This document shows, piece by piece, positions 1-64,000 of a DNA stretch of 64,000 nt. The position numbers and the translations under genes were made by a program. Source of the stretch: Acidobacteriota bacterium. GTDB taxonomy: Bacteria > Acidobacteriota > Vicinamibacteria > Vicinamibacterales > UBA823. Every line of letters starts with the position of its first letter. Position 1 is the stretch's first letter. The stretch is taken from positions 62,001 through 126,000 of the forward strand of contig PCAK01000044.1 in assembly GCA_002730525.1 (NCBI GenBank), in the 5' to 3' direction. Under the pieces are notes generated by a model. It worked only from the letters and a program-made list of their open reading frames with translations, did not search any database and was not told where the DNA came from.

Positions 1-2
1 TC

Positions 3-134
<132 letters not shown>

Positions 135-223
135 GTTTCTCTTTGCGTCGGCTGACGCTGGGCGCGAGGGTGGCGTTGCGCCGGGCGGTGGACTTCGCCT
201 GCGGCTCGGCCCGGCAAGGCTAC

Positions 224-1069
224 TTACCGCTCGAGGATGTACCAGCCTCGGCCGGCGTCACGATCCAGGACGAATTCGGTGACCAGGTAGCCTCGCGGCA
301 GGTAGGTCGTGAAGATGTCGCGGCTGGCCATCCGCCAGGCGCGCGCCGCGTCAGGCGACGACTGCTGCATCTCGGTGAAGCCGACGGGGATCTCGACGCG
401 CAGGCGCGAATCCTCGAGCGTCGCGTTCCACGTCCCGCAGGCCAACCATTCGCCCGCCATCTGCGCATCGTTGATTCGCGGAATCCGTGCGGTCGACGCC
501 GCATCGCCCGGGGGCCTATCGGCCGCCCGCCCGGCCAGCCGCTCGGTGACACGCGGGGATGCCAGGCGCCAGACCGCCACGAAGCGATCGGTCGGGGTCC
601 CGCGGTGAAGCGCGCTGCTGGACTCGCCGTAGATGTTCTCGGCGTACTCCTCGATGACCGCACCCAGCTTGCTGAGGTTCAGGTGGGCGTTCATCGCCTG
701 CATCGGATCGAACGTCCATTCGATGACCTCGACGTCCATCGCCAGCGCGCGCTGCCGCTGCTCGAGCTTGAGCGCGCGGCCGAGCCCGAGGCTGCGGTAG
801 CCGTCGAGCACACCGAGCATGTGCGACCACTGCACGAGACGTCCGTCCCGAAGCCCCGGCATCGAGTAAGCGAACCCCACCATCACGTCCGACGCATCGA
901 ACGCGCCGACGAGGATGCCTCCGCGCTTGACGTTAATCGCCAGGATGGGCACGGGGACGGCATCTTCCGCGTCGGTGTACTCCCAGATGATCATTTCGAG
1001 CTCGACGACGCGGCGCAGCTCGTCGAGCGTTCTCAGATCGCGGTAGGTGATCTCCCCGGTCGGCGTCAC
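224..1069 (-). CDS. GNAT-superfamily protein (COG3375-like)
   Basis: This 281-residue protein resembles the large uncharacterised GNAT group COG3375. The acyl-CoA loop is visible as YRSLGLGRALK near residue 100, followed by a conserved-looking block beginning WTFDPMQAMNAHLNLSKLG. It starts with GTG (bases 1069-1067) overlapping the upstream M16 gene stop by four bases, so it is translationally coupled as the last gene of a three-gene minus-strand operon with two M16 peptidases. The acceptor is unknown. Relatives are often reported near MenC/N-acylamino-acid-racemase enolases, and one such enolase lies at 32287-33396, although not adjacent. The family is fairly sure, the reaction is not. Confidence 0.75.
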   Translation of the reverse strand: MTPTGEITYRDLRTLDELRRVVELEMIIWEYTDAEDAVPVPILAINVKRGGILVGAFDASDVMVGFAYSMPGLRDGRLVQWSHMLGVLDGYRSLGLGRALKLEQRQRALAMDVEVIEWTFDPMQAMNAHLNLSKLGAVIEEYAENIYGESSSALHRGTPTDRFVAVWRLASPRVTERLAGRAADRPPGDAASTARIPRINDAQMAGEWLACGTWNATLEDSRLRVEIPVGFTEMQQSSPDAARAWRMASRDIFTTYLPRGYLVTEFVLDRDAGRGWYILER

Positions 1070-2352
1070 GCCCCGGCCTCCTCAGCGGAGGCCGAGTCGA
1101 GTGGACCGGCGACGGCGATGGCAGCGCGATCAGGCGCAAGCAGGCTCGCCGCCGCGTCGCGCACCTCCGCGACCGTCACCGCCTCGAGCAGGCCTGCGAG
1201 CCGAGCGTCGTAGTCGAGCCCGAGACCGAACTGCTCGACGGTCTGCAGGAACGCGGCAATACGCGCGTTCGTCTCGAGCATCCTTGGAATCGACCCGATC
1301 AGGTACTGCTTGGCGTCGGCCAGTTCCTTGTCGGACACGCCTTCCGCGCCCATCATGCCAACTTCTTCGTCGATCGACGCAATCGCGCGCTCGACGTTGT
1401 CGGGGCTCACACCGGCGCGAATGATGAGCGGCCCCGGACCGACGTTGGCCTCGAGCCCGCTGTAGACGTAGTAGGCCATGCCCTGCCGCTCGCGAATGCT
1501 GTCACCCAACCGCCCGCCCAGGCCGTACTGGCCCAGCACGTTGTTCATGATCCAGAAGGCATGATAGCGGACGTCGGATCGCGCGATACCGGCAAAGCCA
1601 TACGCGACGTCAGCCTGCACCTTGCCCGGAAGCAGCCGCACGGCGCGGCGGCGCCCGTTCGACGCGGCCTGGGCGAGCACTGCCTCGGGGGGTGGCGGGG
1701 CCGACGTCCAGTCCCCGAATCCGCGGCGTGCGGCATCAAGGGCCGCGCCCGGATCGATGTCGCCAACGATCGTGAGGGTGGCTCGCTCGGGCAGGCAATG
1801 CGTTCGGTGGAAGTCGACGATCGCCTGACGGTCGATTCGCGCCAGTGACTCCAGCGTGCCGCTGATGCGGCGTCCGTAGGGGTGGGTCTCGCCGTAGATC
1901 AACGCACGGACAAGCGCATCCGCCGTCTCCGCGGGGCTGTCCGCATCACGACGGATCCCGGTCTCGATCTCGACTCGCCGGGTCGCGATCCGGTCGTTCG
2001 GAAAATTCGGGCGCCGAACGATGTCCGCAATGAGCGCCAGCACCGATTCAGCATCGCTGGCCAGGCAGGCGCATGTCAGCCCGAAGCGGTGCCTCGACGC
2101 GTACACCGCCAGCGCGATGCCGCGGTCGTCGAACGCCTCGGCCAGTTGCTCCGTCGAACGGGACGTCGTGCCCTGATCGATGACGTATGCAGCGAAATTC
2201 GCCACACCGAAGTGCTCCACCGGATCGTGGACGCTGCCGGTGGCTAGGACCAGATCGATCGCGACGGCGGGCTGCGTCGTCGTCCGCTGCGTCAGCAGGA
2301 CGACGCCGTTCGGCAGGACCGTGCGTGCAGCGGAGAGGGCGGTGGGTGACAT
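1066..2352 (-). CDS. M16 family protein, catalytically inactive subunit
   Basis: A 428-residue pitrilysin-fold (M16B) protein. At the place of the zinc motif HxxEH the sequence reads GVANFAAYVIDQGT, so all three key residues (His, Glu, His) are replaced by Asn52, Ala55 and Tyr56. The second half keeps the R-x-x-x-G-x-x-Y-type substrate-clamp region (SIRERQGMAYYVYSG). This is the pattern of the non-catalytic partner in two-gene M16B peptidases. It lies 16 bases downstream of the catalytic M16 gene and overlaps the following GNAT gene, so the two subunits are probably made together and form a heterodimer. ATG start. No signal peptide is evident. Confidence 0.88.
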   Translation of the reverse strand: MSPTALSAARTVLPNGVVLLTQRTTTQPAVAIDLVLATGSVHDPVEHFGVANFAAYVIDQGTTSRSTEQLAEAFDDRGIALAVYASRHRFGLTCACLASDAESVLALIADIVRRPNFPNDRIATRRVEIETGIRRDADSPAETADALVRALIYGETHPYGRRISGTLESLARIDRQAIVDFHRTHCLPERATLTIVGDIDPGAALDAARRGFGDWTSAPPPPEAVLAQAASNGRRRAVRLLPGKVQADVAYGFAGIARSDVRYHAFWIMNNVLGQYGLGGRLGDSIRERQGMAYYVYSGLEANVGPGPLIIRAGVSPDNVERAIASIDEEVGMMGAEGVSDKELADAKQYLIGSIPRMLETNARIAAFLQTVEQFGLGLDYDARLAGLLEAVTVAEVRDAAASLLAPDRAAIAVAGPLDSASAEEAGA

Positions 2353-2368
2353 GATGCGCGGTCGCGAA

Positions 2369-3679
2369 TCAGGCCGCCAGCGGCTGGAACCACCCGATCG
2401 TCCGGTTGCTCGGCGCGAGATGACGGCGCGCGGCGTCGCCCACCTGCTCGAGTGTCACGGCCTCGATTCGATCCGGCAGCGCGCAAAAGAGGTCGAGGGA
2501 CGCCACGGTTGCGAAGTACCCGAGTTGATGGGCAATGTTGGTGACGCTGTCGTTCTCGAAGACTAGGCGTGCCCGAAACTGCCGCTTCGCCCGCTCGAGT
2601 TCGGGCTGGGTGATCCCCTCGAGGCGGACACGATCGAGCACGTCGAGGGCCGCCGCTTCGAGCGAGGTCAACGCGGTCCCCGCCGTCGCTTCGGCGGACA
2701 CGGCGAAAAGGTACGGATCCTCGGTCGGCAGCAGGGCACCGTCCACGCCAGACGCCAGGCCGCCATCCACGAGGGCCCGGTAAAGGCGAGCGGTGCGCTG
2801 AGGCGTCTGGCCCTGAAAACTCGACCAGAGGTTGACGCCCTTCGCGCCGGTCAGGACGGCGTCCAGCAGCAGCATCGGCGCAAAGTCGGCGTCGCCGACG
2901 GCCGGGGCATGATACGCCGCCTTCCAGTAGGCCGTGGCACCTTCGCGCATGACCGTCAGGCGACGTTCGCCGGTCTGCACCGGTTCCTGCGTCCGGACGC
3001 GGTCGCCCGCCGCTACGCTCGGAATGGCGCCGAAGCGCCGCTCGGCCAGTCGGATTACCTCGTCGGTGTCCACGTCGCCCACGATGACCAGCGTCGCGTT
3101 GTTCGGCGCGTAGAAGCGACGGTAGTACGCGTAGAGGTCGTCGCGGCTCATCCGCTGCAGGTCGCCGACCCACCCGATGGTCGGATGGCGGTAGGGGTGC
3201 GCCTTGAATGCCGTCGCGGTGACCTCGATGTCCAGGAGTTGTTCGGGATCGTTCTCGCCCCCCTGCAACTCCGAGATGATCACGGTGCGCTCGGACTCGC
3301 ATTCGGCCGCCTCGTAGAGGCCGTTCGACATCCGCTCCGACTCGATGAACAGCATGTGATCGAGCGCGTGACTGGCCGCGGTCTCCATGTAGGCGGTCTG
3401 GTCGATCCAGGTGTAGCCGTTCCACGAGCCCCCGTAGCGCTCGATGATCCCCTTGATCTGTTCTTTGGGGATGTTGGTCGTCCCCTTGAAGTTCATATGC
3501 TCGACCCAGTGCGAGATGCCGGTCGACCCGGGCGGCTCATCCTTCGAGCCGACCCGATACCAGCACCAGACCGAGGCCAGGGGCGCCGCGTGCTGCTCTT
3601 GCACGAGCACCGTGAGGCCGTTGTCGAGTACGACCGAGTGAACGGTCGGGACCGCTGGGGCGTCGCCTTCCGAAGACAT
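2369..3679 (-). CDS. M16 family zinc peptidase, catalytic subunit
   Basis: A 436-residue M16B metallopeptidase with the inverted zinc motif HWVEH at residues 57-61 and the third zinc ligand Glu137 (VIISEL) exactly 76 residues later, the family spacing. It is the first gene of the minus-strand operon followed by the inactive M16 subunit and the GNAT gene. Such pairs degrade peptides of about 3 kDa or process small proteins; the substrate is not deducible here. No signal peptide is obvious. The ATG at 3679 is 143 bases from the conventional ileS start on the other strand, leaving a short divergent promoter region. Confidence 0.92.
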   Translation of the reverse strand: MSSEGDAPAVPTVHSVVLDNGLTVLVQEQHAAPLASVWCWYRVGSKDEPPGSTGISHWVEHMNFKGTTNIPKEQIKGIIERYGGSWNGYTWIDQTAYMETAASHALDHMLFIESERMSNGLYEAAECESERTVIISELQGGENDPEQLLDIEVTATAFKAHPYRHPTIGWVGDLQRMSRDDLYAYYRRFYAPNNATLVIVGDVDTDEVIRLAERRFGAIPSVAAGDRVRTQEPVQTGERRLTVMREGATAYWKAAYHAPAVGDADFAPMLLLDAVLTGAKGVNLWSSFQGQTPQRTARLYRALVDGGLASGVDGALLPTEDPYLFAVSAEATAGTALTSLEAAALDVLDRVRLEGITQPELERAKRQFRARLVFENDSVTNIAHQLGYFATVASLDLFCALPDRIEAVTLEQVGDAARRHLAPSNRTIGWFQPLAA

Positions 3680-3822
3680 CCCGGTAATTATACAAGTCCA
3701 TGCTCGCCTCTTCCGCCGCTCGACGGTCGCCCTGACACCGGTTGCACTACAATGAACAGGTGCGCGGCGCGTCCGTCAGCCGCGCGACGGTCCGATCGAA
3801 CCCTGGCAGCAGACGACGTCTC

Positions 3823-6639
3823 ATGGCCGACTGGAAGGCAACTCTCAACCTCCCTCGCACGGCGTTCCCGATGAAGGCGAGCCTGCAGAAGGCCGAACCG
3901 GCGGCCTACGCGCGTTGGGACGAGATCGGGCTGTACGAGTTGATCCGCGAGCGACGGGCAGGGGCGCCGCGCTGCGTGCTCCACGATGGCCCGCCGTACG
4001 CGAACGGTCACATTCACATCGGAACCGCCCTCAACAAGATCTTGAAGGACTTCGTCGTTCGATCGAAGACGATGGCCGGTTTCGACAGCCCGTACGTGCC
4101 GGGCTGGGACTGCCACGGCCTGCCGATCGAACTACGGGTCGAGCGCGAACTCGGCTCCAAGAAACGCGACATGGACACCGCGGCCTTGCGCCGTGCCTGC
4201 CGCGCGTACGCGGACCGCTACCTCGACGAGCAGCGCGTCGGCTTTCGGCGACTCGGCGTCAGCGCCGACTGGACGCGGCCTTACCTGACGATGGCCTTCC
4301 ACTACCAGGCCGATATCGTCCGCGCGCTCGGCCGGTTCGTCGAGCAGGGCATGGTGTATCGCGGCAAGAAGCCGGTCCACTGGTGCATCCACTGCCGCAC
4401 AGCGCTGGCCGAGGCCGAGGTCGAGTACGAAACGCATACCTCGCCGTCGGTCTACGTGGAGTTCCCGCTGAGCGCGGGTTCCGCCGCGGCCCTCGTTGGC
4501 TCGCTACCCGCGCTGGAGGGGCGCGCCCTGTCCGCCCTCATCTGGACAACGACGCCGTGGACGATTCCCTCGAACCTGGCGGTCGCCTTTCACCCAGACC
4601 TCGACTACGGCGTCTACGCCACCAGCCCGGACGACCCGGCTGTCATCGTCGCCGCAGCGCTCGCCGAGCGGGTCGCGACCGATGTCGGTCGCCCACTCAC
4701 CGAACCACTGGCGGTGGTGAAGGGGCGCGCGTTCGAGGGCCTGCGGTTCGAGCATCCGCTGTACGACCGGGCGTCGGTCGGCGTGCTCGGCGACTACGTG
4801 ACCTTGGAACAGGGCACCGGCGTGGTGCACACGGCGCCCGGCCACGGCGCCGACGACTTCAACACCGGCGTGAAGTACGGGCTCGAGACCTACGCCCCGG
4901 TCGGTCCGAACGGCGTGTTCGACAACACGGTCGAAGGGTTCGCCGGCATGAAGGTCTTCGACGCGAACCCCAAGATCGCCGATGCCCTCGACTGCGCCGG
5001 ACGGCTCTGGCAGCGCGCGACCCTCGAGCACGCCTATCCGCACTGCTGGCGCTGCCATCGCCCGGTGATCTTCCTCGCGACCTCGCAGTGGTTCATCGCG
5101 ATGGAAACGGCCGAGTTGCGGCAACGCGCGCTGGATGCCATCCAGCAGGTGCAGTGGTTCCCGGCCTGGGGCCAGGAGCGGATCCACAACATGCTGGCCT
5201 ACCGCCCCGACTGGTGCATCTCGCGGCAGCGGTCGTGGGGTGTCCCGATTCCGGCGGTGTACTGCACGGCGTGCGGCGATGCGACGCTGACGACCGCACT
5301 GACCGATCGGGCCGCCGACGTGTTCGAGGAGCACGGCGCCGACGCGTGGTACGAGCGAGCGCTGGCCGAGTTCGTGCCGCCCGACCACGTCTGCGGCGGG
5401 TGCGGCGGGAAGGAGTTCAAGCGCGAGCGCGACATTCTCGACGTCTGGTTCGATTCGGGCTCGAGTCACGAGGCCGTGCTCGAGGAGCGGGACCTCGGAT
5501 GGCCCGCCGAGATCTATCTCGAAGGCAGCGATCAGTATCGCGGGTGGTTCCACAGTTCGCTACTGGTCGGGCTGGGCACGCGCGGCCGGGCGCCGTATCG
5601 TCAGGTGATCACGCACGGCTTTGTCGTCGACGAGTCGGGCCACAAGATGTCGAAGTCGCGCGGCAACGACATCGCGCCGCAGACCGTCATCGAGCAGAGC
5701 GGTGCCGAGGTGCTGCGGCTGTGGGTTGCGATGGTCGACTATCGGGAGGACGTTCGGATCGGCAAGGAAATCCTGGCGCGTGTCGTCGAGGCCTACCGGA
5801 AGATCCGCAATACGCTGCGGATCCTCGCGGCGAATCTCCACGATTTCGATCCGGCCACAGACACGGTTCCCATCGACCAGCTGGACGAGCTGGACAGGTT
5901 CGGCCTCTCCCGCTACGCGGAGACCGCGTCGCGTATCGTCGGCGCGTACGCGGAGTACGACTACCAGGCGATCTTTCAGGCTCTGAACGGATTCCTGACG
6001 GTCGACGTGAGTTCGCTCTACATCGATGTCGCGAAGGACCGCCTCTACACGTTCGCGCCACGCCATCGAGCTCGCCGATCGACGCAGACGGTGATCTTCC
6101 AGATGGCTGACGGCCTGGCGCGGCTCATCGCCCCAATCCTGCCGGTCACGGCAGATGAACTGTGGAAGGTGCTGCCGGGTGAACGCGATGTCTCGGTGCA
6201 TCTGGCCGACTTCCCGGCGGGCCTCGACGCGATGATCGACCGAGATCTCATCCAGCGCTGGGACCGGCTCATCAAGATTCGCGAAGCGGTCAACGCGCGG
6301 ATCGAGGCGTTGCGGAAAGACAAGACGGTCGGCACGTCGCTCCAAGCCAGGGTCCAGCTCCGCGCCGGAGGCGAGACCCGCGCACTCCTCGATCGGTACG
6401 CCGACGAGTTGCCGACGCTCTTCATCGCGCAAGCGGAGGTCGACGGCGAACCCACGCCCGACGACGGCGACAGCCCGGTGGCTGGCGAGACGATCGCGAT
6501 CGCGGTAGGCCGGGCCGAAGGCATCAAGTGCGAGCGCTGCTGGCGCTATGTGGCGGCGGTGTCGGACCGTCCCGAGCGGCAGGGCGTGTGTGCGCGCTGC
6601 GTCGAGATGCTCGACCTCGCCGGCACGCAGCCGAGCTAG
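3823..6639 (+). CDS. ileS: Isoleucyl-tRNA synthetase
   Basis: Class I aminoacyl-tRNA synthetase charging tRNA-Ile, 938 residues from this ATG, the normal length. The HIGH motif is HIHIG at 63-67 and KMSKS is at 608-612. The CP1 editing domain shows [15 protein letters not shown] and [19 protein letters not shown]-terminal zinc knuckle uses Cys903, Cys906, Cys923 and Cys926. The frame is open upstream. A GTG at 3760 lies six bases after a TACAAT box and would add 21 residues on a leaderless mRNA, so the true start is open. I chose 3823 because [17 protein letters not shown] matches usual IleS N-termini. First gene of ileS-lspA-lgt-rluD. Confidence 0.97.
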
Positions 6640-6657
6640 CGCGGGTCTGGTCAGTTC

Positions 6658-7194
6658 ATGGCGATCCTCCCGTCATCCCTCGGCGCCATCTCGCGACTCC
6701 CCCGCCTGCGGCACACGGCGCTCGCCGTCGCGGGCAGCGTCGTGGTCGCCGACCAGGTCAGCAAGGCGCTGGTCAGACAGTTCGTGCCGCTGCACGACAG
6801 TGTGAGCCTGGTGCCGGGCCTGCTGAACCTCACCCACGTGCGGAACACGGGTGCAGCGTTCGGCATTCTCAATAGTGCCGACTTTCCGTTCAAGGCGGCG
6901 GTCATGACCGGCGTGGCGCTCGTGGCGCTCGTGGCGCTCGGCATCTATGCCGTCCAGGCGGAGTCGCACGGATCCACGGCGCGCGTCGGCCTGGCCTTGA
7001 TTCTCGGGGGAGCGCTCGGCAACCTCATCGATCGGATCGCCATTGGACATGTCGTGGATTTCGTCGACGTGTACTGGGGCACCTATCATTTCTGGGCGTT
7101 CAACGTCGCCGACTCGGCCATTACCATCGGCGCCGGCTTCCTGCTCACCGACACGCTGCTGACGAGACACCACGATGTATCCAACCCTGCTTGA
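6658..7194 (+). CDS. lspA: Prolipoprotein signal peptidase
   Basis: Inner-membrane aspartic peptidase that removes the signal peptide from lipid-modified prolipoproteins. It has 178 residues with about four hydrophobic segments and the conserved aspartate boxes GNLIDR (Asp125), VVDFVD (Asp134) and FNVADSAI (Asp152), plus VRNTGAAFG. It follows ileS by 18 bases, the common ileS-lspA order, and its last 20 bases overlap lgt. Together with lgt it matures lipoproteins such as those encoded at 16473 and 32276 in this window. Confidence 0.96.
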   Translation: MAILPSSLGAISRLPRLRHTALAVAGSVVVADQVSKALVRQFVPLHDSVSLVPGLLNLTHVRNTGAAFGILNSADFPFKAAVMTGVALVALVALGIYAVQAESHGSTARVGLALILGGALGNLIDRIAIGHVVDFVDVYWGTYHFWAFNVADSAITIGAGFLLTDTLLTRHHDVSNPA

Positions 7195-7981
7195 ACTCGG
7201 CCCGATCACGCTCTACAGCTACGGCTTGCTACTCGCCGCGGCCTACCTGCTCGGCCTGAAGCTGGCGATGCTGCGATCCGCCACGCGGGGTCTCGACGCC
7301 AACCGCGTCATGGATCTCGGGATCCTGATCATCGTGTCGGCGCTGGTCGGCGCCAAGTTGATGCTGCTGGTCGTGGACTTCGAGTACTTCTCGCAGAGCA
7401 CCGAGCGGATGCTGTCGCTCGTGCGGGCGGGCGGGGTCTTCTACGGCGGCTTGCTCCTCGCGGTGCCGGTCTCCTGGTGGTACCTGCGACGACACCGGAT
7501 GCCAGTCTGGACCGCCTGTGACGCGTTCGCGCCCGGCATCGCGCTCGGACACGCGGTCGGCCGCCTGGGTTGCCTCATGGCCGGGTGCTGCTACGGCCGC
7601 CCGACCGATCTGCCGTGGGGCATCGTGTTCACGAACGCCTTCGCGGCGGCCAACGTGGGCACGCCGCTCGATGTCCACCTGCATCCGACCCAGCTGTACG
7701 AATCGTTCGCGGAACTGGGGATCCTCTTGATTCTGCTCGGCTCCGAGCGGCGCGGGCAAGGCTTCGCTGGCAGAACGTTCTGGCTGTATATGCTGCTCTA
7801 CGGCGCGTCGCGCTTCGTGACCGAGTTCTTCCGTGGCGACCCGCGCGGCATGGTCTTCGACGTGATGTCGACGTCACAGTTCGTCTCGGTGCTGATCGTC
7901 CCGCTGAGCCTCGGGATGCTGGTGTACCTGGCCAGGCGTAGTCGCGCCGGCGACGGCGCCGCGCCGCGCCGGACGCGCTGA
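7175..7981 (+). CDS. lgt: Prolipoprotein diacylglyceryl transferase
   Basis: Integral inner-membrane enzyme of 268 residues that transfers diacylglycerol from phosphatidylglycerol to the lipobox cysteine, the step before LspA. Recognisable blocks are GVFYGGLLLAVP, the Lgt signature in the Cys-rich variant GRLGCLMAGCCYG, and HPTQLYES. Seven or so hydrophobic segments are visible. The ATG lies inside lspA (20-base overlap), giving translational coupling, and rluD starts two bases after its stop. Confidence 0.95.
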   Translation: MYPTLLELGPITLYSYGLLLAAAYLLGLKLAMLRSATRGLDANRVMDLGILIIVSALVGAKLMLLVVDFEYFSQSTERMLSLVRAGGVFYGGLLLAVPVSWWYLRRHRMPVWTACDAFAPGIALGHAVGRLGCLMAGCCYGRPTDLPWGIVFTNAFAAANVGTPLDVHLHPTQLYESFAELGILLILLGSERRGQGFAGRTFWLYMLLYGASRFVTEFFRGDPRGMVFDVMSTSQFVSVLIVPLSLGMLVYLARRSRAGDGAAPRRTR

Positions 7982-7983
7982 GC

Positions 7984-8982
7984 GTGCTCGGCCGCCCGGG
8001 CGGCTCCGATGACCGCATGACTGACACCGCCGAACCGGCTGCGTCGGAGGATCGTGTCGAGATCCGTGTCCCCGAGGAGCACGCGGGCGCACGGCTCGAC
8101 CACCTCCTCGCCACCCTGCTGCCCGATCGCTCGCGGGCCTTCGTGCAACGATTGATCAAGGCCGATCGCGTGCGGGTCGACGACGCGTCGGCCAAGCCGA
8201 GCACGGTGCCACGCGCCGGCGCGCGGATCGTCGTCACCATTCCCACACCGGTATCGCCAAGGCTAGACCCTGAAGCCCTGGACCTCGACATCGTCCACGA
8301 AGACGCCGATCTCGTCGTCGTGAACAAGCCGCCTGGCATGGTCGTACACCCGGCCGCCGGCCACGCGCGCGGCACCCTCGTCAACGCGCTGCTGCATCAC
8401 GTGCACGACCTCAGCGGCATCGGTGGCGAGGAACGGCCCGGTATCGTGCACCGGCTGGACAAGGGCACGTCGGGGCTGCTGGTCGTCGCCAAGCACGACC
8501 AGGCCCATCGCGAACTGAGCCGTCAGTTTCGCGATCGGGAGATCGACAAGGAGTACGTCGCGCTCGTGTGGGGGAAGGTGCAGGCTGGACGCCGGATCGA
8601 TCTCCCGATCGGCCGGGATCGGGCCGCGCGGCAGCGGATGACGACCCGCGCCCGCCGCGCACGCACCGCGGTGACGCGCATCGTGAAAGCCGAGCCGCTC
8701 GAGGGGCTGACACTCGTCCACGTCGCCATCGCCACCGGCCGCACCCACCAGATCCGCGTGCACCTGGCGGCGATCGGCCACGCCGTCGTCGGCGACGCCG
8801 TCTACGGCGGCACCCGCCGACGACTCACGCCCCGCCACCGCGTCGTGGCTCAACTCACCCGTCCGTTCCTCCACGCGAGCCGGCTGGCGTTCACGCATCC
8901 GCGCGACGCACGGCGCGTCGAGTTTCGCGCGCCGATGCCGGACGATCTCGAGCGTGTGTTAGAGGCCTTGAGGGATCGGTGA
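7984..8982 (+). CDS. rluD: RluA/RluD-family pseudouridine synthase
   Basis: Converts uridine to pseudouridine in large-subunit rRNA (RluD type). An S4 RNA-binding domain (RVEIRVPEEHAGARLDHLLA onward) precedes the catalytic domain with the aspartate motif HRLDKGTSGLLV and the downstream motif GRTHQIRVHL. With the GTG at 7984 it has 332 residues; an ATG at 8017 (MTDTAEP) would give 321 and is equally reasonable, since neither has a good ribosome site. Last gene of the ileS operon, with only two bases after lgt. RluD versus RluC specificity cannot be settled by eye, though presence of the S4 domain and the lspA/lgt linkage favour RluD. Confidence 0.92.
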   Translation: MLGRPGGSDDRMTDTAEPAASEDRVEIRVPEEHAGARLDHLLATLLPDRSRAFVQRLIKADRVRVDDASAKPSTVPRAGARIVVTIPTPVSPRLDPEALDLDIVHEDADLVVVNKPPGMVVHPAAGHARGTLVNALLHHVHDLSGIGGEERPGIVHRLDKGTSGLLVVAKHDQAHRELSRQFRDREIDKEYVALVWGKVQAGRRIDLPIGRDRAARQRMTTRARRARTAVTRIVKAEPLEGLTLVHVAIATGRTHQIRVHLAAIGHAVVGDAVYGGTRRRLTPRHRVVAQLTRPFLHASRLAFTHPRDARRVEFRAPMPDDLERVLEALRDR

Positions 8983-9011
8983 GCTAGGTCCGCCGGCTGG
9001 GTGCCGCCATA

Positions 9012-9106
9012 GGGCAATCCTTCGGATTGCCCGTCCGCGGGGCTAAAGCCCCGCGGCTCGTAGGGTGGGGCGGGGCTTCAGCCCCGCCATCGCACCCCTG
9101 AAGGGG
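9012..9106. repeat. Cluster of four palindromes between convergent genes
   Basis: Four separate near-perfect inverted repeats are packed in 95 bases between the ends of rluD and lon: 9012-9032 (9-bp stem, loop TTC), 9035-9056 (10-bp stem CCGCGGGGCT, loop AA), 9069-9088 (9-bp stem GGCGGGGCT, loop TC) and 9095-9106 (5-bp stem CCCCT, loop GA). The second and third share the core GGGGCT-AGCCCC. None is followed by a T-run, so they are not classic terminators. They look like REP-type intergenic repeats. No other copy was noticed in the window. Confidence 0.75.
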
Positions 9107-9124
9107 CGCGCCACCGGGAATGAG

Positions 9125-11566
9125 TCAGCTGGCGATGTGCGGGACCGGCGGTTCGGCGGAACGGCGGTCCGCCGGCTTGGCGGGTTGGAGCGCCAGATCG
9201 ATCACCTCATCGACCGAACTGACGTAGTGAATGGTCATCTCGCGACGCAGATCCTCGCTCAGATCCTCGTCGATGTTCTTCCGATTCAGCCTCGGGACGA
9301 TGACATGGGCGATCCCGAGGCGCCGCGCGGCGAGCACCTTCTCCTTGATCCCGCCGACCGGCAGCACCCGGCCCGTCAGCGTCACCTCGCCCGTCATGGC
9401 GAGGTCCCCACGGACCGGCCGCTTCGTCAGTCGGGACGCCAGTGCCGTGGCCATCGTGACCCCGGCCGATGGCCCGTCCTTGGGAATTGCGCCCGACGGC
9501 ACGTGCACGTGCAGCTCGGCGTGCTGGAAGAACGCCGTGTCGACGCCATAGTCCTCGGCGTGAGCCCTGAACCACGACAGCGCGGTCTGCGCCGACTCCT
9601 TCATGACGTCGCCGAGCTGTCCGGTCAGCGTCAGCGCGCCGCCGCCCGGCATCAGGGTCGCCTCGACAAACAGCACTTCCCCGCCGGCCGGCGTCCAGGC
9701 GAGGCCAACGGCCACGCCCGGGTCCTTCGTGCGGTCGGCCACTTCTTCGTCATGGAACTTCGGCGCACCCAACATTTCCGCCACGACGTCGGGTGACAGC
9801 GCGACCGGCGTCTCGACGCCTTCCGCTCGCTGCCGCGCGACCTTGCGGCAGAGCGCGCCGATCTCGCGCTCGAGGTTGCGGACGCCGGCCTCGCGCGTGT
9901 AGCCGCGGATCACCGCCTGGAGCGCGGCGTCCTCGAAGCTGATCTGCTCCGGTGTCAGGCCATGATTCTCGATCTGCCGCCCCACGAGATGTTCCCGCGC
10001 GATCTTCAGCTTCTCTTCGTCGGTATAGCCCGGCAACTCGAGCACTTCCATGCGATCGCGCAGGGCCGGCGCCACCGGATCGAGAACGTTCGCGGTCGTG
10101 ATGAACAGGATCTCGGACAGGTCGAAGGGGACGTCGAGATAGTGATCCCGGAACGTGTTGTTCTGCTCGGGATCGAGCACCTCGAGCAGGGCCGACGCCG
10201 GATCACCCCTAAAGTCCGACCCGAGTTTGTCGATCTCGTCCAGCACGAAGACGGGGTTCTTCGACTCCGCCCGCCGCAGGCCTTGAATGATCTGCCCGGG
10301 CAACGCGCCGATGTAGGTGCGGCGATGTCCGCGAATCTCGGCTTCGTCCCGCATCCCGCCGAGCGAAACGCGCACGAGTTTCCGCTCGACGGCCGCGGCG
10401 ATCGACTTGGCCAGCGAGGTCTTGCCGACGCCAGGTGGCCCGACGAAGCACAGAATGGGACTCTCGATCTCGGGGTTCAGTTTTCGGACCGCGAGATACT
10501 CCAGAATCCGATCCTTCGCCTTCTCGAGATCCGAATGGTCGGCATCCAGCACCGCCTTCGTTCGGGCCAGATCGATGATCTCCTCGGTCCTGGCATTCCA
10601 CGGAAGCGCCACCATCCAGTCGAGATAGGTACGCGAGACGGTGTACTCGGCGGCTGCGACCGGCATCTTCGACAGGCGATCCAGCTCGCGCAGCGCTTCC
10701 TTCAGCACGGCCTCCGGCAACCCGACGCCCTCGATCTTGGCCCGAAGCTCCTCGATCTCCTTCGCCTGCTCGTCGCCTTCGCCCAGCTCCTTCTGAATCG
10801 CCTTCATCTGCTCGCGCAGGAAGTAGTCGCGCTGGCTCTTGCCGACCTCGGACTGGACCTGCGACTGGATCTTCGACCCCAGCTCGAGCACCTCGAGCTC
10901 CTTGGTCAAGATCCGGTTCAGCCGATCCACGCGACTGCGGATGTCGAGCGTCTCCAGCACCTCCTGCTTCACCGATGTAGGAATCGTCGTGAGGCTCGAC
11001 GCAATGAAGTCGGCCAGCTTGCCGGCCTCGTCGATGTTCGACGCCAGCACTTGCAGGTCGTCCGAGAGCAGCGGTGACAGCGAGACCACTTGCTGGAAGT
11101 TCGTCTTGATGTTGCGTTGCAACGCGTCGATCTCGAGTCGATCCTCGTCCCCGATCACGTCCTCGGCCCGCTTCACCTCGGCCCGCAGGTAGGGATGCGC
11201 GGTCGCGAGGCCCACCAGGGAGACCCGCTCGAGGCCTTGCACGATGAGGCGCAGGCTGCCGTCCGGCAGCTTGAACATCTTGTGAATGTGGGTGACGGTC
11301 CCGACCGGAAACAGATCGTCCTGGGTCGGCTCCTCGGTGGAGGCCTCGCGCTGTGTGAACACGCCGATCAGCGACCCGGAGGAGGTGGCCTCGTCGATCA
11401 GGCGCACCGAACTCTCGCGGGCAACGGCCAGCGGAATGAACGAGTTGGGAAACAGGACCGTGTCCCGGAGCGGCAGCACCGGGACCTCTGCGGGAATAGA
11501 GGGCGGGAGCTCAGCGCTCGGGACGCTGTCGGTGTCGGTGTCGTGACGTTCGTCGTGATCGCTCAT
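9125..11566 (-). CDS. lon: ATP-dependent protease Lon
   Basis: Cytoplasmic AAA+ serine protease that degrades misfolded and regulatory proteins. 813 residues, normal for LonA. N-terminal substrate-binding domain from about residue 28 ([13 protein letters not shown]), a coiled-coil stretch near 250-300, Walker A GPPGVGKT at 376-383, then the C-terminal protease domain with catalytic Ser700 (DGPSAG) and Lys743 (GIKEK). Transcribed after the DksA/TraR gene with a 73-base gap. The ATG start gives a short acidic leader before the domain. Confidence 0.97.
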
Positions 11567-11639
11567 ACGCGATCCGCGTTGCGCTCTGGTGCACGCGGGT
11601 CATGGCTCGAGTTGTAACCTCTCCAACGTCGAGCGGCGC

Positions 11640-12089
11640 TCAGTTGGAGGAATCCACGAAGAGGCCGGCCAGGCCGCGACGGTCGTCGCCCACCCGTTCC
11701 TCGGCCGCCTGCTCGCGGGCCTCCTCGCAGGCCTTGCACCTCACCGCGAACGGCAGGGCGCGCAGCCGCTGCTCGGCAATCTCGCTCCCACACTCGAAGC
11801 AGTTCCCGTAGGCACTGACCTCGAGCCGCTGCAGCGCCTCGTCGATCTTGCTGAGCGTCTCGGCCTTCATCTGAATCAGGGCGAACTCGATCTCGTCCTG
11901 AATGTCCGACTCGGAGCTCTCGACGGAGTCCAGGACGCCGTACATCGCCGCACCACTGCCCTCGACACGGACGTCGCGCATCCGTTCTTGCACCTCGGCT
12001 ATGATGTCGCGCCGCCGCTCCTCGAGGATCAGCTTCAGTTCGGCGTAGCGTTCTTCTGCGGGACTCGTCGTTGTCGTCTTCGTTGCCAT
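11640..12089 (-). CDS. TraR/DksA-family zinc finger protein
   Basis: A 149-residue protein with a long N-terminal helical region and a C4 zinc finger using Cys97, Cys100, Cys118 and Cys121 (CFEC and CKAC). DksA-type proteins insert a coiled-coil into the RNA polymerase secondary channel and act with (p)ppGpp; Rel, which makes that signal, is 2 kb away. The acidic tip resembles DxxExS (DSVESSES) rather than the canonical DksA DxxDxA, so a DksA-like but not identical role is likely. A strong ribosome site GAGGAG (complement of 12098-12103) sits 8 bases before the ATG. Lon follows on the same strand. Confidence 0.88.
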   Translation of the reverse strand: MATKTTTTSPAEERYAELKLILEERRRDIIAEVQERMRDVRVEGSGAAMYGVLDSVESSESDIQDEIEFALIQMKAETLSKIDEALQRLEVSAYGNCFECGSEIAEQRLRALPFAVRCKACEEAREQAAEERVGDDRRGLAGLFVDSSN

Positions 12090-12614
12090 CGTACTTTCTC
12101 CTCACCCACCCGCCGCGTCGCGCGGAGCTCGCGACTCCTGCGCTCCGGTGTCGCAAGCCGCCTGCCACCACCGCGCGCCGCGTCCTGCTGCGGTGCGCTC
12201 GCGCCGACCAGCGCCTTCCAATCGTGCCGCCTGGGATAGTGCCGAGGGTCAAAGGAGTGGATGAGGGAGGGTGTCTCGTCTCCGCCCCTACGACCCCCGG
12301 TCGTCCCGGGTCGTGCAAGCTATATCGCTCATTCCAAACAACTTACACGGCACGATGTCGACTCGCGACTCAATTCCGTAGCCGTGCTACCCATATAGAC
12401 GACGCAACCTCCCATCCGGTTTCTGAGTTTTCGTCGACGGGCAAACTTTGCAAGAAAGCCCAATGAAACGGACCGATCCGTGTCGGATGCCTCGAAGGGC
12501 CCGGTTCCGAAGGGATTATCGGCCGACTCGAATCGATCCTATGGCGGCTGGGGTGTCCAAGATTGACCTGTCATCGACGAGTGTGAAAGGCTGTGCCGTT
12601 CTGAGGCGCCCACC
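12090..12614. other. 525-base intergenic region
   Basis: This gap separates the divergent DksA/TraR and Cys-rich-protein genes. Apart from the GAGGAG ribosome site at its left edge, it holds one imperfect hairpin with arms ACGACCC at 12290-12296 and GGGTCGT at 12308-12314, and an AT-richer stretch near 12320-12365 and 12415-12465 that would suit promoters. I found no convincing sigma-70 hexamer pair, no tRNA-like fold and no credible short gene. Open frames that cross it have no ribosome site and no family resemblance. Confidence 0.5.
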
Positions 12615-13322
12615 ATGGCGGACAGTCGATGCATCTCCTGCGGACGGCGGAAAGGACGACGGGTGTGCCCGGCGCTCGCCGGCTCAATCTGCCCGGCCTG
12701 CTGCGGCACGAAGCGCCTCGGCGAGATCGCCTGCCCGCCCGACTGCACCTATCTGGCCACGGCCCGACATCACCCCCCCGCCGTGGTCCAGCGCCGCCAG
12801 GAGCGCGAAGCCAGGTTCCTGGTGCCGCTGATCCACAACCTGTCCGAGCGGCAGCACCGGCTATTCCTGTTCGTTCAGAGCGTGATCGTCCGTGCCCGAC
12901 CGTCAGCCCTGCCACCGCTGACCGACCGCGACGTGGCCGATGCGGCTGCCGCGCTGGCGGCCACGCTCGAGACGGAGCGTCGCGGCATCATCTACGAGCA
13001 TCACGCCGCGTCGCTGCCGGCGCAGCGCCTGGAGCAGGACCTCGCCGCGGCGGTCGAGACTCACCGCAAGAACGGGCCGGCTTCCCTGGACCGCGATCTC
13101 GTCACCGTGCTCCGCCGCACGGAGCGTGCGGCCCGCGCCGCGGCCGAGCACCTAGTCGGAGGCGACGAAGCCTACCTCGACCTCGTCGAGCAGACGCTTC
13201 GCCACGTCGCCCAGCAGAGCGGCGCCGACGAGAGCCAGCCGCACGGAGCCGGCGAGGCCGCCACGCAGCCCGATGGGGCAGCGGAGCCTGGGAAGACCCC
13301 GGGAAGCCTCATCGTTCCCTGA
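12615..13322 (+). CDS. Conserved-looking protein with N-terminal Cys-rich zinc-binding region
   Basis: I do not recognise this 235-residue protein. Its first 44 residues contain eight cysteines (6, 9, 18, 26, 29, 30, 40, 44) in CxxC-type pairs, with CPACCGTKRLGEIACPPDC as the densest block, suggesting a two-zinc or treble-clef-like module. The rest is helical and Arg/Ala-rich, ending in a low-complexity Gly/Ala/Glu tail. Base composition matches neighbours and the Cys pattern argues that the frame is real. No signal peptide. It lies just upstream of rpmB, which has its own promoter. Start ATG 12615 has only a weak ribosome site. Function unknown. Confidence 0.75.
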   Translation: MADSRCISCGRRKGRRVCPALAGSICPACCGTKRLGEIACPPDCTYLATARHHPPAVVQRRQEREARFLVPLIHNLSERQHRLFLFVQSVIVRARPSALPPLTDRDVADAAAALAATLETERRGIIYEHHAASLPAQRLEQDLAAAVETHRKNGPASLDRDLVTVLRRTERAARAAAEHLVGGDEAYLDLVEQTLRHVAQQSGADESQPHGAGEAATQPDGAAEPGKTPGSLIVP

Positions 13323-13388
13323 GCGATCAGCGCCCGAGAGACCGAGGAGCACCGAGAGCCGACTGGCGGCTCAGGCCGTAGGCCAGTA

Positions 13389-13397
13389 TGGTATAAT
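13389..13397 (+). promoter_or_regulatory. Extended -10 promoter for rpmB
   Basis: TGGTATAAT, a perfect extended -10 (TGnTATAAT). No good -35 is visible 17 bases upstream, which is typical of extended -10 promoters. The predicted start near 13404 gives a leader of about 70 bases before rpmB. Confidence 0.75.
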
Positions 13398-13475
13398 CAC
13401 GGGTTCTTCGGGAACGATGCGATGACGCCGTGCGCGTGGCTTCCGCCAGCGACGGCGACCGAGGGAGAGAGTGAA

Positions 13476-13667
13476 ATGGCGCGACGATGTGAAATCTGCG
13501 GCAAGGGACCAAAGTTCGGGCGGAACGTCAGCCACGCCCACAACGTGACTCCACGACGGTTCGAAGCCAACATTCAGTCGGTCCGGGCGATGATCAACGG
13601 CGGCGTCAAGCGGATTCGCGTCTGCACCCGCTGCCTCCGTTCGGGCAAGGTCACCAAGGCCGCCTGA
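13476..13667 (+). CDS. rpmB: Large-subunit ribosomal protein bL28
   Basis: A 63-residue ribosomal protein beginning MARRCEICGKGPKFG, with the typical NVSHAHN block and a second Cys pair (VCTRC) near the end, so it is the zinc-ribbon (C+) form. The frame is open further upstream, but this ATG follows the ribosome site GGGAGAGAG and matches bL28 N-termini. It is driven by the extended -10 at 13389 and is followed 17 bases later by ridA, probably on the same transcript. Confidence 0.96.
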   Translation: MARRCEICGKGPKFGRNVSHAHNVTPRRFEANIQSVRAMINGGVKRIRVCTRCLRSGKVTKAA

Positions 13668-13684
13668 CGCGTCGATCGAGCGTC

Positions 13685-14062
13685 ATGCGACAGGCCATTC
13701 AGACCTCCGACGCCCCCCAGGCGATCGGACCCTACTCGCAGGCCGTCCGGGCGGGTGAACTCCTGTTCGTCTCGGGGCAGATTCCGCTGGACCCGGCCAC
13801 CGGGGAGATCGTCGACGGCGACATCGCGGCCCAGACCGAACGGGTCATGGAGAACATCGGCGCGATCCTGACCTCCGCGGGTGTTTCGTTCGCGAATGTC
13901 GTCCGCACGACGATCTTTGTCGCGGATCTCGGCGATTTCGCCACCGTCAACGATGTCTACGCGCGCTACTTCGACGCGCCCGCGCCCGCGCGTGCGACGT
14001 TCCAGGTCGCCCGTCTTCCGAAGGATGCCCGCGTCGAAATCGACGCGATCGCCAAGTTCTAG
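13685..14062 (+). CDS. ridA: RidA family enamine/imine deaminase
   Basis: Small cytoplasmic trimeric enzyme (125 residues) that hydrolyses reactive enamines/imines made by PLP enzymes. Typical blocks are QAIGPYSQAV, FVSGQIPLDP and the C-terminal ARATFQVARLPKDARVEI, which supplies the substrate-carboxylate-binding Arg. It follows rpmB by 17 bases and converges on rel with only 23 bases between stops. Confidence 0.95.
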   Translation: MRQAIQTSDAPQAIGPYSQAVRAGELLFVSGQIPLDPATGEIVDGDIAAQTERVMENIGAILTSAGVSFANVVRTTIFVADLGDFATVNDVYARYFDAPAPARATFQVARLPKDARVEIDAIAKF

Positions 14063-14085
14063 AACTGCTCGCCCGGTGCGCCGCC

Positions 14086-16239
14086 TCAGCGCGCCGCCCG
14101 TTCGACATCCAGCACGCCGGTCACGCCGCGCAGCGACTTGACCACCTGGTCGAGATGCTCGACGTCTCGAACCTCGACGGTCACGCTGATGCGGCCACGC
14201 TGGTCGTCGCTGGTCGTCGCCTCCACCTTCTTGATGTTGGTGTCGATACCGGCGATCTGCGTGCTGATGTCCGCCAGCATGCCCCGACGGTCCTCGACCT
14301 GAATCGCCAGCCGGACGACGTAGGGCGACCGATCGTCCTGGCTGTCCCACGCCACGTCGATCCGCCGCTCGGGGTCGTAGAGCAGGTTCACCACGTTCGG
14401 GCAGCCCAACGAATGCACGGAGACGCCCTTGCCCCGGGTGATGTAGCCCACGATCCGCTCCCCGCGAATCGGGTTGCAGCAGCGGGCGCGAAACACGAGC
14501 AGATCGTCGAACCCGCGGACCGTGATCCGCTCTTCTCCCGATCGCGCATCCCGCGCACGCGGCGCAGACGCCTCCTGGGCTGGCGGCTCGGCCAGAGATG
14601 ACTCCGGCGCCAGCTTGCTCAGCACCTGCCGCGCGGCGACCTTGCCGTAGCCAATGGCGGCGTACACGTCCTCGATCTTCTGCGACCCGAGCTCCCCCGC
14701 CAGGCGACCGACCGCGTCCTCGGTCAGGGCGGCCTTCAGTCGAATGCTGTAGCGCCGCGCTTCGCGCTCCAGCAGCTTGCGCCCGACCTCGGTGGCGCGC
14801 TTCTTTTCCTCACCATTGATGAAGTGCCGGATCCTGTTTCGCGCCCGCGACGTCACGACGAAACTGAGCCAGTCGCGGCTCGGGCTGTGGCCCTGGCCGG
14901 TCACGATCTCGACGATGTTGCCGTTCGCGAGCGGCGTCCTGAGCGGCACCATCTTGCCGTTGACCCGGCCGCCCACGCACTGGTGGCCCACGTCGGTGTG
15001 AATCGTGTACGCGAAGTCCACGATGGTCGCGCCGCGTGGCAAGGCCTTGACCTCGCCTCGCGGGGTGAAGGAATAGACCTCTTCGGGGTAGAGATCGACC
15101 TTCAGACTCTGCATGAATTCCTGCGGATCGCGGACCTCCTGTTGCCACTCGAGCATCTGCCGCAGCCAGAGGAAGTACTGCTCGTCACGATCGGCCCCGA
15201 TCCGACCTTCCTTGTATTTCCAGTGCGCGGCGATGCCTTCCTCGGCCACCTGGTGCATCTCGGCTGTGCGGATCTGCACCTCGAACGCGAAGCCACGTTC
15301 ACTCACGACGGAGGTGTGCAGCGACTGATACCCGTTGGGTCTGGGCATCGCGATGAAGTCCTTGATCCGGCCGGGAACGGGCGACCAGGTGTGGTGGATG
15401 ATGCCCAGGGCAGCGTAGCAATCCTTGACGGAGTTCGTGATCAGGCGGAGTGCCACGAGGTCGTAGACCTGATCGACGCTGATCCGCTGGCGCTTGAGCT
15501 TCTGATGGATGCTGAACAGGCGCTTGATCCGGCCTTCCAGCTGCACGATCGGCACCTGGGCGTCCGTGAGCTTGGTCGCGATCGTCTGGCGGAGGTCCTC
15601 GATGAGCCCTTCGGTGGCCCGCCGCCGGTCCTCGACCTTCGCCCGCAGGGCCTCGTAGGCCTCGGGCTCCAGATGCCGGAAGGCCAGCTCTTCGAGCTCG
15701 TTCTTGACCTTGCTCATCCCGAGCCGGTTGGCGATCGGCGCGTAGATGTCCTTCGTCTCCTGTGCGACTCGGCGCCGGCGATCCTCCGGCAGATGGCCCA
15801 GCGTTCGCATGTTGTGGACGCGGTCGGCCAGCTTCACCAGAATGACGCGAATGTCGTCGACCATCGCCAGGAGCATCTTCCGGAAGCTCTCGGCCTGCCG
15901 CTCCTCCGACGAGGAGAACGGAATCGCCCCCAGTTTCGTGACCCCGGCCACGACGTGCGCGACCTCGGCTCCAAAGACCTCTTCGATCCGCTCGATCGGC
16001 GTCAGCGTGTCCTCGACGACGTCGTGCAGGAGCCCCGCGGCGATGGCGACGGAGTCGAGGTGCATGTCGGCCAGGAAATCGGCGACCTCGAGCGGGTGGA
16101 CGAGGTAGGGCTCGCCCGAATGACGCACCTGGCCCTTGTGCTCGTAGGCGGAGAAGACGCAGGCGCGTCGGAGCAACTCGACGTCGGCGTCGGGGTTGTT
16201 TCGCCGAACTTTCTCGATCAGGTCCTCGAACCGAATCAT
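14086..16239 (-). CDS. rel: Bifunctional (p)ppGpp synthetase/hydrolase Rel
   Basis: Makes and degrades the stringent-response alarmone. 717 residues with the full long-RSH layout: an HD hydrolase domain with intact His72-Asp73 and Glu76-Asp77 (HDVVEDT), a synthetase domain with the RXKD motif RIKD at 291-294 (the form found in bifunctional enzymes, not the EXDD of RelA), then TGS (about 390-450) and a C-terminal ACT domain. Both activities should therefore be present. Its promoter (16282-16311) faces the TPR-lipoprotein promoter. The DksA/TraR gene 2 kb away is a likely functional partner. Confidence 0.97.
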   Translation of the reverse strand: MIRFEDLIEKVRRNNPDADVELLRRACVFSAYEHKGQVRHSGEPYLVHPLEVADFLADMHLDSVAIAAGLLHDVVEDTLTPIERIEEVFGAEVAHVVAGVTKLGAIPFSSSEERQAESFRKMLLAMVDDIRVILVKLADRVHNMRTLGHLPEDRRRRVAQETKDIYAPIANRLGMSKVKNELEELAFRHLEPEAYEALRAKVEDRRRATEGLIEDLRQTIATKLTDAQVPIVQLEGRIKRLFSIHQKLKRQRISVDQVYDLVALRLITNSVKDCYAALGIIHHTWSPVPGRIKDFIAMPRPNGYQSLHTSVVSERGFAFEVQIRTAEMHQVAEEGIAAHWKYKEGRIGADRDEQYFLWLRQMLEWQQEVRDPQEFMQSLKVDLYPEEVYSFTPRGEVKALPRGATIVDFAYTIHTDVGHQCVGGRVNGKMVPLRTPLANGNIVEIVTGQGHSPSRDWLSFVVTSRARNRIRHFINGEEKKRATEVGRKLLEREARRYSIRLKAALTEDAVGRLAGELGSQKIEDVYAAIGYGKVAARQVLSKLAPESSLAEPPAQEASAPRARDARSGEERITVRGFDDLLVFRARCCNPIRGERIVGYITRGKGVSVHSLGCPNVVNLLYDPERRIDVAWDSQDDRSPYVVRLAIQVEDRRGMLADISTQIAGIDTNIKKVEATTSDDQRGRISVTVEVRDVEHLDQVVKSLRGVTGVLDVERAAR

Positions 16240-16281
16240 GACAAGCGGTGTCTAACCAATGAGATGCGGACTCCCTGCCCC

Positions 16282-16311
16282 ATCATAGGGACCGCTCTTG
16301 GAGTCGGTCAA
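16282..16311 (-). promoter_or_regulatory. Promoter for rel
   Basis: Reading the minus strand: -35 TTGACC (16311-16306), an 18-base spacer, and -10 TATGAT (16287-16282), both one base or so from consensus. The start would fall near 16275, some 35 bases before the rel ATG. Confidence 0.7.
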
Positions 16312-16323
16312 GCGGCGCTTGAC
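16307..16323. promoter_or_regulatory. Palindrome joining two divergent -35 boxes
   Basis: GTCAAGC GGC GCTTGAC is a perfect 7-bp inverted repeat with a 3-base centre. Each arm carries most of one -35 box, the rel promoter to the left and the lipoprotein promoter to the right. It could be an operator for a dimeric regulator or simply the result of symmetric promoters. Confidence 0.6.
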
Positions 16324-16347
16324 TGGCTGTTTTCGGGTCCATATACT
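16319..16347 (+). promoter_or_regulatory. Promoter for TPR lipoprotein
   Basis: -35 TTGACT (16319-16324), 17-base spacer, -10 TATACT (16342-16347). Both hexamers are one base from consensus with ideal spacing. The leader would be about 120 bases. Confidence 0.8.
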
Positions 16348-16472
16348 GGCTCGGCTCGGGGCGTTCTCGTGGGAGTCCCCCGGGACGTCGCGCCTCGCTG
16401 GCCGGTCGTGGCCGGCGGGTCTAGCGCGCTCCAGGTGGGGCCAAACTCGAGAAGCAGTTGAAAGGGGAAACC

Positions 16473-17447
16473 ATGAAGACTCGACGAATCGCGGCGCTGG
16501 CCGTCGTGGCCGGGCTGGGCATGTCGCTGGCCGGCTGCAGCCAGTACGCCATGCTGACGGCAAGGAAGAACTTCAAGGAAGCCAACGGCTTGTACAGCGC
16601 GCAGGAGTACGAGCGCGCGGCGTCGGCGTACGAAGAGACGCTCGTGGATCCCGCCGCACTCGAGGCGGCGCCCGAGCTGGCGGTCGCCTATTTCTACCTG
16701 GCGAACAGCTACGACAACTTGTACCGGCCGACCCGGAGGGGCGAGCCCGCCAACGACGACCTGCTGGTCAAGGCCGTCGAGAATTATCGGCTGGCGTCCG
16801 AGCGGATCGTCGACAACCCGGACATGCAGCGGCTCTCGCTGGAGTACCTCGTGGCCAGCTATGGTGCCGACAAGCTGAATGACCCCGGCCAGGCGGAGCC
16901 TATCGTCCGCCGGATGATCGAGTTGAACCCCGACGAAGTGTCCAATTACATCGCACTATCGCGCCTGTACGAGGACTCCGGGCAGTACGATGCGGCCGAG
17001 GAGATTCTCGTCAACGCGCGTAGCGTTCGACCCGACGATCCTGCGATCTACCTGCAGATGGCGGCGTACTTCAACCGGCAGGGCGACTTCGAGCAGACCA
17101 TGGTCGCGCTCGAGGAACGCGCCGGCATCGAGCCGGATAATCCGGAGGCGTATTACACGATCGCTACGTATCGCTGGGAAAAAGCCTTTCGTGACTTCCA
17201 GATCACCGACGAAGAAAAGGAGCAGCACGTGGCGGACGGCCTCGTCGCGATCGACCGTGCGCTCGAATTGAAGGACGATTACCACGAGGCGATGGTCTAC
17301 AAGAACATCCTGCTCAGAATGCAGGCAAACGCCACGACGGATCAGGCCGAGCAGGACGCGCTGATCGCCCAGGCGGACGAGCTGCGCGACCGGGCCGAGG
17401 AACTCCGACTGGAGCAGCAGGCCGTGGCCGCCCCCAGCGGCGGGTAG
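16473..17447 (+). CDS. TPR-repeat lipoprotein
   Basis: A 324-residue exported lipoprotein. The signal peptide ends in the lipobox LAGC with Cys22, then a helical tetratricopeptide array covers most of the protein (for example the repeats around LNPDEVSNYIALSRLYEDSG and RPDDPAIYLQMAAYFNRQGD). TPR lipoproteins are scaffolds for envelope complexes; no partner is encoded beside it. The ATG at 16473 is chosen over an upstream TTG because AAAGGGG sits 6 bases before it and the signal peptide begins there. It has its own strong promoter and a terminator at 17473, so it is a single-gene transcript. Its exact role is unknown. Confidence 0.88.
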   Translation: MKTRRIAALAVVAGLGMSLAGCSQYAMLTARKNFKEANGLYSAQEYERAASAYEETLVDPAALEAAPELAVAYFYLANSYDNLYRPTRRGEPANDDLLVKAVENYRLASERIVDNPDMQRLSLEYLVASYGADKLNDPGQAEPIVRRMIELNPDEVSNYIALSRLYEDSGQYDAAEEILVNARSVRPDDPAIYLQMAAYFNRQGDFEQTMVALEERAGIEPDNPEAYYTIATYRWEKAFRDFQITDEEKEQHVADGLVAIDRALELKDDYHEAMVYKNILLRMQANATTDQAEQDALIAQADELRDRAEELRLEQQAVAAPSGG

Positions 17448-17472
17448 GGCCCATTTCGAAAACAGCGGAACG

Positions 17473-17506
17473 CGGCCGGTTTCCCCCGGGGAGACCGGCC
17501 GTTTTT
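17473..17506 (+). terminator. Rho-independent terminator of the TPR lipoprotein gene
   Basis: 8-bp stem CGGCCGGT (17473-17480) with ACCGGCCG (17494-17501), with further inner pairing of CCCC and GGGG, followed by five T. It lies 25 bases after the stop codon. Confidence 0.9.
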
Positions 17507-17540
17507 CGTGTACCTGAACTAGTAGCACAGCGTTCGGTAC

Positions 17541-17576
17541 AAGAAAAACGGCGCGTGTGCATCCGCACACGCGCCG
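17541..17576 (-). terminator. Rho-independent terminator of the tonB-exb operon
   Basis: Perfect 12-bp stem CGGCGCGTGTGC (17549-17560) with its complement (17565-17576), loop of four, and on the minus strand a following T-run (complement of AAGAAAAA at 17541-17548). It lies about 30 bases beyond the exbD stop at 17609. Confidence 0.93.
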
Positions 17577-17608
17577 CTCGAACTCTTCGACCGTGGGGGG
17601 TGTGAGCG

Positions 17609-18082
17609 CTAGTTGCCGCCACCCGCCTGCACGCCAGCCGCCCGTCGCATCCCGTCGGTGACGATCCCGACCTTCTCGACACCGGCACCCTTCGCCGCAT
17701 CGACGATGTCGATGATCTCGCCGTAGCGGAGCGTGCCCGCGCCAGCAATGAACATCGTCTTGTCATTGCGCTGCTCGTAGATGTTGCGGAGCCGATCCGG
17801 CAACTGCCTAAGCTCGACATCCTGCTTATTGACCGAGATCCTCCGGTCGGCGGTGTACTCGAGCACGATCTGGCTCGTGTCGGGCTGTGCCTGATTCGCT
17901 GCCCGCGTCTCGGCCGGGAGGTTGATGTCGACGCCCTTCTGGGTCAGCGGCAACGCCGCCATGAAGATGATCAACAGCACCAGCAGCACATCGATCATCG
18001 GCGTGACGTTCATGTCACAGCTCGCCTCCAGCGTCTTGCTCTGAAAGACGTCTTCCGCACCGAAATGCTGGTGTGCCGACAT
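17609..18082 (-). CDS. exbD: ExbD/TolR family protein
   Basis: A 157-residue inner-membrane protein with one N-terminal transmembrane segment carrying the essential aspartate (NVTPMIDVLLVLLIIFM) and a periplasmic C-terminal domain. With ExbB it uses the proton gradient to energise TonB. It is the second of two neighbouring ExbD paralogues and the last gene of the operon; its ATG overlaps the stop of the upstream ExbD by one base. The extended Cys-containing N-terminus (about 22 residues) differs from its partner. Confidence 0.93.
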   Translation of the reverse strand: MSAHQHFGAEDVFQSKTLEASCDMNVTPMIDVLLVLLIIFMAALPLTQKGVDINLPAETRAANQAQPDTSQIVLEYTADRRISVNKQDVELRQLPDRLRNIYEQRNDKTMFIAGAGTLRYGEIIDIVDAAKGAGVEKVGIVTDGMRRAAGVQAGGGN

Positions 18083-18525
18083 TACTGCCCCCCTCCAATG
18101 CCCGCGCGCAGCCGGCGATCGACGATGAGGCCCACGTCCTCGATGCCGACCCGGCGCAACTCGTCCATCGCCTGCATGATCGAGCTATAAGGCGCGTCCT
18201 CGTCACCCTTGATCAGCACGATCCGCTCGCCGGCGCGCTGGTCCTCAAGGGACGTCTGCACACGACTCAGCAGCTCGGTCTCCGCCACCTGCACGGAATT
18301 GACGTAGAACCGCCGGTCGGCCGTGATCGATAGCACCGTCTGCCCCTGCGTCTCCGGTTTGTCGACGGTGTTCGCCGCCTGCGGCAGCCGAAGATCGACA
18401 CCCTGCTGCAACATCGGGGCAATGAGCATCATGATGATCAGCAGCACCAGCATGACGTCGACGAGCGGCGTGACGTTGATATCGGACTTTACTCCGGCTT
18501 TGGCGCCGCCCAGGTCCATTGACAT
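18082..18525 (-). CDS. exbD: ExbD/TolR family protein (first paralogue)
   Basis: A 147-residue ExbD-like protein with a single transmembrane helix and the proton-path aspartate in INVTPLVDVMLVLLIIMM, followed by a periplasmic domain. It sits between exbB and the second exbD on the minus strand, 83 bases after exbB. The pair differ clearly in the periplasmic part, so they may form a mixed dimer or serve different TonB-like transducers. Confidence 0.93.
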   Translation of the reverse strand: MSMDLGGAKAGVKSDINVTPLVDVMLVLLIIMMLIAPMLQQGVDLRLPQAANTVDKPETQGQTVLSITADRRFYVNSVQVAETELLSRVQTSLEDQRAGERIVLIKGDEDAPYSSIMQAMDELRRVGIEDVGLIVDRRLRAGIGGGQ

Positions 18526-18608
18526 GAGTGATCTCCTCGTCCGTTGCGCGAACCACGCTCCGCGTCACGCCGTGGCGTCGCATGGCACCACGGCGTGTGC
18601 GGGGACTC

Positions 18609-19298
18609 TTACGCGGTCTTCTTGATGAAATAGTCGACGAGCTCAGACGACGAGTTGTCCATCTCGACGTTGAAGTATTCGATCACGCCGGTCAGGTAGT
18701 TGTAGAACCACACGGCCGGGATGGCCACGACGAGCCCGAGCGCGGTCTCGACCAGCGCTTCCGCGATACCGGCAGAGACGGCGCCGATACCACCCGACCC
18801 GGTCGCCGCGATACCGACGAACGCATTGATGATGCCGACGACGGTGCCGAGCAGTCCGACGAAGGGCGCCGTCGATCCGATGGTCGCCAGCGACGCCACG
18901 CCTTTCTTCAGGTCGTTGGCCGTCAGGGCCGATGCACGCTGAATCGCCCGCCGGACGGTGTCCAGCAGGTCTTCACGCGCCAACCCGCCGCCGGACTCCT
19001 GCTGGAACTGGTATTCCTGCAAGCCGGCCAGAACGACCTTGGCCAGGTGACTGTACCTGTAGTCCTTCTTCTGCGAAACCGCGATCGCATCCTTCAAGCG
19101 GCCATCCTTGAGGTGCTTGGCCACCTGCGGCGCATACAACTTCGACTGCTTCCGAGCCTGGGTAAAGGTGAAGATCCGCTCAACGGCCACGCCGACCGAC
19201 CAGAACGACATGAAAAAGAGGACCACCGCAATGCCTTTCGCGGTGTAGCCCATCTGATTCCACATCTCCACCAGATTCATTCCTCCTCCACCTTCCAT
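18609..19298 (-). CDS. exbB: ExbB/MotA/TolQ family proton channel protein
   Basis: A 229-residue inner-membrane protein with three hydrophobic helices: one near the N-terminus (about 18-38) and two in the conserved block LATIGSTAPFVGLLGTVVGI through LVETALGLVVAIPAVWFYN, the family signature. It forms the proton channel with ExbD. An AGGAGG site (complement of 19306-19311) at 7-base spacing supports the ATG at 19298; a second ATG at 19280 is too close to its purine run. Follows tonB by 110 bases in the same operon. Confidence 0.94.
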   Translation of the reverse strand: MEGGGGMNLVEMWNQMGYTAKGIAVVLFFMSFWSVGVAVERIFTFTQARKQSKLYAPQVAKHLKDGRLKDAIAVSQKKDYRYSHLAKVVLAGLQEYQFQQESGGGLAREDLLDTVRRAIQRASALTANDLKKGVASLATIGSTAPFVGLLGTVVGIINAFVGIAATGSGGIGAVSAGIAEALVETALGLVVAIPAVWFYNYLTGVIEYFNVEMDNSSSELVDYFIKKTA

Positions 19299-19408
19299 CG
19301 CCCACCCTCCTGTCTATGACTGACCCGGTTTCCGGTTAGTGGGCGCTGGCACGATGTCCCACTGCTGCATGCTCACAAAATGTTCCGTTTCTGAACGCGT
19401 CTCTTCCG

Positions 19409-20122
19409 CTACTGCAACGTGAAATTGACGGTGACGGTCATGATGACCGGCACCGGGATGCCGTTGAGCAGCGTCGGTGTGTACTCCCACTGCCGCACGG
19501 CGTCGAGGGCGGACCCATCGAGCAGCGGAATGGAACGCAACACGCGTGCATCGGTCACGCGGCCGTCCGGTCCGATGGTCGCCTCGATGATGACGATCCC
19601 CTGGACACGCGCCGACTGCGCAATCGCGGGGTAGAGCGGATTCACGTTGCGAATCCGCTCCGGCGGCTTGATGTTGCCGCCCACCCGGATCGGTTCCGTC
19701 GGCGGCGGCGGCGGCGGCGGCGGCGCTTCGGGCAACCCGCCGACGATCCCGCCCACGATGCCACCAGAGACGCCCCCTTCGACGCCGCCGATGATCCCCT
19801 CGTTGACGGTGATACCCGTCTCGGCGGTGATCTCCTCGGGCGCCTCTACCGGCGCAGCGTTCGGAGTGACGTCGGGCTGAGGCACCGGCTCCGCCGCCGC
19901 GGGCGGCGGTGGCGGTGGCGGTGGCGGCGGCGGCGGCGGTGGCGCGGCCACGAAGGCCATCATCGTCGGCGGAATCGGCAAGATGTCAGCCGCCATGAGC
20001 GGGACGATGACGACCGCGCCCACGCCGATGACGTGGACCAGGATCGACAGCGGCACGGTGTACCACTTCTGCGATCCCACCCTCACCTGCGGGTTCGAGA
20101 TATCGGTGAACATCTCAGCCAC
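19409..20122 (-). CDS. tonB: TonB family energy transducer
   Basis: A 237-residue periplasm-spanning protein: an N-terminal transmembrane anchor (about 22-45), a proline-rich spacer with one run of about 14 Pro and another of about 8, a glycine-rich stretch, and a C-terminal TonB domain (PPERIRNVNPLYPAIAQSAR onward, ending in VTVNFTLQ). It passes energy from ExbB-ExbD to outer-membrane transporters. GTG start at 20122, supported by AGGAGGT (complement of 20128-20134) at 5-base spacing. First gene of tonB-exbB-exbD-exbD, with a consensus promoter 50 bases upstream. No TonB-dependent receptor is in the window. Confidence 0.94.
   Translation of the reverse strand: MAEMFTDISNPQVRVGSQKWYTVPLSILVHVIGVGAVVIVPLMAADILPIPPTMMAFVAAPPPPPPPPPPPPPPAAAEPVPQPDVTPNAAPVEAPEEITAETGITVNEGIIGGVEGGVSGGIVGGIVGGLPEAPPPPPPPPTEPIRVGGNIKPPERIRNVNPLYPAIAQSARVQGIVIIEATIGPDGRVTDARVLRSIPLLDGSALDAVRQWEYTPTLLNGIPVPVIMTVTVNFTLQ
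19701..19725. repeat. GGC triplet run inside tonB
   Basis: An almost pure GGC repeat (read as CCG/GCC on the coding strand) that encodes the eight-proline tract of TonB. Such runs can change length by slippage without breaking the frame. Confidence 0.8.
19901..19945. repeat. GGC/GGT triplet run inside tonB
   Basis: About 45 bases of GGCGGT/GGC triplets coding for the run of about 14 prolines in the TonB spacer. The long proline tract would need elongation factor P for smooth translation. Confidence 0.8.
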
Positions 20123-20172
20123 AATCCACCTCCTGCACTCCGAAGCTCATCTGCAACGCGACAAGACCGTCG

Positions 20173-20202
20173 ATTATATGCAGAGCGAAAAAGCCCTGTC
20201 AA
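20173..20202 (-). promoter_or_regulatory. Consensus sigma-70 promoter of the tonB operon
   Basis: Minus strand: TTGACA (20202-20197), 18-base spacer, TATAAT (20178-20173). Both hexamers match consensus exactly. The start is near 20166, about 44 bases before the tonB GTG. Confidence 0.93.
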
Positions 20203-20376
20203 CGAACCTATCGACCAAGAATCAAGCTGAAAACCGGCGGTCGACTGCACCCGGAACGGGAGTCCGAGAGGAGCCGCACGGAAGGTTAGACCCCAGCTTC
20301 CGAGAAATGGCCCGAAACTCTCGACCGGCGCCCGAGCCACAGTTTCGCCAAGTATTCTCCATCGTGACGGACGCCG

Positions 20377-22485
20377 CTAGAGCATCCAGCCCACGACCAA
20401 CGGCGCGAAAATAACCGAGACGATGCTCATTAGCTTGATGAGGATGTTCAGGCTCGGACCGGCGGTGTCCTTGAACGGATCGCCCACCGTGTCGCCGATG
20501 ACCGCCGCCTTGTGCGGCTCGGACCCTTTGCCGCCCATGTGGCCTTCCTCGATGTATTTCTTCGCGTTGTCCCAGGCGCCGCCGGCGTTGGCCATCATCA
20601 GGGCCATCAGGACGCCGGTCACCAGCGAGCCGGCCAGGAGACCGCCCAGGCCGGCGACACCGAGGACGAATCCGGTGGCGATCGGGGCGATCACGGCCAG
20701 CAGGCCCGGTGCCAGCATCTCCCGAATGGCCGCCTTGGTCGAAATGGCGACGCACTGGGCCGAGTCTGGCTCGGCCTTGCCCTCGAGCAGGCCGGGAATC
20801 GACTTGAACTGTCGCCGGACCTCCTCGATCATCTTGGCGGCCGAGCGGCCCACGGCGTTCATCGTCAGCGCCGAAAAGATGAAGGGCAGCATGCCGCCGA
20901 TGAACATCCCGAGCAGCACGTTGGGATTGTCGAGATTCAGGCTGAGCAGCCGGACTTCGAAGGCCCCGGCACCGCCGGCGGCCTCGATCGCGGCATCCGC
21001 CGTCGCCCGATAGGTGCTGAACAGCGCCAGTGCCGTCAGCGCCGCCGAACCGATGGCGAAGCCCTTGCCAATGGCCGCCGTCGTGTTGCCGACGGCATCG
21101 AGCGCGTCGGTCCGCTCCCGAACGAACGGCTCACAGCCGCTGAGCTCGGCGATCCCGCCGGCGTTGTCCGCCACCGGACCGTAGGCATCGACGCCCAGGC
21201 TGATGCCGAGCGTCGACAGCATGCCGACCGCCGCGATCGCGATGCCGTAGAGTCCGGCCCAGGCAAAGCTAAGGAAAATCGCCAGACAGATGACCAGGGT
21301 CGGCCCGCCGCACGACATCATGCCGATGCCAAGCCCGGCGATGATGTTCGTGGCGGGTCCCGTCTCGGACTGCTGGGCAATCCGCTGGGCGGGCGCGAGG
21401 TCCTTCGCCGTGTAGTACTCGGTCAGCTTTCCGATCGCGACGCCCGAACCCAGCCCAACCATCACGCACCAGAGCACCGCCAGTGGCAACCCCAGCACGG
21501 AGACCAGGCCTCCGGCCGCCAGCACGACGAGGACGGAGGCCAGGAACAGGCCGCGATTGAGGGCGCCCTGAATCGCCTTCTCATCGTTGGTCCGCACGGC
21601 GAAGGTGCCGACGATCGAGCAGATGATACCGACTCCAGCCAGCACGACCGGGAACAGCACGAGCGCGCCCTGCAGCGCGTCGAACGCGTCGGCGGAGGTC
21701 CCCCAGAGGGCCTCGGCAGAGGACGCGCTCATCGCCCACGCCAGGGCGATCGAGGAAATGATGCTGCCGACATACGACTCGAACAGATCGGCGCCCATGC
21801 CGGCCACGTCGCCGACGTTGTCACCCACGGCATCCGCGATCGTCGCGGGATTCCGGGGATCGTCCTCGGGGATGCCGGCTTCGACCTTGCCAGAGAGATC
21901 GGCGCCGACGTCGGCCGCCTTCGTGTAGATACCGCCGCCGACGCGGGCGAACAGGGCGATCGACGAAGCCCCGAGCGATAGCCCGAACAGCGACTCGACC
22001 GCCGATGGGCCCGAGCCGTCCAGGCCGCCGAACATCGAGTAGAGGATGGCGATCCCGAGGGTGCCGAGCGCCACCACGGTCAACCCCATCACCGCACCGC
22101 TGGAAAACGCCACGCGCAGCGCGCTCGCAAGGCTCGTCTTGGCCGCCTGCGTCGTCCGCACAGCCGCACCGGTGGCGGTGCGCATCCCGACCCAGCCGGC
22201 ACAGGCCGACAGCGTGGCGCCGACGAGGAAGGCGACGGCCGTCGTCACGGCGCTCCGAGGCAGAAAGATCGCCAGCACGATGAACATCACGGCAACGAAG
22301 ACGGCCAGCACGGAGTACTCCACGCGCAGGAACGCCATGGCACCGCTGCGGATGAGGGCCGCGATGCTCTTCATCCGATCGGTTCCCGCGTCCTTCTTGT
22401 TGATCGCCTGAATGAGGACGAACGCGAAGATCGCCGCGCAAATCGGCGCGCCTATGCCAAAGATCAAAAACAGCTGCTGTCCCAT
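20377..22485 (-). CDS. hppA: Membrane-bound pyrophosphatase, K+-dependent and Na+-type by signature
   Basis: Integral membrane ion pump (702 residues, about 16 hydrophobic helices) that couples pyrophosphate hydrolysis to export of H+ or Na+. Pyrophosphate-binding blocks are visible, for example [19 protein letters not shown] and [17 protein letters not shown]. At the site that decides potassium dependence the sequence is NTTAAIGKG (Ala470, Gly473), the K+-dependent form; K+-independent pumps have Lys and Thr. Glu236 in DLFESYVGS is placed as in Na+-pumping enzymes, although some K+-dependent H+ pumps share it. A weak promoter lies at 22553-22582. Transcribed alone between uppP/DUF502 and tonB. 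Confidence 0.95.
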
Positions 22486-22552
22486 CGATGATTCCTCTCG
22501 ATCACTCCGCGCACCCCAGACGACCGCCCCGCGCGCGACGACAAAACCCGTA

Positions 22553-22582
22553 AAACTAGCAGTCCGGCCTCGGTTCTGTCAA
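22553..22582 (-). promoter_or_regulatory. Possible promoter for hppA
   Basis: Minus strand: consensus -35 TTGACA (22582-22577), 18-base spacer and a poor -10 TAGTTT (22558-22553). The start would be about 60 bases before the hppA ATG. Confidence 0.45.
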
Positions 22583-22628
22583 TCCGGGGCGGCTCGGGCC
22601 GGGCAGGTCGGCCGCGGTTGGACCCGGT

Positions 22629-23243
22629 CTACTCCTGGGTCTCGTCCCGGTCCTGGTCCTTGGCTCTCACGAGGTCCGCGACGGCCATGCCGCCGGTGAG
22701 GAAGATCCGGATCCCCTCCTGCACCGAGATATTCGGAAAACTGGCCAGCCGGCTCGGATAGATGCGCACGTCGCCCAGATACAGATGATTGGTCGGCACG
22801 TAGATCGCCATCACGCGCTCGACGCCCTCGCCCCGATCGAGATCGAACTCCTTGGTGAGGAAACCCAGGACGAACCCGCGCTCGGCATCGTCGATGATGA
22901 CGACTCGCTTGAACCCGTACTCGTTGTCGGGAGAGAACGCCAGAATGAGCTGCTTGACCGGCGCGTAAATCGTCTTGAAGACCGGCACCCGCATCAAGGT
23001 GCGCTCGGTCCGCTCCACCAGCCGACGTCCAAGCACGTTGGTCGCCACGGCGCCGATGACGAGGAGGCCAGCCACGGTGGCGAGCAGGCCGAGCCCCGGC
23101 ACCTCCCGGCCGAGCCGTTCGACCAGGTAGGGCCCCATGAACCCGTCGACCAGTTGAAACAGCCAGACGAGCGCCACCACGCTCACGATGAGCGGGACGG
23201 TCACGAAGAAGCCGGCGAGCAGGCTGCGACGAAACCACTGCAT
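22629..23243 (-). CDS. DUF502 family inner-membrane protein
   Basis: A 204-residue protein with two hydrophobic segments in the first 75 residues and a soluble C-terminal domain. Family blocks seen are VFKTIYAPVKQ, the stretch around FKRVVIIDDAERGFVLGFLT and the YVPTNHLYLGDV region. The function of DUF502 is not established. ATG at 23243 (MQWFRRSLLAGFF) starts just before the first membrane helix and only 4 bases after the uppP stop; the longer open frame upstream overlaps uppP and is not credible. Last gene of the tgt-yajC-secDF-uppP run. Confidence 0.88.
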   Translation of the reverse strand: MQWFRRSLLAGFFVTVPLIVSVVALVWLFQLVDGFMGPYLVERLGREVPGLGLLATVAGLLVIGAVATNVLGRRLVERTERTLMRVPVFKTIYAPVKQLILAFSPDNEYGFKRVVIIDDAERGFVLGFLTKEFDLDRGEGVERVMAIYVPTNHLYLGDVRIYPSRLASFPNISVQEGIRIFLTGGMAVADLVRAKDQDRDETQE

Positions 23244-23247
23244 GCCA

Positions 23248-24057
23248 TTACGTACCGAGGAGCCAGACCAGGACGGCTCCCGCCAACCCGAGGCGATAGT
23301 ACGCGAACACATCGAGGGGGTGCTTGGCAAGGTACCGGAGAAACCAGGCAATCACCGCGTAGCCGACGACCGCCGATACCACCAGGCCGACCAACATCGC
23401 CATCGCCACGGATCCGGTCAGATCGGCGGCATCGAGCGTCATCGCCGTGCGCCAGGCCGCGGCCACGATTGCCGGAATCCCCAGCAGGAAGCCGAACCGC
23501 GCGGCCGCGGCACGAGACAGGCCCAGAGCCATGCCAGCGGCGATCGTCGCCCCGGACCTCGACACGCCCGGGATCAGCGCGACCGCCTGGGCCCCGCCGA
23601 TCACGAGGGTGGCGGGCCAGGTCAGGGATCGACTGTCGCGGGTACCGCGCGCCATCCGCTCCACGGCGAAGAACGCCACGGCGCCCAGGGACAACGTGAC
23701 GACCGTCGTCGCCGGAACTCTGAGCGCCCGCTCGATGACGCCCTCGAAGGCCAGGCCGACGGCGACGATCGGCAGCGTGCCCAGCGCGATCAGCTGCACC
23801 TGGCGGCCGGCCTCATCGGGCGACCGTGACAGGGCTCGCGGCAACGACCCCGCCATGGCCAGGAGATCGTGTCGGAAGAAGACGATGACCGCCAGGAGCG
23901 TCCCGACGTGACAGGCGACATCGAAGGCGAGACCAAACTGCCCGACGTCCCATCCGAGCAGTTCGCGCAGCAGCAGCAGGTGAGCCGAACTCGAGACAGG
24001 CAGGAACTCGGTGAGTCCCTGGACGGCTCCGAGGAAGGCGGCGATGAGCGCGCTCAC
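23248..24057 (-). CDS. uppP: Undecaprenyl-diphosphatase
   Basis: Inner-membrane BacA/UppP enzyme (269 residues) that dephosphorylates undecaprenyl pyrophosphate to recycle the lipid carrier for peptidoglycan and polysaccharide. Both active-site blocks are present: QGLTEFLPVSSSAH (Gln13, Glu17) and IPGVSRSGATI. Multiple hydrophobic helices. It lies 18 bases after secF and 4 bases before the DUF502 gene. It also supports the cell-wall genes nearby (ddl). Confidence 0.96.
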   Translation of the reverse strand: MSALIAAFLGAVQGLTEFLPVSSSAHLLLLRELLGWDVGQFGLAFDVACHVGTLLAVIVFFRHDLLAMAGSLPRALSRSPDEAGRQVQLIALGTLPIVAVGLAFEGVIERALRVPATTVVTLSLGAVAFFAVERMARGTRDSRSLTWPATLVIGGAQAVALIPGVSRSGATIAAGMALGLSRAAAARFGFLLGIPAIVAAAWRTAMTLDAADLTGSVAMAMLVGLVVSAVVGYAVIAWFLRYLAKHPLDVFAYYRLGLAGAVLVWLLGT

Positions 24058-24075
24058 TGGAGTCGGCTCAACGCA

Positions 24076-25062
24076 TCATGACGCGCGGGCTTTCATCTTG
24101 CGACGCCGGGATCGTTTGCTGCCTCCGCCCCCCGCGGCCGGCAAGACGGCAGCGCGCTGCGCCGCCTGGCGTTCGCTCATGAAGACCGCGGTGGCTGCCG
24201 CGATGAACACCGTGGAATAGGTGCCACTGACGATGCCGACGAGCATCGTGAAGGCGAATCCGCGCAACACTTCCCCACCGAAGAGAAACAGGGCGAGGAC
24301 GGTCAGCGACGTCGTGCCCGACGTGATGATGGTGCGTGCCAGCGTCTGGTTCACACTCTTGTTGACCACCAGTTCGAGCCGCTCGCGGCGCATCGAACGC
24401 AGGTTCTCGCGCACCCGGTCGAAAATGACGATCGTGTCGTTCACCGAATACCCGGTAATCGTCAGAATCGCGGCCACGACGTTCAGCGACAGCTCGTAGC
24501 CGAAGAACGCCAGGAACGCCACGGTCACCAAGATGTCGTGAAATACCGCGGCGATCGCGCCGAGGGCGAAGCTGAACCGGAATCGGACGCTGATGTAGAT
24601 GAGGATGCCGGTCAGGGCGGCTAGCGTCGCGTAGATCCCCTTCTGCTGGAGATCCCGGCCGATGACCGGTCCCACGATGTCGGTGCTCTGCACCTCGAAC
24701 TCGCCCAGCCCGGCTGCCTCGATGGCATCCACGATTGCGGTCGCGCCTTGCTCGAGGTCGGCTCCGGTCTCGACGTCAATCTGGGGCAGCCGGATGAGCA
24801 CCTCGTTCGCCGACGGATCGCCGTACTGCTGCACGACCTTCTCGCCAGGAATGGCGGCGATCGCCGCCCGCACCGCGTCCTCGGGCGTCGTGTCCGCGAA
24901 GCGGATCACGACCGCCGTGCCCCCAGAGAAGTCGATGCCGAGCGGCACGCCGCCCGCCGACCACATCGTACCCAGGCCAGCGAGGATCACGAGCGCCGAG
25001 ACGCCGACCGCCTGCCAGCGCCACCGGAAGAAGTTGATGTTTGGGGTCTTGAAAATCTGCAT
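24076..25062 (-). CDS. secF: Protein translocase subunit SecF
   Basis: Inner-membrane helper of the Sec translocon (328 residues, six helices) that with SecD uses the proton motive force to pull exported proteins. Typical features: N-terminal FF-rich start, the periplasmic P1 loop (about 40-130), then a membrane block with VAFLAFFGYELSLNVVAAIL and GYSVNDTIVIFDRVREN. C-terminal tail is Lys/Arg-rich. It starts 4 bases after secD. Confidence 0.97.
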   Translation of the reverse strand: MQIFKTPNINFFRWRWQAVGVSALVILAGLGTMWSAGGVPLGIDFSGGTAVVIRFADTTPEDAVRAAIAAIPGEKVVQQYGDPSANEVLIRLPQIDVETGADLEQGATAIVDAIEAAGLGEFEVQSTDIVGPVIGRDLQQKGIYATLAALTGILIYISVRFRFSFALGAIAAVFHDILVTVAFLAFFGYELSLNVVAAILTITGYSVNDTIVIFDRVRENLRSMRRERLELVVNKSVNQTLARTIITSGTTSLTVLALFLFGGEVLRGFAFTMLVGIVSGTYSTVFIAAATAVFMSERQAAQRAAVLPAAGGGGSKRSRRRKMKARAS

Positions 25063-25066
25063 GCGA

Positions 25067-26629
25067 TCAGATGCTGAGCCGGGTCACCTGCCGGCGGGCC
25101 AGGACCGTCTCGAACAAGGTCCGCGACACGAACACGGCGGTGAACACGTTGGAGAGCAGCCCGAAGAAGAGCGTAGTCGCGAACCCACGAATCGGGCCGG
25201 TGCCGAACTGGAACAGGAACGCCGCCGCGATGAGCGAGGCCACGTGCGTATCGAGAATCGTCAGGAACACCCGATCGAATCCGGCGGCCACGGCGAGCCG
25301 AACGCTCTTGGCCGTCGCCAGTTCCTCCTTGATGCGTTCGAAGATAAGCACGTTCGAATCGACGCCCATCCCGATCGTCAGGATGAAGCCCGCAATCCCC
25401 GGCAGCGTCAGCGTGGCATTGAGATACGCCATGAAGCCGAGCAGGATCAGGAGGTTGAGCGCCACGGACAGGATCGCGTTGATGCCCGCCAGCTTGTAGT
25501 AGACGAGCATGAACAGCGCCACCAGCGCCAGGCCGGTCAGCGATGCCAGGACCCCGGCTCGCACCGAGTCGGCCCCCAGCGTCGGGCCGACCGTCCGCTC
25601 TTCGAGATAGGTCAGCGACGCCGGCAGGGCGCCCGACCGCAGCACGAGGCCGAGGTCGGCGGCTCGCTGCTGCGTGAAGCCCCCGCTGATGCGGCCGTCC
25701 GCGGTGATCCGCTGCTGAATGGTGGCGGCCGAATACACCCGCCCGTCCAGAATAACCGCGAGGAGACGCCCGATGTTCGCGCCGGTGAAGTCCCCGAACT
25801 TCCGGGCGCCTTCGCTGTTCAGGGTGAAACTCACGGCCGGCAGATTGTTCTCGTCGAGCGTCGGGCGGGCGGTCCGCAGATCGCGTCCGGTGATCGCCGC
25901 GACACGCCGCACCATGTAGAACTGAGGGGGAACTCCGCCCTCAAGAAGCTCGGTGGCGTCCGACACGACTTCCATCCCGTCAGGCGCCTGACCGCCGTTG
26001 GCCTGTAGCAGGAGTTCGCGCGAGATCGCCGGGCCCTGCTCCACGAGCTTGATCTCGAGGAGCGCCGTCGACCGGATGATCTCCTTCGCTCGATCCACGT
26101 CGGTGACACCCGGCAGCTGCACGAGAATCTGATCACCGCCGACGCCGTGAGGCGCCACGATCGGCTCGGTGACCCCGAGTTCGTTCACACGCCGCTCGAT
26201 CGTCTGGAGCGCCTGCCGCACCGACTCGTCGCGATACGACACGACGATATTCGGCCGCATCGCGAAGGCATACTCCCCGCCGGCGCCCGACACGCGGCTG
26301 AACACCACATCGAGCTGTTCGTCGGTGATCCGCCGGAACTCGGCGTCCTGGTCCGCTGTCACGCCCTCGATCCGGAACTGCATCGGGGACTCCACCGTCA
26401 TCGCCCCGACGTTGACGTTGCTGACCTCCAGCACCTCACGCACGCGCTCCATGCTGGTTTCGGTCTCGATCCGCAGCGCGTCGTCGGTCTGGACCCGGAG
26501 CACCATGTGCACGCCGCCCTTGAGGTCGAGGCCCAGGCGCACCTTGTCTTCCGGGGGGTACACCGACCACCCGGCCAGCGCGAGGATGCCGACGATCGAG
26601 AGCAGCTTCCAGCGAAGATTGGTCTTCAT
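25067..26629 (-). CDS. secD: Protein translocase subunit SecD
   Basis: Partner of SecF, 520 residues. One N-terminal helix, a large periplasmic P1 domain beginning LGLDLKGGVHMVLRVQ, then five helices with the family block FILTIGMGVDSNVLIFERIKEE. Acts in late steps of Sec export. Sits 41 bases after yajC in the normal yajC-secD-secF order; translation of secF is likely coupled. Confidence 0.97.
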   Translation of the reverse strand: MKTNLRWKLLSIVGILALAGWSVYPPEDKVRLGLDLKGGVHMVLRVQTDDALRIETETSMERVREVLEVSNVNVGAMTVESPMQFRIEGVTADQDAEFRRITDEQLDVVFSRVSGAGGEYAFAMRPNIVVSYRDESVRQALQTIERRVNELGVTEPIVAPHGVGGDQILVQLPGVTDVDRAKEIIRSTALLEIKLVEQGPAISRELLLQANGGQAPDGMEVVSDATELLEGGVPPQFYMVRRVAAITGRDLRTARPTLDENNLPAVSFTLNSEGARKFGDFTGANIGRLLAVILDGRVYSAATIQQRITADGRISGGFTQQRAADLGLVLRSGALPASLTYLEERTVGPTLGADSVRAGVLASLTGLALVALFMLVYYKLAGINAILSVALNLLILLGFMAYLNATLTLPGIAGFILTIGMGVDSNVLIFERIKEELATAKSVRLAVAAGFDRVFLTILDTHVASLIAAAFLFQFGTGPIRGFATTLFFGLLSNVFTAVFVSRTLFETVLARRQVTRLSI

Positions 26630-26670
26630 GGTTCCATCCGACGCCGCGCGCCGTACGCCGCGTCCACCGA

Positions 26671-27030
26671 CTAGTTCTGATTCGAATCGGTGACGACCGG
26701 CTCCTGACCCTGATACCCACCGATGGCCGCCCGCGCGATGTCGACCCGCACCTTCTCCGCAATCTGCACCTGCACCGATCGCTCGTCGTTCAGCTTGGTG
26801 ATGACGCCGTAGAGGCCGGAGGTCGACACGACCCGATCTCCCACCTTGAGCGCAGCCTGGAACTCCTGGACCTTCTTCTGGCGGCGCTTCATCGGCAGCA
26901 GGATGACGAAATAGAAGATCGCCAGGATCATGGCGAACGGCACGAACTGTACCCAGACGCTGGTGTTCGAATCGGCCGGCGAGGCCATCGCTACGAGCAG
27001 CGGACTGTCTGTAATCGTCGGTACGGTCAT
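26671..27030 (-). CDS. yajC: Preprotein translocase accessory protein YajC
   Basis: A 119-residue single-pass membrane protein that associates with SecDF. It has the characteristic helix FVPFAMILAIFYFVILLPM followed by the basic block KRRQKKVQEFQAAL and a small C-terminal domain with GDRVVSTSGLYGVI. Located between tgt and secD as in many bacteria. The ATG at 27030 gives a somewhat long N-terminus; MASPAD at residue 15 is another possible start. Confidence 0.95.
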   Translation of the reverse strand: MTVPTITDSPLLVAMASPADSNTSVWVQFVPFAMILAIFYFVILLPMKRRQKKVQEFQAALKVGDRVVSTSGLYGVITKLNDERSVQVQIAEKVRVDIARAAIGGYQGQEPVVTDSNQN

Positions 27031-27100
27031 GCGGTCACCGGATTCCTGGTTCGTCGCGGCACACGGAGCCCGCCAGCCTCGCCTGGCCTGCGAGTGCCGC

Positions 27101-28279
27101 TCACTCGGCGTTCGACGGGGCGTGGGCCTGCGGGCGGGAGTCGAGCAGGTGGAATTCCTGTCTGAGCGTTTCCAACGTGCCGAGCTTTATACCCTCCCTA
27201 ATCCTCCGCATCGTGTCAAGGTAAAAGTGGAGGTTATGCAACGTGTTAAGGGTCGCCGACGACATCTCATCGGACACATAGAGGTGGCGCAAGTACGCCC
27301 TCGAGTAGCCTCGACAGGTGTAGCACGCGCACCGCTCATCGAGTGGCTTCGGGTCGTCGGCGAACCGCGCCTGCTTGATGTTCAGACGCCCCTGGGAGGT
27401 AAAGAGCTGACCGTTCCTGGCGTTCCGCGTCGGCAGGACGCAGTCGAAGAGATCGACGCCGCGGGAGACAGCCTCGACCAGATCGGCCGGGGTTCCGGCC
27501 CCCATCAGGTATCTGGGGCACGCCGGCGGCAACCGTGGCGCCGTATCGGCCACGACGTCGTACATGACCGGCACCGGTTCGCCGACGCTCAGCCCACCGA
27601 TGGCATACGCCTCGAAGCCCAACGCGACCGTTCCGTTGACGCTCTCCGCCCGCAGCTCGCGATGCACGCCCCCCTGCACGATGCCGAACTGCGCCTGCCC
27701 GGGGTTCACGCCCGCGCCTGCCGCCCGGCGTCTCTCGAAGCGTCGCCGGGCGCGCTCGCTCCACCGGAGCGTCCGCTCCATCGCCTGGCGCGCGGCTGAC
27801 TCGTCGGCGGGAAACGCCACGCACTCGTCGAAGGCCATCGCGACATCCGACCCGAGCGCCCACTGCAGGTCGGTCGCCCGCTCGGGCGTGAGCAGGTGCT
27901 CTTCACCATCGAGATGAGATCGGAAGCGTACGCCCTCCTCATCGACTGTTCGCCGCGAGGCCAGGCTGAAGACCTGGTACCCCCCGCTGTCGGTCAAGAT
28001 CGGTCGATCCCAGCCGATGAACCGGTGCAGCCCACCGAGACGCTCGATCAGATCGGCGCCGGGACGCAGGTGCAGATGATAGGTGTTCGCCAGGATGATC
28101 TCGGCGCCCAGATCGACCACATCCCGGTGGGTCATCGCCTTGACGGCACCTCGAGTGCCGACCGGCATGAACGCCGGCGTCTCCACCACGCCGTGGGCGG
28201 TCGACATCACACCCCGCCGCGCCGCACCGTCGCGGTCGGTGACGTGAAAATCGAACGCGGGCGGGCTCGAAGGCGTCAT
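27101..28279 (-). CDS. tgt: tRNA-guanine transglycosylase
   Basis: Exchanges guanine-34 for the queuosine precursor preQ1 in GUN-anticodon tRNAs. 392 residues from ATG 28279. Active-site block LTDSGGYQVFSL, the FDCVLPTRNARNG motif, and the C-terminal zinc site CACYTCRGYSRAYLRHL (C-x-C-x2-C...H). The open frame extends far upstream across ddl but the extension is an antisense artefact; MTPSSPPAFDFHV matches Tgt N-termini. A TAGTAT box ends 7 bases before the ATG, so this gene too may be leaderless. First gene of the yajC-secDF operon. Confidence 0.96.
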   Translation of the reverse strand: MTPSSPPAFDFHVTDRDGAARRGVMSTAHGVVETPAFMPVGTRGAVKAMTHRDVVDLGAEIILANTYHLHLRPGADLIERLGGLHRFIGWDRPILTDSGGYQVFSLASRRTVDEEGVRFRSHLDGEEHLLTPERATDLQWALGSDVAMAFDECVAFPADESAARQAMERTLRWSERARRRFERRRAAGAGVNPGQAQFGIVQGGVHRELRAESVNGTVALGFEAYAIGGLSVGEPVPVMYDVVADTAPRLPPACPRYLMGAGTPADLVEAVSRGVDLFDCVLPTRNARNGQLFTSQGRLNIKQARFADDPKPLDERCACYTCRGYSRAYLRHLYVSDEMSSATLNTLHNLHFYLDTMRRIREGIKLGTLETLRQEFHLLDSRPQAHAPSNAE

Positions 28280-28360
28280 TGAGCGTATACTATGCGAGTT
28301 CTCGGACGGGCTACCGGCTCCGTCTGCGTCCTCCAGCGACACGCGAACGGCGGGACACGA

Positions 28361-29506
28361 GTGCCACGGCTGCGGATCGGCGTACTGTATGGGGGTCGCT
28401 CTGGCGAGCACGAAGTCTCGCTGGCGTCGGCGGCCGCTGTCATCGCACATCTCGATCCCGATCTCTACGAACCGATCGCAATTCTCGTCGGCCGCGACGG
28501 ACGCTGGCGTCTCCCCGATCGCCCGCCGACCATCGTCGAAGCCGCCGACATCATCCAGCACGCCCGCCGCGAAGCTGCCGAATCCGTCAGCGCGCCGCCG
28601 ACCACACCACCGCCGCCAAGGGTGACCGAGCCGGAGGCGATGGTGCAGCGCGCGGACGGCACCGTCGCACCGGGGGTGCAGCATCTCGCGCTCGACGTCG
28701 TGTTTCCCGTGCTGCATGGCCCGTACGGGGAGGACGGCACGGTGCAGGGCCTCCTTGAGCTGGCTGACGTGCCCTACGTTGGCGCCGGAGTCCTGGCCTC
28801 GGCCGTCGGGATGGACAAGGCCGTGATGAAAGTGCTGTTCGGCGCGAACGGCCTGGCACAGGTCGACCACCGTCTCGTCCGGAGTGCGGCCTGGCAGGAC
28901 GATCCCGCGGCAATTCGCCAGATGATCGCCTCCGAGCTCGGGGCGCCTCTCTTCGTGAAGCCGGCCAACCTCGGGTCGAGCGTGGGGATCTCCAAGGTCA
29001 AGACGCCTGACGATCTGGATGCGGCGATCGCTCTGGCCGCCCAGTTCGATCGGAAGATCATCGTGGAGGCGGCGGTGCCGAACGCCCGGGAGATCGAGTG
29101 CGCCGTCCTCGGCAACGACACCATCGAGACGTCGGTACCGGGCGAGGTCGTCCCCTCGCGTGAGTTCTACGACTACGAGGCCAAGTATCTCGACCAGGGC
29201 TCGGTACTACGCATTCCGGCGCCGATAGAGCCCGACGAGGCCGCAGAGGTGCGGCGGCTCGCGGAGGCCGCGTTCCGCGCGATCGACGGTTGCGGCATGG
29301 CCAGAGTGGATTTTCTACTGAACGATGAGACGCGTGAGTTGTTCGTGAACGAACTGAACACGATTCCCGGATTCACCACGATCAGCATGTATGCGAAGTT
29401 GTGGGAGGCCAGCGGTCTCGCGTACCCGCAACTCCTCGACCGTCTCGTCGAGCTCGCGCTCGAACGCCATGCCGACAAACAGCAGCTCCATACGAGTGCG
29501 ACGTGA
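28361..29506 (+). CDS. ddl: D-alanine--D-alanine ligase
   Basis: ATP-grasp enzyme making the D-Ala-D-Ala dipeptide for peptidoglycan. 381 residues from GTG 28361 (start MPRLRIGVLYGGRSGEHEVS). The ATP-grasp domain shows FVKPANLGSSVGISKV and the metal-binding NELNTIPGFT; a Ser/Pro-rich insert near residues 80-105 makes it slightly long. The upstream in-frame ATG at 28292 directly abuts a TATACT box (28286-28291) and so is an unlikely start. Divergent from tgt. Monocistronic as far as I can see. Confidence 0.95.
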   Translation: MPRLRIGVLYGGRSGEHEVSLASAAAVIAHLDPDLYEPIAILVGRDGRWRLPDRPPTIVEAADIIQHARREAAESVSAPPTTPPPPRVTEPEAMVQRADGTVAPGVQHLALDVVFPVLHGPYGEDGTVQGLLELADVPYVGAGVLASAVGMDKAVMKVLFGANGLAQVDHRLVRSAAWQDDPAAIRQMIASELGAPLFVKPANLGSSVGISKVKTPDDLDAAIALAAQFDRKIIVEAAVPNAREIECAVLGNDTIETSVPGEVVPSREFYDYEAKYLDQGSVLRIPAPIEPDEAAEVRRLAEAAFRAIDGCGMARVDFLLNDETRELFVNELNTIPGFTTISMYAKLWEASGLAYPQLLDRLVELALERHADKQQLHTSAT

Positions 29507-29636
29507 TCCGGTCGCGTCGTCGTTCGTACTTCGTGCGGCGCGCTGCGATCTATCGGTACGCGGTCGACTGACCGAAACTTCATTCAAGCGAGTATCGAGG
29601 TCAGTCGAGTTTTTTGACATTTTGTGCACTTTGTGC

Positions 29637-29664
29637 TTGACACTCCGCTTTTCTCATCCATAAT
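29637..29664 (+). promoter_or_regulatory. Promoter of the small Lys-rich genes
   Basis: Consensus -35 TTGACA (29637-29642), 16-base spacer, -10 CATAAT (29659-29664). A second TTGACA lies 23 bases upstream (29614-29619), and TTTGTGC is repeated between them. The whole stretch is clearly AT-richer than its surroundings. Confidence 0.7.
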
Positions 29665-29762
29665 CTACATCTTGTATGACGGTGGACCGCTCAGCCCACC
29701 TATTGTGACACCTCGGCACCGGTTAATGAGCTGAGCCAGCCAGGACACTCCAAGGAGGAACA

Positions 29763-29834
29763 ATGGCGAAGAAGAAGAAGGCAGCCAAGAAGAAGAGGAA
29801 GGCCGCGAAGAAAAAGGGTGCGAAGAAGCGCTAG
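29763..29834 (+). CDS. Tiny lysine-rich protein 1 (23 residues)
   Basis: A 23-residue peptide, MAKKKKAAKKKRKAAKKK followed by GAKKR, made almost wholly of Lys, Ala and Arg. It is too short for usual gene finders but is strongly supported: a consensus ribosome site AAGGAGG (29752-29758) at good spacing, a promoter at 29637 and a terminator at 29856. A close paralogue starts 254 bases downstream. The composition resembles the tails of histone H1-like and HU-like bacterial proteins, so binding to DNA or RNA is likely; a small basic ribosomal protein is another option. I do not know its function. Confidence 0.85.
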   Translation: MAKKKKAAKKKRKAAKKKGAKKR

Positions 29835-29855
29835 TTCGCTCCGCCAACCGGTACG

Positions 29856-29889
29856 GGGGTGTCAGCAACATCGACACCCCTAATTTTTT
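29856..29889 (+). terminator. Terminator after Lys-rich gene 1
   Basis: 8-bp stem GGGGTGTC (29856-29863) with GACACCCC (29873-29880), nine-base loop, then TAATTTTTT. It lies 21 bases after the first small gene, so the second small gene is either read through or separately transcribed. Confidence 0.92.
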
Positions 29890-30016
29890 GCCTTCGACCG
29901 TCGCGGTAGACGGTCGGTCAGCGGAGCGAGGCGCCGTCATACGCTCGCCGATTTCCGGCCTTGCGTTGGGTGCCTCGCACGTCGAAATCTCCGGATGAAG
30001 GGGGGGATAAGAGCTA

Positions 30017-30082
30017 ATGGCGAAGAAAAGAAAGGCAGCCAAGAAGAAGAAGGCGGCGAAGAAGGGCGGCAAGAAGCGTTAA
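30017..30082 (+). CDS. Tiny lysine-rich protein 2 (21 residues)
   Basis: A 21-residue paralogue of the gene at 29763: MAKKRKAAKKKKAAKKGG then KKR. The shared start MAKK, the AAKKK repeats and the KKR end show recent or constrained duplication. A purine run AAGGGGGGGA at 29998-30008 lies 8 bases before the ATG and can act as ribosome site, and a very strong terminator follows 16 bases after the stop. Between the two genes (29890-30016) I see no convincing promoter pair. Probably a nucleic-acid-binding peptide, by composition only. Confidence 0.82.
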   Translation: MAKKRKAAKKKKAAKKGGKKR

Positions 30083-30097
30083 GCTTCCTTCACCCGT

Positions 30098-30134
30098 CAT
30101 GAAAAAGGGGGCGACCGTCGCCCCCTTTTTCATG
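30098..30134. terminator. Bidirectional terminator with 17-bp stem
   Basis: CATGAAAAAGGGGGCGA (30098-30114), loop CCG, and its exact complement (30118-30134). The A-run and T-run lie within the stem, so it can stop transcription both from the small Lys-rich gene (plus) and from the HEAT-cyclophilin gene (minus, stop at 30159). Confidence 0.93.
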
Positions 30135-30158
30135 TACGCTGGCGCGCCGCGCCCCGCG

Positions 30159-32276
30159 CTACTCCCGGCCGATCATCGAAATCCCGTCCCAGACCCGGGT
30201 TCGCCGGATCACGTCCCACTGGGCCAGGCCGTCGACGACCGCCATCCCATCGACAACCCGTCCGATCACCGTGTACCGCCCATCGAGGTCGGGCTGCGGC
30301 GTGAGCGCGATGAGGAACTGCCCCGCCCCGGTCTCGGGCTCGTCGTCCTGCCAGTCCATCGCGACGGTTCCGCGGAGGATCGGCCGCTCACTGACCTCGT
30401 CCCGGACCGTGAGGCCGGATCCGCCAAAGCCGTCACCGCGCGGGTCGCCGCCCCGCACCACGCCGTTCGGCACGACCTCGTGGAACGCGACGTCGTGGAA
30501 GTAGCCGTTGCCGGCCAACTCCGCGAACCGACGGGTCGACAGTGGCGCGTCGAGGACCGTCAGCTCGATCTGGATCGTTCCGGCATCGGTCTCGAGATAG
30601 ACCTGCGGGGACACCGACGGATCGGCCAGCGTCAGGCTCTCCTCGAAGGTCGGTCCCGGCATCGGTCGAATCCGGTCGGCATACGGCGCGCCCTCTTCCT
30701 CGGCGTCCAGCAGAGTGGCGGCACGCAGCCGCACCGCCCAATCCGCGTCCATCAGTGCCGCACCCAGCACCTCGGTCGCCTCGGCGCCGCCGAAGCCGAC
30801 GACCGCGTCGACGATTGCCCGTCGGACGGCGGCTCCCTGCGCGCCCTGGCTCGTTTCGTACGCCTCGACCAGAGCCGCCGCGCCTCCCGGCGGTCGAAGG
30901 ATGCCAAGCTGACGGGCACCCGCCATCCGGATCACCGGGTCGTCGTCCTCCAGCGCCTCGAGCGCGGCCTCGGTCGCACCGGGCGCCCGATGCCGGGCCA
31001 GCGACGCCAGGACGGACGGCAGGACGCGCCGGTCCGGGTCGTCGAGCATCGTCTCGAGTCGCGGCACGGCCAGGTCCGGATTCATCGACCCCAGCAGTTC
31101 CGCCAGGGTAGCCCGCACGCTCCAGTGCGGATCGGTGTCGAATCCCGACAGCACGATCAGAAACATCTGGGCATCGTCTGCGAGCCCGCGCAGCGCCGCC
31201 GCCCTGATCGTGGGTTGGGGAAATGAGATGAGGTCGAGGAAGAGGTCGGTCGACGGTTCTCCGCCGACCCGGCCCAGGGCGCGAACGACCTCGAGCAACA
31301 CCCCCCCGTCAAGATCGGGATCGCGCAGCAGCTCGATCAGCGGCGCGACCGCATTCGGGCCGGACACCCCCGCCAGTGCGCGTACCGCCGCCACAATGAC
31401 CTGAGCGTCATACCGGGCCGGGTTCAAGAGCGGCGTCAGCAACTCGGCCGTCGCGGCTTCGCCGAGCCGGCCAAGCCCCTCGGCCGCAAAGGCGACGCGG
31501 TAGCTGCCCGTCCCGCGCGTGAGTTCCGCCAGGGCCGCCGCGCCGCGCGGGTCGCCCAGCCGCTGGAGTGCCCACGCCACCGGCCACCATCGCACCCGTG
31601 GCAGGTTGTTCTCATCAAGGACCGCCGCGGCCAGCGGCGCGTAGGCCTCGAGCCGCGCGAGCGCGATGACGCCGAGCCGGAACGCTTCCACCGCCGCCGG
31701 CTGCGGGTAGGTCATGTCGTCGGACTCGACCGCGGCCGCCATCGGCGTCAACTGGGCGACCATCTCCCCAATGGCCGGCGCCGCCTCGCGCGCGCCGATT
31801 CGACCCAACGCCTCGGCCGCCCGCCCGCGCGCCAGCGGGTCCGGATCCCCCAGCTCCATGATCAATGCGTCCGCCGACTCGGATGCCGCCAGCTGTCCCA
31901 GGGCGAACGCAGCCATCTGACGCACGGCGGGGTTCGAATCCGCGAGCGACGCGCTGAGCGGCGCGACGGCGTCAGGCACTCCGACGCGTCCAAGCGCGAT
32001 CGCCGCGCGTCGACGGACGCGAGCCTCCGGATCCTGGAGCAACTCGATCAGGCCCGGCATCATCGGCCTCGGCGTCCCGGGCACGAGCGCGGGCACCGCC
32101 ACCACCGCGCCATCGGGCGGCGCAACCGCGCGCTGATGCTCGAGTTGAAGGATGACCGCCAGCTTCTGCTGAACCGCCAAGGTCGGCGGCACCGTCGGCG
32201 GTGCCGTCGCGCAGCCGGCGGCGACAACGACCGAGGCGGCGACCACGGCCGCCCAGCGACTCGCGAGGGTGATCAT
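30159..32276 (-). CDS. HEAT-repeat lipoprotein with C-terminal cyclophilin-like domain
   Basis: A 705-residue exported lipoprotein: signal peptide and lipobox AAGC with Cys22, many HEAT/PBS-type helical repeats (about residues 70-520, such as DPEARVRRRAAIALGRVG), then a cyclophilin-type peptidyl-prolyl isomerase domain (about 560-705). The domain is recognisable by YLETDAGTIQIEL, GGDPRGDGFGG and GQFLIALTPQPDLDGRYTVIG. The catalytic Arg of cyclophilins (FHR) is Glu600 here (FHEVVP), so isomerase activity is doubtful and the domain may bind only. It precedes nothing on its strand except the terminator at 30098. Its partner is unknown; the build suggests an envelope scaffold or chaperone. Confidence 0.9.
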   Translation of the reverse strand: MITLASRWAAVVAASVVVAAGCATAPPTVPPTLAVQQKLAVILQLEHQRAVAPPDGAVVAVPALVPGTPRPMMPGLIELLQDPEARVRRRAAIALGRVGVPDAVAPLSASLADSNPAVRQMAAFALGQLAASESADALIMELGDPDPLARGRAAEALGRIGAREAAPAIGEMVAQLTPMAAAVESDDMTYPQPAAVEAFRLGVIALARLEAYAPLAAAVLDENNLPRVRWWPVAWALQRLGDPRGAAALAELTRGTGSYRVAFAAEGLGRLGEAATAELLTPLLNPARYDAQVIVAAVRALAGVSGPNAVAPLIELLRDPDLDGGVLLEVVRALGRVGGEPSTDLFLDLISFPQPTIRAAALRGLADDAQMFLIVLSGFDTDPHWSVRATLAELLGSMNPDLAVPRLETMLDDPDRRVLPSVLASLARHRAPGATEAALEALEDDDPVIRMAGARQLGILRPPGGAAALVEAYETSQGAQGAAVRRAIVDAVVGFGGAEATEVLGAALMDADWAVRLRAATLLDAEEEGAPYADRIRPMPGPTFEESLTLADPSVSPQVYLETDAGTIQIELTVLDAPLSTRRFAELAGNGYFHDVAFHEVVPNGVVRGGDPRGDGFGGSGLTVRDEVSERPILRGTVAMDWQDDEPETGAGQFLIALTPQPDLDGRYTVIGRVVDGMAVVDGLAQWDVIRRTRVWDGISMIGRE

Positions 32277-32286
32277 AGGCTCCTGG

Positions 32287-33396
32287 TCACGGGGTCAGGC
32301 TCGCCGCCCGGTGGGTCGCCGCATCGACTCGATCCTCGACGACCGTCACGCCGAGGCCGGGTCCTGTGGGCACCGCGATTGTCCCGTCGGGCTGTAGCTC
32401 GACCGGGGGGTCGACGAGATCGGGCTCGAAGTAGCGCTTGCTCGCCGCCACGTCGCCGGGCAGCGTGAAGTTCGGCAGCGTCGACAGGTGAATGTTGTGC
32501 GTCCGACCGATGCCGCTCTCGAGCATCCCGCCATGCCAGACCGGTACGCCGTGTTCGGCGCAGAGATCGTGCAACGCGATCGACTGCGCATGGCCGCCGA
32601 TGCGGCCCGGCTTGACGTTGATGATCTTGCAGGCGCCGACCGCAATCGCCTCCCTGGCGGTGTGGAGCGTATGGATCGACTCGTCGAGACAGATCGGGGT
32701 GCGGAGCCGCTGCTGCAACTGGGCGTGGTCGTGCACGTCGTCGTAGTGGAGCGGTTGCTCGATCATCATCAGGTCGAACGCATCCAGTTCGGCCAGGTGC
32801 TCGGCGTCCGCAAGCGTGTACGCGGCGTTGGCATCGACCATCAGGGGCACCGCACCGAAGCGCTTTCGGATCGACGCGACGGCCTCCACGTCCCAGCCAG
32901 GCTTGATCTTCACCTTGACCCGCTGATACCCGGCCGCCAACTCCCCGGCGATCTTGTCACCGAGTTGCTCGAGCGAGTCCTGGATACCCACCGACACACC
33001 GGACGCGATCGACGTCCGTGCGCCTCCGAGTACCTGACTGAGCGGCTGGCGTACCTGCCGGGCATGGAGATCCCAGGCTGCCATCTCGAGCGCCGCCTTG
33101 GCCATGTTGTGTCCGCGTATCTGCGCGAACGCGGCGTAGACCTCCCTCGGGTGGGCGAACTCGACACCCAGCACCCGTGGGGCCAGGTAGTCGGTCAGCA
33201 TCTGCCATGCGGTGTCTGAGGTCTCGGAGCTGTAGTACGGATCGCGATCGGTGACGCACTCGCCGTAGCCCTGCGCGCCGTCGCCGTTCACCGTCACGAC
33301 GATGAACTCGCGGTCGTGAATCCGCGCGAAGCTGGTTTCGAAAAACTGGACCAGCGGCAGTCGGACGAGCCGCAACTGCACCCGATCGATTCTCAT
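32287..33396 (-). CDS. menC: o-Succinylbenzoate synthase / N-acylamino acid racemase-type enolase
   Basis: A 369-residue enolase-superfamily enzyme. The barrel shows the KxK pair (KVKIKPGW), metal ligands in MVDANAAY, MIEQPL and CLDES, and the last Lys in INVKPGRIGG, the pattern of the MenC/NAAAR group. It may dehydrate SHCHC to o-succinylbenzoate in menaquinone synthesis or racemise N-acylamino acids; sequence alone does not separate them and no other men gene is here. Start ATG 33396 (MRIDRVQLRLVRLPL) is chosen over the longer frame. It follows the dNK divergent region and ends 10 bases before the HEAT lipoprotein gene, so the two may be co-transcribed. Confidence 0.88.
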   Translation of the reverse strand: MRIDRVQLRLVRLPLVQFFETSFARIHDREFIVVTVNGDGAQGYGECVTDRDPYYSSETSDTAWQMLTDYLAPRVLGVEFAHPREVYAAFAQIRGHNMAKAALEMAAWDLHARQVRQPLSQVLGGARTSIASGVSVGIQDSLEQLGDKIAGELAAGYQRVKVKIKPGWDVEAVASIRKRFGAVPLMVDANAAYTLADAEHLAELDAFDLMMIEQPLHYDDVHDHAQLQQRLRTPICLDESIHTLHTAREAIAVGACKIINVKPGRIGGHAQSIALHDLCAEHGVPVWHGGMLESGIGRTHNIHLSTLPNFTLPGDVAASKRYFEPDLVDPPVELQPDGTIAVPTGPGLGVTVVEDRVDAATHRAASLTP

Positions 33397-33500
33397 GAGA
33401 GCGTGGCCTCGGTCGGGTCCATGGCAGGTGCTGGGCGTGGCCTTGCCTCGCGGATCCCAACGCGTCGAACGCCAGATCATACCACGCGTCCGGCGCCGTC

Positions 33501-33521
33501 CCGGGCGCGCGGCGCGCCCGG
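33501..33521. repeat. GC-rich inverted repeat between menC and the kinase gene
   Basis: CCGGGCGCG, loop CGG, CGCGCCCGG: a perfect 9-bp stem located 17 bases upstream of the extended -10 box of the deoxynucleoside kinase, where it would overlap the -35 region. No T-run, so it may be an operator or just GC-rich symmetry. Confidence 0.55.
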
Positions 33522-33537
33522 CCACCGCGAGGATCGC

Positions 33538-33546
33538 TGCTATACT
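33538..33546 (+). promoter_or_regulatory. Extended -10 promoter of the deoxynucleoside kinase
   Basis: TGCTATACT, an extended -10 one base from consensus. Predicted start near 33553, only a few bases before the TTG at 33557. Confidence 0.6.
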
Positions 33547-33556
33547 TCGCGGCGAA

Positions 33557-34198
33557 TTGGAGTTCCGTCACATCGCCATCGAAGGTCCGCTGGGCGCGGG
33601 CAAGTCGAGGCTCGCCGAACGTCTGGCGGTCCGACTCGATGCGACGGTCGTCCCCGACGAGACCGAAAACCCGTTCCTCGCCGACTTCTACGCGGCCCGG
33701 CCGGGGGCGGCGTTTCAGGCCCAGCTGTTCTCGCTGCTGGCCCGCCACCGACAGCAAGCCGCCTTGCGGCAAACCGATCTGTTCAGCCAGGCCACGATCT
33801 GCGACTACCTGTTCGACAAGGACAAGATCTACGCCTATCTCAATCTCGACGACAACGAACTGTTCATTTATCAGCGCCTGTACGACTTGCTGGCTCGCGA
33901 CGTCGCGGCGCCAGACCTGGTGATCTACCTCCAGTCGCCATCGGAGGTCATCCATCGCCGGCTGCGCGAGCGCGCGAAGCGCGACCCGAGGCGGCCGCTG
34001 CCCGACGCGCAGTACGTGCGAGAGCTCAGCGAGGCGTACAACCACTTCTTCTTTCACTACACGGCCACACCCCTGCTGGTCGTGGAGACCTCACAGTTCG
34101 ACCTGGCCTGGCAAGACGACGCGCTGGAGGACCTGCTGCGGCAGGTGCGCGACATGGGGCTCGGCACCCGCTACTACGTGCCGCGCACCGGCGCCTGA
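33557..34198 (+). CDS. Deoxynucleoside kinase (dAdo/dGuo kinase type)
   Basis: Cytoplasmic salvage kinase phosphorylating deoxynucleosides. 213 residues from TTG 33557 (MEFRHIAIEGPLGAGKS), with P-loop GPLGAGKS at 10-17, the QATICDYLFDKDKIYAYLNL region typical of dNK family members, and the LID arginines in RLRERAKRDPR. The frame is open further upstream but the protein fold begins here and the length fits the family. The extended -10 just upstream suggests an almost leaderless mRNA with a TTG start. Base specificity cannot be read. It is followed after 49 bases by accD. Confidence 0.88.
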   Translation: MEFRHIAIEGPLGAGKSRLAERLAVRLDATVVPDETENPFLADFYAARPGAAFQAQLFSLLARHRQQAALRQTDLFSQATICDYLFDKDKIYAYLNLDDNELFIYQRLYDLLARDVAAPDLVIYLQSPSEVIHRRLRERAKRDPRRPLPDAQYVRELSEAYNHFFFHYTATPLLVVETSQFDLAWQDDALEDLLRQVRDMGLGTRYYVPRTGA

Positions 34199-34247
34199 GG
34201 GCGACCACGCAAGGGAATCCTGGGGTAAGGTAAGCTCGATCTCACCG

Positions 34248-35258
34248 ATGGCGTGGTTCAAGCGAAACCGGAAGCCGATCGAGGCGAACGCGGACCGCGC
34301 CAGCCGCGTCCCCGAGGGGCTCTGGGCCAAGTGCCCGTCCTGCGCCCAGATCCTCTACAAGAAGAACCTCGTGGCCAACCTGAGCGTCTGCCCGAAGTGT
34401 GCGTTTCACTTTCGGCTCAGCGCGGCCGATCGAGTCAGCTCGCTGCTCGACGGACCGTGGACCGAGCACGACGCGACGCTCGCGTCGACCGATCCACTCG
34501 ACTTCGAAGACACGAAGCCCTACAAGGCGCGCCTGGAGGCCGGCACGGCATCAACCGGCCTCAGGGATGCCGTCATCGTCGCCTCAGGCCATCTCGACGG
34601 ATATCCCGCGGTGGTGGCCGCCATGGAGTACGGCTTCATCGGCGGCAGCATGGGTGTGGTCGTCGGCGAGAAGATCACGCGCGGCATCGAACGGGCGATC
34701 GCCGAGCGTATTCCCGTGGTCATCGTGTCGTGTTCCGGCGGTGCCCGGATGATGGAAGGCACCCTGTCCCTGATGCAGATGGCGAAGATCAGCGCCGCGT
34801 TGGCCCGACTCGACCGCGCAGGGTTGCCCTATGTCTCGGTGCTCACCGATCCCACGACGGGAGGCGTCACCGCGAGCTTCGCAATGCTCGGCGACCTCAA
34901 CATCGCCGAACCCGGCGCGTTGATCGGCTTCGCGGGCCCCCGCGTCATCGAGCAGACGATCCGTCAGAAGCTGCCGGAAGGCTTCCAGCGCAGTGAGTTT
35001 CTCCTCGAGCACGGCATGCTCGACACCATCGTCGACCGCCGCGAACTCAAGGCAACCCTGTCGAGAATGCTGCGATTCGCGGGAGCTCGGCGCGACGCCG
35101 CTCCCCCGCCGGGCCCGCCACCAGCGAACGAGCCGGACACCACCGACACGGAGACGGAAGTGGACGCGCCCGAGCCTGGCCCGTCCGAGGCCGAGGCGCC
35201 GGCGCCGGCGCCGAAGGGTGAGCTCACCGAGCCGCCACCATCGGACCAGGCGACCTGA
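34248..35258 (+). CDS. accD: Acetyl-CoA carboxylase carboxyltransferase subunit beta
   Basis: Carboxyltransferase subunit for malonyl-CoA synthesis in fatty-acid formation. 336 residues. N-terminal zinc ribbon Cys29, Cys32, Cys48, Cys51, followed by the crotonase-like domain with VSCSGGARMMEG and PTTGGVTASFAMLGD. A C-terminal tail of about 60 residues rich in Pro, Glu and Thr is longer than usual and probably disordered. The alpha subunit (accA) is not in the window. folC begins 22 bases after, the classic accD-folC pairing. Confidence 0.96.
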   Translation: MAWFKRNRKPIEANADRASRVPEGLWAKCPSCAQILYKKNLVANLSVCPKCAFHFRLSAADRVSSLLDGPWTEHDATLASTDPLDFEDTKPYKARLEAGTASTGLRDAVIVASGHLDGYPAVVAAMEYGFIGGSMGVVVGEKITRGIERAIAERIPVVIVSCSGGARMMEGTLSLMQMAKISAALARLDRAGLPYVSVLTDPTTGGVTASFAMLGDLNIAEPGALIGFAGPRVIEQTIRQKLPEGFQRSEFLLEHGMLDTIVDRRELKATLSRMLRFAGARRDAAPPPGPPPANEPDTTDTETEVDAPEPGPSEAEAPAPAPKGELTEPPPSDQAT

Positions 35259-35280
35259 CGCTCGGCGCGGCATCCTGGCA

Positions 35281-36609
35281 ATGGTCGCCGACCTGCAGGC
35301 CTACCTTCGTAACCTGGAGCGATTCGGGATCAAGCTCGGCCTCGACCCGATGCGCGCGCTGTGCGCGGCCCTCGGCCATCCGGAGCGCGAGTTTCGATCG
35401 GTGGTCATTGCCGGCACCAACGGCAAGGGGTCGGTGGCGGCGATGACCGAGGCCGCACTCCGCGCCGCAGGTCATAGGACCGGGCGCTACACCTCACCCC
35501 ACCTCGTGCGGCTCGAGGAACGGACCACCATTGCCGGCGAGCCGATCGCATCCGACGAACTCTACTCGGCCATCCAGACCGTTCGCACGGTGGTCGATCA
35601 GCTGTGCCGCGAGCGCCGCCTGGAGACCTCGCCGACCTTCTTCGAGGTCACGACCGCCGCGGCCTTCGTCGCGTTCAGTCGGGCGCGGGTCGATGTCGCC
35701 GTGCTGGAGGTCGGTCTCGGTGGGCGATTCGATGCCACGAACGTCACCACGCCCCTCGGAGTCGCCATCACGTCTATCGACCTCGACCACGAGGCGCAAC
35801 TGGGCCGAACGCTTCGGGAGATCGCGCGCGAGAAGGCCGGGATCATCGGACCGGGCAGCGTCGCCGTCGTGGGGGATGCGCGCCGCGAGGTGCAGGAGCT
35901 TCTGGCCGACTCGTGCCGTCGAGCCGGAGCTCGCTACGTCGATGCGACCCAGGGGGTGGTGCTCGGCGTCAGGTGCACGTCCGACGCCACGGTCGTGTCG
36001 CTTGACACGCCGGTCCGCCACTACGGAGAGATCCGCCTCGCGCTCCAGGGACGGCACCAGGCGCGGAACGCGATGACGACCGTGCGCCTGCTCGAAGGGC
36101 TTACGGACGAGGGCCTCGAGGTGGGTGCGGACGCCATTGCCACGGGCCTCCGCGACGCCGTCTGGCGGGGTCGGCTACAGTGGATCAGCCTACCTGCCGG
36201 GCGGCTACTCCTCGATGCGGCCCACAACCCGGCGGCCGCACAGGCCGTGGCCGAGTACCTCGCCGAAACCCACCCGAGCCCGATCCCGCTCGTGCTCGCG
36301 GCGATGCGGGACAAGGACGCCGACGGGATCCTCGACGCGCTGCTGCCCCGGGCGAGCCTGGTCGTCTGTACCGAACTGACCAGCGAGCGGGCGCTCCCGG
36401 CGAGTGTCCTGGCGGATCGAGTCCGCGCCCGAGCGCCGAAGACTTCGGTGGTCATCGAGCCGGAACCGTCCACCGCAGTGCAACGCGCGCTCGCCCACGG
36501 TGACATCGCCTGCGCCACGGGTTCGATCTTTCTCGCTGGAGAACTGCTACGCGCGATGACCGTCTCGACCGACATGACGAGCACCGCGATATCGCCACAC
36601 GCGGGTTGA
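35281..36609 (+). CDS. folC: Folylpolyglutamate synthase / dihydrofolate synthase
   Basis: Mur-ligase-fold enzyme adding glutamate to folates (442 residues). P-loop GTNGKGS at 45-51, HLVRLEERTTI, VLEVGLGGRFDATNV and LLDAAHNPAAAQA are clear family blocks. ATG 35281 is used because MVADLQAYLRNLERFGIKLG matches FolC N-termini; the longer frame overlaps accD. Follows accD by 22 bases. Confidence 0.95.
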   Translation: MVADLQAYLRNLERFGIKLGLDPMRALCAALGHPEREFRSVVIAGTNGKGSVAAMTEAALRAAGHRTGRYTSPHLVRLEERTTIAGEPIASDELYSAIQTVRTVVDQLCRERRLETSPTFFEVTTAAAFVAFSRARVDVAVLEVGLGGRFDATNVTTPLGVAITSIDLDHEAQLGRTLREIAREKAGIIGPGSVAVVGDARREVQELLADSCRRAGARYVDATQGVVLGVRCTSDATVVSLDTPVRHYGEIRLALQGRHQARNAMTTVRLLEGLTDEGLEVGADAIATGLRDAVWRGRLQWISLPAGRLLLDAAHNPAAAQAVAEYLAETHPSPIPLVLAAMRDKDADGILDALLPRASLVVCTELTSERALPASVLADRVRARAPKTSVVIEPEPSTAVQRALAHGDIACATGSIFLAGELLRAMTVSTDMTSTAISPHAG

Positions 36610-36702
36610 AGCGGGTCTCTGCAACATGCTATTCTCGCGGCATCCGGACAGCGCGCCGCGCTAGTGAACGAGCGCCGCGGCGATCACGCTCCGCCTCAGG
36701 GA

Positions 36703-38973
36703 ATGACTCGCCGGCTGTCGCTCATCTTGCTGTGCCTCTGGATCAGTCCGCGCATCGGTGCGGCCCAAGCGCTCCCCGGCTACGATTCCCGACAATTCAG
36801 GATCGAGCGGATTGGCGATAACCATGTGCGCCTGATCGGCGCGGTCGAGATCGAACAGAACGATTGGAAGTTCTTCGCCGACGAAGTGGAGCTCTTCACC
36901 GACACCGACCGCCTGCTGGCCAGCGGCAACGTCGTCTACACCTCGCCGGACAATCAGATCGCGGCCGACCGCGTCGACTTCAACACGGGAACCCAGACCG
37001 GCACGTTCTATGTGGCGACGGGCACCGTGTCGATCGGCGACCGGTTCGAGAAGAGCCTGTTCGGCACCCAGGAACCAGACGCGTACTTCTACGGTGAAAC
37101 GATCGAGAAGCTGGGTCCGCGCAGGTACCGCATCACCGACGGCGGCTTCACGACCTGCGTGCAGCCCACGCCGCGGTGGGAAATGACGTCGAGCTCGGTC
37201 ACGGTGACGCTCGACGAATACGCCCTGCTCAAGAACACCGTCCTCACTGTGAAGGGCGTTCCGCTCTTCTACCTGCCGGTCATGTACTACCCGATCCAGG
37301 AAGACGACCGCGCCACCGGATTCCTCATTCCGGCGTACGGGAGTTCAACCCTCAAGGGCCAATCGCTCAGCAACGCCTTCTTCTGGGCGATCACGCGCAG
37401 CCAGGACGCCACGATCATGCACGACTGGTTCTCGACCGCGGGTCAGGGCGTGGGCGGCGAGTACCGCTATGTCGGCGAGGACAGCTCGGGTGGCAATATC
37501 CGCGGCTATCTCCTGAAGGAACCCGAGTTGATCCTTTCGGCTGATGGCGATGTGGTTCAGCCGGCGCGGCAGAGCTTCCAGCTGACCGGCGACCTCACCC
37601 AGGCGATCGGATCGAACGTCCAAGCCCGGGGGCGAGTAGACTATTTCTCCGACGTCACCGTCCAGCAGACCTACCATGCGGACGTTCTCGAATCTTCCCG
37701 CCGGGAGCGCCGGTTCGTTGGTAACGTCCAGGGCAACTGGGGCTCCTACACGCTGAGCGGGACGATGGACTGGAATGAGACCTTCTTCGACGATACCGAA
37801 TCCACGTTGAATGGGTCGGCGCCGCGCGTGTCGTTCACGCAGGGCGAGCAGCCCTTGGTGCGGAATTGGCCGATCTACGTTTCGCTCGGCGCGGAGTACG
37901 CGACACTCCTCCGCGAAGGCCGCAGGGATGACTTCGTCGACGAGCGGAACCTGACTCGGATGGACGTCAATCCGACTGTCCGCGTGCCGTTCACAAAGTG
38001 GCCGTTCCTGACGGTGAATTCCGCGCTGTCCTGGCGAGGCACGTACTGGACCGAACGCTTCGACCCCGAGGAGAAAACTCAGATCGAGGAGAGCATCGGC
38101 CGGCAGTACTTCGATCTCGAATCGCGGATCACCGGACCGGTCCTCACGAAGGTCTGGGACACACCGAGCAGCGGATACGCCGAGCGGTTCAAGCACATCA
38201 TCGAGCCGACGGTCACGTTCAAGCGCCTCACCGCGATCGACAACTTCGATGAGATCGTCCAGCTCGAGGGCTCCGACTCGGTCGTGGGCAGTGCCACCCA
38301 GATCGCCTACGGCATCGTAAACCGGTTCCTGGCCCGTCGGCGAGCCCAGGGCGACGCGCGTGAGATTCTGAGCATCTCGCTGACCCAGAGCTTCTATACC
38401 GATGCGCGGGCCGCCCAGTTCGACCCGAACTTTCGGACGAGCTTCAACGGCACACCGCCAAGCCGGCTGACGCCGGTGGCGCTGCTCGTACGCGGTAGCC
38501 CGACCGAGCAGATCAACGCGTCGGTGAGAGCGGAGTACGACACCCGGTTCGGCGCCTTCCGGGAGATCAGCGCGGACGGCACGGTGGCGGTGGGGAGCTG
38601 GCTCCAGACGACCGCCGGGTGGAGCCAGCGCCGATTCATCCAGGGTCTCAGTGGATTCAACCGGCTGGACGGGCTCGACCACTACCTCAACGCCGCCACG
38701 AACCTGCGGACGCCCGACAATGTGGTGGGCGGATTCTACACCTTCAACTACGATGTGCTCCGGTCGCGGTACCTCCAGCAGCGCATCATGGTGTACTACA
38801 ACACGCAGTGCTGCGGTGTAACGGTCGCGTATCAGAACTTCAATCTCGAAGTGTTCGGCGGGCGCGCTCACGCGGCGGTCGACAATCGATTCAACATCTC
38901 CTTCACGCTGGCCGGCATCGGGTCGTTCGCGAATGTCTTCGGCATGTTCGGCGGTACTGGGGACGTACAATGA
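36703..38973 (+). CDS. lptD: LPS-assembly protein LptD
   Basis: Outer-membrane beta-barrel that inserts lipopolysaccharide into the outer leaflet. 756 residues from ATG 36703, with a signal peptide (MTRRLSLILLCLWIS... AAQ), an N-terminal OstA/LptA-like jelly-roll (about 25-130) and a C-terminal barrel of repeating aromatic strands. Cysteines remain at 152 and in a pair at 703-704 (QCCG), matching the disulfide pair region of E. coli LptD, but the N-terminal Cys partner is absent. A GTG at 36664 could add 13 residues. An extended -10 TGCTATTCT (36627-36635) precedes it. Its stop overlaps rmlA by four bases. Confidence 0.93.
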   Translation: MTRRLSLILLCLWISPRIGAAQALPGYDSRQFRIERIGDNHVRLIGAVEIEQNDWKFFADEVELFTDTDRLLASGNVVYTSPDNQIAADRVDFNTGTQTGTFYVATGTVSIGDRFEKSLFGTQEPDAYFYGETIEKLGPRRYRITDGGFTTCVQPTPRWEMTSSSVTVTLDEYALLKNTVLTVKGVPLFYLPVMYYPIQEDDRATGFLIPAYGSSTLKGQSLSNAFFWAITRSQDATIMHDWFSTAGQGVGGEYRYVGEDSSGGNIRGYLLKEPELILSADGDVVQPARQSFQLTGDLTQAIGSNVQARGRVDYFSDVTVQQTYHADVLESSRRERRFVGNVQGNWGSYTLSGTMDWNETFFDDTESTLNGSAPRVSFTQGEQPLVRNWPIYVSLGAEYATLLREGRRDDFVDERNLTRMDVNPTVRVPFTKWPFLTVNSALSWRGTYWTERFDPEEKTQIEESIGRQYFDLESRITGPVLTKVWDTPSSGYAERFKHIIEPTVTFKRLTAIDNFDEIVQLEGSDSVVGSATQIAYGIVNRFLARRRAQGDAREILSISLTQSFYTDARAAQFDPNFRTSFNGTPPSRLTPVALLVRGSPTEQINASVRAEYDTRFGAFREISADGTVAVGSWLQTTAGWSQRRFIQGLSGFNRLDGLDHYLNAATNLRTPDNVVGGFYTFNYDVLRSRYLQQRIMVYYNTQCCGVTVAYQNFNLEVFGGRAHAAVDNRFNISFTLAGIGSFANVFGMFGGTGDVQ

Positions 38974-40037
38974 AAGGGTTGATCCTCAGCGGCGGCAAGG
39001 GCACCCGCCTGCGGCCGCTGACCTACACAAGCGCCAAGCAGCTCGTGCCCGTCGCCAACAAGCCGGTCCTCTTCTACGGAATTGAAGCGCTGGCCGCGGC
39101 CGGCATCCGCCAGATCGGAATTGTGGTCGGCGACACACAGGCCGAGATTCGTGCCGCGGTCGGCGACGGATCGACCTGGGGCGTCGAGGTGACCTATATC
39201 GAGCAGGACGCGCCGAGGGGCCTCGCGCACGCCGTGCTGGTGAGCGAGCCGTTCATCGGCGACGATCCGTTCGTCATGTACCTGGGCGACAACCTGCTGG
39301 CAAAGGGCATCGTGCGCTTCGTCGACCAGTTCACGTCTGAACGACCCGCCGCCCAGATCCTCCTGGCCCACGTGCCGGATCCCCAGATGTTCGGCGTCGC
39401 CGAATTGACGGACGGCCGCGTAACGCGACTCGTCGAGAAGCCGGCCGATCCCAAGAGCGATCTGGCTCTCGTGGGCGTCTACATGTTCGCCAAGGAGGTC
39501 TTCCGCGCGGTGCGAGAAATTTCTCCGAGCTTCCGGAACGAGCTGGAAATCACCGACGCGATCCAGAAGCTGATCGACTTCGGCCTGAAGGTCACGCCGC
39601 ATGTCGTGGACGGATGGTGGAAAGACACCGGCAAGCTGGAGGACATGCTCGAAGCCAACCGCCTGATCCTGGAGACGATGGCACGTCGAATCGAGGGATC
39701 CGTGGACGGCGCCTCTCGGATCGAGGGCAATGTGGTGATCGAGGCCGGCGCGTCGATCAGCGACTCGACCGTGCGTGGCCCCGCGATCATCGGTGCCCGG
39801 GCGGAGGTGAGGGACGCCTACATCGGCCCGTTCACGTCGATCATGAACGACGTCACCATCCGTGGCTCGGAGGTCGAACACAGCATCATTCTCGAAGGTA
39901 GCGAGATCATCGAGCTGAAGAGTCGGGTCGCCGACAGCTTGGTCGGTCGAAACGTAAAGATCTTCCGGCGCCCGGTGACCCCGTCGGCGCATCGGTTCAT
40001 GCTGGGGGACAATTCCGAGGTCGGGATACGATGGTAG
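38970..40037 (+). CDS. rmlA: Glucose-1-phosphate thymidylyltransferase, long form
   Basis: Nucleotidyltransferase activating glucose-1-phosphate to dTDP-glucose. 355 residues: N-terminal catalytic domain with LSGGKGTRLRPLTYTSAKQL (1-25) and a C-terminal left-handed beta-helix of hexapeptide repeats from about 250 (IEGNVVIEAGASISDSTVRG). This is the RmlA-long type found in antibiotic-sugar and some polysaccharide clusters; the short E. coli type lacks the helix. ATG overlaps the lptD stop (ATGA), so envelope LPS export and sugar-nucleotide synthesis are coupled here. Confidence 0.92.
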   Translation: MKGLILSGGKGTRLRPLTYTSAKQLVPVANKPVLFYGIEALAAAGIRQIGIVVGDTQAEIRAAVGDGSTWGVEVTYIEQDAPRGLAHAVLVSEPFIGDDPFVMYLGDNLLAKGIVRFVDQFTSERPAAQILLAHVPDPQMFGVAELTDGRVTRLVEKPADPKSDLALVGVYMFAKEVFRAVREISPSFRNELEITDAIQKLIDFGLKVTPHVVDGWWKDTGKLEDMLEANRLILETMARRIEGSVDGASRIEGNVVIEAGASISDSTVRGPAIIGARAEVRDAYIGPFTSIMNDVTIRGSEVEHSIILEGSEIIELKSRVADSLVGRNVKIFRRPVTPSAHRFMLGDNSEVGIRW

Positions 40038-40058
40038 AAGCGGTGTCGCAACCGCTTC
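40037..40058 (+). repeat. Hairpin between rmlA and rmlB
   Basis: GAAGCGGT, loop GTCGCA, ACCGCTTC: perfect 8-bp stem beginning at the rmlA stop codon, with no T-run. It could slow RNA decay or couple the genes. Confidence 0.5.
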
Positions 40059-40073
40059 TCGCGGACAACATCA

Positions 40074-41087
40074 ATGGTTGAGGTTCTCGTCACCGGTGGC
40101 GCCGGATTCATCGGCAGCAACTTCGTCCGGTTCGCGCTTGCGGCGCACCCCGACTGGCGAATCACAACGCTCGATAAGCTGACGTACGCGGGACGGCTCG
40201 AGAACCTCGAGGCCGTCAGGGACGACCCCAGGCACACCTTCGTGCGTGGGGACGTCGCGGACCCGGCCGTCGCGGCGCCGCTCGTCGAACAAGCCGAGAT
40301 CGTCGTGCACTTCGCGGCGGAGACCCACGTCGACCGGTCGATCAGGGCCGCCGGCGACTTCATCACGACCGACGTCTACGGGTCGTTCGTCCTGCTCGAG
40401 GCCGCGAGGAACGCCCCGAAGCTGCGCCGCTTCATCCAGATCTCCACCGACGAGGTCTACGGCAGCGTCACGACGGGCGCGAGTCGCGAGGGTGACGAAC
40501 TGCGACCGCGAAACCCATACTCGGCCAGCAAGGCCGGGGCGGACCGCCTAGCCTACAGCTACTGGGCCACGCATGGCGTCCCGGTGGTCATCACGCGGGC
40601 CTCGAACAACTACGGGCCGAACCAGTTTCCGGAAAAGGTCGTCCCGTTGTTCATCACGAACGCGATCGACGATCGCGCCGTCCCGCTGTACGGCGACGGC
40701 TTGAACGTCCGTGACTGGCTGCACGTCGACGACCATTGCCGGGCGCTCGATCTCCTGATCGATCGCGGCGAGCCCGGGGAGGTGTACAACGTCGGCGGCG
40801 GCCACGAGATCCCGAACGTGGAGCTGACCCGGCAGATCCTGGCGCACCTCGGCAAGCCGGACTCGCTGATCCAGCGGGTCGAGGACCGGCCCGGCCACGA
40901 CCGCCGCTACTGCCTCGACACGACCAAGCTTCGAGGGTTGGGATGGCAGCCGGCCGTCGAGTTCGCGCAGGGCCTGGCCGACACCGTCACCTGGTATCAA
41001 CAGCACGAATCGTGGTGGCGGCCGATCAAGGAAGGCGACCCGGCGTTCCGGACCTACTACCAGGAGCAGTACGGTCATCGCACCTAA
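40074..41087 (+). CDS. rmlB: dTDP-glucose 4,6-dehydratase
   Basis: SDR-type dehydratase (337 residues) converting dTDP-glucose to dTDP-4-keto-6-deoxyglucose, the next step after RmlA. NAD-binding motif TGGAGFIG at 7-14, active-site pair in the STDEVYGS loop and YSASK catalytic Tyr/Lys near 146. ASNNYGPNQFPEK and HVDDHCRAL also fit RmlB. Located 36 bases after rmlA, so the two make the common intermediate for deoxysugars. No rmlC or rmlD follows in the window. Confidence 0.95.
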   Translation: MVEVLVTGGAGFIGSNFVRFALAAHPDWRITTLDKLTYAGRLENLEAVRDDPRHTFVRGDVADPAVAAPLVEQAEIVVHFAAETHVDRSIRAAGDFITTDVYGSFVLLEAARNAPKLRRFIQISTDEVYGSVTTGASREGDELRPRNPYSASKAGADRLAYSYWATHGVPVVITRASNNYGPNQFPEKVVPLFITNAIDDRAVPLYGDGLNVRDWLHVDDHCRALDLLIDRGEPGEVYNVGGGHEIPNVELTRQILAHLGKPDSLIQRVEDRPGHDRRYCLDTTKLRGLGWQPAVEFAQGLADTVTWYQQHESWWRPIKEGDPAFRTYYQEQYGHRT

Positions 41088-41106
41088 CCCCGGAGTTCGA
41101 TCGCCC

Positions 41107-42057
41107 GTGCTGGTCACAGGTGCGGCCGGCTTCGTCGGCAGCCACCTGATCGATCTGCTGCTCGACGAGGGCCAGTCCGTGGATGCGTGGTACCGGCCCG
41201 GTACCGACACCGGGCCGCCGCGCGAACAGCCCGACCGCGTGCGCTGGCGCGGGGTGGATATCCTCGACGCCGGCGCGGTCAGCGCGGCGCTCGCGGAGAA
41301 TCGGCCGGCCACCGTCTTTCACCTCGCGGGTGCGGCCGATGTCGGATCCTCCTGGGACCAGACCTACGACACGCTGGCGACCAACGTCCGCGGCACCCAC
41401 ACGTTGTGTGAGGCCGTCCGCCACACAGGGCTCGCGCCGACCCTGCTGATCACTGGTTCGGCGATGGTCTACGGGCCGTCGGCCTCCGCCCTCTCCGAGG
41501 AGGCACCGCTGGGTCCCACGAACCCGTATGCCGTCAGCAAGCTCGCGCAGGAGCAACTCGGCGCGAGGTTCGCCGCGGAGGACGGGTGCCGGGTCGTCCT
41601 GCCGCGCGCCTTCAACCATATCGGGATCCGACAGTCGCCGTCGTTTGCCGCCGCCAGTTTCGCGTCCAGAATCGCGAGCATCGAAGCGGCCGAGGTTGAG
41701 CCGACGATCGACGTCGGCAACCTCCAGGCGAAGCGGGACATCACGGACGTCCGCGATACGGTCCGCGCCTATCGCGCGCTGGCCGAGCGAGGCGCGTCGG
41801 GCAGGGTGTACAACGTCTGCTCCGGCCACGCGCGATCGATCCAGGAGGTGCTCGACGGCCTCATCGCGCTGGCCCGCGTGGAGGTCACGGTTCGGGTCGA
41901 TCCCGCCCGCATCCGTCCGAGCGACACACCGCTCGTCCTGGGCGACCCGACGCGGATCGAGTCGGAGATCGGCTGGGCTCCGAGTGTGCCCTTCAAGCAG
42001 ACCCTGTCCGATCTACTCGACCACTGGCGCCACGCCACCTCGGTCGCCCGCTCGTAA
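41107..42057 (+). CDS. rmd: GDP-4-keto-6-deoxy-D-mannose reductase (Rmd)-like SDR
   Basis: Extended SDR of 316 residues starting GTG. NAD-binding GAAGFVGS near the N-terminus, catalytic YAVSK, and PRAFNHIG plus GNLQAKRDITDVRDTVRAY and YNVCSGHARSIQE, which strongly resemble Rmd (making GDP-D-rhamnose) rather than RmlD. It lies 19 bases after rmlB and is probably co-transcribed. It may act on a dTDP- instead of a GDP-sugar, since gmd is absent from the window and the two upstream genes make a dTDP-4-keto sugar. Confidence 0.8.
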   Translation: MLVTGAAGFVGSHLIDLLLDEGQSVDAWYRPGTDTGPPREQPDRVRWRGVDILDAGAVSAALAENRPATVFHLAGAADVGSSWDQTYDTLATNVRGTHTLCEAVRHTGLAPTLLITGSAMVYGPSASALSEEAPLGPTNPYAVSKLAQEQLGARFAAEDGCRVVLPRAFNHIGIRQSPSFAAASFASRIASIEAAEVEPTIDVGNLQAKRDITDVRDTVRAYRALAERGASGRVYNVCSGHARSIQEVLDGLIALARVEVTVRVDPARIRPSDTPLVLGDPTRIESEIGWAPSVPFKQTLSDLLDHWRHATSVARS

Positions 42058-42076
42058 AGACGGCGATTCCGGCCAA

Positions 42077-43222
42077 CTAGCCGTCGATCACCCGAGCCAT
42101 CAGGCCGGCCAGCATGGCGGCCCGCCACGGAATCGCTGACGCGTCGATCTGCTCGTGCAGCGCGTGCGCCCCTTCGCCGACCGCCCCGAGGCCGTCCAGC
42201 GTCGGAATGCCGCGCGACGCGGTGAGGTTGCCGTCCGACCCCCCGCCGGTCGCGAACTCGGGCAGCTCACGGCCCAGCTGGGCGGCCACTTCCTTCGCCA
42301 TTTCGTACAAACGCAGGACCTCGGCTGTCCGTTCCAACGGCGGCCGGAAGCCGCCCGTGACAGTGACCGTCGTCCGCGGGTCGTTGGCCACGATCGCAGA
42401 CAGGCCACGCTCGATCCGGCTGGCATCGGCTGCCGTGCGAATTCGAACGTCGATCATCGCGCGCGCCTCCTCGGCCACGACGTTCGTGCGGGTGCCGCCG
42501 TGAAGCTGGCCGACGTTGATCGTGACGCCCGCTTCGGGATCTCGAAGGCTCTCGAGCGACACGACCTGCCGCGCCAACTCGTGCACCGCGCTGGCGCCGC
42601 GCTCGGGCTCGATGCCCGCGTGGGCCGACACTCCCGTGACGGTCAGGACGAACTGGCCGCATCCCTTCCGACTGGTCTTCACGGCGCCTCCCGGGCCGGA
42701 GGGTTCGAGGACGAACACCGCGGCGCTGCGCGCTGCGTGCGCCAGGATCGCCGGCTCGGAGGTCGCGCTGCCGGTCTCCTCATCGGAAGTCCAGAGCATC
42801 GCGACTCGGCCGTTCGGTGCGCCGACCTCCCGCACGGCACGCGCGGCCAGCAGAGCGATAGCGATGCCGCCCTTCATGTCGAAGACGCCCGGGCCGAACA
42901 GCTGGGTGCCCTTCCGCGCAAGCGGCATCCGATCCAGCTGGCCAACCGGCCAGACCGTATCGAAATGGCCCAGCAGCAACACCTGGCTCTCGCCTTCACC
43001 CATCTCGGCGAGCAGGTGGTCGCCCGCCCGTTCCTGGGGCAGAGGCGTGACGCGCGCGCCGAGGTCCCGCAGCCGACTCGCGAGCTGGTCGCCGCAGCGA
43101 TCGACCGCCGCCTTGTCGGTGGTCGGCGACTCGAGGCGGGCCAAGGTCTCGACCGTCGCGATCGCCCAGTCGCCGTGCCGCTCGCAAAACGCCTGGTAAT
43201 CACGGATCCGTTGGTCTGACAC
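42077..43222 (-). CDS. M20-family metallopeptidase (carboxypeptidase G2-like)
   Basis: Two-zinc aminoacylase/carboxypeptidase of the M20 family, 381 residues. Metal ligands are in GHFDTVWP, GVFDMKGG, the SDEETGS Glu pair, EPSG and the C-terminal LHEQID. The dimerisation domain lies between about residues 185 and 290. It resembles glutamate carboxypeptidase (CPG2) and may remove C-terminal glutamate or hydrolyse N-acyl amino acids in the cell; no signal peptide is visible. GTG 43222 is preceded by AAGGAGA at 11-base spacing; the longer open frame upstream overlaps the divergent gene. Converges with rmd. Confidence 0.85.
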   Translation of the reverse strand: MSDQRIRDYQAFCERHGDWAIATVETLARLESPTTDKAAVDRCGDQLASRLRDLGARVTPLPQERAGDHLLAEMGEGESQVLLLGHFDTVWPVGQLDRMPLARKGTQLFGPGVFDMKGGIAIALLAARAVREVGAPNGRVAMLWTSDEETGSATSEPAILAHAARSAAVFVLEPSGPGGAVKTSRKGCGQFVLTVTGVSAHAGIEPERGASAVHELARQVVSLESLRDPEAGVTINVGQLHGGTRTNVVAEEARAMIDVRIRTAADASRIERGLSAIVANDPRTTVTVTGGFRPPLERTAEVLRLYEMAKEVAAQLGRELPEFATGGGSDGNLTASRGIPTLDGLGAVGEGAHALHEQIDASAIPWRAAMLAGLMARVIDG

Positions 43223-43269
43223 GTCCGGGCTGTCTCCTTCTCCCCTTGCGCGGCTCACGCCAGCGGCTC

Positions 43270-43275
43270 GATAAT
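43270..43275 (+). promoter_or_regulatory. -10 box for a leaderless GTG start
   Basis: GATAAT, followed by AGCGGG and then the GTG start at 43282, exactly the distance for transcription to begin on the start codon. A poor -35 TTGCGC sits at 43246-43251. Confidence 0.5.
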
Positions 43276-43281
43276 AGCGGG

Positions 43282-43863
43282 GTGCCTCGACCACGCGCGC
43301 GTTGGCCCTGGGTCGGCCCCGCGCTCTGCTGCCTGCTCTACGTGCTCGGCGTGTCGCCGGTCGCCGCCCAGCCTGTCCCGAGGCCGTTCCCCCGTCCAGG
43401 CGGGTCGCCTCGCGACACGCCTCCGCCCCCGGCGCCCTCGGGCGAAACCGAACGGCCTCAATCCGGCTCCGTGGCGCCACCGCCGGCCCCGAACACGCTC
43501 GACACTCCCAGTGAAGCGACGCTCGGCGTGCCGATCTATCCGAACGCCAGGTACCTGGCCGCGTACGACGCGGGCCGCGGCCAGCGCTATTACCTGTTCG
43601 GCACCAACGCCAGTTTCGACGACATGGTCAACTACTACGGCGCCGTGCTGCGGGAGCGTGGAGACCGCGTATTCGACTCACCGCCGGTGCACATGTTCGA
43701 ACTCGGCCGGTTTCGGAAGGAGACGATGGCCTTCCCGCCGAGCGTGACGATCAAGAACTACGTCTGGAGCGGTGCCGCCGGCTACGCCAACCCCGCGCCG
43801 GGCGAACAGCCGAGCCACTACGCCACGATTATCCAGGTCGTACCGCTGCTCAACCCGCGGTAA
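43282..43863 (+). CDS. Exported protein of unknown function
   Basis: A 193-residue protein from GTG 43282. It opens with a signal peptide (hydrophobic core WVGPALCCLLYVLGV, cleavage probably after VAA), has a Pro/Ser/Thr-rich linker (about 30-75), then a compact domain beginning LGVPIYPNARYLAAYDAGRG, rich in Tyr, with FGTNASFDDMVNYYGAVL and a final HYATIIQVVPL. The linker and start suggest a secreted periplasmic or outer-membrane-attached protein. I do not recognise the domain. It stands alone, divergent from the M20 gene and convergent on thiC. Confidence 0.78.
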   Translation: MPRPRARWPWVGPALCCLLYVLGVSPVAAQPVPRPFPRPGGSPRDTPPPPAPSGETERPQSGSVAPPPAPNTLDTPSEATLGVPIYPNARYLAAYDAGRGQRYYLFGTNASFDDMVNYYGAVLRERGDRVFDSPPVHMFELGRFRKETMAFPPSVTIKNYVWSGAAGYANPAPGEQPSHYATIIQVVPLLNPR

Positions 43864-43872
43864 ACAGCTCGC

Positions 43873-45654
<1,782 letters not shown>

Positions 45655-46818
45655 CTACATCCGACGCACGACGAAACACTTCAAATAGTAGGTCTCGGGG
45701 ATCCCGAGGACCACGGGATGGTCGCGGGCCTGCATCCGCTTCTCGACCACGACGACCGGCGCGTGCGCGTCGAGCGAGGCCTCGTAGAGCATCTGGGCGA
45801 AGCCTGCCTCGTCGAGATGGTAGGAGCAACTGCAGGTGACGAGCACCCCGCCAGGCTGCAGGAGCTTCAGGGCGCGAAGATTGATTTCCTTGTAGCCGGC
45901 GACCGCCTTCGAGAGCGCGCGGCGATTCTTCGCGAAGGCCGGCGGATCGAGCACGATCGTGTCGAACCGCTCGCCGTTGCGCTCGAGCGCCCGAAGCAGG
46001 TCGAAGACGTTGCCCTCGTTCGTCACCACACGGACGCCAAGCTGAGTGGCCTGGCGCGCCAACGTCTCCAGCGCCGGGCGGGAGGCATCCACGGCCATGA
46101 CTTCATCGCAGCGGATCGCCATGGCGAGCGAAAAGCCGCCGGTATAGCTGAAGCAATCGAGCGCACGCCCGCGGGCATAGTGGCCTGCGGCCTGATGGTT
46201 CTCTCGCTGGTCGAGAAAGAGCCCGGTCTTCTGCCCCGCCCACGGATCGACCTCGAACCCGATCCCGTGCTGGTGGACCTCGAGCCGCTCCGGCACCTGA
46301 CCGCGCACGACCCCCACGCAGCGCTCGAGACCTTCCAGCTCCCGCACCCTGGGATCGTTCCGTTCGAGGATCCCCTGGGGCGCCAGCGTCTCCTCGAGAA
46401 TGTCGCAAAACACCGGCAGGAGCCGCTCGGATCCCTGCGAGAGAGTCTGGATGACGAGGTGGTCGGCGTAGCGGTCGACGATCAACGACGGCAGGCGATC
46501 GCCTTCGGCATGCACGAGACGATACGCGGTGCCGTCGATCCCGAGCGCCTCACGATAGGCGATTGCCGCGCGGATGCGGGCGCGCCAGAAGTCGACGCCG
46601 GGCAGCTCGCGCTCCCGCCCGCGCGAGACGAGTCGGACGGCGATATCCGATCGATCGGAGAAAAGCGCCGCGCCCAGGTGTCGGCCCGACTGGCTCTCGA
46701 GCACGACGAGATCGCCGCCCTCGGCCTCGACGCTGACGATATCGGAACGGTACACCCAGACATGACCGCTTCGCAGCCGGGCTTCGCCGCGCCGTGACAG
46801 GGTGACGGTGGAAGGCAT
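45655..46818 (-). CDS. rlmI: RlmI-like SAM-dependent rRNA (cytosine-5) methyltransferase
   Basis: A 387-residue enzyme with an N-terminal PUA domain (SRRGEARLRSGHVWVYRSD) and a Rossmann methyltransferase domain: SAM site CFSYTGGFSLAMA, DPPAFAK active site and the catalytic Cys region CSCSYHLDEA. Family members methylate 23S rRNA C1962. ATG 46818 (MPSTVTLSRRGE) has GGAG four bases before it; the frame is open to 46881. Divergent from rpiB across 70 bases and followed by thiC. Confidence 0.88.
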   Translation of the reverse strand: MPSTVTLSRRGEARLRSGHVWVYRSDIVSVEAEGGDLVVLESQSGRHLGAALFSDRSDIAVRLVSRGRERELPGVDFWRARIRAAIAYREALGIDGTAYRLVHAEGDRLPSLIVDRYADHLVIQTLSQGSERLLPVFCDILEETLAPQGILERNDPRVRELEGLERCVGVVRGQVPERLEVHQHGIGFEVDPWAGQKTGLFLDQRENHQAAGHYARGRALDCFSYTGGFSLAMAIRCDEVMAVDASRPALETLARQATQLGVRVVTNEGNVFDLLRALERNGERFDTIVLDPPAFAKNRRALSKAVAGYKEINLRALKLLQPGGVLVTCSCSYHLDEAGFAQMLYEASLDAHAPVVVVEKRMQARDHPVVLGIPETYYLKCFVVRRM

Positions 46819-46876
46819 CGCTCCAGAAGATCGCTGGACGAGACGCGGCGCACGCCGCCGTCTCCGATGGCTATAG

Positions 46877-46882
46877 TACAAT
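46877..46882 (+). promoter_or_regulatory. -10 box for a leaderless rpiB mRNA
   Basis: TACAAT followed by TCCCAC and the GTG start at 46889, so the expected transcription start falls on the start codon. The overlapping TATAGT and its complement could serve the divergent rlmI. Confidence 0.55.
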
Positions 46883-46888
46883 TCCCAC

Positions 46889-47338
46889 GTGAAGATTGCG
46901 CTGGGCGCGGATCACGCCGGTGTGGCGCTCAAGAACGAGGTCAAGCGAGCACTCTTGGATCGCTCCATCGACGTGACCGATTTCGGTCCCGAGACGGACG
47001 CGTCGGTCGACTATCCCGACTTCGCCCGTCCGGTGGCCGACGCGGTAGCTGCCGGGACGCACGACCGCGGCATCCTGGTCTGCGGCAGCGGTGTCGGCAT
47101 GGCGATTGCCGCGAACAAGGTCGCCGGCGTCCGCGCGGCCAATCTGCTCGACGTCGAGGCGGCACGCTTGAGCCGGGAACACAACGACCTGAACGTGCTG
47201 GCCTTGGCCGCGCGGGTGACCGCCGTCCCCCGCGCGCTGGCCATCGTGCAGGCGTTTCTCGACACCGCGTTCAAAGGCGGCCGCCACGAGCGCCGCATCA
47301 AGAAGATCGCGGACCTCGAGCACGACCGCGACGCGTGA
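46889..47338 (+). CDS. rpiB: Ribose-5-phosphate isomerase B
   Basis: Interconverts ribose-5-phosphate and ribulose-5-phosphate. 149 residues, GTG start (MKIALGADHAGVALK). Active-site block VCGSGVGMAIAANK and the SREHNDLNVLALAAR block fit RpiB. The start shows no ribosome site, only a -10 box six bases upstream, hence a possible leaderless mRNA. 33 bases before glyA, which it probably co-transcribes with. Confidence 0.95.
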   Translation: MKIALGADHAGVALKNEVKRALLDRSIDVTDFGPETDASVDYPDFARPVADAVAAGTHDRGILVCGSGVGMAIAANKVAGVRAANLLDVEAARLSREHNDLNVLALAARVTAVPRALAIVQAFLDTAFKGGRHERRIKKIADLEHDRDA

Positions 47339-47371
47339 TCGCCCCGACGCGACGCCGGGCCGCTGCACGAC

Positions 47372-48640
47372 ATGACCGACCACACATCACGCCTCCGCTC
47401 GCTGGCCACCGTTGATCCGGACATTGCCGGCGCGCTCGCCCGCGAGCGAACACGCCAGAACGACGGGCTGGAACTGATCGCGTCGGAGAACTTCGTCAGC
47501 GAAGCGGTCATGGAGGCGGCAGGCTCCATCCTCACCAACAAGTACGCCGAGGGCTACCCGGGCCGTCGCTACTACGGCGGCTGTGAGTGGTACGACGAGA
47601 TCGAGTCGCTGGCGATCGCCCGCACGCGGGCGCTGTTCGGCGCCGAACATGCCAACGTGCAACCCCATTCGGGCGCGCAGGCCAACATGGCCGCCTACCT
47701 CGCGCTGCTCGCGCCCGGCGACACGGTCCTCGGGATGAACCTCGCGCACGGCGGCCACCTGACGCACGGCCATCCGCTGAACTTCTCGGGCAAGCTGTAC
47801 GAGATCGTCCCGTATGGCGTCCGGAGCGACGATGAGCGGATCGACTACGAGGCGATGGCGCGGCTCGCGAGCGAGCATCGCCCGAAGATGATCATCGCCG
47901 GCGCGAGCGCCTACCCGCGCGAGATCGACTTCGAGCGGATTGCGGCGATCGGTGCCGACGTCGGAGCCCGGGTCGTCGTCGACATGGCCCACATCGCCGG
48001 CCTCGTGGCGGCCGGCGTGCATCCCTCCCCGGTGCCTCATGCCGATGTCGTGACCACGACGACGCACAAGACATTGCGCGGCTCGCGCGGCGGGCTGATC
48101 CTCTGTCGCGAATCGCTGGCCAAGGAGATCGACAAGGCGGTGTTCCCGGGCGTCCAGGGTGGCCCCCTGATGCACGCGATCGCTGCCAAGGCCGTCTGCC
48201 TCAAGGAGGCGGCCGAGCCCTCGTTCGCGGCGTATCAGCGTCAGGTCGCGGCGAACGCTCGCCGGTTGGCCGCGGCCCTGGACCGTGAGAAATTCAGGCT
48301 GGTGAGCGGCGGCACCGATACGCATCTGATCGTCGTGGACGTGCTGTCGCGCGGCCTCACCGGCCGGCAGGCCGAGGACGCACTTGGCCGAGCGGGCATC
48401 ACGGTGAACAAGAACGCGATCCCGTTCGACACGAAGCCGCCGTTCGTCGCGAGCGGCATCCGCGTCGGCACGCCTGCGGTCACGACGCGAGGGATGCGCG
48501 AGACGGACATGGAGGTGATCGGACAGATGATCGGCCGCGTGTTGGCGGCTCCAGACGACGCCTCGGTCGCCGAGACCGTTCGTGCCGAGGTGCAGGCGCT
48601 GTGCCAGACGTTCCCTCTACACCCAACCGACTCACGCTAG
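47372..48640 (+). CDS. glyA: Serine hydroxymethyltransferase
   Basis: PLP enzyme making glycine and methylene-THF from serine and THF; 422 residues, normal length. PLP lysine motif [11 protein letters not shown], plus [23 protein letters not shown] and [11 protein letters not shown]. Its end overlaps the start of the helicase gene by 40 bases. Part of rpiB-glyA-dinG. Confidence 0.97.
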
Positions 48641-50589
48641 GCCAGCGTGTCGTCGCGGCGTTCGACCCGGACGGGGCGCTCGCCCAGGCGATCGACGCGT
48701 TCGAACCCCGAACGGGTCAACGCGACATGGCACTCGCTGTCTCCGACGTGCTGGAGGCCGGCGGTACCTTGCTGGCCGAGGCCGGCACGGGCACGGGCAA
48801 GACCCTCGCGTACCTCATTCCGGCCATCCTGAGCGGCCAGCGCGTCCTGATCTCCACGGGCACCAAGAACCTCCAGGAGCAGATCTACTTCAAGGACCTC
48901 CCAGTGCTGCGTGACGCGTTGGGCGTCGCGTTCAGGGCGACCTACATGAAGGGGCGCAGCAACTACCTCTGCTTGCATCGGTTCGAAGCGGCCTGCGACG
49001 ACCCGTCGCCCCGGCCCGCGGCCGACCACGCCACCCTCTCGCTGCTGAAAGAATGGGCCGCGCAGACCGAGACCGGCGACCGCGCGGAACTCGAGGACGT
49101 GCCGGACGACCTGCCGCTCTGGCGGGACGTCTCGGCCACGCAGGAGAACTGCCTCGGGGCCGAGTGCCCGCAGTACGACGAGTGCCACGTGACGACGATG
49201 CGCCAGCGCGCAGCCGAATCGGACGTGGTCATCGTCAACCATCACTTGCTCTGTGCCGACGCCGCCGTGCGGCAGAGCGGCTACGGCGAGGTGATCCCGG
49301 AGTACACCTTCGTGGTCGTCGACGAGGCGCATCAGCTCGAGGACGTGGCCACGCAGTACTTCGGCATCTCGGTCAGCACGTTTCGGCTCGAAGACCTGTC
49401 GCGCGACGCCGCGCGCGCTCTCGAGGGCGGCGGGTTTGGCGATCCCGCCGACGGCGACGCGCTTCGGACGTCGCTGGGGCGCATCCGCGAGGCGGCGCGG
49501 GCCTTCTTCATCGCGCTGCTGACCGACCGGGGCGGGGCGCCGGCCCGGGGAGAGCAGCGGTCGCGAATCGACGCCGCGCGACTCGAGCCGGTCGCGGAAC
49601 TCGGACACGCGCTGGTGGACGCCCTGACCGTGCTGGAATCCAGCGTGGCGCTGCTGGCCGATGCGCCGGAGGACCTCCTGGCGATCGCCAGGCGCGCCGG
49701 CGAGGTCCGCGACGACCTGCGCTTCGTCCTGCGGGCGAGCGAGCCGGCCTACGTATTCTTTCTCGAGCTCCGGAACCGTGGGGTGTTCCTCCGCGCTTCG
49801 CCGATCGACGTCTCGGCGATCGTCCGGGAGGCGCTGTGGGACCGGCTCCGAGGCGGCGTCCTGACCTCGGCGACGCTGGCCGTTGACGGTACCTTCGAGT
49901 ACATGCGAAGCCGGCTCGGCATCGGCTCCGCGTACGAACTGCGTCTGCCGTCGGAGTTCGACTTCGGGCAACAGACGATTCTCTATCTTCCTCGCCGCAT
50001 GCCCGATCCCCGCGACGCCGCGTTCACGGGGGCCGCCGGCGCCGAGGTGGTCGAGATCCTGAAGCACACGCTCGGCCGGGCCTTCGTGCTGTTCACGAGC
50101 TATGCGAACCTGTACGGCGTCAGAGACATCGTGACCACCGCGCGACTCGATTTCCCGCTGCTGGTGCAGGGCACGGCGCCCCGCTCGGCCCTGTTGCGCG
50201 ACTTCCGGCAGACGCCGAACGCCGTGTTGCTCGGCACGTCGAGCTTCTGGCAGGGGGTGGATGTCGTCGGTGAGGCGCTCAGCTGCGTCATCATCGACAA
50301 GCTGCCCTTCGCCTCGCCGGGCGACCCGATCACGGCGGCACGGATCGAAGCGCTCACGGCGCGCGGCGACAACCCGTTCGCTGACTACCAGGTGCCCCTG
50401 GCGATCCTTTCATTGCAGCAAGGACTCGGCCGGCTCATCCGTCACCGCTCGGACCGCGGCGTCCTGGCGATCCTGGATCCGCGTATCAGGACCAAGGGCT
50501 ACGGCAGCCGCTTCCTCGACTCGCTCCCGCCCGCCCCCATCACCCAAGACCTCGCCGAGATCGGCCGTTTCGTCGACACGCTAGCCTGA
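48601..50589 (+). CDS. dinG: DinG/XPD-type ATP-dependent helicase
   Basis: Superfamily 2 helicase (662 residues) with an iron-sulfur cluster: Cys124, Cys184, Cys189 and Cys195 ([19 protein letters not shown]). Walker A AGTGTGKT at 61-68, DEAH box as [17 protein letters not shown], and the C-terminal QGLGRLIRH motif VI. Unwinds DNA 5'-to-3', with roles in resolving R-loops or quadruplexes. GTG start inside glyA (40-base overlap) implies coupled translation; the exact start is uncertain. Confidence 0.9.
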
Positions 50590-50659
50590 CGCCGCGGGCG
50601 GGATCCGTGTAAACTAGAATCTAATCAGTGGCGTCATCTGTTTGACGGAGGAGTACCTT

Positions 50660-51649
50660 ATGCACCGCACACGAAGCATATTCCAGCCACTCGGGGCGCT
50701 CGTTGCCATGGTGGCGATCCTGGCCGTGGCAGCCCCAAGCTTCGGCCAGTCATCCGGCAATCTGCGCGGCCGGATCACGGACGGCCAGGGCGGCGGGATC
50801 GCAGGCGCCAAGGTCGTTGCCACGGCCCAGAATCCGCCGCGAATGGTCCTGGAAGGCGAGACCGACGAAAACGGCACCTACCGCCTCATGGGGCTCCGGG
50901 CGAATAGCTACGAACTCATGGCCGAGAAAGAGGGTCTCGGCAGTGCGGCCGCGGTATTCTCGATCCGCGAAGGCCAGAACCTGACAGTCGACCTCGACTT
51001 CGGCGCGGCCGCGGCATCGGCGACCGCCGCGCTGTCCGAGGAAGATCTCGCCAACGTCGAGCGGATCGAGGAGCTCAAGGAGTCGTTCGAGCTGGGCGTG
51101 GCCGCCAGTGCGGCCGGCAACTACCAGGAAGCGATCAACCAGTTCATGATCGCGGTCGGCATCGCGGACATCTGCCACGACTGCTACCAGAACATCGGCA
51201 TCGCGCAGGCCGAGCTGGAGAACTGGGAAGAAGCCGAAGCGGCCTTCCAGCGAGTGATCGAGTTGAAGCCCGACTATGCCGCGGCCTACACCGGATTGTC
51301 GAATGTCTACAACATGCTCCGCCGCTTCGACGAGGCAGCCGAGGCCAGTGCCGAAGCTGCGCGCCTGTCGGGCACCGGGGTTGGCGCGACGACGGATCCG
51401 ATCGCGGTCTACAACCAGGGCATCATCTTCTGGAACGCCCAGCGCTTCGACGAGGCCAAGGCGCAGTTCGAGCAGACGATCTCGCTGAATCCGAGCCACG
51501 CGGAGGCGCACTACTTCCTGGCCATGGCGAACCTGAACCAGGGGAACATGGCGGAGGCCGCCACGGCGCTCGAGCAGTACATCGAGCTTGCGCCGGACGG
51601 CCAGTACGCCGACCAGGCCCGGGGGATGCTCCCTCAGCTCCGTCAGTAG
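50660..51649 (+). CDS. Exported TPR protein with carboxypeptidase-regulatory-like domain
   Basis: A 329-residue secreted protein: signal peptide (MHRTRSIFQPLGALVAMVA... SFGQ), a beta-sandwich carboxypeptidase-regulatory-like domain (about 33-105, GNLRGRITDGQGGGIAGAKV), a helical linker with EELKES, then TPR repeats (about 150-320). ATG 50660 follows the strong ribosome site GGAGGAG. Such proteins are common in Acidobacteriota and Bacteroidota and are thought to bind polysaccharide or proteins in the envelope; its role is not known. yggS follows after 3 bases. Confidence 0.88.
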   Translation: MHRTRSIFQPLGALVAMVAILAVAAPSFGQSSGNLRGRITDGQGGGIAGAKVVATAQNPPRMVLEGETDENGTYRLMGLRANSYELMAEKEGLGSAAAVFSIREGQNLTVDLDFGAAAASATAALSEEDLANVERIEELKESFELGVAASAAGNYQEAINQFMIAVGIADICHDCYQNIGIAQAELENWEEAEAAFQRVIELKPDYAAAYTGLSNVYNMLRRFDEAAEASAEAARLSGTGVGATTDPIAVYNQGIIFWNAQRFDEAKAQFEQTISLNPSHAEAHYFLAMANLNQGNMAEAATALEQYIELAPDGQYADQARGMLPQLRQ

Positions 51650-51652
51650 TCC

Positions 51653-52423
51653 GTGAATCCTGACCGACCTGCGGGCACCGGCGACGCCGGTGCCCGCCTG
51701 GTCGCGCCCTCCGACCATTCAATCGCTCAGAATCTTCGCGCCGTCCGCGCCCGCGTCGATGCCGCGGCGCGCGAAGCCGGCCGCGAGCCGAGTTCCGTCC
51801 GCCTGATCGCGGTGTCGAAGACGTTCGGCCTGGGCTGCGTCCGCCTGGCGGCGGCCGCCGGGCAGGTCGATTTCGGCGAGAATCGGGTCCAGGAAGCGCT
51901 TGCGAAATGCGCCGAGGGCGGTGATCTGAACGCCAGGTGGCACCTGATCGGCCATCTGCAGAAGAACAAGGCACGGAAGGTCGTCGGACCGTTCGCGTGG
52001 ATCCACTCGGTCGATGGATGCGAACTCCTCGACCGTCTGGAGCGCGCCGCGGCCGATGAGGGCGCCCGGCCACGTCTGCTCATCCAGGTCGATCTAGCCG
52101 GCGAGCGCACCAAGCATGGCGCACCACCCGCCGACCTGCCTCGGATCTTCGAAGCCGCCGCCGCATGCCAGGCCGTCGAGGTCAAGGGCCTGATGCTGAT
52201 ACCACCGTTCGAGGACGACCCCGAGCGGACCCGCCCCTACTTCCGCCGACTGCGAGAGGTGCGAGACGACCTGGCCACTCGGGGAGTCGACCCGTCGATG
52301 CTCGATGAATTATCGATGGGCATGAGCCACGACTTCGAGGTGGCCATCGCCGAGGGCGCGACCATGGTCAGGGTGGGTACCGCCATCTTCGGCGCACGCC
52401 CCGCGCCAGCGGCCGTCCAGTGA
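51653..52423 (+). CDS. yggS: YggS/PLP homeostasis protein
   Basis: Pyridoxal-phosphate-binding protein (alanine-racemase-like barrel, no known enzyme activity), 256 residues. PLP lysine Lys56 in RLIAVSKTF, FGENRVQEALAK, WHLIGHLQKNKA and SMGMSHDFEVAIAEGATMVRVGTAIFG are all present. Regulates PLP and amino-acid balance. GTG start 3 bases after the TPR gene and yggU downstream, the usual neighbour. Confidence 0.94.
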   Translation: MNPDRPAGTGDAGARLVAPSDHSIAQNLRAVRARVDAAAREAGREPSSVRLIAVSKTFGLGCVRLAAAAGQVDFGENRVQEALAKCAEGGDLNARWHLIGHLQKNKARKVVGPFAWIHSVDGCELLDRLERAAADEGARPRLLIQVDLAGERTKHGAPPADLPRIFEAAAACQAVEVKGLMLIPPFEDDPERTRPYFRRLREVRDDLATRGVDPSMLDELSMGMSHDFEVAIAEGATMVRVGTAIFGARPAPAAVQ

Positions 52424-52436
52424 TCCCCCGACGCCG

Positions 52437-52769
52437 GTGAGCGCCAACCAGCCGCGCACGCAATCAATCGAGGTCGTGGATACACCCGCCGGCGCCGTGC
52501 TGAGCGTACACACTGTGCCCCGCGCCGGACGCTCAGCGGTCAGCGGGGTCCGCGACGGCCGTGTCCTCGTCAGGCTGGCGGCGTCACCGGTCGACGGCGA
52601 GGCCAACCGCGAGCTCATCGAACTGCTCTCCGGGATACTGAAGACGCCACGCACACAGATCCGACTCGTTCGCGGTCACGGAGCACGCCGGAAGCGACTC
52701 TTGATCGAAGGCCTGAGTGCCGCGGCGGTGGTGCAGCGCCTGGCTGCAGTGCTCGTCAACCAACCGTAG
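52437..52769 (+). CDS. yggU: DUF167/YggU family protein
   Basis: Small cytoplasmic protein of 110 residues with the DUF167 core VHTVPRAGRSAVSGVRDG, VRLAASPVDGEANREL and VRGHGARRKRL. Function is unknown; it commonly follows yggS, as here (13 bases). GTG start. Converges with the frameshifted gene downstream of lepB. Confidence 0.9.
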   Translation: MSANQPRTQSIEVVDTPAGAVLSVHTVPRAGRSAVSGVRDGRVLVRLAASPVDGEANRELIELLSGILKTPRTQIRLVRGHGARRKRLLIEGLSAAAVVQRLAAVLVNQP

Positions 52770-52779
52770 CGCGCTCACA

Positions 52780-53138
52780 TCAGCGAATGACGTCGCTTGC
52801 CCGCGTTGGCCGTGTCGTCCAGGCGTCGACGCTCACGACGAATCGCCACGGACGCACCATGCGCGGCAGCAGTTCGAGCTGGGCCGTGTAGCTGGCATCG
52901 ATGTACATGTGATCCCGCTCCTTGCGAACCCGGACGTCGGCCGGATCGAGCGGCAAGTCGTACTCGCGCGCCAGCTCGACGACGCGGCCCGCGATCTCGC
53001 CTGCGCTCCGGACCCCGCGAACTGCGCGGCCGACTGCGCGGCATCCTTGAACTGCGTGTAGTCCCAATAGACGGGACCGATCTGCCACACGGCCCGGGCG
53101 ATGAGGCCGGCCACGAGCAGCTTGAAGAGAAGACGCAT
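52780..53138 (-). pseudogene. Small membrane protein gene broken by a frameshift
   Basis: Two frames together read as one protein. The first (from ATG 53138) gives MRLLFKLLVAGLIARAVW, a single membrane helix, up to DAAQSAAQFAG. After the C-run at 53013-53016 the protein continues in the next frame as RSAGEIAGRVVELAREYDLP, then YIDASYTAQLELLPRMVRPW, to the TGA at 52780. Adding one base in the run restores about 119 residues. It resembles small DUF4845-like proteins that lie near lepB. The gene sits 45 bases after lepB in the operon. It may be a true break or a sequencing or assembly error. Confidence 0.8.
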
Positions 53139-53183
53139 TGACGTGGCTCCGCGGCGGCCAGCCGATGCTCGGCCGCCACCTCC

Positions 53184-53879
53184 CTAGCGGATCTGGTGCA
53201 GCAAGCGTTCCCACCGTGTGCGGGTGAAGAAATGAGTCGCGACCGACCCGACGCGACGGACCGTCGCTCCAACACCCGTTGCGCGATACTTGCCGGCCTC
53301 GCTCTCGTACGACCAGTAGATGACCAGCGCCCGCCCCTTGACCAGCTCGCGCGGCAGGAACCCCCAGTAGCGGCTGTCCTGGGAGTTGTCGCGATTGTCG
53401 CCCATCACGAAGTACTCCCCGGCCGGCACCGTGACGGGCCCGTACTGCTCGCGCACGTCCGCACCGGCGTAGGGCGAGTCGGGGTCGGATGGCGGCCGCA
53501 AGTAGTGGACATATGGCTCGTCGAGCGGCCGTCCATCGATGTAGACGCGCTTGTGCCTGACCTCCACGACGTCACCGGGCAGACCGATCACCCGTTTGAT
53601 GAAGTCTCGCTCGGGATCGTCGGGAAACTTGAACACGACGATGTCTCCGCGCGCGATCGGCGCGACCGGGAGCACGCCGCGCTCCGCGCCGGAGGCCGTC
53701 GGCGCGAAGACGAACTTGTTCACCAGTAGATGATCGCCGATCAGCAGATTCTGCTCCATCGAGCCGGTCGGAATCTTGAAGGCCTGCACCACGAAGGTCC
53801 GGATGAAGAGCGCCAGGATCACCGCAACGACGATCGATTCGAAGTACTCGCGCAGTGTCGACTTCTGGAACTGGGACAT
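53184..53879 (-). CDS. lepB: Signal peptidase I
   Basis: Membrane-bound serine protease that cleaves signal peptides of secreted proteins. 231 residues, one N-terminal helix; catalytic Ser40 in IPTGSME and Lys95 in DFIKRVIGLPGD, with the GDNRDNSQDSRYWGF block near 165-180. ATG follows the lepA stop by one base, the classic lepA-lepB pairing. Substrates in this window include the exported TPR and LptD proteins. Confidence 0.96.
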   Translation of the reverse strand: MSQFQKSTLREYFESIVVAVILALFIRTFVVQAFKIPTGSMEQNLLIGDHLLVNKFVFAPTASGAERGVLPVAPIARGDIVVFKFPDDPERDFIKRVIGLPGDVVEVRHKRVYIDGRPLDEPYVHYLRPPSDPDSPYAGADVREQYGPVTVPAGEYFVMGDNRDNSQDSRYWGFLPRELVKGRALVIYWSYESEAGKYRATGVGATVRRVGSVATHFFTRTRWERLLHQIR

Positions 53880-53880
53880 G

Positions 53881-55689
53881 TCAGGTTGCGCTCGAATCCA
53901 CTTTCAGCACGGCAAGGAACGCCTCCTGCGGAATCTCAACTCGGCCGACGCGCTTCATCCGCTTCTTCCCTTCGCGCTGTTTCTCCAGCAGCTTGCGCTT
54001 CCGGGAAATGTCGCCGCCGTAGCACTTGGCGAGCACGTTCTTGCGCAGCGCCCTCACCGACTCGCGCGCGATGATGCGCCCCCCGATGGCCGCCTGAATC
54101 GCCACGTCGAACATCTGTCGCGGAATCAACTCGCGCATCTTGCTCACGAGCGCCCGTCCCCGAGCATACGCCGTGTCGCCGTGGACGATCACCGAGAGCG
54201 CGTCGACGGGCTCACCGTTGACGAGGATGTCGAGCTTGACCAGCGGCGACTCCCAGTACCCGGTCACGTGATAGTCGAGGGAGGCGTAGCCCCTCGACAG
54301 CGTCTTCAACCGGTCGTAGAAATCAAGAACGACCTCGTTGAACGGCAATTCGTAGGTCACGAGCACCCGGTTCGACGCGAGGTACTCCATAGTCTTCTGC
54401 ACCCCCCGCTTCTCCTGGCAGAGCTGTAGCGTCGCCCCGACGTGCTCGGCTGGCGTGAGAATCATCGCGGTGATGACCGGCTCCTCGATTCGGTCGACCT
54501 CGCTCGTGGACGGCAGCTTCGCCGGGCTATCGATCTCCAGGATCTCTCCCGCGGTCGTCGTCACGCGGTACAGGACGCCCGGAGCCGTCGTCACCAGATC
54601 CACGTCGAACTCGCGCTCGAGCCGCTCCTGCACGATCTCCATGTGCAGCAGGCCGAGGAATCCGCAGCGAAACCCGAACCCGAGCGCCACCGAGGTCTCC
54701 GGCTCGAAGAAGAACGACGAGTCGTTGAGACGCAGCTTCTCCAGGGCGTCGCGCAGCTCGGGATACTCGTGCCCTTCCACCGGATACAACCCGGCGAAGA
54801 CCACCGGCCGCATCTCCTTGAAGCCAGGGAAGGCCGTGGCCGTGGGTCTGGCCGTTTCGGTGATCGTGTCGCCGATCTTGGCGTCGCTGACGCGCTTGAT
54901 CCCGGCGATGACGAAGCCGACCTCGCCGACGCCAAGCGACTCGACGATCGTCGGCTTCGGTGAGAACACGCCGACCTGCTCGACCTCGTAGTCCTGGCCG
55001 AGCGCCATGAGCCGGATCTTCGTGCGCTCTCGGACCTCACCGTCGATGATTCGTACCAGGACGACGACGCCGCGGTACGGGTCGTACCAGGAGTCGAAGA
55101 CGAGCGCCTTGAGCGGCGCGGCGCGGTCGCCGGTCGGCGGCGGCACGCCGGCGATCACCGCCTCCAGCACCTCCGTCGTTCCGGTGCCGACCTTGGCGCT
55201 GGTCAGAATCGCGCCGCTGACGTCGAGGCCGACGATGTCGCTGACCTGCCGCTTGACCTCATCCGGCTGCGCCCCAGGCAGATCGATCTTGTTGATGACC
55301 GGAATCACCTCGAGGTTGCTGTCGACGGCGAGGTAGGCGTTCGCCAGCGTCTGGGCCTCGACGCCCTGCGAGGCATCCACCAGCAGCAGGGCGCCCTCGC
55401 ACGCCGCCAGCGAGCGCGTGACCTCGTACGAGAAGTCGACGTGCCCGGGGGTATCGATCAGGTTCAGGACGTAGTCCTGGCCGCTGGCGACAGTGTAGTC
55501 CAGACGCACCGCGTGCGCCTTGATCGTGATGCCGCGTTCACGCTCGAGATCCATCGAGTCGAGCACCTGGGCCTCCATCTCGCGAGGCCGGAGCGCGCCC
55601 GTCAGTTCGAGCATTCGATCCGCGAGAGTCGACTTCCCGTGATCGATGTGCGCGATGATCGAGAAATTTCTGATGAAGCGGTGATCCAT
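53881..55689 (-). CDS. lepA: Translation elongation factor 4 (LepA)
   Basis: Ribosomal GTPase that back-translocates or remodels ribosomes. 602 residues from ATG 55689 ([21 protein letters not shown]). P-loop [24 protein letters not shown] and the unique C-terminal domain ending [21 protein letters not shown]. An ATG 15 bases upstream (55704) is part of a TATAAT box and hence an unlikely start. Transcribed from 55696 or so with a leader of about 7 bases. lepB and the frameshifted gene follow. Confidence 0.96.
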
Positions 55690-55702
55690 CTGCCGGACCA
55701 CC

Positions 55703-55708
55703 ATTATA
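55703..55708 (-). promoter_or_regulatory. Possible -10 box for lepA
   Basis: TATAAT on the minus strand. No -35 is apparent. If used, transcription starts about 7 bases before the lepA ATG. Confidence 0.45.
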
Positions 55709-55755
55709 GGCCAACGGCCCGCATCACGCCGCGACGCCGCCGCAGCCGCGAATTG

Positions 55756-56925
55756 CTAGCGCTGGTCGATCGCGACGAACGGTTGCGGGTGGGGTTGGCC
55801 CGTGTAGTCGGCGCGCGGGCGGATCAAGCGGTTGTTCGCGTACTGCTCCAGCACGTGCGCCGTCCAGCCAGCGACTCGGCTCACGGCGAAGATCGGCGTG
55901 AATAGATCGATTTCGATGCCCAGCGTGTAGTAGGTCGACGCCGAGTAGAAATCGACGTTCGGGTTCAACCCCTTCGCGTCGGTCACGACCGCCTCGATCC
56001 GCTGCGACATCTCGAACCACTGGGGCTGGCCGGCCCGGGCGCCGAGCTCGGCCGACATCCGTCGGAGATGCGTCGCCCGCGGGTCCTCAGTGCGATAGAC
56101 GCGGTGGCCGAAGCCCGGAATCTTTTCCTTGCGAGCGAGTCGCTCGCGGATCTCCGTCTCGACGCGCTGCGGGTCGGCGTCCCCGCCCAGGTCGAGCAGG
56201 AGCCGCATCACGTCAGCGTTCGCGCCGCCGTGCAACGGCCCCTTCAACGTGCCGATTCCAGCCACGACAGCCGAATGGATGTCGGTCAACGTGGCGGCCG
56301 CGACCCGCGCCGCGAACGTCGATGCGTTCAGCTCATGATCCGCGTGCAGGATGAGCGCGACGTCCAGCGCGCGCGCGGCCAGCGCGCGCGGGCGCTCCCC
56401 GGTGAGCACGAGCAAGAAGTTCGCCGCATGGCCCAGCGCCGGATCGGGTTCGATCGGCGCCCCGCCCTTGGTGAATCGACCGTAGGTCGCCACGAGCGTG
56501 GCGAGCTGCGCCGTGAGCCTCACGGCCTTCCGATAGTTCGCCTCGGGGGTGTGGTCCCCGACGTCGGGGTCGGAGTGCGCCAACGCCGAGGCCAGGGTCC
56601 GCAACGCGTCCATCCCGTTCCCGGGCGTGAGCGACCGCATCAACCGAAGAATCGCCTCAGGCAGCGGCCGGGAGTGCGCCAACTCGGACTCCAGATTGCC
56701 CAGCTCGGGCCGGGTCGGCAATCGGCCGTGCCAGAGGAGAAAGCACACTTCCTCGAACGACGCCTGCTCCGCGAGGTCGTGGATGTCGAATCCGCGATAG
56801 GACAGGACGCCCCGCTCGCCGTCGATGAAGCAGATACCCGAGGACGTCGCGATGACGTCTTGGAGTCCGGCCTTGAAGGCCGTCTTGGTCGAGGCGGCTA
56901 CGGTGTCAACCATAGGTGGTGTCAT
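55756..56925 (-). CDS. gltA: Citrate synthase
   Basis: First enzyme of the citrate cycle (389 residues). Catalytic residues are in LILHADHELNAST, GPLHGGANADVM, PGFGHRVYR and NPNVDFYSA. It resembles the shorter, Gram-positive-like citrate synthases rather than the allosteric E. coli enzyme. The ATG at 56925 or 56913 (MVDTVAAS) are both possible. Divergent from larB. On the minus strand ahead of lepA with 66 bases. Confidence 0.95.
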   Translation of the reverse strand: MTPPMVDTVAASTKTAFKAGLQDVIATSSGICFIDGERGVLSYRGFDIHDLAEQASFEEVCFLLWHGRLPTRPELGNLESELAHSRPLPEAILRLMRSLTPGNGMDALRTLASALAHSDPDVGDHTPEANYRKAVRLTAQLATLVATYGRFTKGGAPIEPDPALGHAANFLLVLTGERPRALAARALDVALILHADHELNASTFAARVAAATLTDIHSAVVAGIGTLKGPLHGGANADVMRLLLDLGGDADPQRVETEIRERLARKEKIPGFGHRVYRTEDPRATHLRRMSAELGARAGQPQWFEMSQRIEAVVTDAKGLNPNVDFYSASTYYTLGIEIDLFTPIFAVSRVAGWTAHVLEQYANNRLIRPRADYTGQPHPQPFVAIDQR

Positions 56926-57103
56926 TCATCGGGCATCAGACCGCGGGCCGCCGGGATGCCGGCCCCGTTCGACCGCGCCGTCGTGTCGAGTACTTGTGTT
57001 TCCAATCGATCTCGGGGTTACATAGGCGACGGCCGATCGATAAGGGCAACTTCGAAGCGTACTCGGTGAGCGCGAAGTAAGTCAACGCGGCCGCGGCACG
57101 ACC

Positions 57104-57862
57104 ATGACCCCAGGCGAACTCAAGCAACTGCTGGCCGACGTAGGGCGTGGTGACCTCGGCATCGAGGCCGCGCACCAGCGGCTGCTCGAGCATCTTCGGC
57201 AAGCGCCGTACGAGGATCTCGGGTTCGCGCGCGTCGATCACCACCGCTCGATTCGGCAGGGATTCCCCGAGGTCGTGTTCGGACTCGGCAAGACCCCGGA
57301 GCAGGTGGCCGGCGTGGCCGAACGGATCGTCGCGCGCAGCCAACCGCTCCTGATCACGCGCGCTGAACAGGCGGCGTTCGACGCCGTCGCGAAGGTCGTG
57401 CCGGGCGCCGTCTTCCATGCGAACGCGCGGATCGTCTCCTACGGTCCCGCCGCGCCTCCGGGACACGGCACCGTCATGATCGTCACGGCCGGCACGTCCG
57501 ATCTCCCTGTGGCCGAGGAAGCCGCGGTGACGGCCGAGGTCATGGGCAACGAGGTCGACCGTCTCTACGACGTCGGCGTGGCCGGCCTGCATCGCGTCCT
57601 CGCCGAATCGGACCGGCTGGGCGCGGCCCGAGTCATCGTCGTCGCCGCAGGCATGGAGGGCGCGCTGCCCAGCGTGGTCAGTGGGTTGGTCGACGTCCCG
57701 GTGATCGCCGTGCCGACCAGCGTCGGCTACGGCGCCGCGTTCGGCGGCATCACCGCGCTGCTGGCCATGCTCAACAGCTGCGCGACCGGCGTCTCGGTCG
57801 TCAACATCGACAACGGATTCGGCGCCGCTGCGATCGCCAGCACGATCAACCATCTGTCATGA
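57104..57862 (+). CDS. larB: Nickel-pincer cofactor biosynthesis protein LarB
   Basis: LarB carboxylates nicotinic acid adenine dinucleotide for the nickel-pincer nucleotide of lactate racemase-type enzymes. 252 residues, PurE-like domain with VTAGTSDLPVAEEAAVTAE, YDVGVAGLHR and VAAGMEGALPSVVSGLVDVP. The other cofactor genes (larC, larE) and a racemase are not in the window, so they must be elsewhere. Monocistronic as far as can be seen, with a terminator-like hairpin just after. Confidence 0.92.
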   Translation: MTPGELKQLLADVGRGDLGIEAAHQRLLEHLRQAPYEDLGFARVDHHRSIRQGFPEVVFGLGKTPEQVAGVAERIVARSQPLLITRAEQAAFDAVAKVVPGAVFHANARIVSYGPAAPPGHGTVMIVTAGTSDLPVAEEAAVTAEVMGNEVDRLYDVGVAGLHRVLAESDRLGAARVIVVAAGMEGALPSVVSGLVDVPVIAVPTSVGYGAAFGGITALLAMLNSCATGVSVVNIDNGFGAAAIASTINHLS

Positions 57863-57883
57863 ACGACGGCTCGCCCCCGGGCG

Positions 57884-57920
57884 GCTGCGGCCCCGCCGCG
57901 ACCCGGCCGGGGGCCGCAGC
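57884..57920 (+). terminator. Terminator-like hairpin after larB
   Basis: 11-bp perfect stem GCTGCGGCCCC (57884-57894) with GGGGCCGCAGC (57910-57920), 15-base loop. There is no T-run, so it may be a Rho-independent variant or a simple hairpin. Confidence 0.5.
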
Positions 57921-57949
57921 TTGAGGAAGCGCAGCAACGGTGTTAAAAT
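57921..57949 (+). promoter_or_regulatory. Promoter for mutS2
   Basis: -35 TTGAGG (57921-57926), 17-base spacer, -10 TAAAAT (57944-57949) with an extended TGT before it. The leader is about 70 bases. Confidence 0.75.
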
Positions 57950-58027
57950 TATTGGTCGCACTGCCGGGGACCGCCCGTCGCCGGGGCGGCTTCCGGCCTT
58001 CCGCGCTCCAACTCAGTATTTCGTCCA

Positions 58028-60511
58028 ATGCACGCCGGCGCCCACCGGGCCCTCGAGTTCGATCGCGTCCTCGACGCCGTGCGGAGCTTCGTCCAGACTC
58101 CGCTCGGCGATCGGCGGGTCCGGGAACTCCAGCCCGATACCGATCCGCGCCGGGTGGCCCAGGCACTGGCCGCCACGTCGGAGGGCGTTCGCTATCTGGC
58201 CGAGGCCCGGCCTTCGCTGCATGCGACGGACGACCTCGAATCGGTGCTCGATGCGCTGGCGATGGCCGACCGGGCACTCGAACCGACCGGCCTCAGGACA
58301 CTCGCGGCGTTTCTCGGATCTACGGCTGAAGTCGAGGGCGCCATCCGGCAGTTGCCGAGCGCCGAGACCCCCTGCCTCCACCGGATCGCCGAGCGCACCT
58401 GCAGCTTCGCCGACGAGAACAGCGCGGTGCGCCGGGCGATCGACGACAACGGCGACGTCACCGACGGCGCCAGCCCGGCCCTGCGAGCGATCCGCGGGCG
58501 ACTGCGGACGCAGCGCGACCGGCTGCGCGGCGCGCTCGAATCGTTCCTTCGGGGCAAGGAGACGTCGCGCTATCTGCAGGATCGCGTCGTCACCGACCGT
58601 AACGGGCGGTACGTCCTGGTCGTGCGATCGGAGCATCGCAGGGCGATTCCTGGCCTTGTCCACGGCCAGTCGGCCAGCGGGGCCAGTCTCTACGTCGAAC
58701 CCTTGAACACGGTCGAGCTGAACAACGACGTCATCGCCCTCGTCGACGACGAACGAAACGAGATCCACCGGATTCTCCTCGACCTGACCGACGCCTTCCG
58801 CGCGCGAGCCGCCGAGCTGCAGCGGACGCTGGATGCGGCGGCTGAGTTCGACATGGTCTACGCGAAGGCGCGCCTCGCCGAGCTCGTGGGCGGCATCGCA
58901 CCCGACCTCTCGTCGGATGGACGGCTCGAACTCCGTGACGCCCGCCATCCCCTCCTGATGCGCGGCGTCGCCGAGCGCCTGAACGTGGAGCCGGACCGAG
59001 GGTCGGACGCCGCACCCGATCAGGCGGCCGCGCCGCGCCAGACCGAGCCAGTCCCGATCGATCTCCTGCTGACACCGCCTGTCACGACGCTCGTCGTGAC
59101 CGGACCCAACACCGGCGGGAAGACCGTGGCCCTCAAGACCGCCGGACTCCTGGCGCTGATGACCCAGACCGGTCTGCACATTCCCGTGGCCAAGGGTTCG
59201 CGGCTGCCGGTGTTCCGTTCGATCTTCGCTGACATCGGCGACGACCAATCGATCGCGGCCAGTCTCAGCACATTCTCGGGCCACATTGCCAAGATCGTCG
59301 CCATGGATCGCGAGTTGGACAACCCGGCCCTGGTACTGCTCGACGAGGTCGGGGCCGGCACGGATCCGGTCGAAGGCGGCGCCCTCGGTACGGCGATCGT
59401 CGAACACCTTCGGCAGCGTGGCGCACGGGTCATCGTCACGAGCCACGACGATGCGCTCAAGTCGTTCGCCGCGACGACCGACGGCGTCACCTGCGCCGCG
59501 TTCGGGTTCGATCCCGACACCTTCGCGCCGACCTACGCCCTGCGATACGGCTCGCCTGGACGCAGCCTCGCGCTCGAGATCGCCGGACGCCTCGGTCTGC
59601 CGGCTCAGGTCGTCGACGCGGCGCGAAGGTACCGGGGCGGCCGGGAGGCCCGGCTCGCCGACCATCTGGCCCACGTGGAGGACGATCGCCAGTCGCTCGA
59701 CCGCGACCGCCACGCGCTCAACCGGGAACGGTCGCGCCTCGAGACCGCGGGGCGGGCGCTCGTCCAGCGTGAGGCCGAGATCGAGGCCAAGACCGCAGCG
59801 ATGCGGCAGCGGGAACGCGAGCGGGTCGACCGCCGCGTCCAGGACGCGAAGCGCGAGGTCGACACGGTGGTCGCCGACCTCAAACGGCGCAGCGAGGCGT
59901 TGCTGCAAGAGGCCGAGCAGCGAGCAGGTCCGGGCCGACCGCGACTCTCGACCGGCCGGCAAGGCGAACTGCGCAGACAGGCGCGGGAGGCGCTGGCCAA
60001 GGTCGCCGCGCAGTCGGGCATCGCGGCGACCGCGACGAGCCAGGTGGCACGGTCCACGAAGTCGCCCGCACCGGGTGATCTGGTCGAGGTGTCGGGCCTC
60101 GGCATCCGCGGGAGGGTCCGGTCGCTGGACGGGGGCCTGGCGGAACTGGAAGCGCAGGGCAAGCGACTGCAGGTCGAGGCGAACGCGCTGGCGATCCTCG
60201 AGGGTGCCGACCGGGGCGATCCGGCAAGGGTCGAGGTCTCGGTCCAGCTCGGGCCCACCGACGAGGTCGGCAGCGAGCTCAATGTCATTGGCTGCCGGGT
60301 CGACGAGGCGGTGGCACGGGTCGAGAAGTTCCTCGACGGCGCGCTGCTCGCGGAACGGCGGCTGGTGCGCGTCATCCACGGGCAAGGCACCGGCCAGCTG
60401 CGGCGCGCGATTGCCGAACTGCTCGATGGCCACGTGCTCGTCGAGCGGGTCGACACGCCGCCGCCCGAAGAGGGCGGACGCGGCGTCACCGTGGTCGAGC
60501 TGAGAGCCTAG
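58028..60511 (+). CDS. mutS2: Endonuclease MutS2
   Basis: MutS-family ATPase without mismatch role that acts on recombination intermediates and stalled ribosomes. 827 residues: helical core, ATPase with Walker A GPNTGGKTVALK and Walker B LLDEVGAGTDPVEGG, a coiled-coil of Arg/Glu/Ala (about 510-640), and a C-terminal Smr nuclease domain (LNVIGCRVDEAVARVEKFLD and IHGQGTGQLRRAI). Followed by dnaG after 14 bases. Confidence 0.95.
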   Translation: MHAGAHRALEFDRVLDAVRSFVQTPLGDRRVRELQPDTDPRRVAQALAATSEGVRYLAEARPSLHATDDLESVLDALAMADRALEPTGLRTLAAFLGSTAEVEGAIRQLPSAETPCLHRIAERTCSFADENSAVRRAIDDNGDVTDGASPALRAIRGRLRTQRDRLRGALESFLRGKETSRYLQDRVVTDRNGRYVLVVRSEHRRAIPGLVHGQSASGASLYVEPLNTVELNNDVIALVDDERNEIHRILLDLTDAFRARAAELQRTLDAAAEFDMVYAKARLAELVGGIAPDLSSDGRLELRDARHPLLMRGVAERLNVEPDRGSDAAPDQAAAPRQTEPVPIDLLLTPPVTTLVVTGPNTGGKTVALKTAGLLALMTQTGLHIPVAKGSRLPVFRSIFADIGDDQSIAASLSTFSGHIAKIVAMDRELDNPALVLLDEVGAGTDPVEGGALGTAIVEHLRQRGARVIVTSHDDALKSFAATTDGVTCAAFGFDPDTFAPTYALRYGSPGRSLALEIAGRLGLPAQVVDAARRYRGGREARLADHLAHVEDDRQSLDRDRHALNRERSRLETAGRALVQREAEIEAKTAAMRQRERERVDRRVQDAKREVDTVVADLKRRSEALLQEAEQRAGPGRPRLSTGRQGELRRQAREALAKVAAQSGIAATATSQVARSTKSPAPGDLVEVSGLGIRGRVRSLDGGLAELEAQGKRLQVEANALAILEGADRGDPARVEVSVQLGPTDEVGSELNVIGCRVDEAVARVEKFLDGALLAERRLVRVIHGQGTGQLRRAIAELLDGHVLVERVDTPPPEEGGRGVTVVELRA

Positions 60512-60525
60512 CGGCTGACGGCATC

Positions 60526-62289
60526 ATGGGATTGTTTCCTCAATCGTTCATCGACGATCTCAAGGCACAGGTCGACATCGTCGTCGTCGTGCAGGACCAC
60601 GTCCCGCTCAAGAAGGCCGGTACGAGCTTCAAGGGCCTGTGTCCGTTCCACTCGGAGAAGACGCCGTCGTTTCACGTGCATCGCGACCGCGGGTTCTTTC
60701 ACTGCTTCGGCTGCGGCCTCGGCGGCGACGTGTTCAAGTTCCTGGAACTACAGGAGAAAGTCGGGTTCCAGGATGCCGTGCGCCAGCTGGCCCAGCGGTT
60801 CGGCGTGGCCGTGCCCGAACTCGAGGGCGGCCCGCGGGATCCGGCCGCGGACGCCGAACGGGAGTCGCTCCTGAAGGCCCACGAGACCGCCGGCACCTAC
60901 TTCCAGGAGCAGTTGGCCGCCCAGGCTGGCACCAGGATGCGCCAGCAGCTGCACGACCGCGGGATCATCGACGCCACGATCGCGCAACTCGGGCTGGGCT
61001 ACGCCCCCCCGGCCCGCGAAGGGCTGACGAAGCACCTGAGCCAGCTCGGTTTCGCGATGCCGCTCCTGCTGACCAGCGGGCTAGTCGTCGAGCGCGACAC
61101 GGGGCGGATCGACCGGTTTCGCAGCCGCCTGATGATTCCGATCTGCCGGGAGAGCGGCTCGATCGTCGCATTCGGGGGCCGCGCGACGGACGCCGGCCAG
61201 CAGCCGAAGTACGTGAATTCGCCCGAAACGCCCATCTACACCAAGGGCCGGACGCTCTACGGCCTCCACCTCACCAAGTCGGCGATCCGGAAACTTGGCT
61301 ACGCCGTCCTCGTTGAGGGATACTTTGATTTCGCCCAGCCGCTCCAGGCGGGGATCATGTCGGTGGTCGCCACCTGCGGCACCGCGCTGACCCCGCAGCA
61401 GAGCAAGCTGTTGCGGCGCTTCACCGACAAGGTGGTCTTGAGTTTCGACGCGGACCAGGCGGGACAGACCGCCGTGCTGCGCTCTGGCGAAATGCTTGTG
61501 ACTGAAGGATTTCAGGTCAACGTGGTGGTGCTGCCGGCGGGCGAAGATCCCGATACGTTCGTGCAGACGAACGGCGGGGCTGCGTACGTGGAAAAACTGC
61601 GCACTTCACGGCCGTACCTGGAATTCCTGCTCGACCACGGCGTGGCCACGCACGACGTGGGCCGGGACGAGGGTCGACGAGCATTTCTCAATCAGATGCT
61701 GGGCATCGCCGCTCGGATTCCGGACGCCGCGACCCGAGACCAATTCGCGGACCGGTTGGCCCACCGTGCCCGCGTGATGGAAGAGGTGGTCCGCACCGAG
61801 ATCCGCAAGGCGGCGGTCGAGCGGCGGCCGACACTGGGCGACCGCGACCTTCCGGGCCACGGCCAGGTGCGAGCGGCGGAAAAGGGCCTGATCTGGGCGT
61901 TGCTCCATGAACCGGCGACGGCGCTGCCAGTCCTCGCAGACCTCGACGACGCCGACCTCGAGGGTCTGGCGTCGGCCCCGATCCTGGACGCGGCACGCGC
62001 GCTGCTCGATTGGCCGCCCGACAGTGTGCCAAAAACGCTGCTCGAGCGTCTAAGTGAAGGAGAGGCCTCGCTGGCGGCGGCGATCGCCGACGAGTCGACG
62101 CCGCCGGCGGCGGCGGCCGAATGCGGTATCGCGCTGAAGCGACGTCGCTTCGAGCGGGAGCGGGCGGCTGTGCAGGAAGAAATTGACCGACTGCAACAGC
62201 GCGGTGGCGAGGGCGACCTCGCGGAAATCGACACGCTGTGGCAGCGAAAGAAGGACCTCTTGCTACAGCTCGAGGCGTTGAATCAGTAA
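60526..62289 (+). CDS. dnaG: DNA primase
   Basis: Makes RNA primers at the replication fork. 587 residues: N-terminal CHC2 zinc finger with Cys39, His42, Cys60 and Cys63, a RNA-polymerase/TOPRIM core (LVEGYFD near 265 and SFDADQAGQ near 305), and a helicase-binding C-terminal region. Follows mutS2 by 14 bases and its stop overlaps the rpoD ATG by one base, the classic dnaG-rpoD arrangement of the macromolecular-synthesis operon. Confidence 0.97.
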
Positions 62290-64000
62290 TGGCGAAAAGT
62301 AGCCCGCGCGCGCTGGCATCCGGTGAGAGGGTAGAGACCTTAAGGAAGGAACCCCCGTTGTCCATCGAAGAAAAGTACGACGAAGTCCGGCAGCTCATCG
62401 CGATCGGCAAGGAGAAGGGCTACCTGTCGTACGACGAGGTCAACGAGCTCCTGCCGGCGGACATCACGTCATCCGACGAACTCGACGATCTGTTCAGCAC
62501 GTTCGGCAACGCGGGCATCGAGGTCGTCGAATCGGAGCAGAAGTACCGCGAAGAGAAGATGCGCGACCGGAGGTCCGAGGGCAGCGAGGAACCCGAGCTG
62601 GACCTGACGCCGGGTGCCCTCGACAAGACGAACGATCCGGTTCGGATGTACCTGCGCGAAATGGGTACCGTGCCGCTGCTGACGCGAGAGGGCGAGGTCG
62701 AGATCGCGAAGCGCATCGAGCGGGGCAAGCTCGCGGTCATCAAGTCCATCTCACGGACCCCGACCATCGCGAAGGGCATCATCTACATGGGCGAACAGCT
62801 CAAGAACCGGGCGGTCACCGTCCGGGAGCTGGCCACGTTCCAGGACGAAGAGATCACCGACGAACGGATCGAGGCGCGCGCGCGCCAGGTGCTGAAGCAG
62901 ATGGAGGCGGTCCGCAAGGCGCGCATCGACCTCCAGAAGCGCGAGGCCAGGCTCGCAGCCATCTCGAAGCGCGATCGGAAACGGTACCGTCGCTCCAAGT
63001 GGAAGATGATGCGCGCGCGGATCCTGCTGTCCGACCTCATTCGGCGCATCGATTTCACCGAAGCGGTCAAGCGCAGAATGATCGTTCAGATCAAGGAGTC
63101 GGTGGAGACCGTGCAGCGGATCCAACGCGAGCTGGACAGCGTCGGCCGGCAGATCATTCTGAAGAAGAAGCGTGGCCGCCTCAAGGAGGAGGACCGGAAG
63201 GCCTTGGCGCGCCGGCAGCGGGAGATTCGCGCCGCCCTCCGGGAGCTCACGAGGGAGCTCGAGAGCACGCCCGAGGAGCTTCACCGCACGTTGCACACGA
63301 TCGCCCGCGGCGAGATGCAGGCCGAGCAGGCAAAGAAGGAACTGGTGGAAGCCAACCTGCGACTGGTCGTGTCGATTGCGAAGAAGTACACCAACCGTGG
63401 CCTGCAGTTCCTCGACCTGATCCAGGAAGGTAACATCGGGTTGATGAAGGCGGTGGACAAGTTCGAGTATCGCCGCGGCTACAAGTTTTCCACCTACGCA
63501 ACCTGGTGGATCCGCCAGGCCATCACGCGCGCCATCGCCGATCAGGCGCGGACCATTCGCATCCCGGTCCACATGATCGAGACGATCAACAAGCTCATTC
63601 GCACCTCCCGCGCGCTCGTCCAGGAACTGGGCCGCGAGCCGACGTCGGAAGAGATCGCCAAGCGGATGGACATTCCGGTGTCCAAGGTGCGGAAGGTCCT
63701 GAAGATCGCCCAGGAACCGATCTCCCTCGAGACCCCGATCGGCGAGGAAGAAGATAGCCATCTGGGCGATTTCATCGAGGACCGACAGGTCGTCTCTCCC
63801 GCCGAGGCCGTGATCAACCTGAACCTCAAGGAGCAGACGGAGTCGGTCTTGCGTACGCTCACGCCGCGCGAGGAACGGGTCATCAAGATGCGCTTCGGCG
63901 TCGGCGACGGCAGCGAGCATACGCTGGAGGAAGTCGGCCAGAGCTTCGCCGTCACCCGCGAGCGAATCCGCCAGATCGAGGCCAAGGCGCTGAGAAAACT
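62289..64000 (+). CDS. rpoD: RNA polymerase primary sigma factor, C-terminus cut by the window edge
   Basis: Sigma-70 housekeeping sigma factor; 570 codons and two bases are visible and the protein ends just beyond the window within region 4.2. Region 1.1 ([20 protein letters not shown]), region 1.2 ([21 protein letters not shown]), a large basic spacer, region 2 ([20 protein letters not shown] to [20 protein letters not shown]), region 3 and region 4 ([33 protein letters not shown]). The ATG at 62289 overlaps dnaG. A TTG at 62358 preceded by AAGGAAGGA is an alternative start; the leading 23 codons use AT-richer codons, which favours it. Confidence 0.97.

Follow-up and report, generated by a model that had tools for sequence, protein, structure and literature searches.

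The window, meaning the whole 64,000-nucleotide stretch of DNA analysed here, carries two very short tandem open reading frames on its plus strand, both supported by the ORF listing, by conservation and by codon drift. ORF1 (29763-29834) encodes the 23-residue peptide MAKKKKAAKKKRKAAKKKGAKKR and ORF2 (30017-30082) the 21-residue peptide MAKKRKAAKKKKAAKKGGKKR, both exactly as the original prediction described them. Upstream lies the consensus-like promoter that had also been proposed, TTGACA-N16-CATAAT (29637-29664, plus strand), which matches 11 of 12 consensus bases, has no second instance in the 3 kb scanned, where 0.2 would be expected by chance, and, according to the motif scans, forms the core of an order-wide motif, TTTGTGCTTGACA...TCTCATCCATAATCTACAT. 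With the transcript start inferred from the -10 element, the conserved 5' leader of ORF1 spans 29671-29762 (plus strand) and includes the ribosome site AAGGAGG (29752-29758, plus strand). This site stands as predicted, and the picture has to be corrected for ORF2, which has its own ribosome site, GGGGGGGAT (30000-30008, plus strand). The latter is conserved throughout the order and pairs at 8 of 9 positions with what we take to be the extended 3' end of 16S rRNA.

Each ORF is followed by a terminator, and both predicted stems were located. Terminator 1 (29856-29889, plus strand) consists of an 8-bp stem, GGGGTGTC/GACACCCC, followed by TTTTTT, and terminator 2 (30098-30134, plus strand) is an 18-bp palindrome with a T-rich arm at its end on both strands, usable from either strand and shared with a convergent gene. 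A simple terminator scan detected neither, both lying outside its loop limits. In a folding scan of 59 two-ORF loci, by comparison, ORF1 is followed by a terminator in 41 (about 9 in shuffled sequence) and ORF2 in 54-55 (about 11 in shuffled sequence). ORF1 would be expressed directly from the promoter. None of the 59 two-ORF loci has a recognisable promoter between its two ORFs, which makes read-through of terminator 1 the simplest route to ORF2; the alternative would be a promoter of a kind that escapes recognition.

The unit sits, as claimed, between ddl, encoding D-Ala-D-Ala ligase (28292-29506, plus strand), and a lipoprotein-like gene (30159-32276, minus strand), and the synteny is conserved on both sides. 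The convergent neighbour encodes HEAT repeats and a cyclophilin-type PPIase behind a lipoprotein-like N terminus. This lipoprotein-like HEAT-repeat/PPIase fusion adjoins the locus across the whole class.

Used as a DNA query, the 541-bp locus matched 54 of the 60 order genomes; the start motif was found at the locus within the 60 relatives and never in the reversed control. An exact scan of the promoter motif over 84,980 species, with one genome per species, returned 85 matches, and the records listed are Acidobacteria-type MAGs except three (L144, L161 and L217), MAG records titled Cyanobacteria or Acidimicrobiia whose titles look mislabelled. Named Luteitalea and Vicinamibacterales records also carry the promoter. 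Lys/Ala ORFs (one or two, once three) follow in 119 of 122 distinct promoter loci, and the remaining three are promoter copies in front of ftsZ. A mobile or phage origin was rejected: the promoter motif has no match in the viral collection and PHROG gave none.

A strict pattern search across the phylum placed the gene in this order only, the pattern being too strict to detect sister families. In three of these (f16, f17 and f19), tiny Lys-rich ORFs occupy the same position, tgt-(ddl)-K-(HAD)-PPIase, and encode peptides such as MPAKKKAAKKATKKKK plus MPMKKAKKAAPKKKAKKK, MAAKKAAKKAAKKKK or MAKKKAAAKKKATKVTKKKAAKKK. They have their own ribosome sites (GGGGGGAT or GGAGAGGAGG) and terminators, and the promoter model gives a weak score or none for these families. 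The two-ORF, two-terminator layout is also present in f16 (L268) and is therefore probably older than the order. The tgt/ddl neighbourhood yielded no such locus in f18 and in part of f9, and these losses indicate that some genomes can do without it. Families f6 and f11 have lost ORF1, and in part of f12 it has decayed (ATG to ACG), while ORF2 is kept. Judged from comparative sequence data, the locus is a class-wide micro-gene unit of the Vicinamibacteria (Acidobacteriota), present in soil and marine members.

The codon record shows selection on the peptides. In equal-length ORF1/ORF2 pairs from the same locus, codon differences comprise 138 synonymous and 39 non-synonymous changes, whereas only 22% of random point changes in these ORFs would be synonymous (p about 1e-56, a value overstated because the loci are related). 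In 16 of the 28 such pairs both ORFs encode one and the same peptide despite 3-8 synonymous differences. Similarly, the 16-residue form occurs in 26 copies with 16 distinct DNA sequences, in which all changes fall at third positions or between the Arg codons CGN and AGR, save at one Gly/Ala position. ORF1 and ORF2 of one locus are often closer to each other than to their counterparts in other families, which suggests gene conversion between them or selection common to both. Both ORFs are coding, with the frame under strong purifying selection. Class-wide conservation, codon drift that is largely synonymous, and the conservation of ribosome sites, terminators and synteny strongly bear out the claim that they are real genes; in the relatives checked for loss of the frame or of the ribosome site, both are conserved.

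Three other readings of the ORFs were rejected. A chance low-complexity ORF is ruled out by the order-wide conservation together with the codon drift. An antisense ORF of 135 aa (29665-30072, minus strand) was dismissed because the conserved starts, stops, ribosome sites and codon drift all belong to the plus strand. A leader ORF upstream of ORF1 (TTG-TAT-GAG...) contains an in-frame TAG in most of f4, and many families have no start codon for it.

Across the loci the peptides consist of about 51% Lys and 28-31% Ala, followed by Gly, Arg, Thr, Val and Pro; aromatic and acidic residues are absent. Their length ranges from 14 to 65 aa, mostly 14-23, and nearly all start with MAKK and end with KKR. 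Family f9 has an enlarged peptide of 35-65 aa that resembles a histone H1 tail. Composition, net charge and termini are what is conserved, while length and, apart from the ends, position are not. Short and cationic as they are, such peptides could in principle be antimicrobials or toxins, secreted or intracellular. This we consider barely credible, since a signal or leader sequence is absent, the hydrophobic residues are limited to Ala and Val, no immunity, export or processing genes were recognised among the conserved neighbours, the synteny is of a housekeeping kind, and neither PADLOC nor PHROG gave a match.

Conservation at the ORF1 leader extends far past the promoter. In the window, GGTGG (29681-29685) and CCACC (29696-29700) form a hairpin, which is formed in 75% of cells and whose covariation score exceeds all 500 shuffles. 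Its loop, GCTCAGC (29689-29695), is complementary to GCTGAGC (29730-29736), a segment shortly before the ribosome site, so that the two can pair. A loop partner of at least 6 bp in this position exists in 51 of 83 loci, against a mean of 5.4 and at most 14 after shuffling. Hairpin and loop pairing together would make a putative H-type pseudoknot. RNAalifold, run on plain alignments, gave no consensus fold for this leader. The f16/f17 leaders (L266-L271) have another sequence, in which the complementary segments GTCAA/TTGAC and CCCC/GGGG cross, so that an H-type pseudoknot is possible there as well.

Leader 1 also occurs apart from its usual ORF. It is kept where ORF1 has been lost or has decayed (L041 in f11, L043 in f6, L064 and L068 in f12), and in L041 it runs straight into a terminator, which would leave an ORF-less RNA of roughly 105 nt. 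Genus g4 has a second copy of promoter and leader 1 in the gap that separates ftsA from ftsZ, immediately ahead of the latter (L082:1564-1683, G004:C2:92965-93044; also in G005, G006 and G007). This copy appears to be a recently duplicated expression or control module, and its position before ftsZ marks the leader as portable.

Observations of this kind bear on the idea that the RNA itself is the product, with the promoter-leader-terminator unit acting as a dual-function regulatory small RNA and the peptide being secondary. The leader is indeed better conserved than the peptide, and it persists without ORF1 in f6 and f11, running into a terminator in one f11 genome. We nevertheless find the idea quite improbable, because ORF2 is kept where ORF1 is lost, the drift is mostly synonymous, and f16 and f17 keep their peptides behind a different leader sequence.

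The ORF2 leader takes the form, across the order, of a long interrupted hairpin with an apical TGCC-NNNN-GGCA. This conserved, probably structured RNA (29891-30008 in the window; relatives such as L145, L151 and L154) has TGCC-AGGC-GGCA as its apical element, with GGTA and GAAA loops occurring too. The predicted structured part, comprising hairpins at 29894-29984 (plus strand), was assigned in the window by position and fold, its sequence there being divergent. Despite this divergence, the minimum-energy fold retains a predicted SD-sequestering hairpin, ATCTCC (29987-29992)/GGGGAT (30003-30008), which spans 29987-30008 on the plus strand and contains the ORF2 ribosome site. Pairing of the ATCCC/GGGAT type that would hide the ribosome site reaches at least 5 bp in 36 of 92 cases (shuffled mean 21, maximum 29), and 28 of 57 can form the stem under the apical hairpin (16 when permuted, maximum 25 in 500 permutations). 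Single-sequence folding energies are slightly below those of shuffled sequences (mean z -1.2), and RNAalifold on plain alignments recovered a 3-bp stem alone.

For both leaders, the direct counts of pairings provide moderate evidence for structure. A known riboswitch or other known RNA was rejected, since neither leader exceeded the Rfam gathering cut-off and the sub-threshold matches fall mostly on the terminator. The conserved, probably structured leaders and the ftsZ copy suggest translational control, perhaps by the peptide itself.

A different kind of control would be attenuation, in which a lysine-codon leader peptide senses lysyl-tRNA and governs a downstream gene. A short Lys-rich ORF followed by a terminator is the arrangement that this would call for. 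Downstream, however, lie only ORF2 and then the palindromic terminator and the convergent gene; terminator 1 begins about 20 nt beyond the ORF1 stop; whole families lack ORF1 and retain ORF2; and Rfam gave no match. Attenuation is accordingly a very improbable account of the locus.

With confidence that is evenly divided, we favour the reading that the locus yields one or two short Lys/Ala polycations, similar to an H1 tail or a protamine, that would bind DNA or RNA non-specifically and whose translation would be controlled by the leaders. The peptides would probably be disordered, free polyelectrolytes lying on the phosphate backbones of DNA, RNA or both without sequence specificity. The bound polycation would neutralise charge and compact or stabilise the nucleoid or ribosome-rich RNA. 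Translation would be set by pairing of the loop with the SD region before ORF1 and by the SD-sequestering hairpin before ORF2, possibly as feedback when the polycation is in excess. Abundance of the peptides is plausible given the strong promoter, the ribosome sites and the MAKK start, and nucleic-acid binding would fit the composition and the H1-tail-like long forms. Conservation of charge and composition with freedom of length favours a polyelectrolyte over a fixed fold or a fitted binding site.

Some considerations count against this proposal. The genome has separate HU-family genes, so the peptides would not be the sole nucleoid proteins, and at physiological salt so short a polycation would bind only weakly if it were not abundant. 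A role as a polyamine substitute was also considered and set aside, as there is no clear link between SAM decarboxylase and presence or absence of the locus. SAM decarboxylase (SpeD, PF02675) was not found in the family of the window, f1 (G000-G008), and has a patchy distribution within the order.

From composition alone, a function on DNA looks no different from one on the ribosome or RNA, and the main rival to the polycation reading is a ribosomal one. Here the peptide would be a ribosome-associated small basic protein that contacts rRNA at a defined or semi-defined site, as bTHX, bS22 and bL37 do, with autoregulated leaders as in ribosomal-protein operons. It would account for genes that are very short, encode basic products, look strongly expressed and have conserved leaders, and a MAKK start is typical of highly expressed translation genes. 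Known small ribosomal proteins are nevertheless unlike the Lys/Ala peptides in positional conservation and length range: the peptides vary from 14 to 65 aa without positional conservation, and those of the window match no solved chain, ribosomal ones included. On this evidence we regard the ribosomal role as unlikely.

The polycation reading can be extended to a class-wide set of 'tail-only' nucleoid- or RNA-binding microproteins, mostly of 14-23 residues, each an H1 tail that lacks its histone, with a dedicated and highly conserved promoter and with structured leaders that would keep the balance by sensing the polycation, the same leader having been recruited to ftsZ in a single genus. This fuller version, drawn from sequence comparison, is tentative and on balance doubtful. 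Gene callers pass over genes so short and of such low complexity, and homology searches mask them, yet this one has been kept across a bacterial class with housekeeping-type synteny and regulation. If confirmed, it would mean that selection can maintain, and regulation can act on, a gene whose product is nothing more than a polycation of 14-20 residues. The poorly studied Vicinamibacteria would gain a characteristic gene, testable in cultured Luteitalea and Vicinamibacter, and a simple natural system would become available for what a histone-like tail does alone.

The peptides of the window matched no Pfam, NCBIfam, PHROG or PADLOC family and, at E up to 10, no chain in the PDB, a test limited by very short low-complexity queries, and six characteristic peptide stretches did not occur in the literature searched. 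The window ORFs gave no Pfam match to the HU domain of HU/IHF (PF00216). The small ribosomal proteins bTHX, bS22 and bL37 are likewise tiny, basic and presumably abundant; they share no sequence match with the peptides described here, which have no conserved positions apart from the ends.

Histone H1-like proteins of the Burkholderia type (NCBIfam NF038053) share an Ala/Lys/Pro-rich basic composition, and the longest form gave a weak match to the model (E 0.0055, under the cut-off), but they are far longer (195 model positions). The chlamydial H1-like protein Hc2 (HctB; PF07382, NCBIfam NF038052) has Lys/Ala-rich repeats of variable repeat length, as the peptides do. The 65-aa form scored 19.1 bits against PF07382 (E 0.0015), below the gathering cut-off of 40 bits, and the window ORFs gave no match to it. 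In C. trachomatis, Hc2 measures 165-237 aa, varying with the number of Lys-rich repeats (PMC2848022). Against these 165 or more residues stand the 14-65 aa of the present peptides, which come as a pair across the class, behind a conserved promoter and conserved leaders.

Eukaryotic histone H1/H2B tails and protamines are likewise Lys(Ala)-rich polycations, the likeness being compositional; in the PDB, the 65-aa form gives weak matches (E 0.05-0.3) to the N-terminal tails of H2B. Here, however, the tail makes up the whole protein and no folded domain accompanies it. The family is new, and its likely working principle, that of a Lys-rich disordered polycation, is one already known.

Follow-up and report, generated by a model that had tools for sequence, protein, structure and literature searches.

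Beside lepB in this genome lies a small gene whose reading frame is broken in the assembled sequence, and the question it raises is whether the break is carried by the organism or was introduced into the consensus. The gene sits in the 64,000-nucleotide stretch that we analysed (the window, G000:C44:62001-126000), part of a 3.31-Mb assembly (G000) in 45 contigs that is 99.2% complete. As the initial annotation had stated, and as can be seen in the minus-strand sequence, the small gene adjoins lepB and starts at an ATG at 53138; the lepB stop (53184) is 45 bases upstream of that ATG. This upstream neighbour (53184..53879, minus strand) encodes an intact signal peptidase I (Peptidase_S26, E 4.7e-56) that is 92% identical to its counterpart in G001, the one further genome of this genus in our comparison set. 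On the other side a DUF167/YggU gene (52437..52769, plus strand) converges on the small gene and ends 10 bases from its stop. The first part of the broken gene (53013..53138, minus strand) holds the start codon, one membrane helix at the N-terminus and the start of a domain; the remainder (52780..53012, minus strand), which carries the DUF4845-like domain, continues in a different frame, inside an open reading frame listed at 52780-53214 on the same strand. The frame changes at a run of four G (53013..53016, minus strand; CCCC on the plus strand). As read from the start codon, the ORF (52833..53138, minus strand) encodes 101 amino acids: the sequence is family-like up to the run, after which ~55 unrelated residues follow.

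The copy in G001 describes what the unbroken gene looks like. There, directly after lepB, a single open frame of 119 codons runs from its ATG; in both protein and nucleotide alignments it matches the first frame of G000 as far as the run, then the second, and the nucleotide alignment makes G000 one base shorter than G001 in this stretch. Translation and alignment thus confirm that family-like sequence passes at CCCC 53013-53016 into the other frame and extends to 52780, that one gene has been split over two frames, and that a 119-residue protein would result on restoring the frame, all of which had been proposed from the window. The second-frame piece of G000 shares 87% protein identity with G001. 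Moreover, the post-lepB stretch of G000 scores 550 against the G001 gene, compared with 41 for the best of 300 shuffles, which excludes a chance likeness. We regard G001 as a sound reference because the two genomes are collinear at ~90% identity over contig pair C3/C44, and likewise over four further contig pairs. Comparison with the lepB-downstream ortholog in relatives had been suggested in the initial annotation, which made the absence of an intact ortholog part of its case for a real pseudogene. We ran this comparison and found the gene intact in G001; we judge that criterion to be wrong, as an intact copy in a relative is also what one would expect to see next to a recently formed pseudogene. 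Piecewise dN/dS between G000 and G001 (0.217 overall, 0.114 before the break and 0.321 after it) shows that purifying selection acted on the small gene through most of the divergence between the two genomes; from these low values it follows that the break, if real, is recent. A background dN/dS distribution (450 ORFs, median 0.315) was set aside, as it was contaminated by shadow ORFs.

Adjacency to lepB is typical of the DUF4845 family (PF16137), and this is also the Pfam family that the most orthologs of the small gene match (11 of 28 at E <= 1, best 5.6e-5). The G001 ortholog scores 17.8 bits against it (E 0.0063), short of the Pfam cut-off of 27 bits; the two G000 pieces give no PF16137 match at E <= 1; and a PF16137 search of 21 genomes yielded 0/21, with control genomes likewise giving no match. 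For a profile-profile comparison by hhalign, we aligned the 28 orthologs with 12 gammaproteobacterial members, taken from the position after lepB in proteobacterial loci and each a match to PF16137 at E <= 1 (best 3.6e-26): the two sets align over 100 columns with a probability of 97.3 and an E-value of 2.2e-11. Given the sub-cut-off Pfam score together with this strong profile-profile match, the small gene is, by sequence comparison, a divergent DUF4845 relative and not a Pfam-level member. A literature search for PF16137 found no paper.

Modelled with a mean pLDDT of 93.1, the G001 protein contains a helix at residues 2-38, a second helix at 45-58 and three strands. This N-terminal helix accords with the single membrane helix of the initial annotation, its membrane crossing being judged from sequence; the model also has a small alpha-beta domain. 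The predicted topology is one N-terminal helix in the inner membrane and an alpha-beta domain that would lie outside the membrane. The part that is lost from G000 includes the only invariant column, P91, as well as the C-terminal strands. Foldseek returned no match for the G001 model at E <= 0.001, and in a second fold comparison the best matches were pantothenate synthetase chains (Z 7.4), a level that is also reached when no true relative exists; no pilin is among the fold matches listed, which excludes nothing.

We searched 60 genomes, G000 included, with a profile (A1) built from 28 orthologs. lepB is found in 58 of them (E <= 1e-40) and the small gene in 37; the second-frame piece used alone detects it in 31/60. 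No match to the A1 profile was obtained in G002-G008, which are members of the same family as G000. In one of these, G002, a wreck of the small gene follows lepB: two aligned stretches, separated by stops and a large loss, give a local score of 38, against 31 for the best of 300 shuffles (550 for G000 as positive control). Nothing recognisable follows lepB in G004, G005, G006, G007 or G008; G003 was left out of the locus comparison. In five genomes of one family (G011, G023, G033, G051 and G059), the ortholog is beside lepB on the opposite strand, and the two genes converge. We also noted that a TAA interrupts the match in the G016 copy (G016:C203:13342-13668), which may be a further, independent loss.

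Further evidence as to the nature of the break comes from other broken genes in G000. In total, 855,587 bases of G000 and G001 were aligned one to one (731,150 of these in one earlier alignment). Our first frame screens were swamped by antisense shadow ORFs and stretches upstream of starts, and a first stop-codon screen, which gave 303 candidates for the first direction, most of them spurious, was discarded. A strict screen, with codon-position G+C filters and a requirement for non-overlap, covered 467 genes that are open in G001: G000 has nine frame breaks, and four in-frame stops in three genes. In the reverse direction (499 genes), six frame breaks were listed, only one of which, in a gene for a carboxypeptidase-regulatory-domain protein, is real (four N gaps were dropped, as was one break that by eye precedes the start of a metK-like gene), and there is one stop. 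The small gene beside lepB makes a tenth G000 break, found by a looser test outside the strict set. The G000 frame breaks are mostly one base short, several of them in short runs, and one is one base long.

The broken genes themselves, named from family searches unless stated otherwise, are varied. The contig that holds the window also encodes a Crp/Fnr-type regulator (G000:C44:156593-156598) that has a one-base frame break and is open in G001; frame breaks are also present in a cyclase, an NmrA-like gene, a DUF4097-like gene (named by eye), an unnamed gene, and a second unnamed gene where the lesion is a 37-base deletion. A pyridoxal-dependent decarboxylase has one in-frame stop. In at least two genes there is a second, independent lesion: an NtrC-type sigma-54 regulator (G000:C20 ~21214-21633; open in G001, L305:6600-8057) is dead, with two in-frame stops besides a single frame break, and a PfkB-like kinase (G000:C20 ~103453-103539, versus G001 L301:8218-9387) has one frame break and one stop. 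Such second lesions and larger losses point to real gene decay. In six broken genes, the small gene included, no second lesion was seen. We also observed that the lesions of the PfkB-like kinase sit in a stretch that is nearly identical to G001, far over the 90% seen elsewhere, which would fit a recent exchange.

The remaining frame break, one base long and in a G run, is in ftsX (G000:C32:44774-45425; compare L338:5297-6214). The N-terminal side of G000 ftsX is replaced by unrelated sequence, and there is no ftsE-like frame there either; in G001, ftsX is whole, with an ABC-ATPase gene just upstream. No other ftsX copy was found in G000, whose ftsX state represents either a lost cell-division gene or a misassembly. 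We had considered this break as a mark of assembly error in a vital gene, an argument that was dropped because the N-terminal side is also replaced; with that replacement and no second copy, ftsX is unusable as an untouched control.

Bearing these observations in mind, we incline towards the reading that the lepB-linked DUF4845-like gene has recently been inactivated in G000 by a one-base frame change, and is a young pseudogene. That the base difference is present in the organism rather than in the assembly is something we infer. The change would inactivate the gene for a putative inner-membrane protein: translation from 53138 would yield the membrane helix and then ~55 unrelated residues, so that the folded domain would be lost.

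The main competitor, which we consider quite possible though short of probable, is an indel error in the assembly: the organism's gene would be intact and the consensus one base short in the G run. The initial annotation had called such a homopolymer error the simplest explanation, and G000 does have one-base breaks that are missing from G001. The error reading also fits a gene that was under purifying selection and has a single lesion, in a G run; and it fits the imbalance of about ten frame breaks in G000 against one real break in G001 over the same 855,587 bases, most of the former being one base short and several lying in short runs. Furthermore, frame breaks outnumber in-frame stops (nine versus four in the strict screen), leaving room for some errors. 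Against it stand the signs that decay in G000 is real, namely the independent second lesions in several broken genes and the 37-base deletion, and the state of the small gene in the rest of the family, where it is lost or wrecked.

It is very unlikely that the frame change is real and yet tolerated, with a truncated product that still works by means of its membrane helix: the start codon and the helix are intact, but the conserved domain is lost, including P91 and the C-terminal strands. We give next to no credence to programmed ribosomal frameshifting, entertained in the initial annotation, that would join both frames into one functional protein: the protein is indeed conserved on both sides of the run, each in its own frame, and a G run can slip, but the gene in G001 is a single open frame, as are the other translated orthologs, which need no shift (G016 excepted, with its stop inside the match), there is no conserved shift site among the sister and translated orthologs, and by eye no classic slippery heptamer stands in the zero frame at the site.

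If the gene has indeed been recently inactivated, as we favour, why might selection on it have ceased? The lineage of G000 is shedding genes, possibly type IV pilus motors among them; a putative homolog in Pseudomonas is needed for pilus-driven twitching, and motor loss would remove selection on the small gene. We take that homolog, Q9I5G6 (PA0769), to be a DUF4845 protein beside lepB. In the searchable text of PMC9427106, two transposon mutants of P. aeruginosa Q9I5G6 are described as having lost pilus-based, not flagellar, motility, with complementation, and the complementing vector is named with PA0769. The full text of that source is indexed with DUF4845 nine times, none of them in its searchable main text (PMC9427106).

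In G000, pilM, pilN, pilO, pilP and pilQ (named by family searches) are all open, which indicates that the pilus system is not simply gone. T2SSE-family (type II/IV secretion) ATPases number one in G000 (G000:C36:37598-38761), four in G001 (C21, two on C40, and C37), and none in G002 and G004; the lone G000 ATPase scores under the cut-offs of both PilB and GspE. A recent loss of pilus motors from G000 is possible, and the missing genes could sit in assembly gaps. Both G000 and G001 keep pilM and pilO; in G002-G008 there is no PilO match and no strong PilM match (strong meaning E below 1e-30, a threshold of our own). Across the 60 genomes, 36 have both strong PilM and the small gene, 14 have PilM only, one has the gene only (G059, a fragmented genome) and nine have neither, a co-occurrence with a Fisher p of 0.0004 that is not corrected for kinship, 7/9 of the 'neither' genomes being one family. 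The coupling is loose, as 14/50 genomes with strong PilM have no detectable DUF4845-like gene. These data are suggestive only of a tie between the small gene and type IV pilus genes across genomes, and we claim no strict link. We speculate, as a rather doubtful extension, that the DUF4845-like protein serves the type IV pilus of Acidobacteriota, as its putative counterpart seems to do in Pseudomonas, and that G000 has been caught with its motors gone, pilMNOPQ still standing and a satellite gene just dead, on the way to relatives that have neither pilus genes nor the small gene.

A one-base break in a small gene is, taken alone, nothing unusual. What this locus offers is an extension of the uncharacterised DUF4845 family to Acidobacteriota, below the Pfam threshold, and a family of genomes at different stages of losing pilus genes and the small gene, which makes the link to the pilus testable.

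The locus resembles young single-frameshift pseudogenes of bacteria in its open relative, its low dN/dS and its one lesion. The function of Pseudomonas Q9I5G6 was shown in another phylum, and the Acidobacteriota protein is likened to it by putative family membership. With respect to DUF4845 of Gammaproteobacteria there are, besides the low Pfam score of the G001 ortholog, two differences: the next gene in the gamma loci that were read looks by eye like rnc, whereas the window has DUF167 there, on the opposite strand; and the prepilin methylation motif is matched by 4/12 gamma DUF4845 members at E <= 1, yet is absent among the 15 families listed for the 28 Acidobacteriota members. Common to both groups are the position after lepB, the single N-terminal helix and the profile-profile match that connects them.
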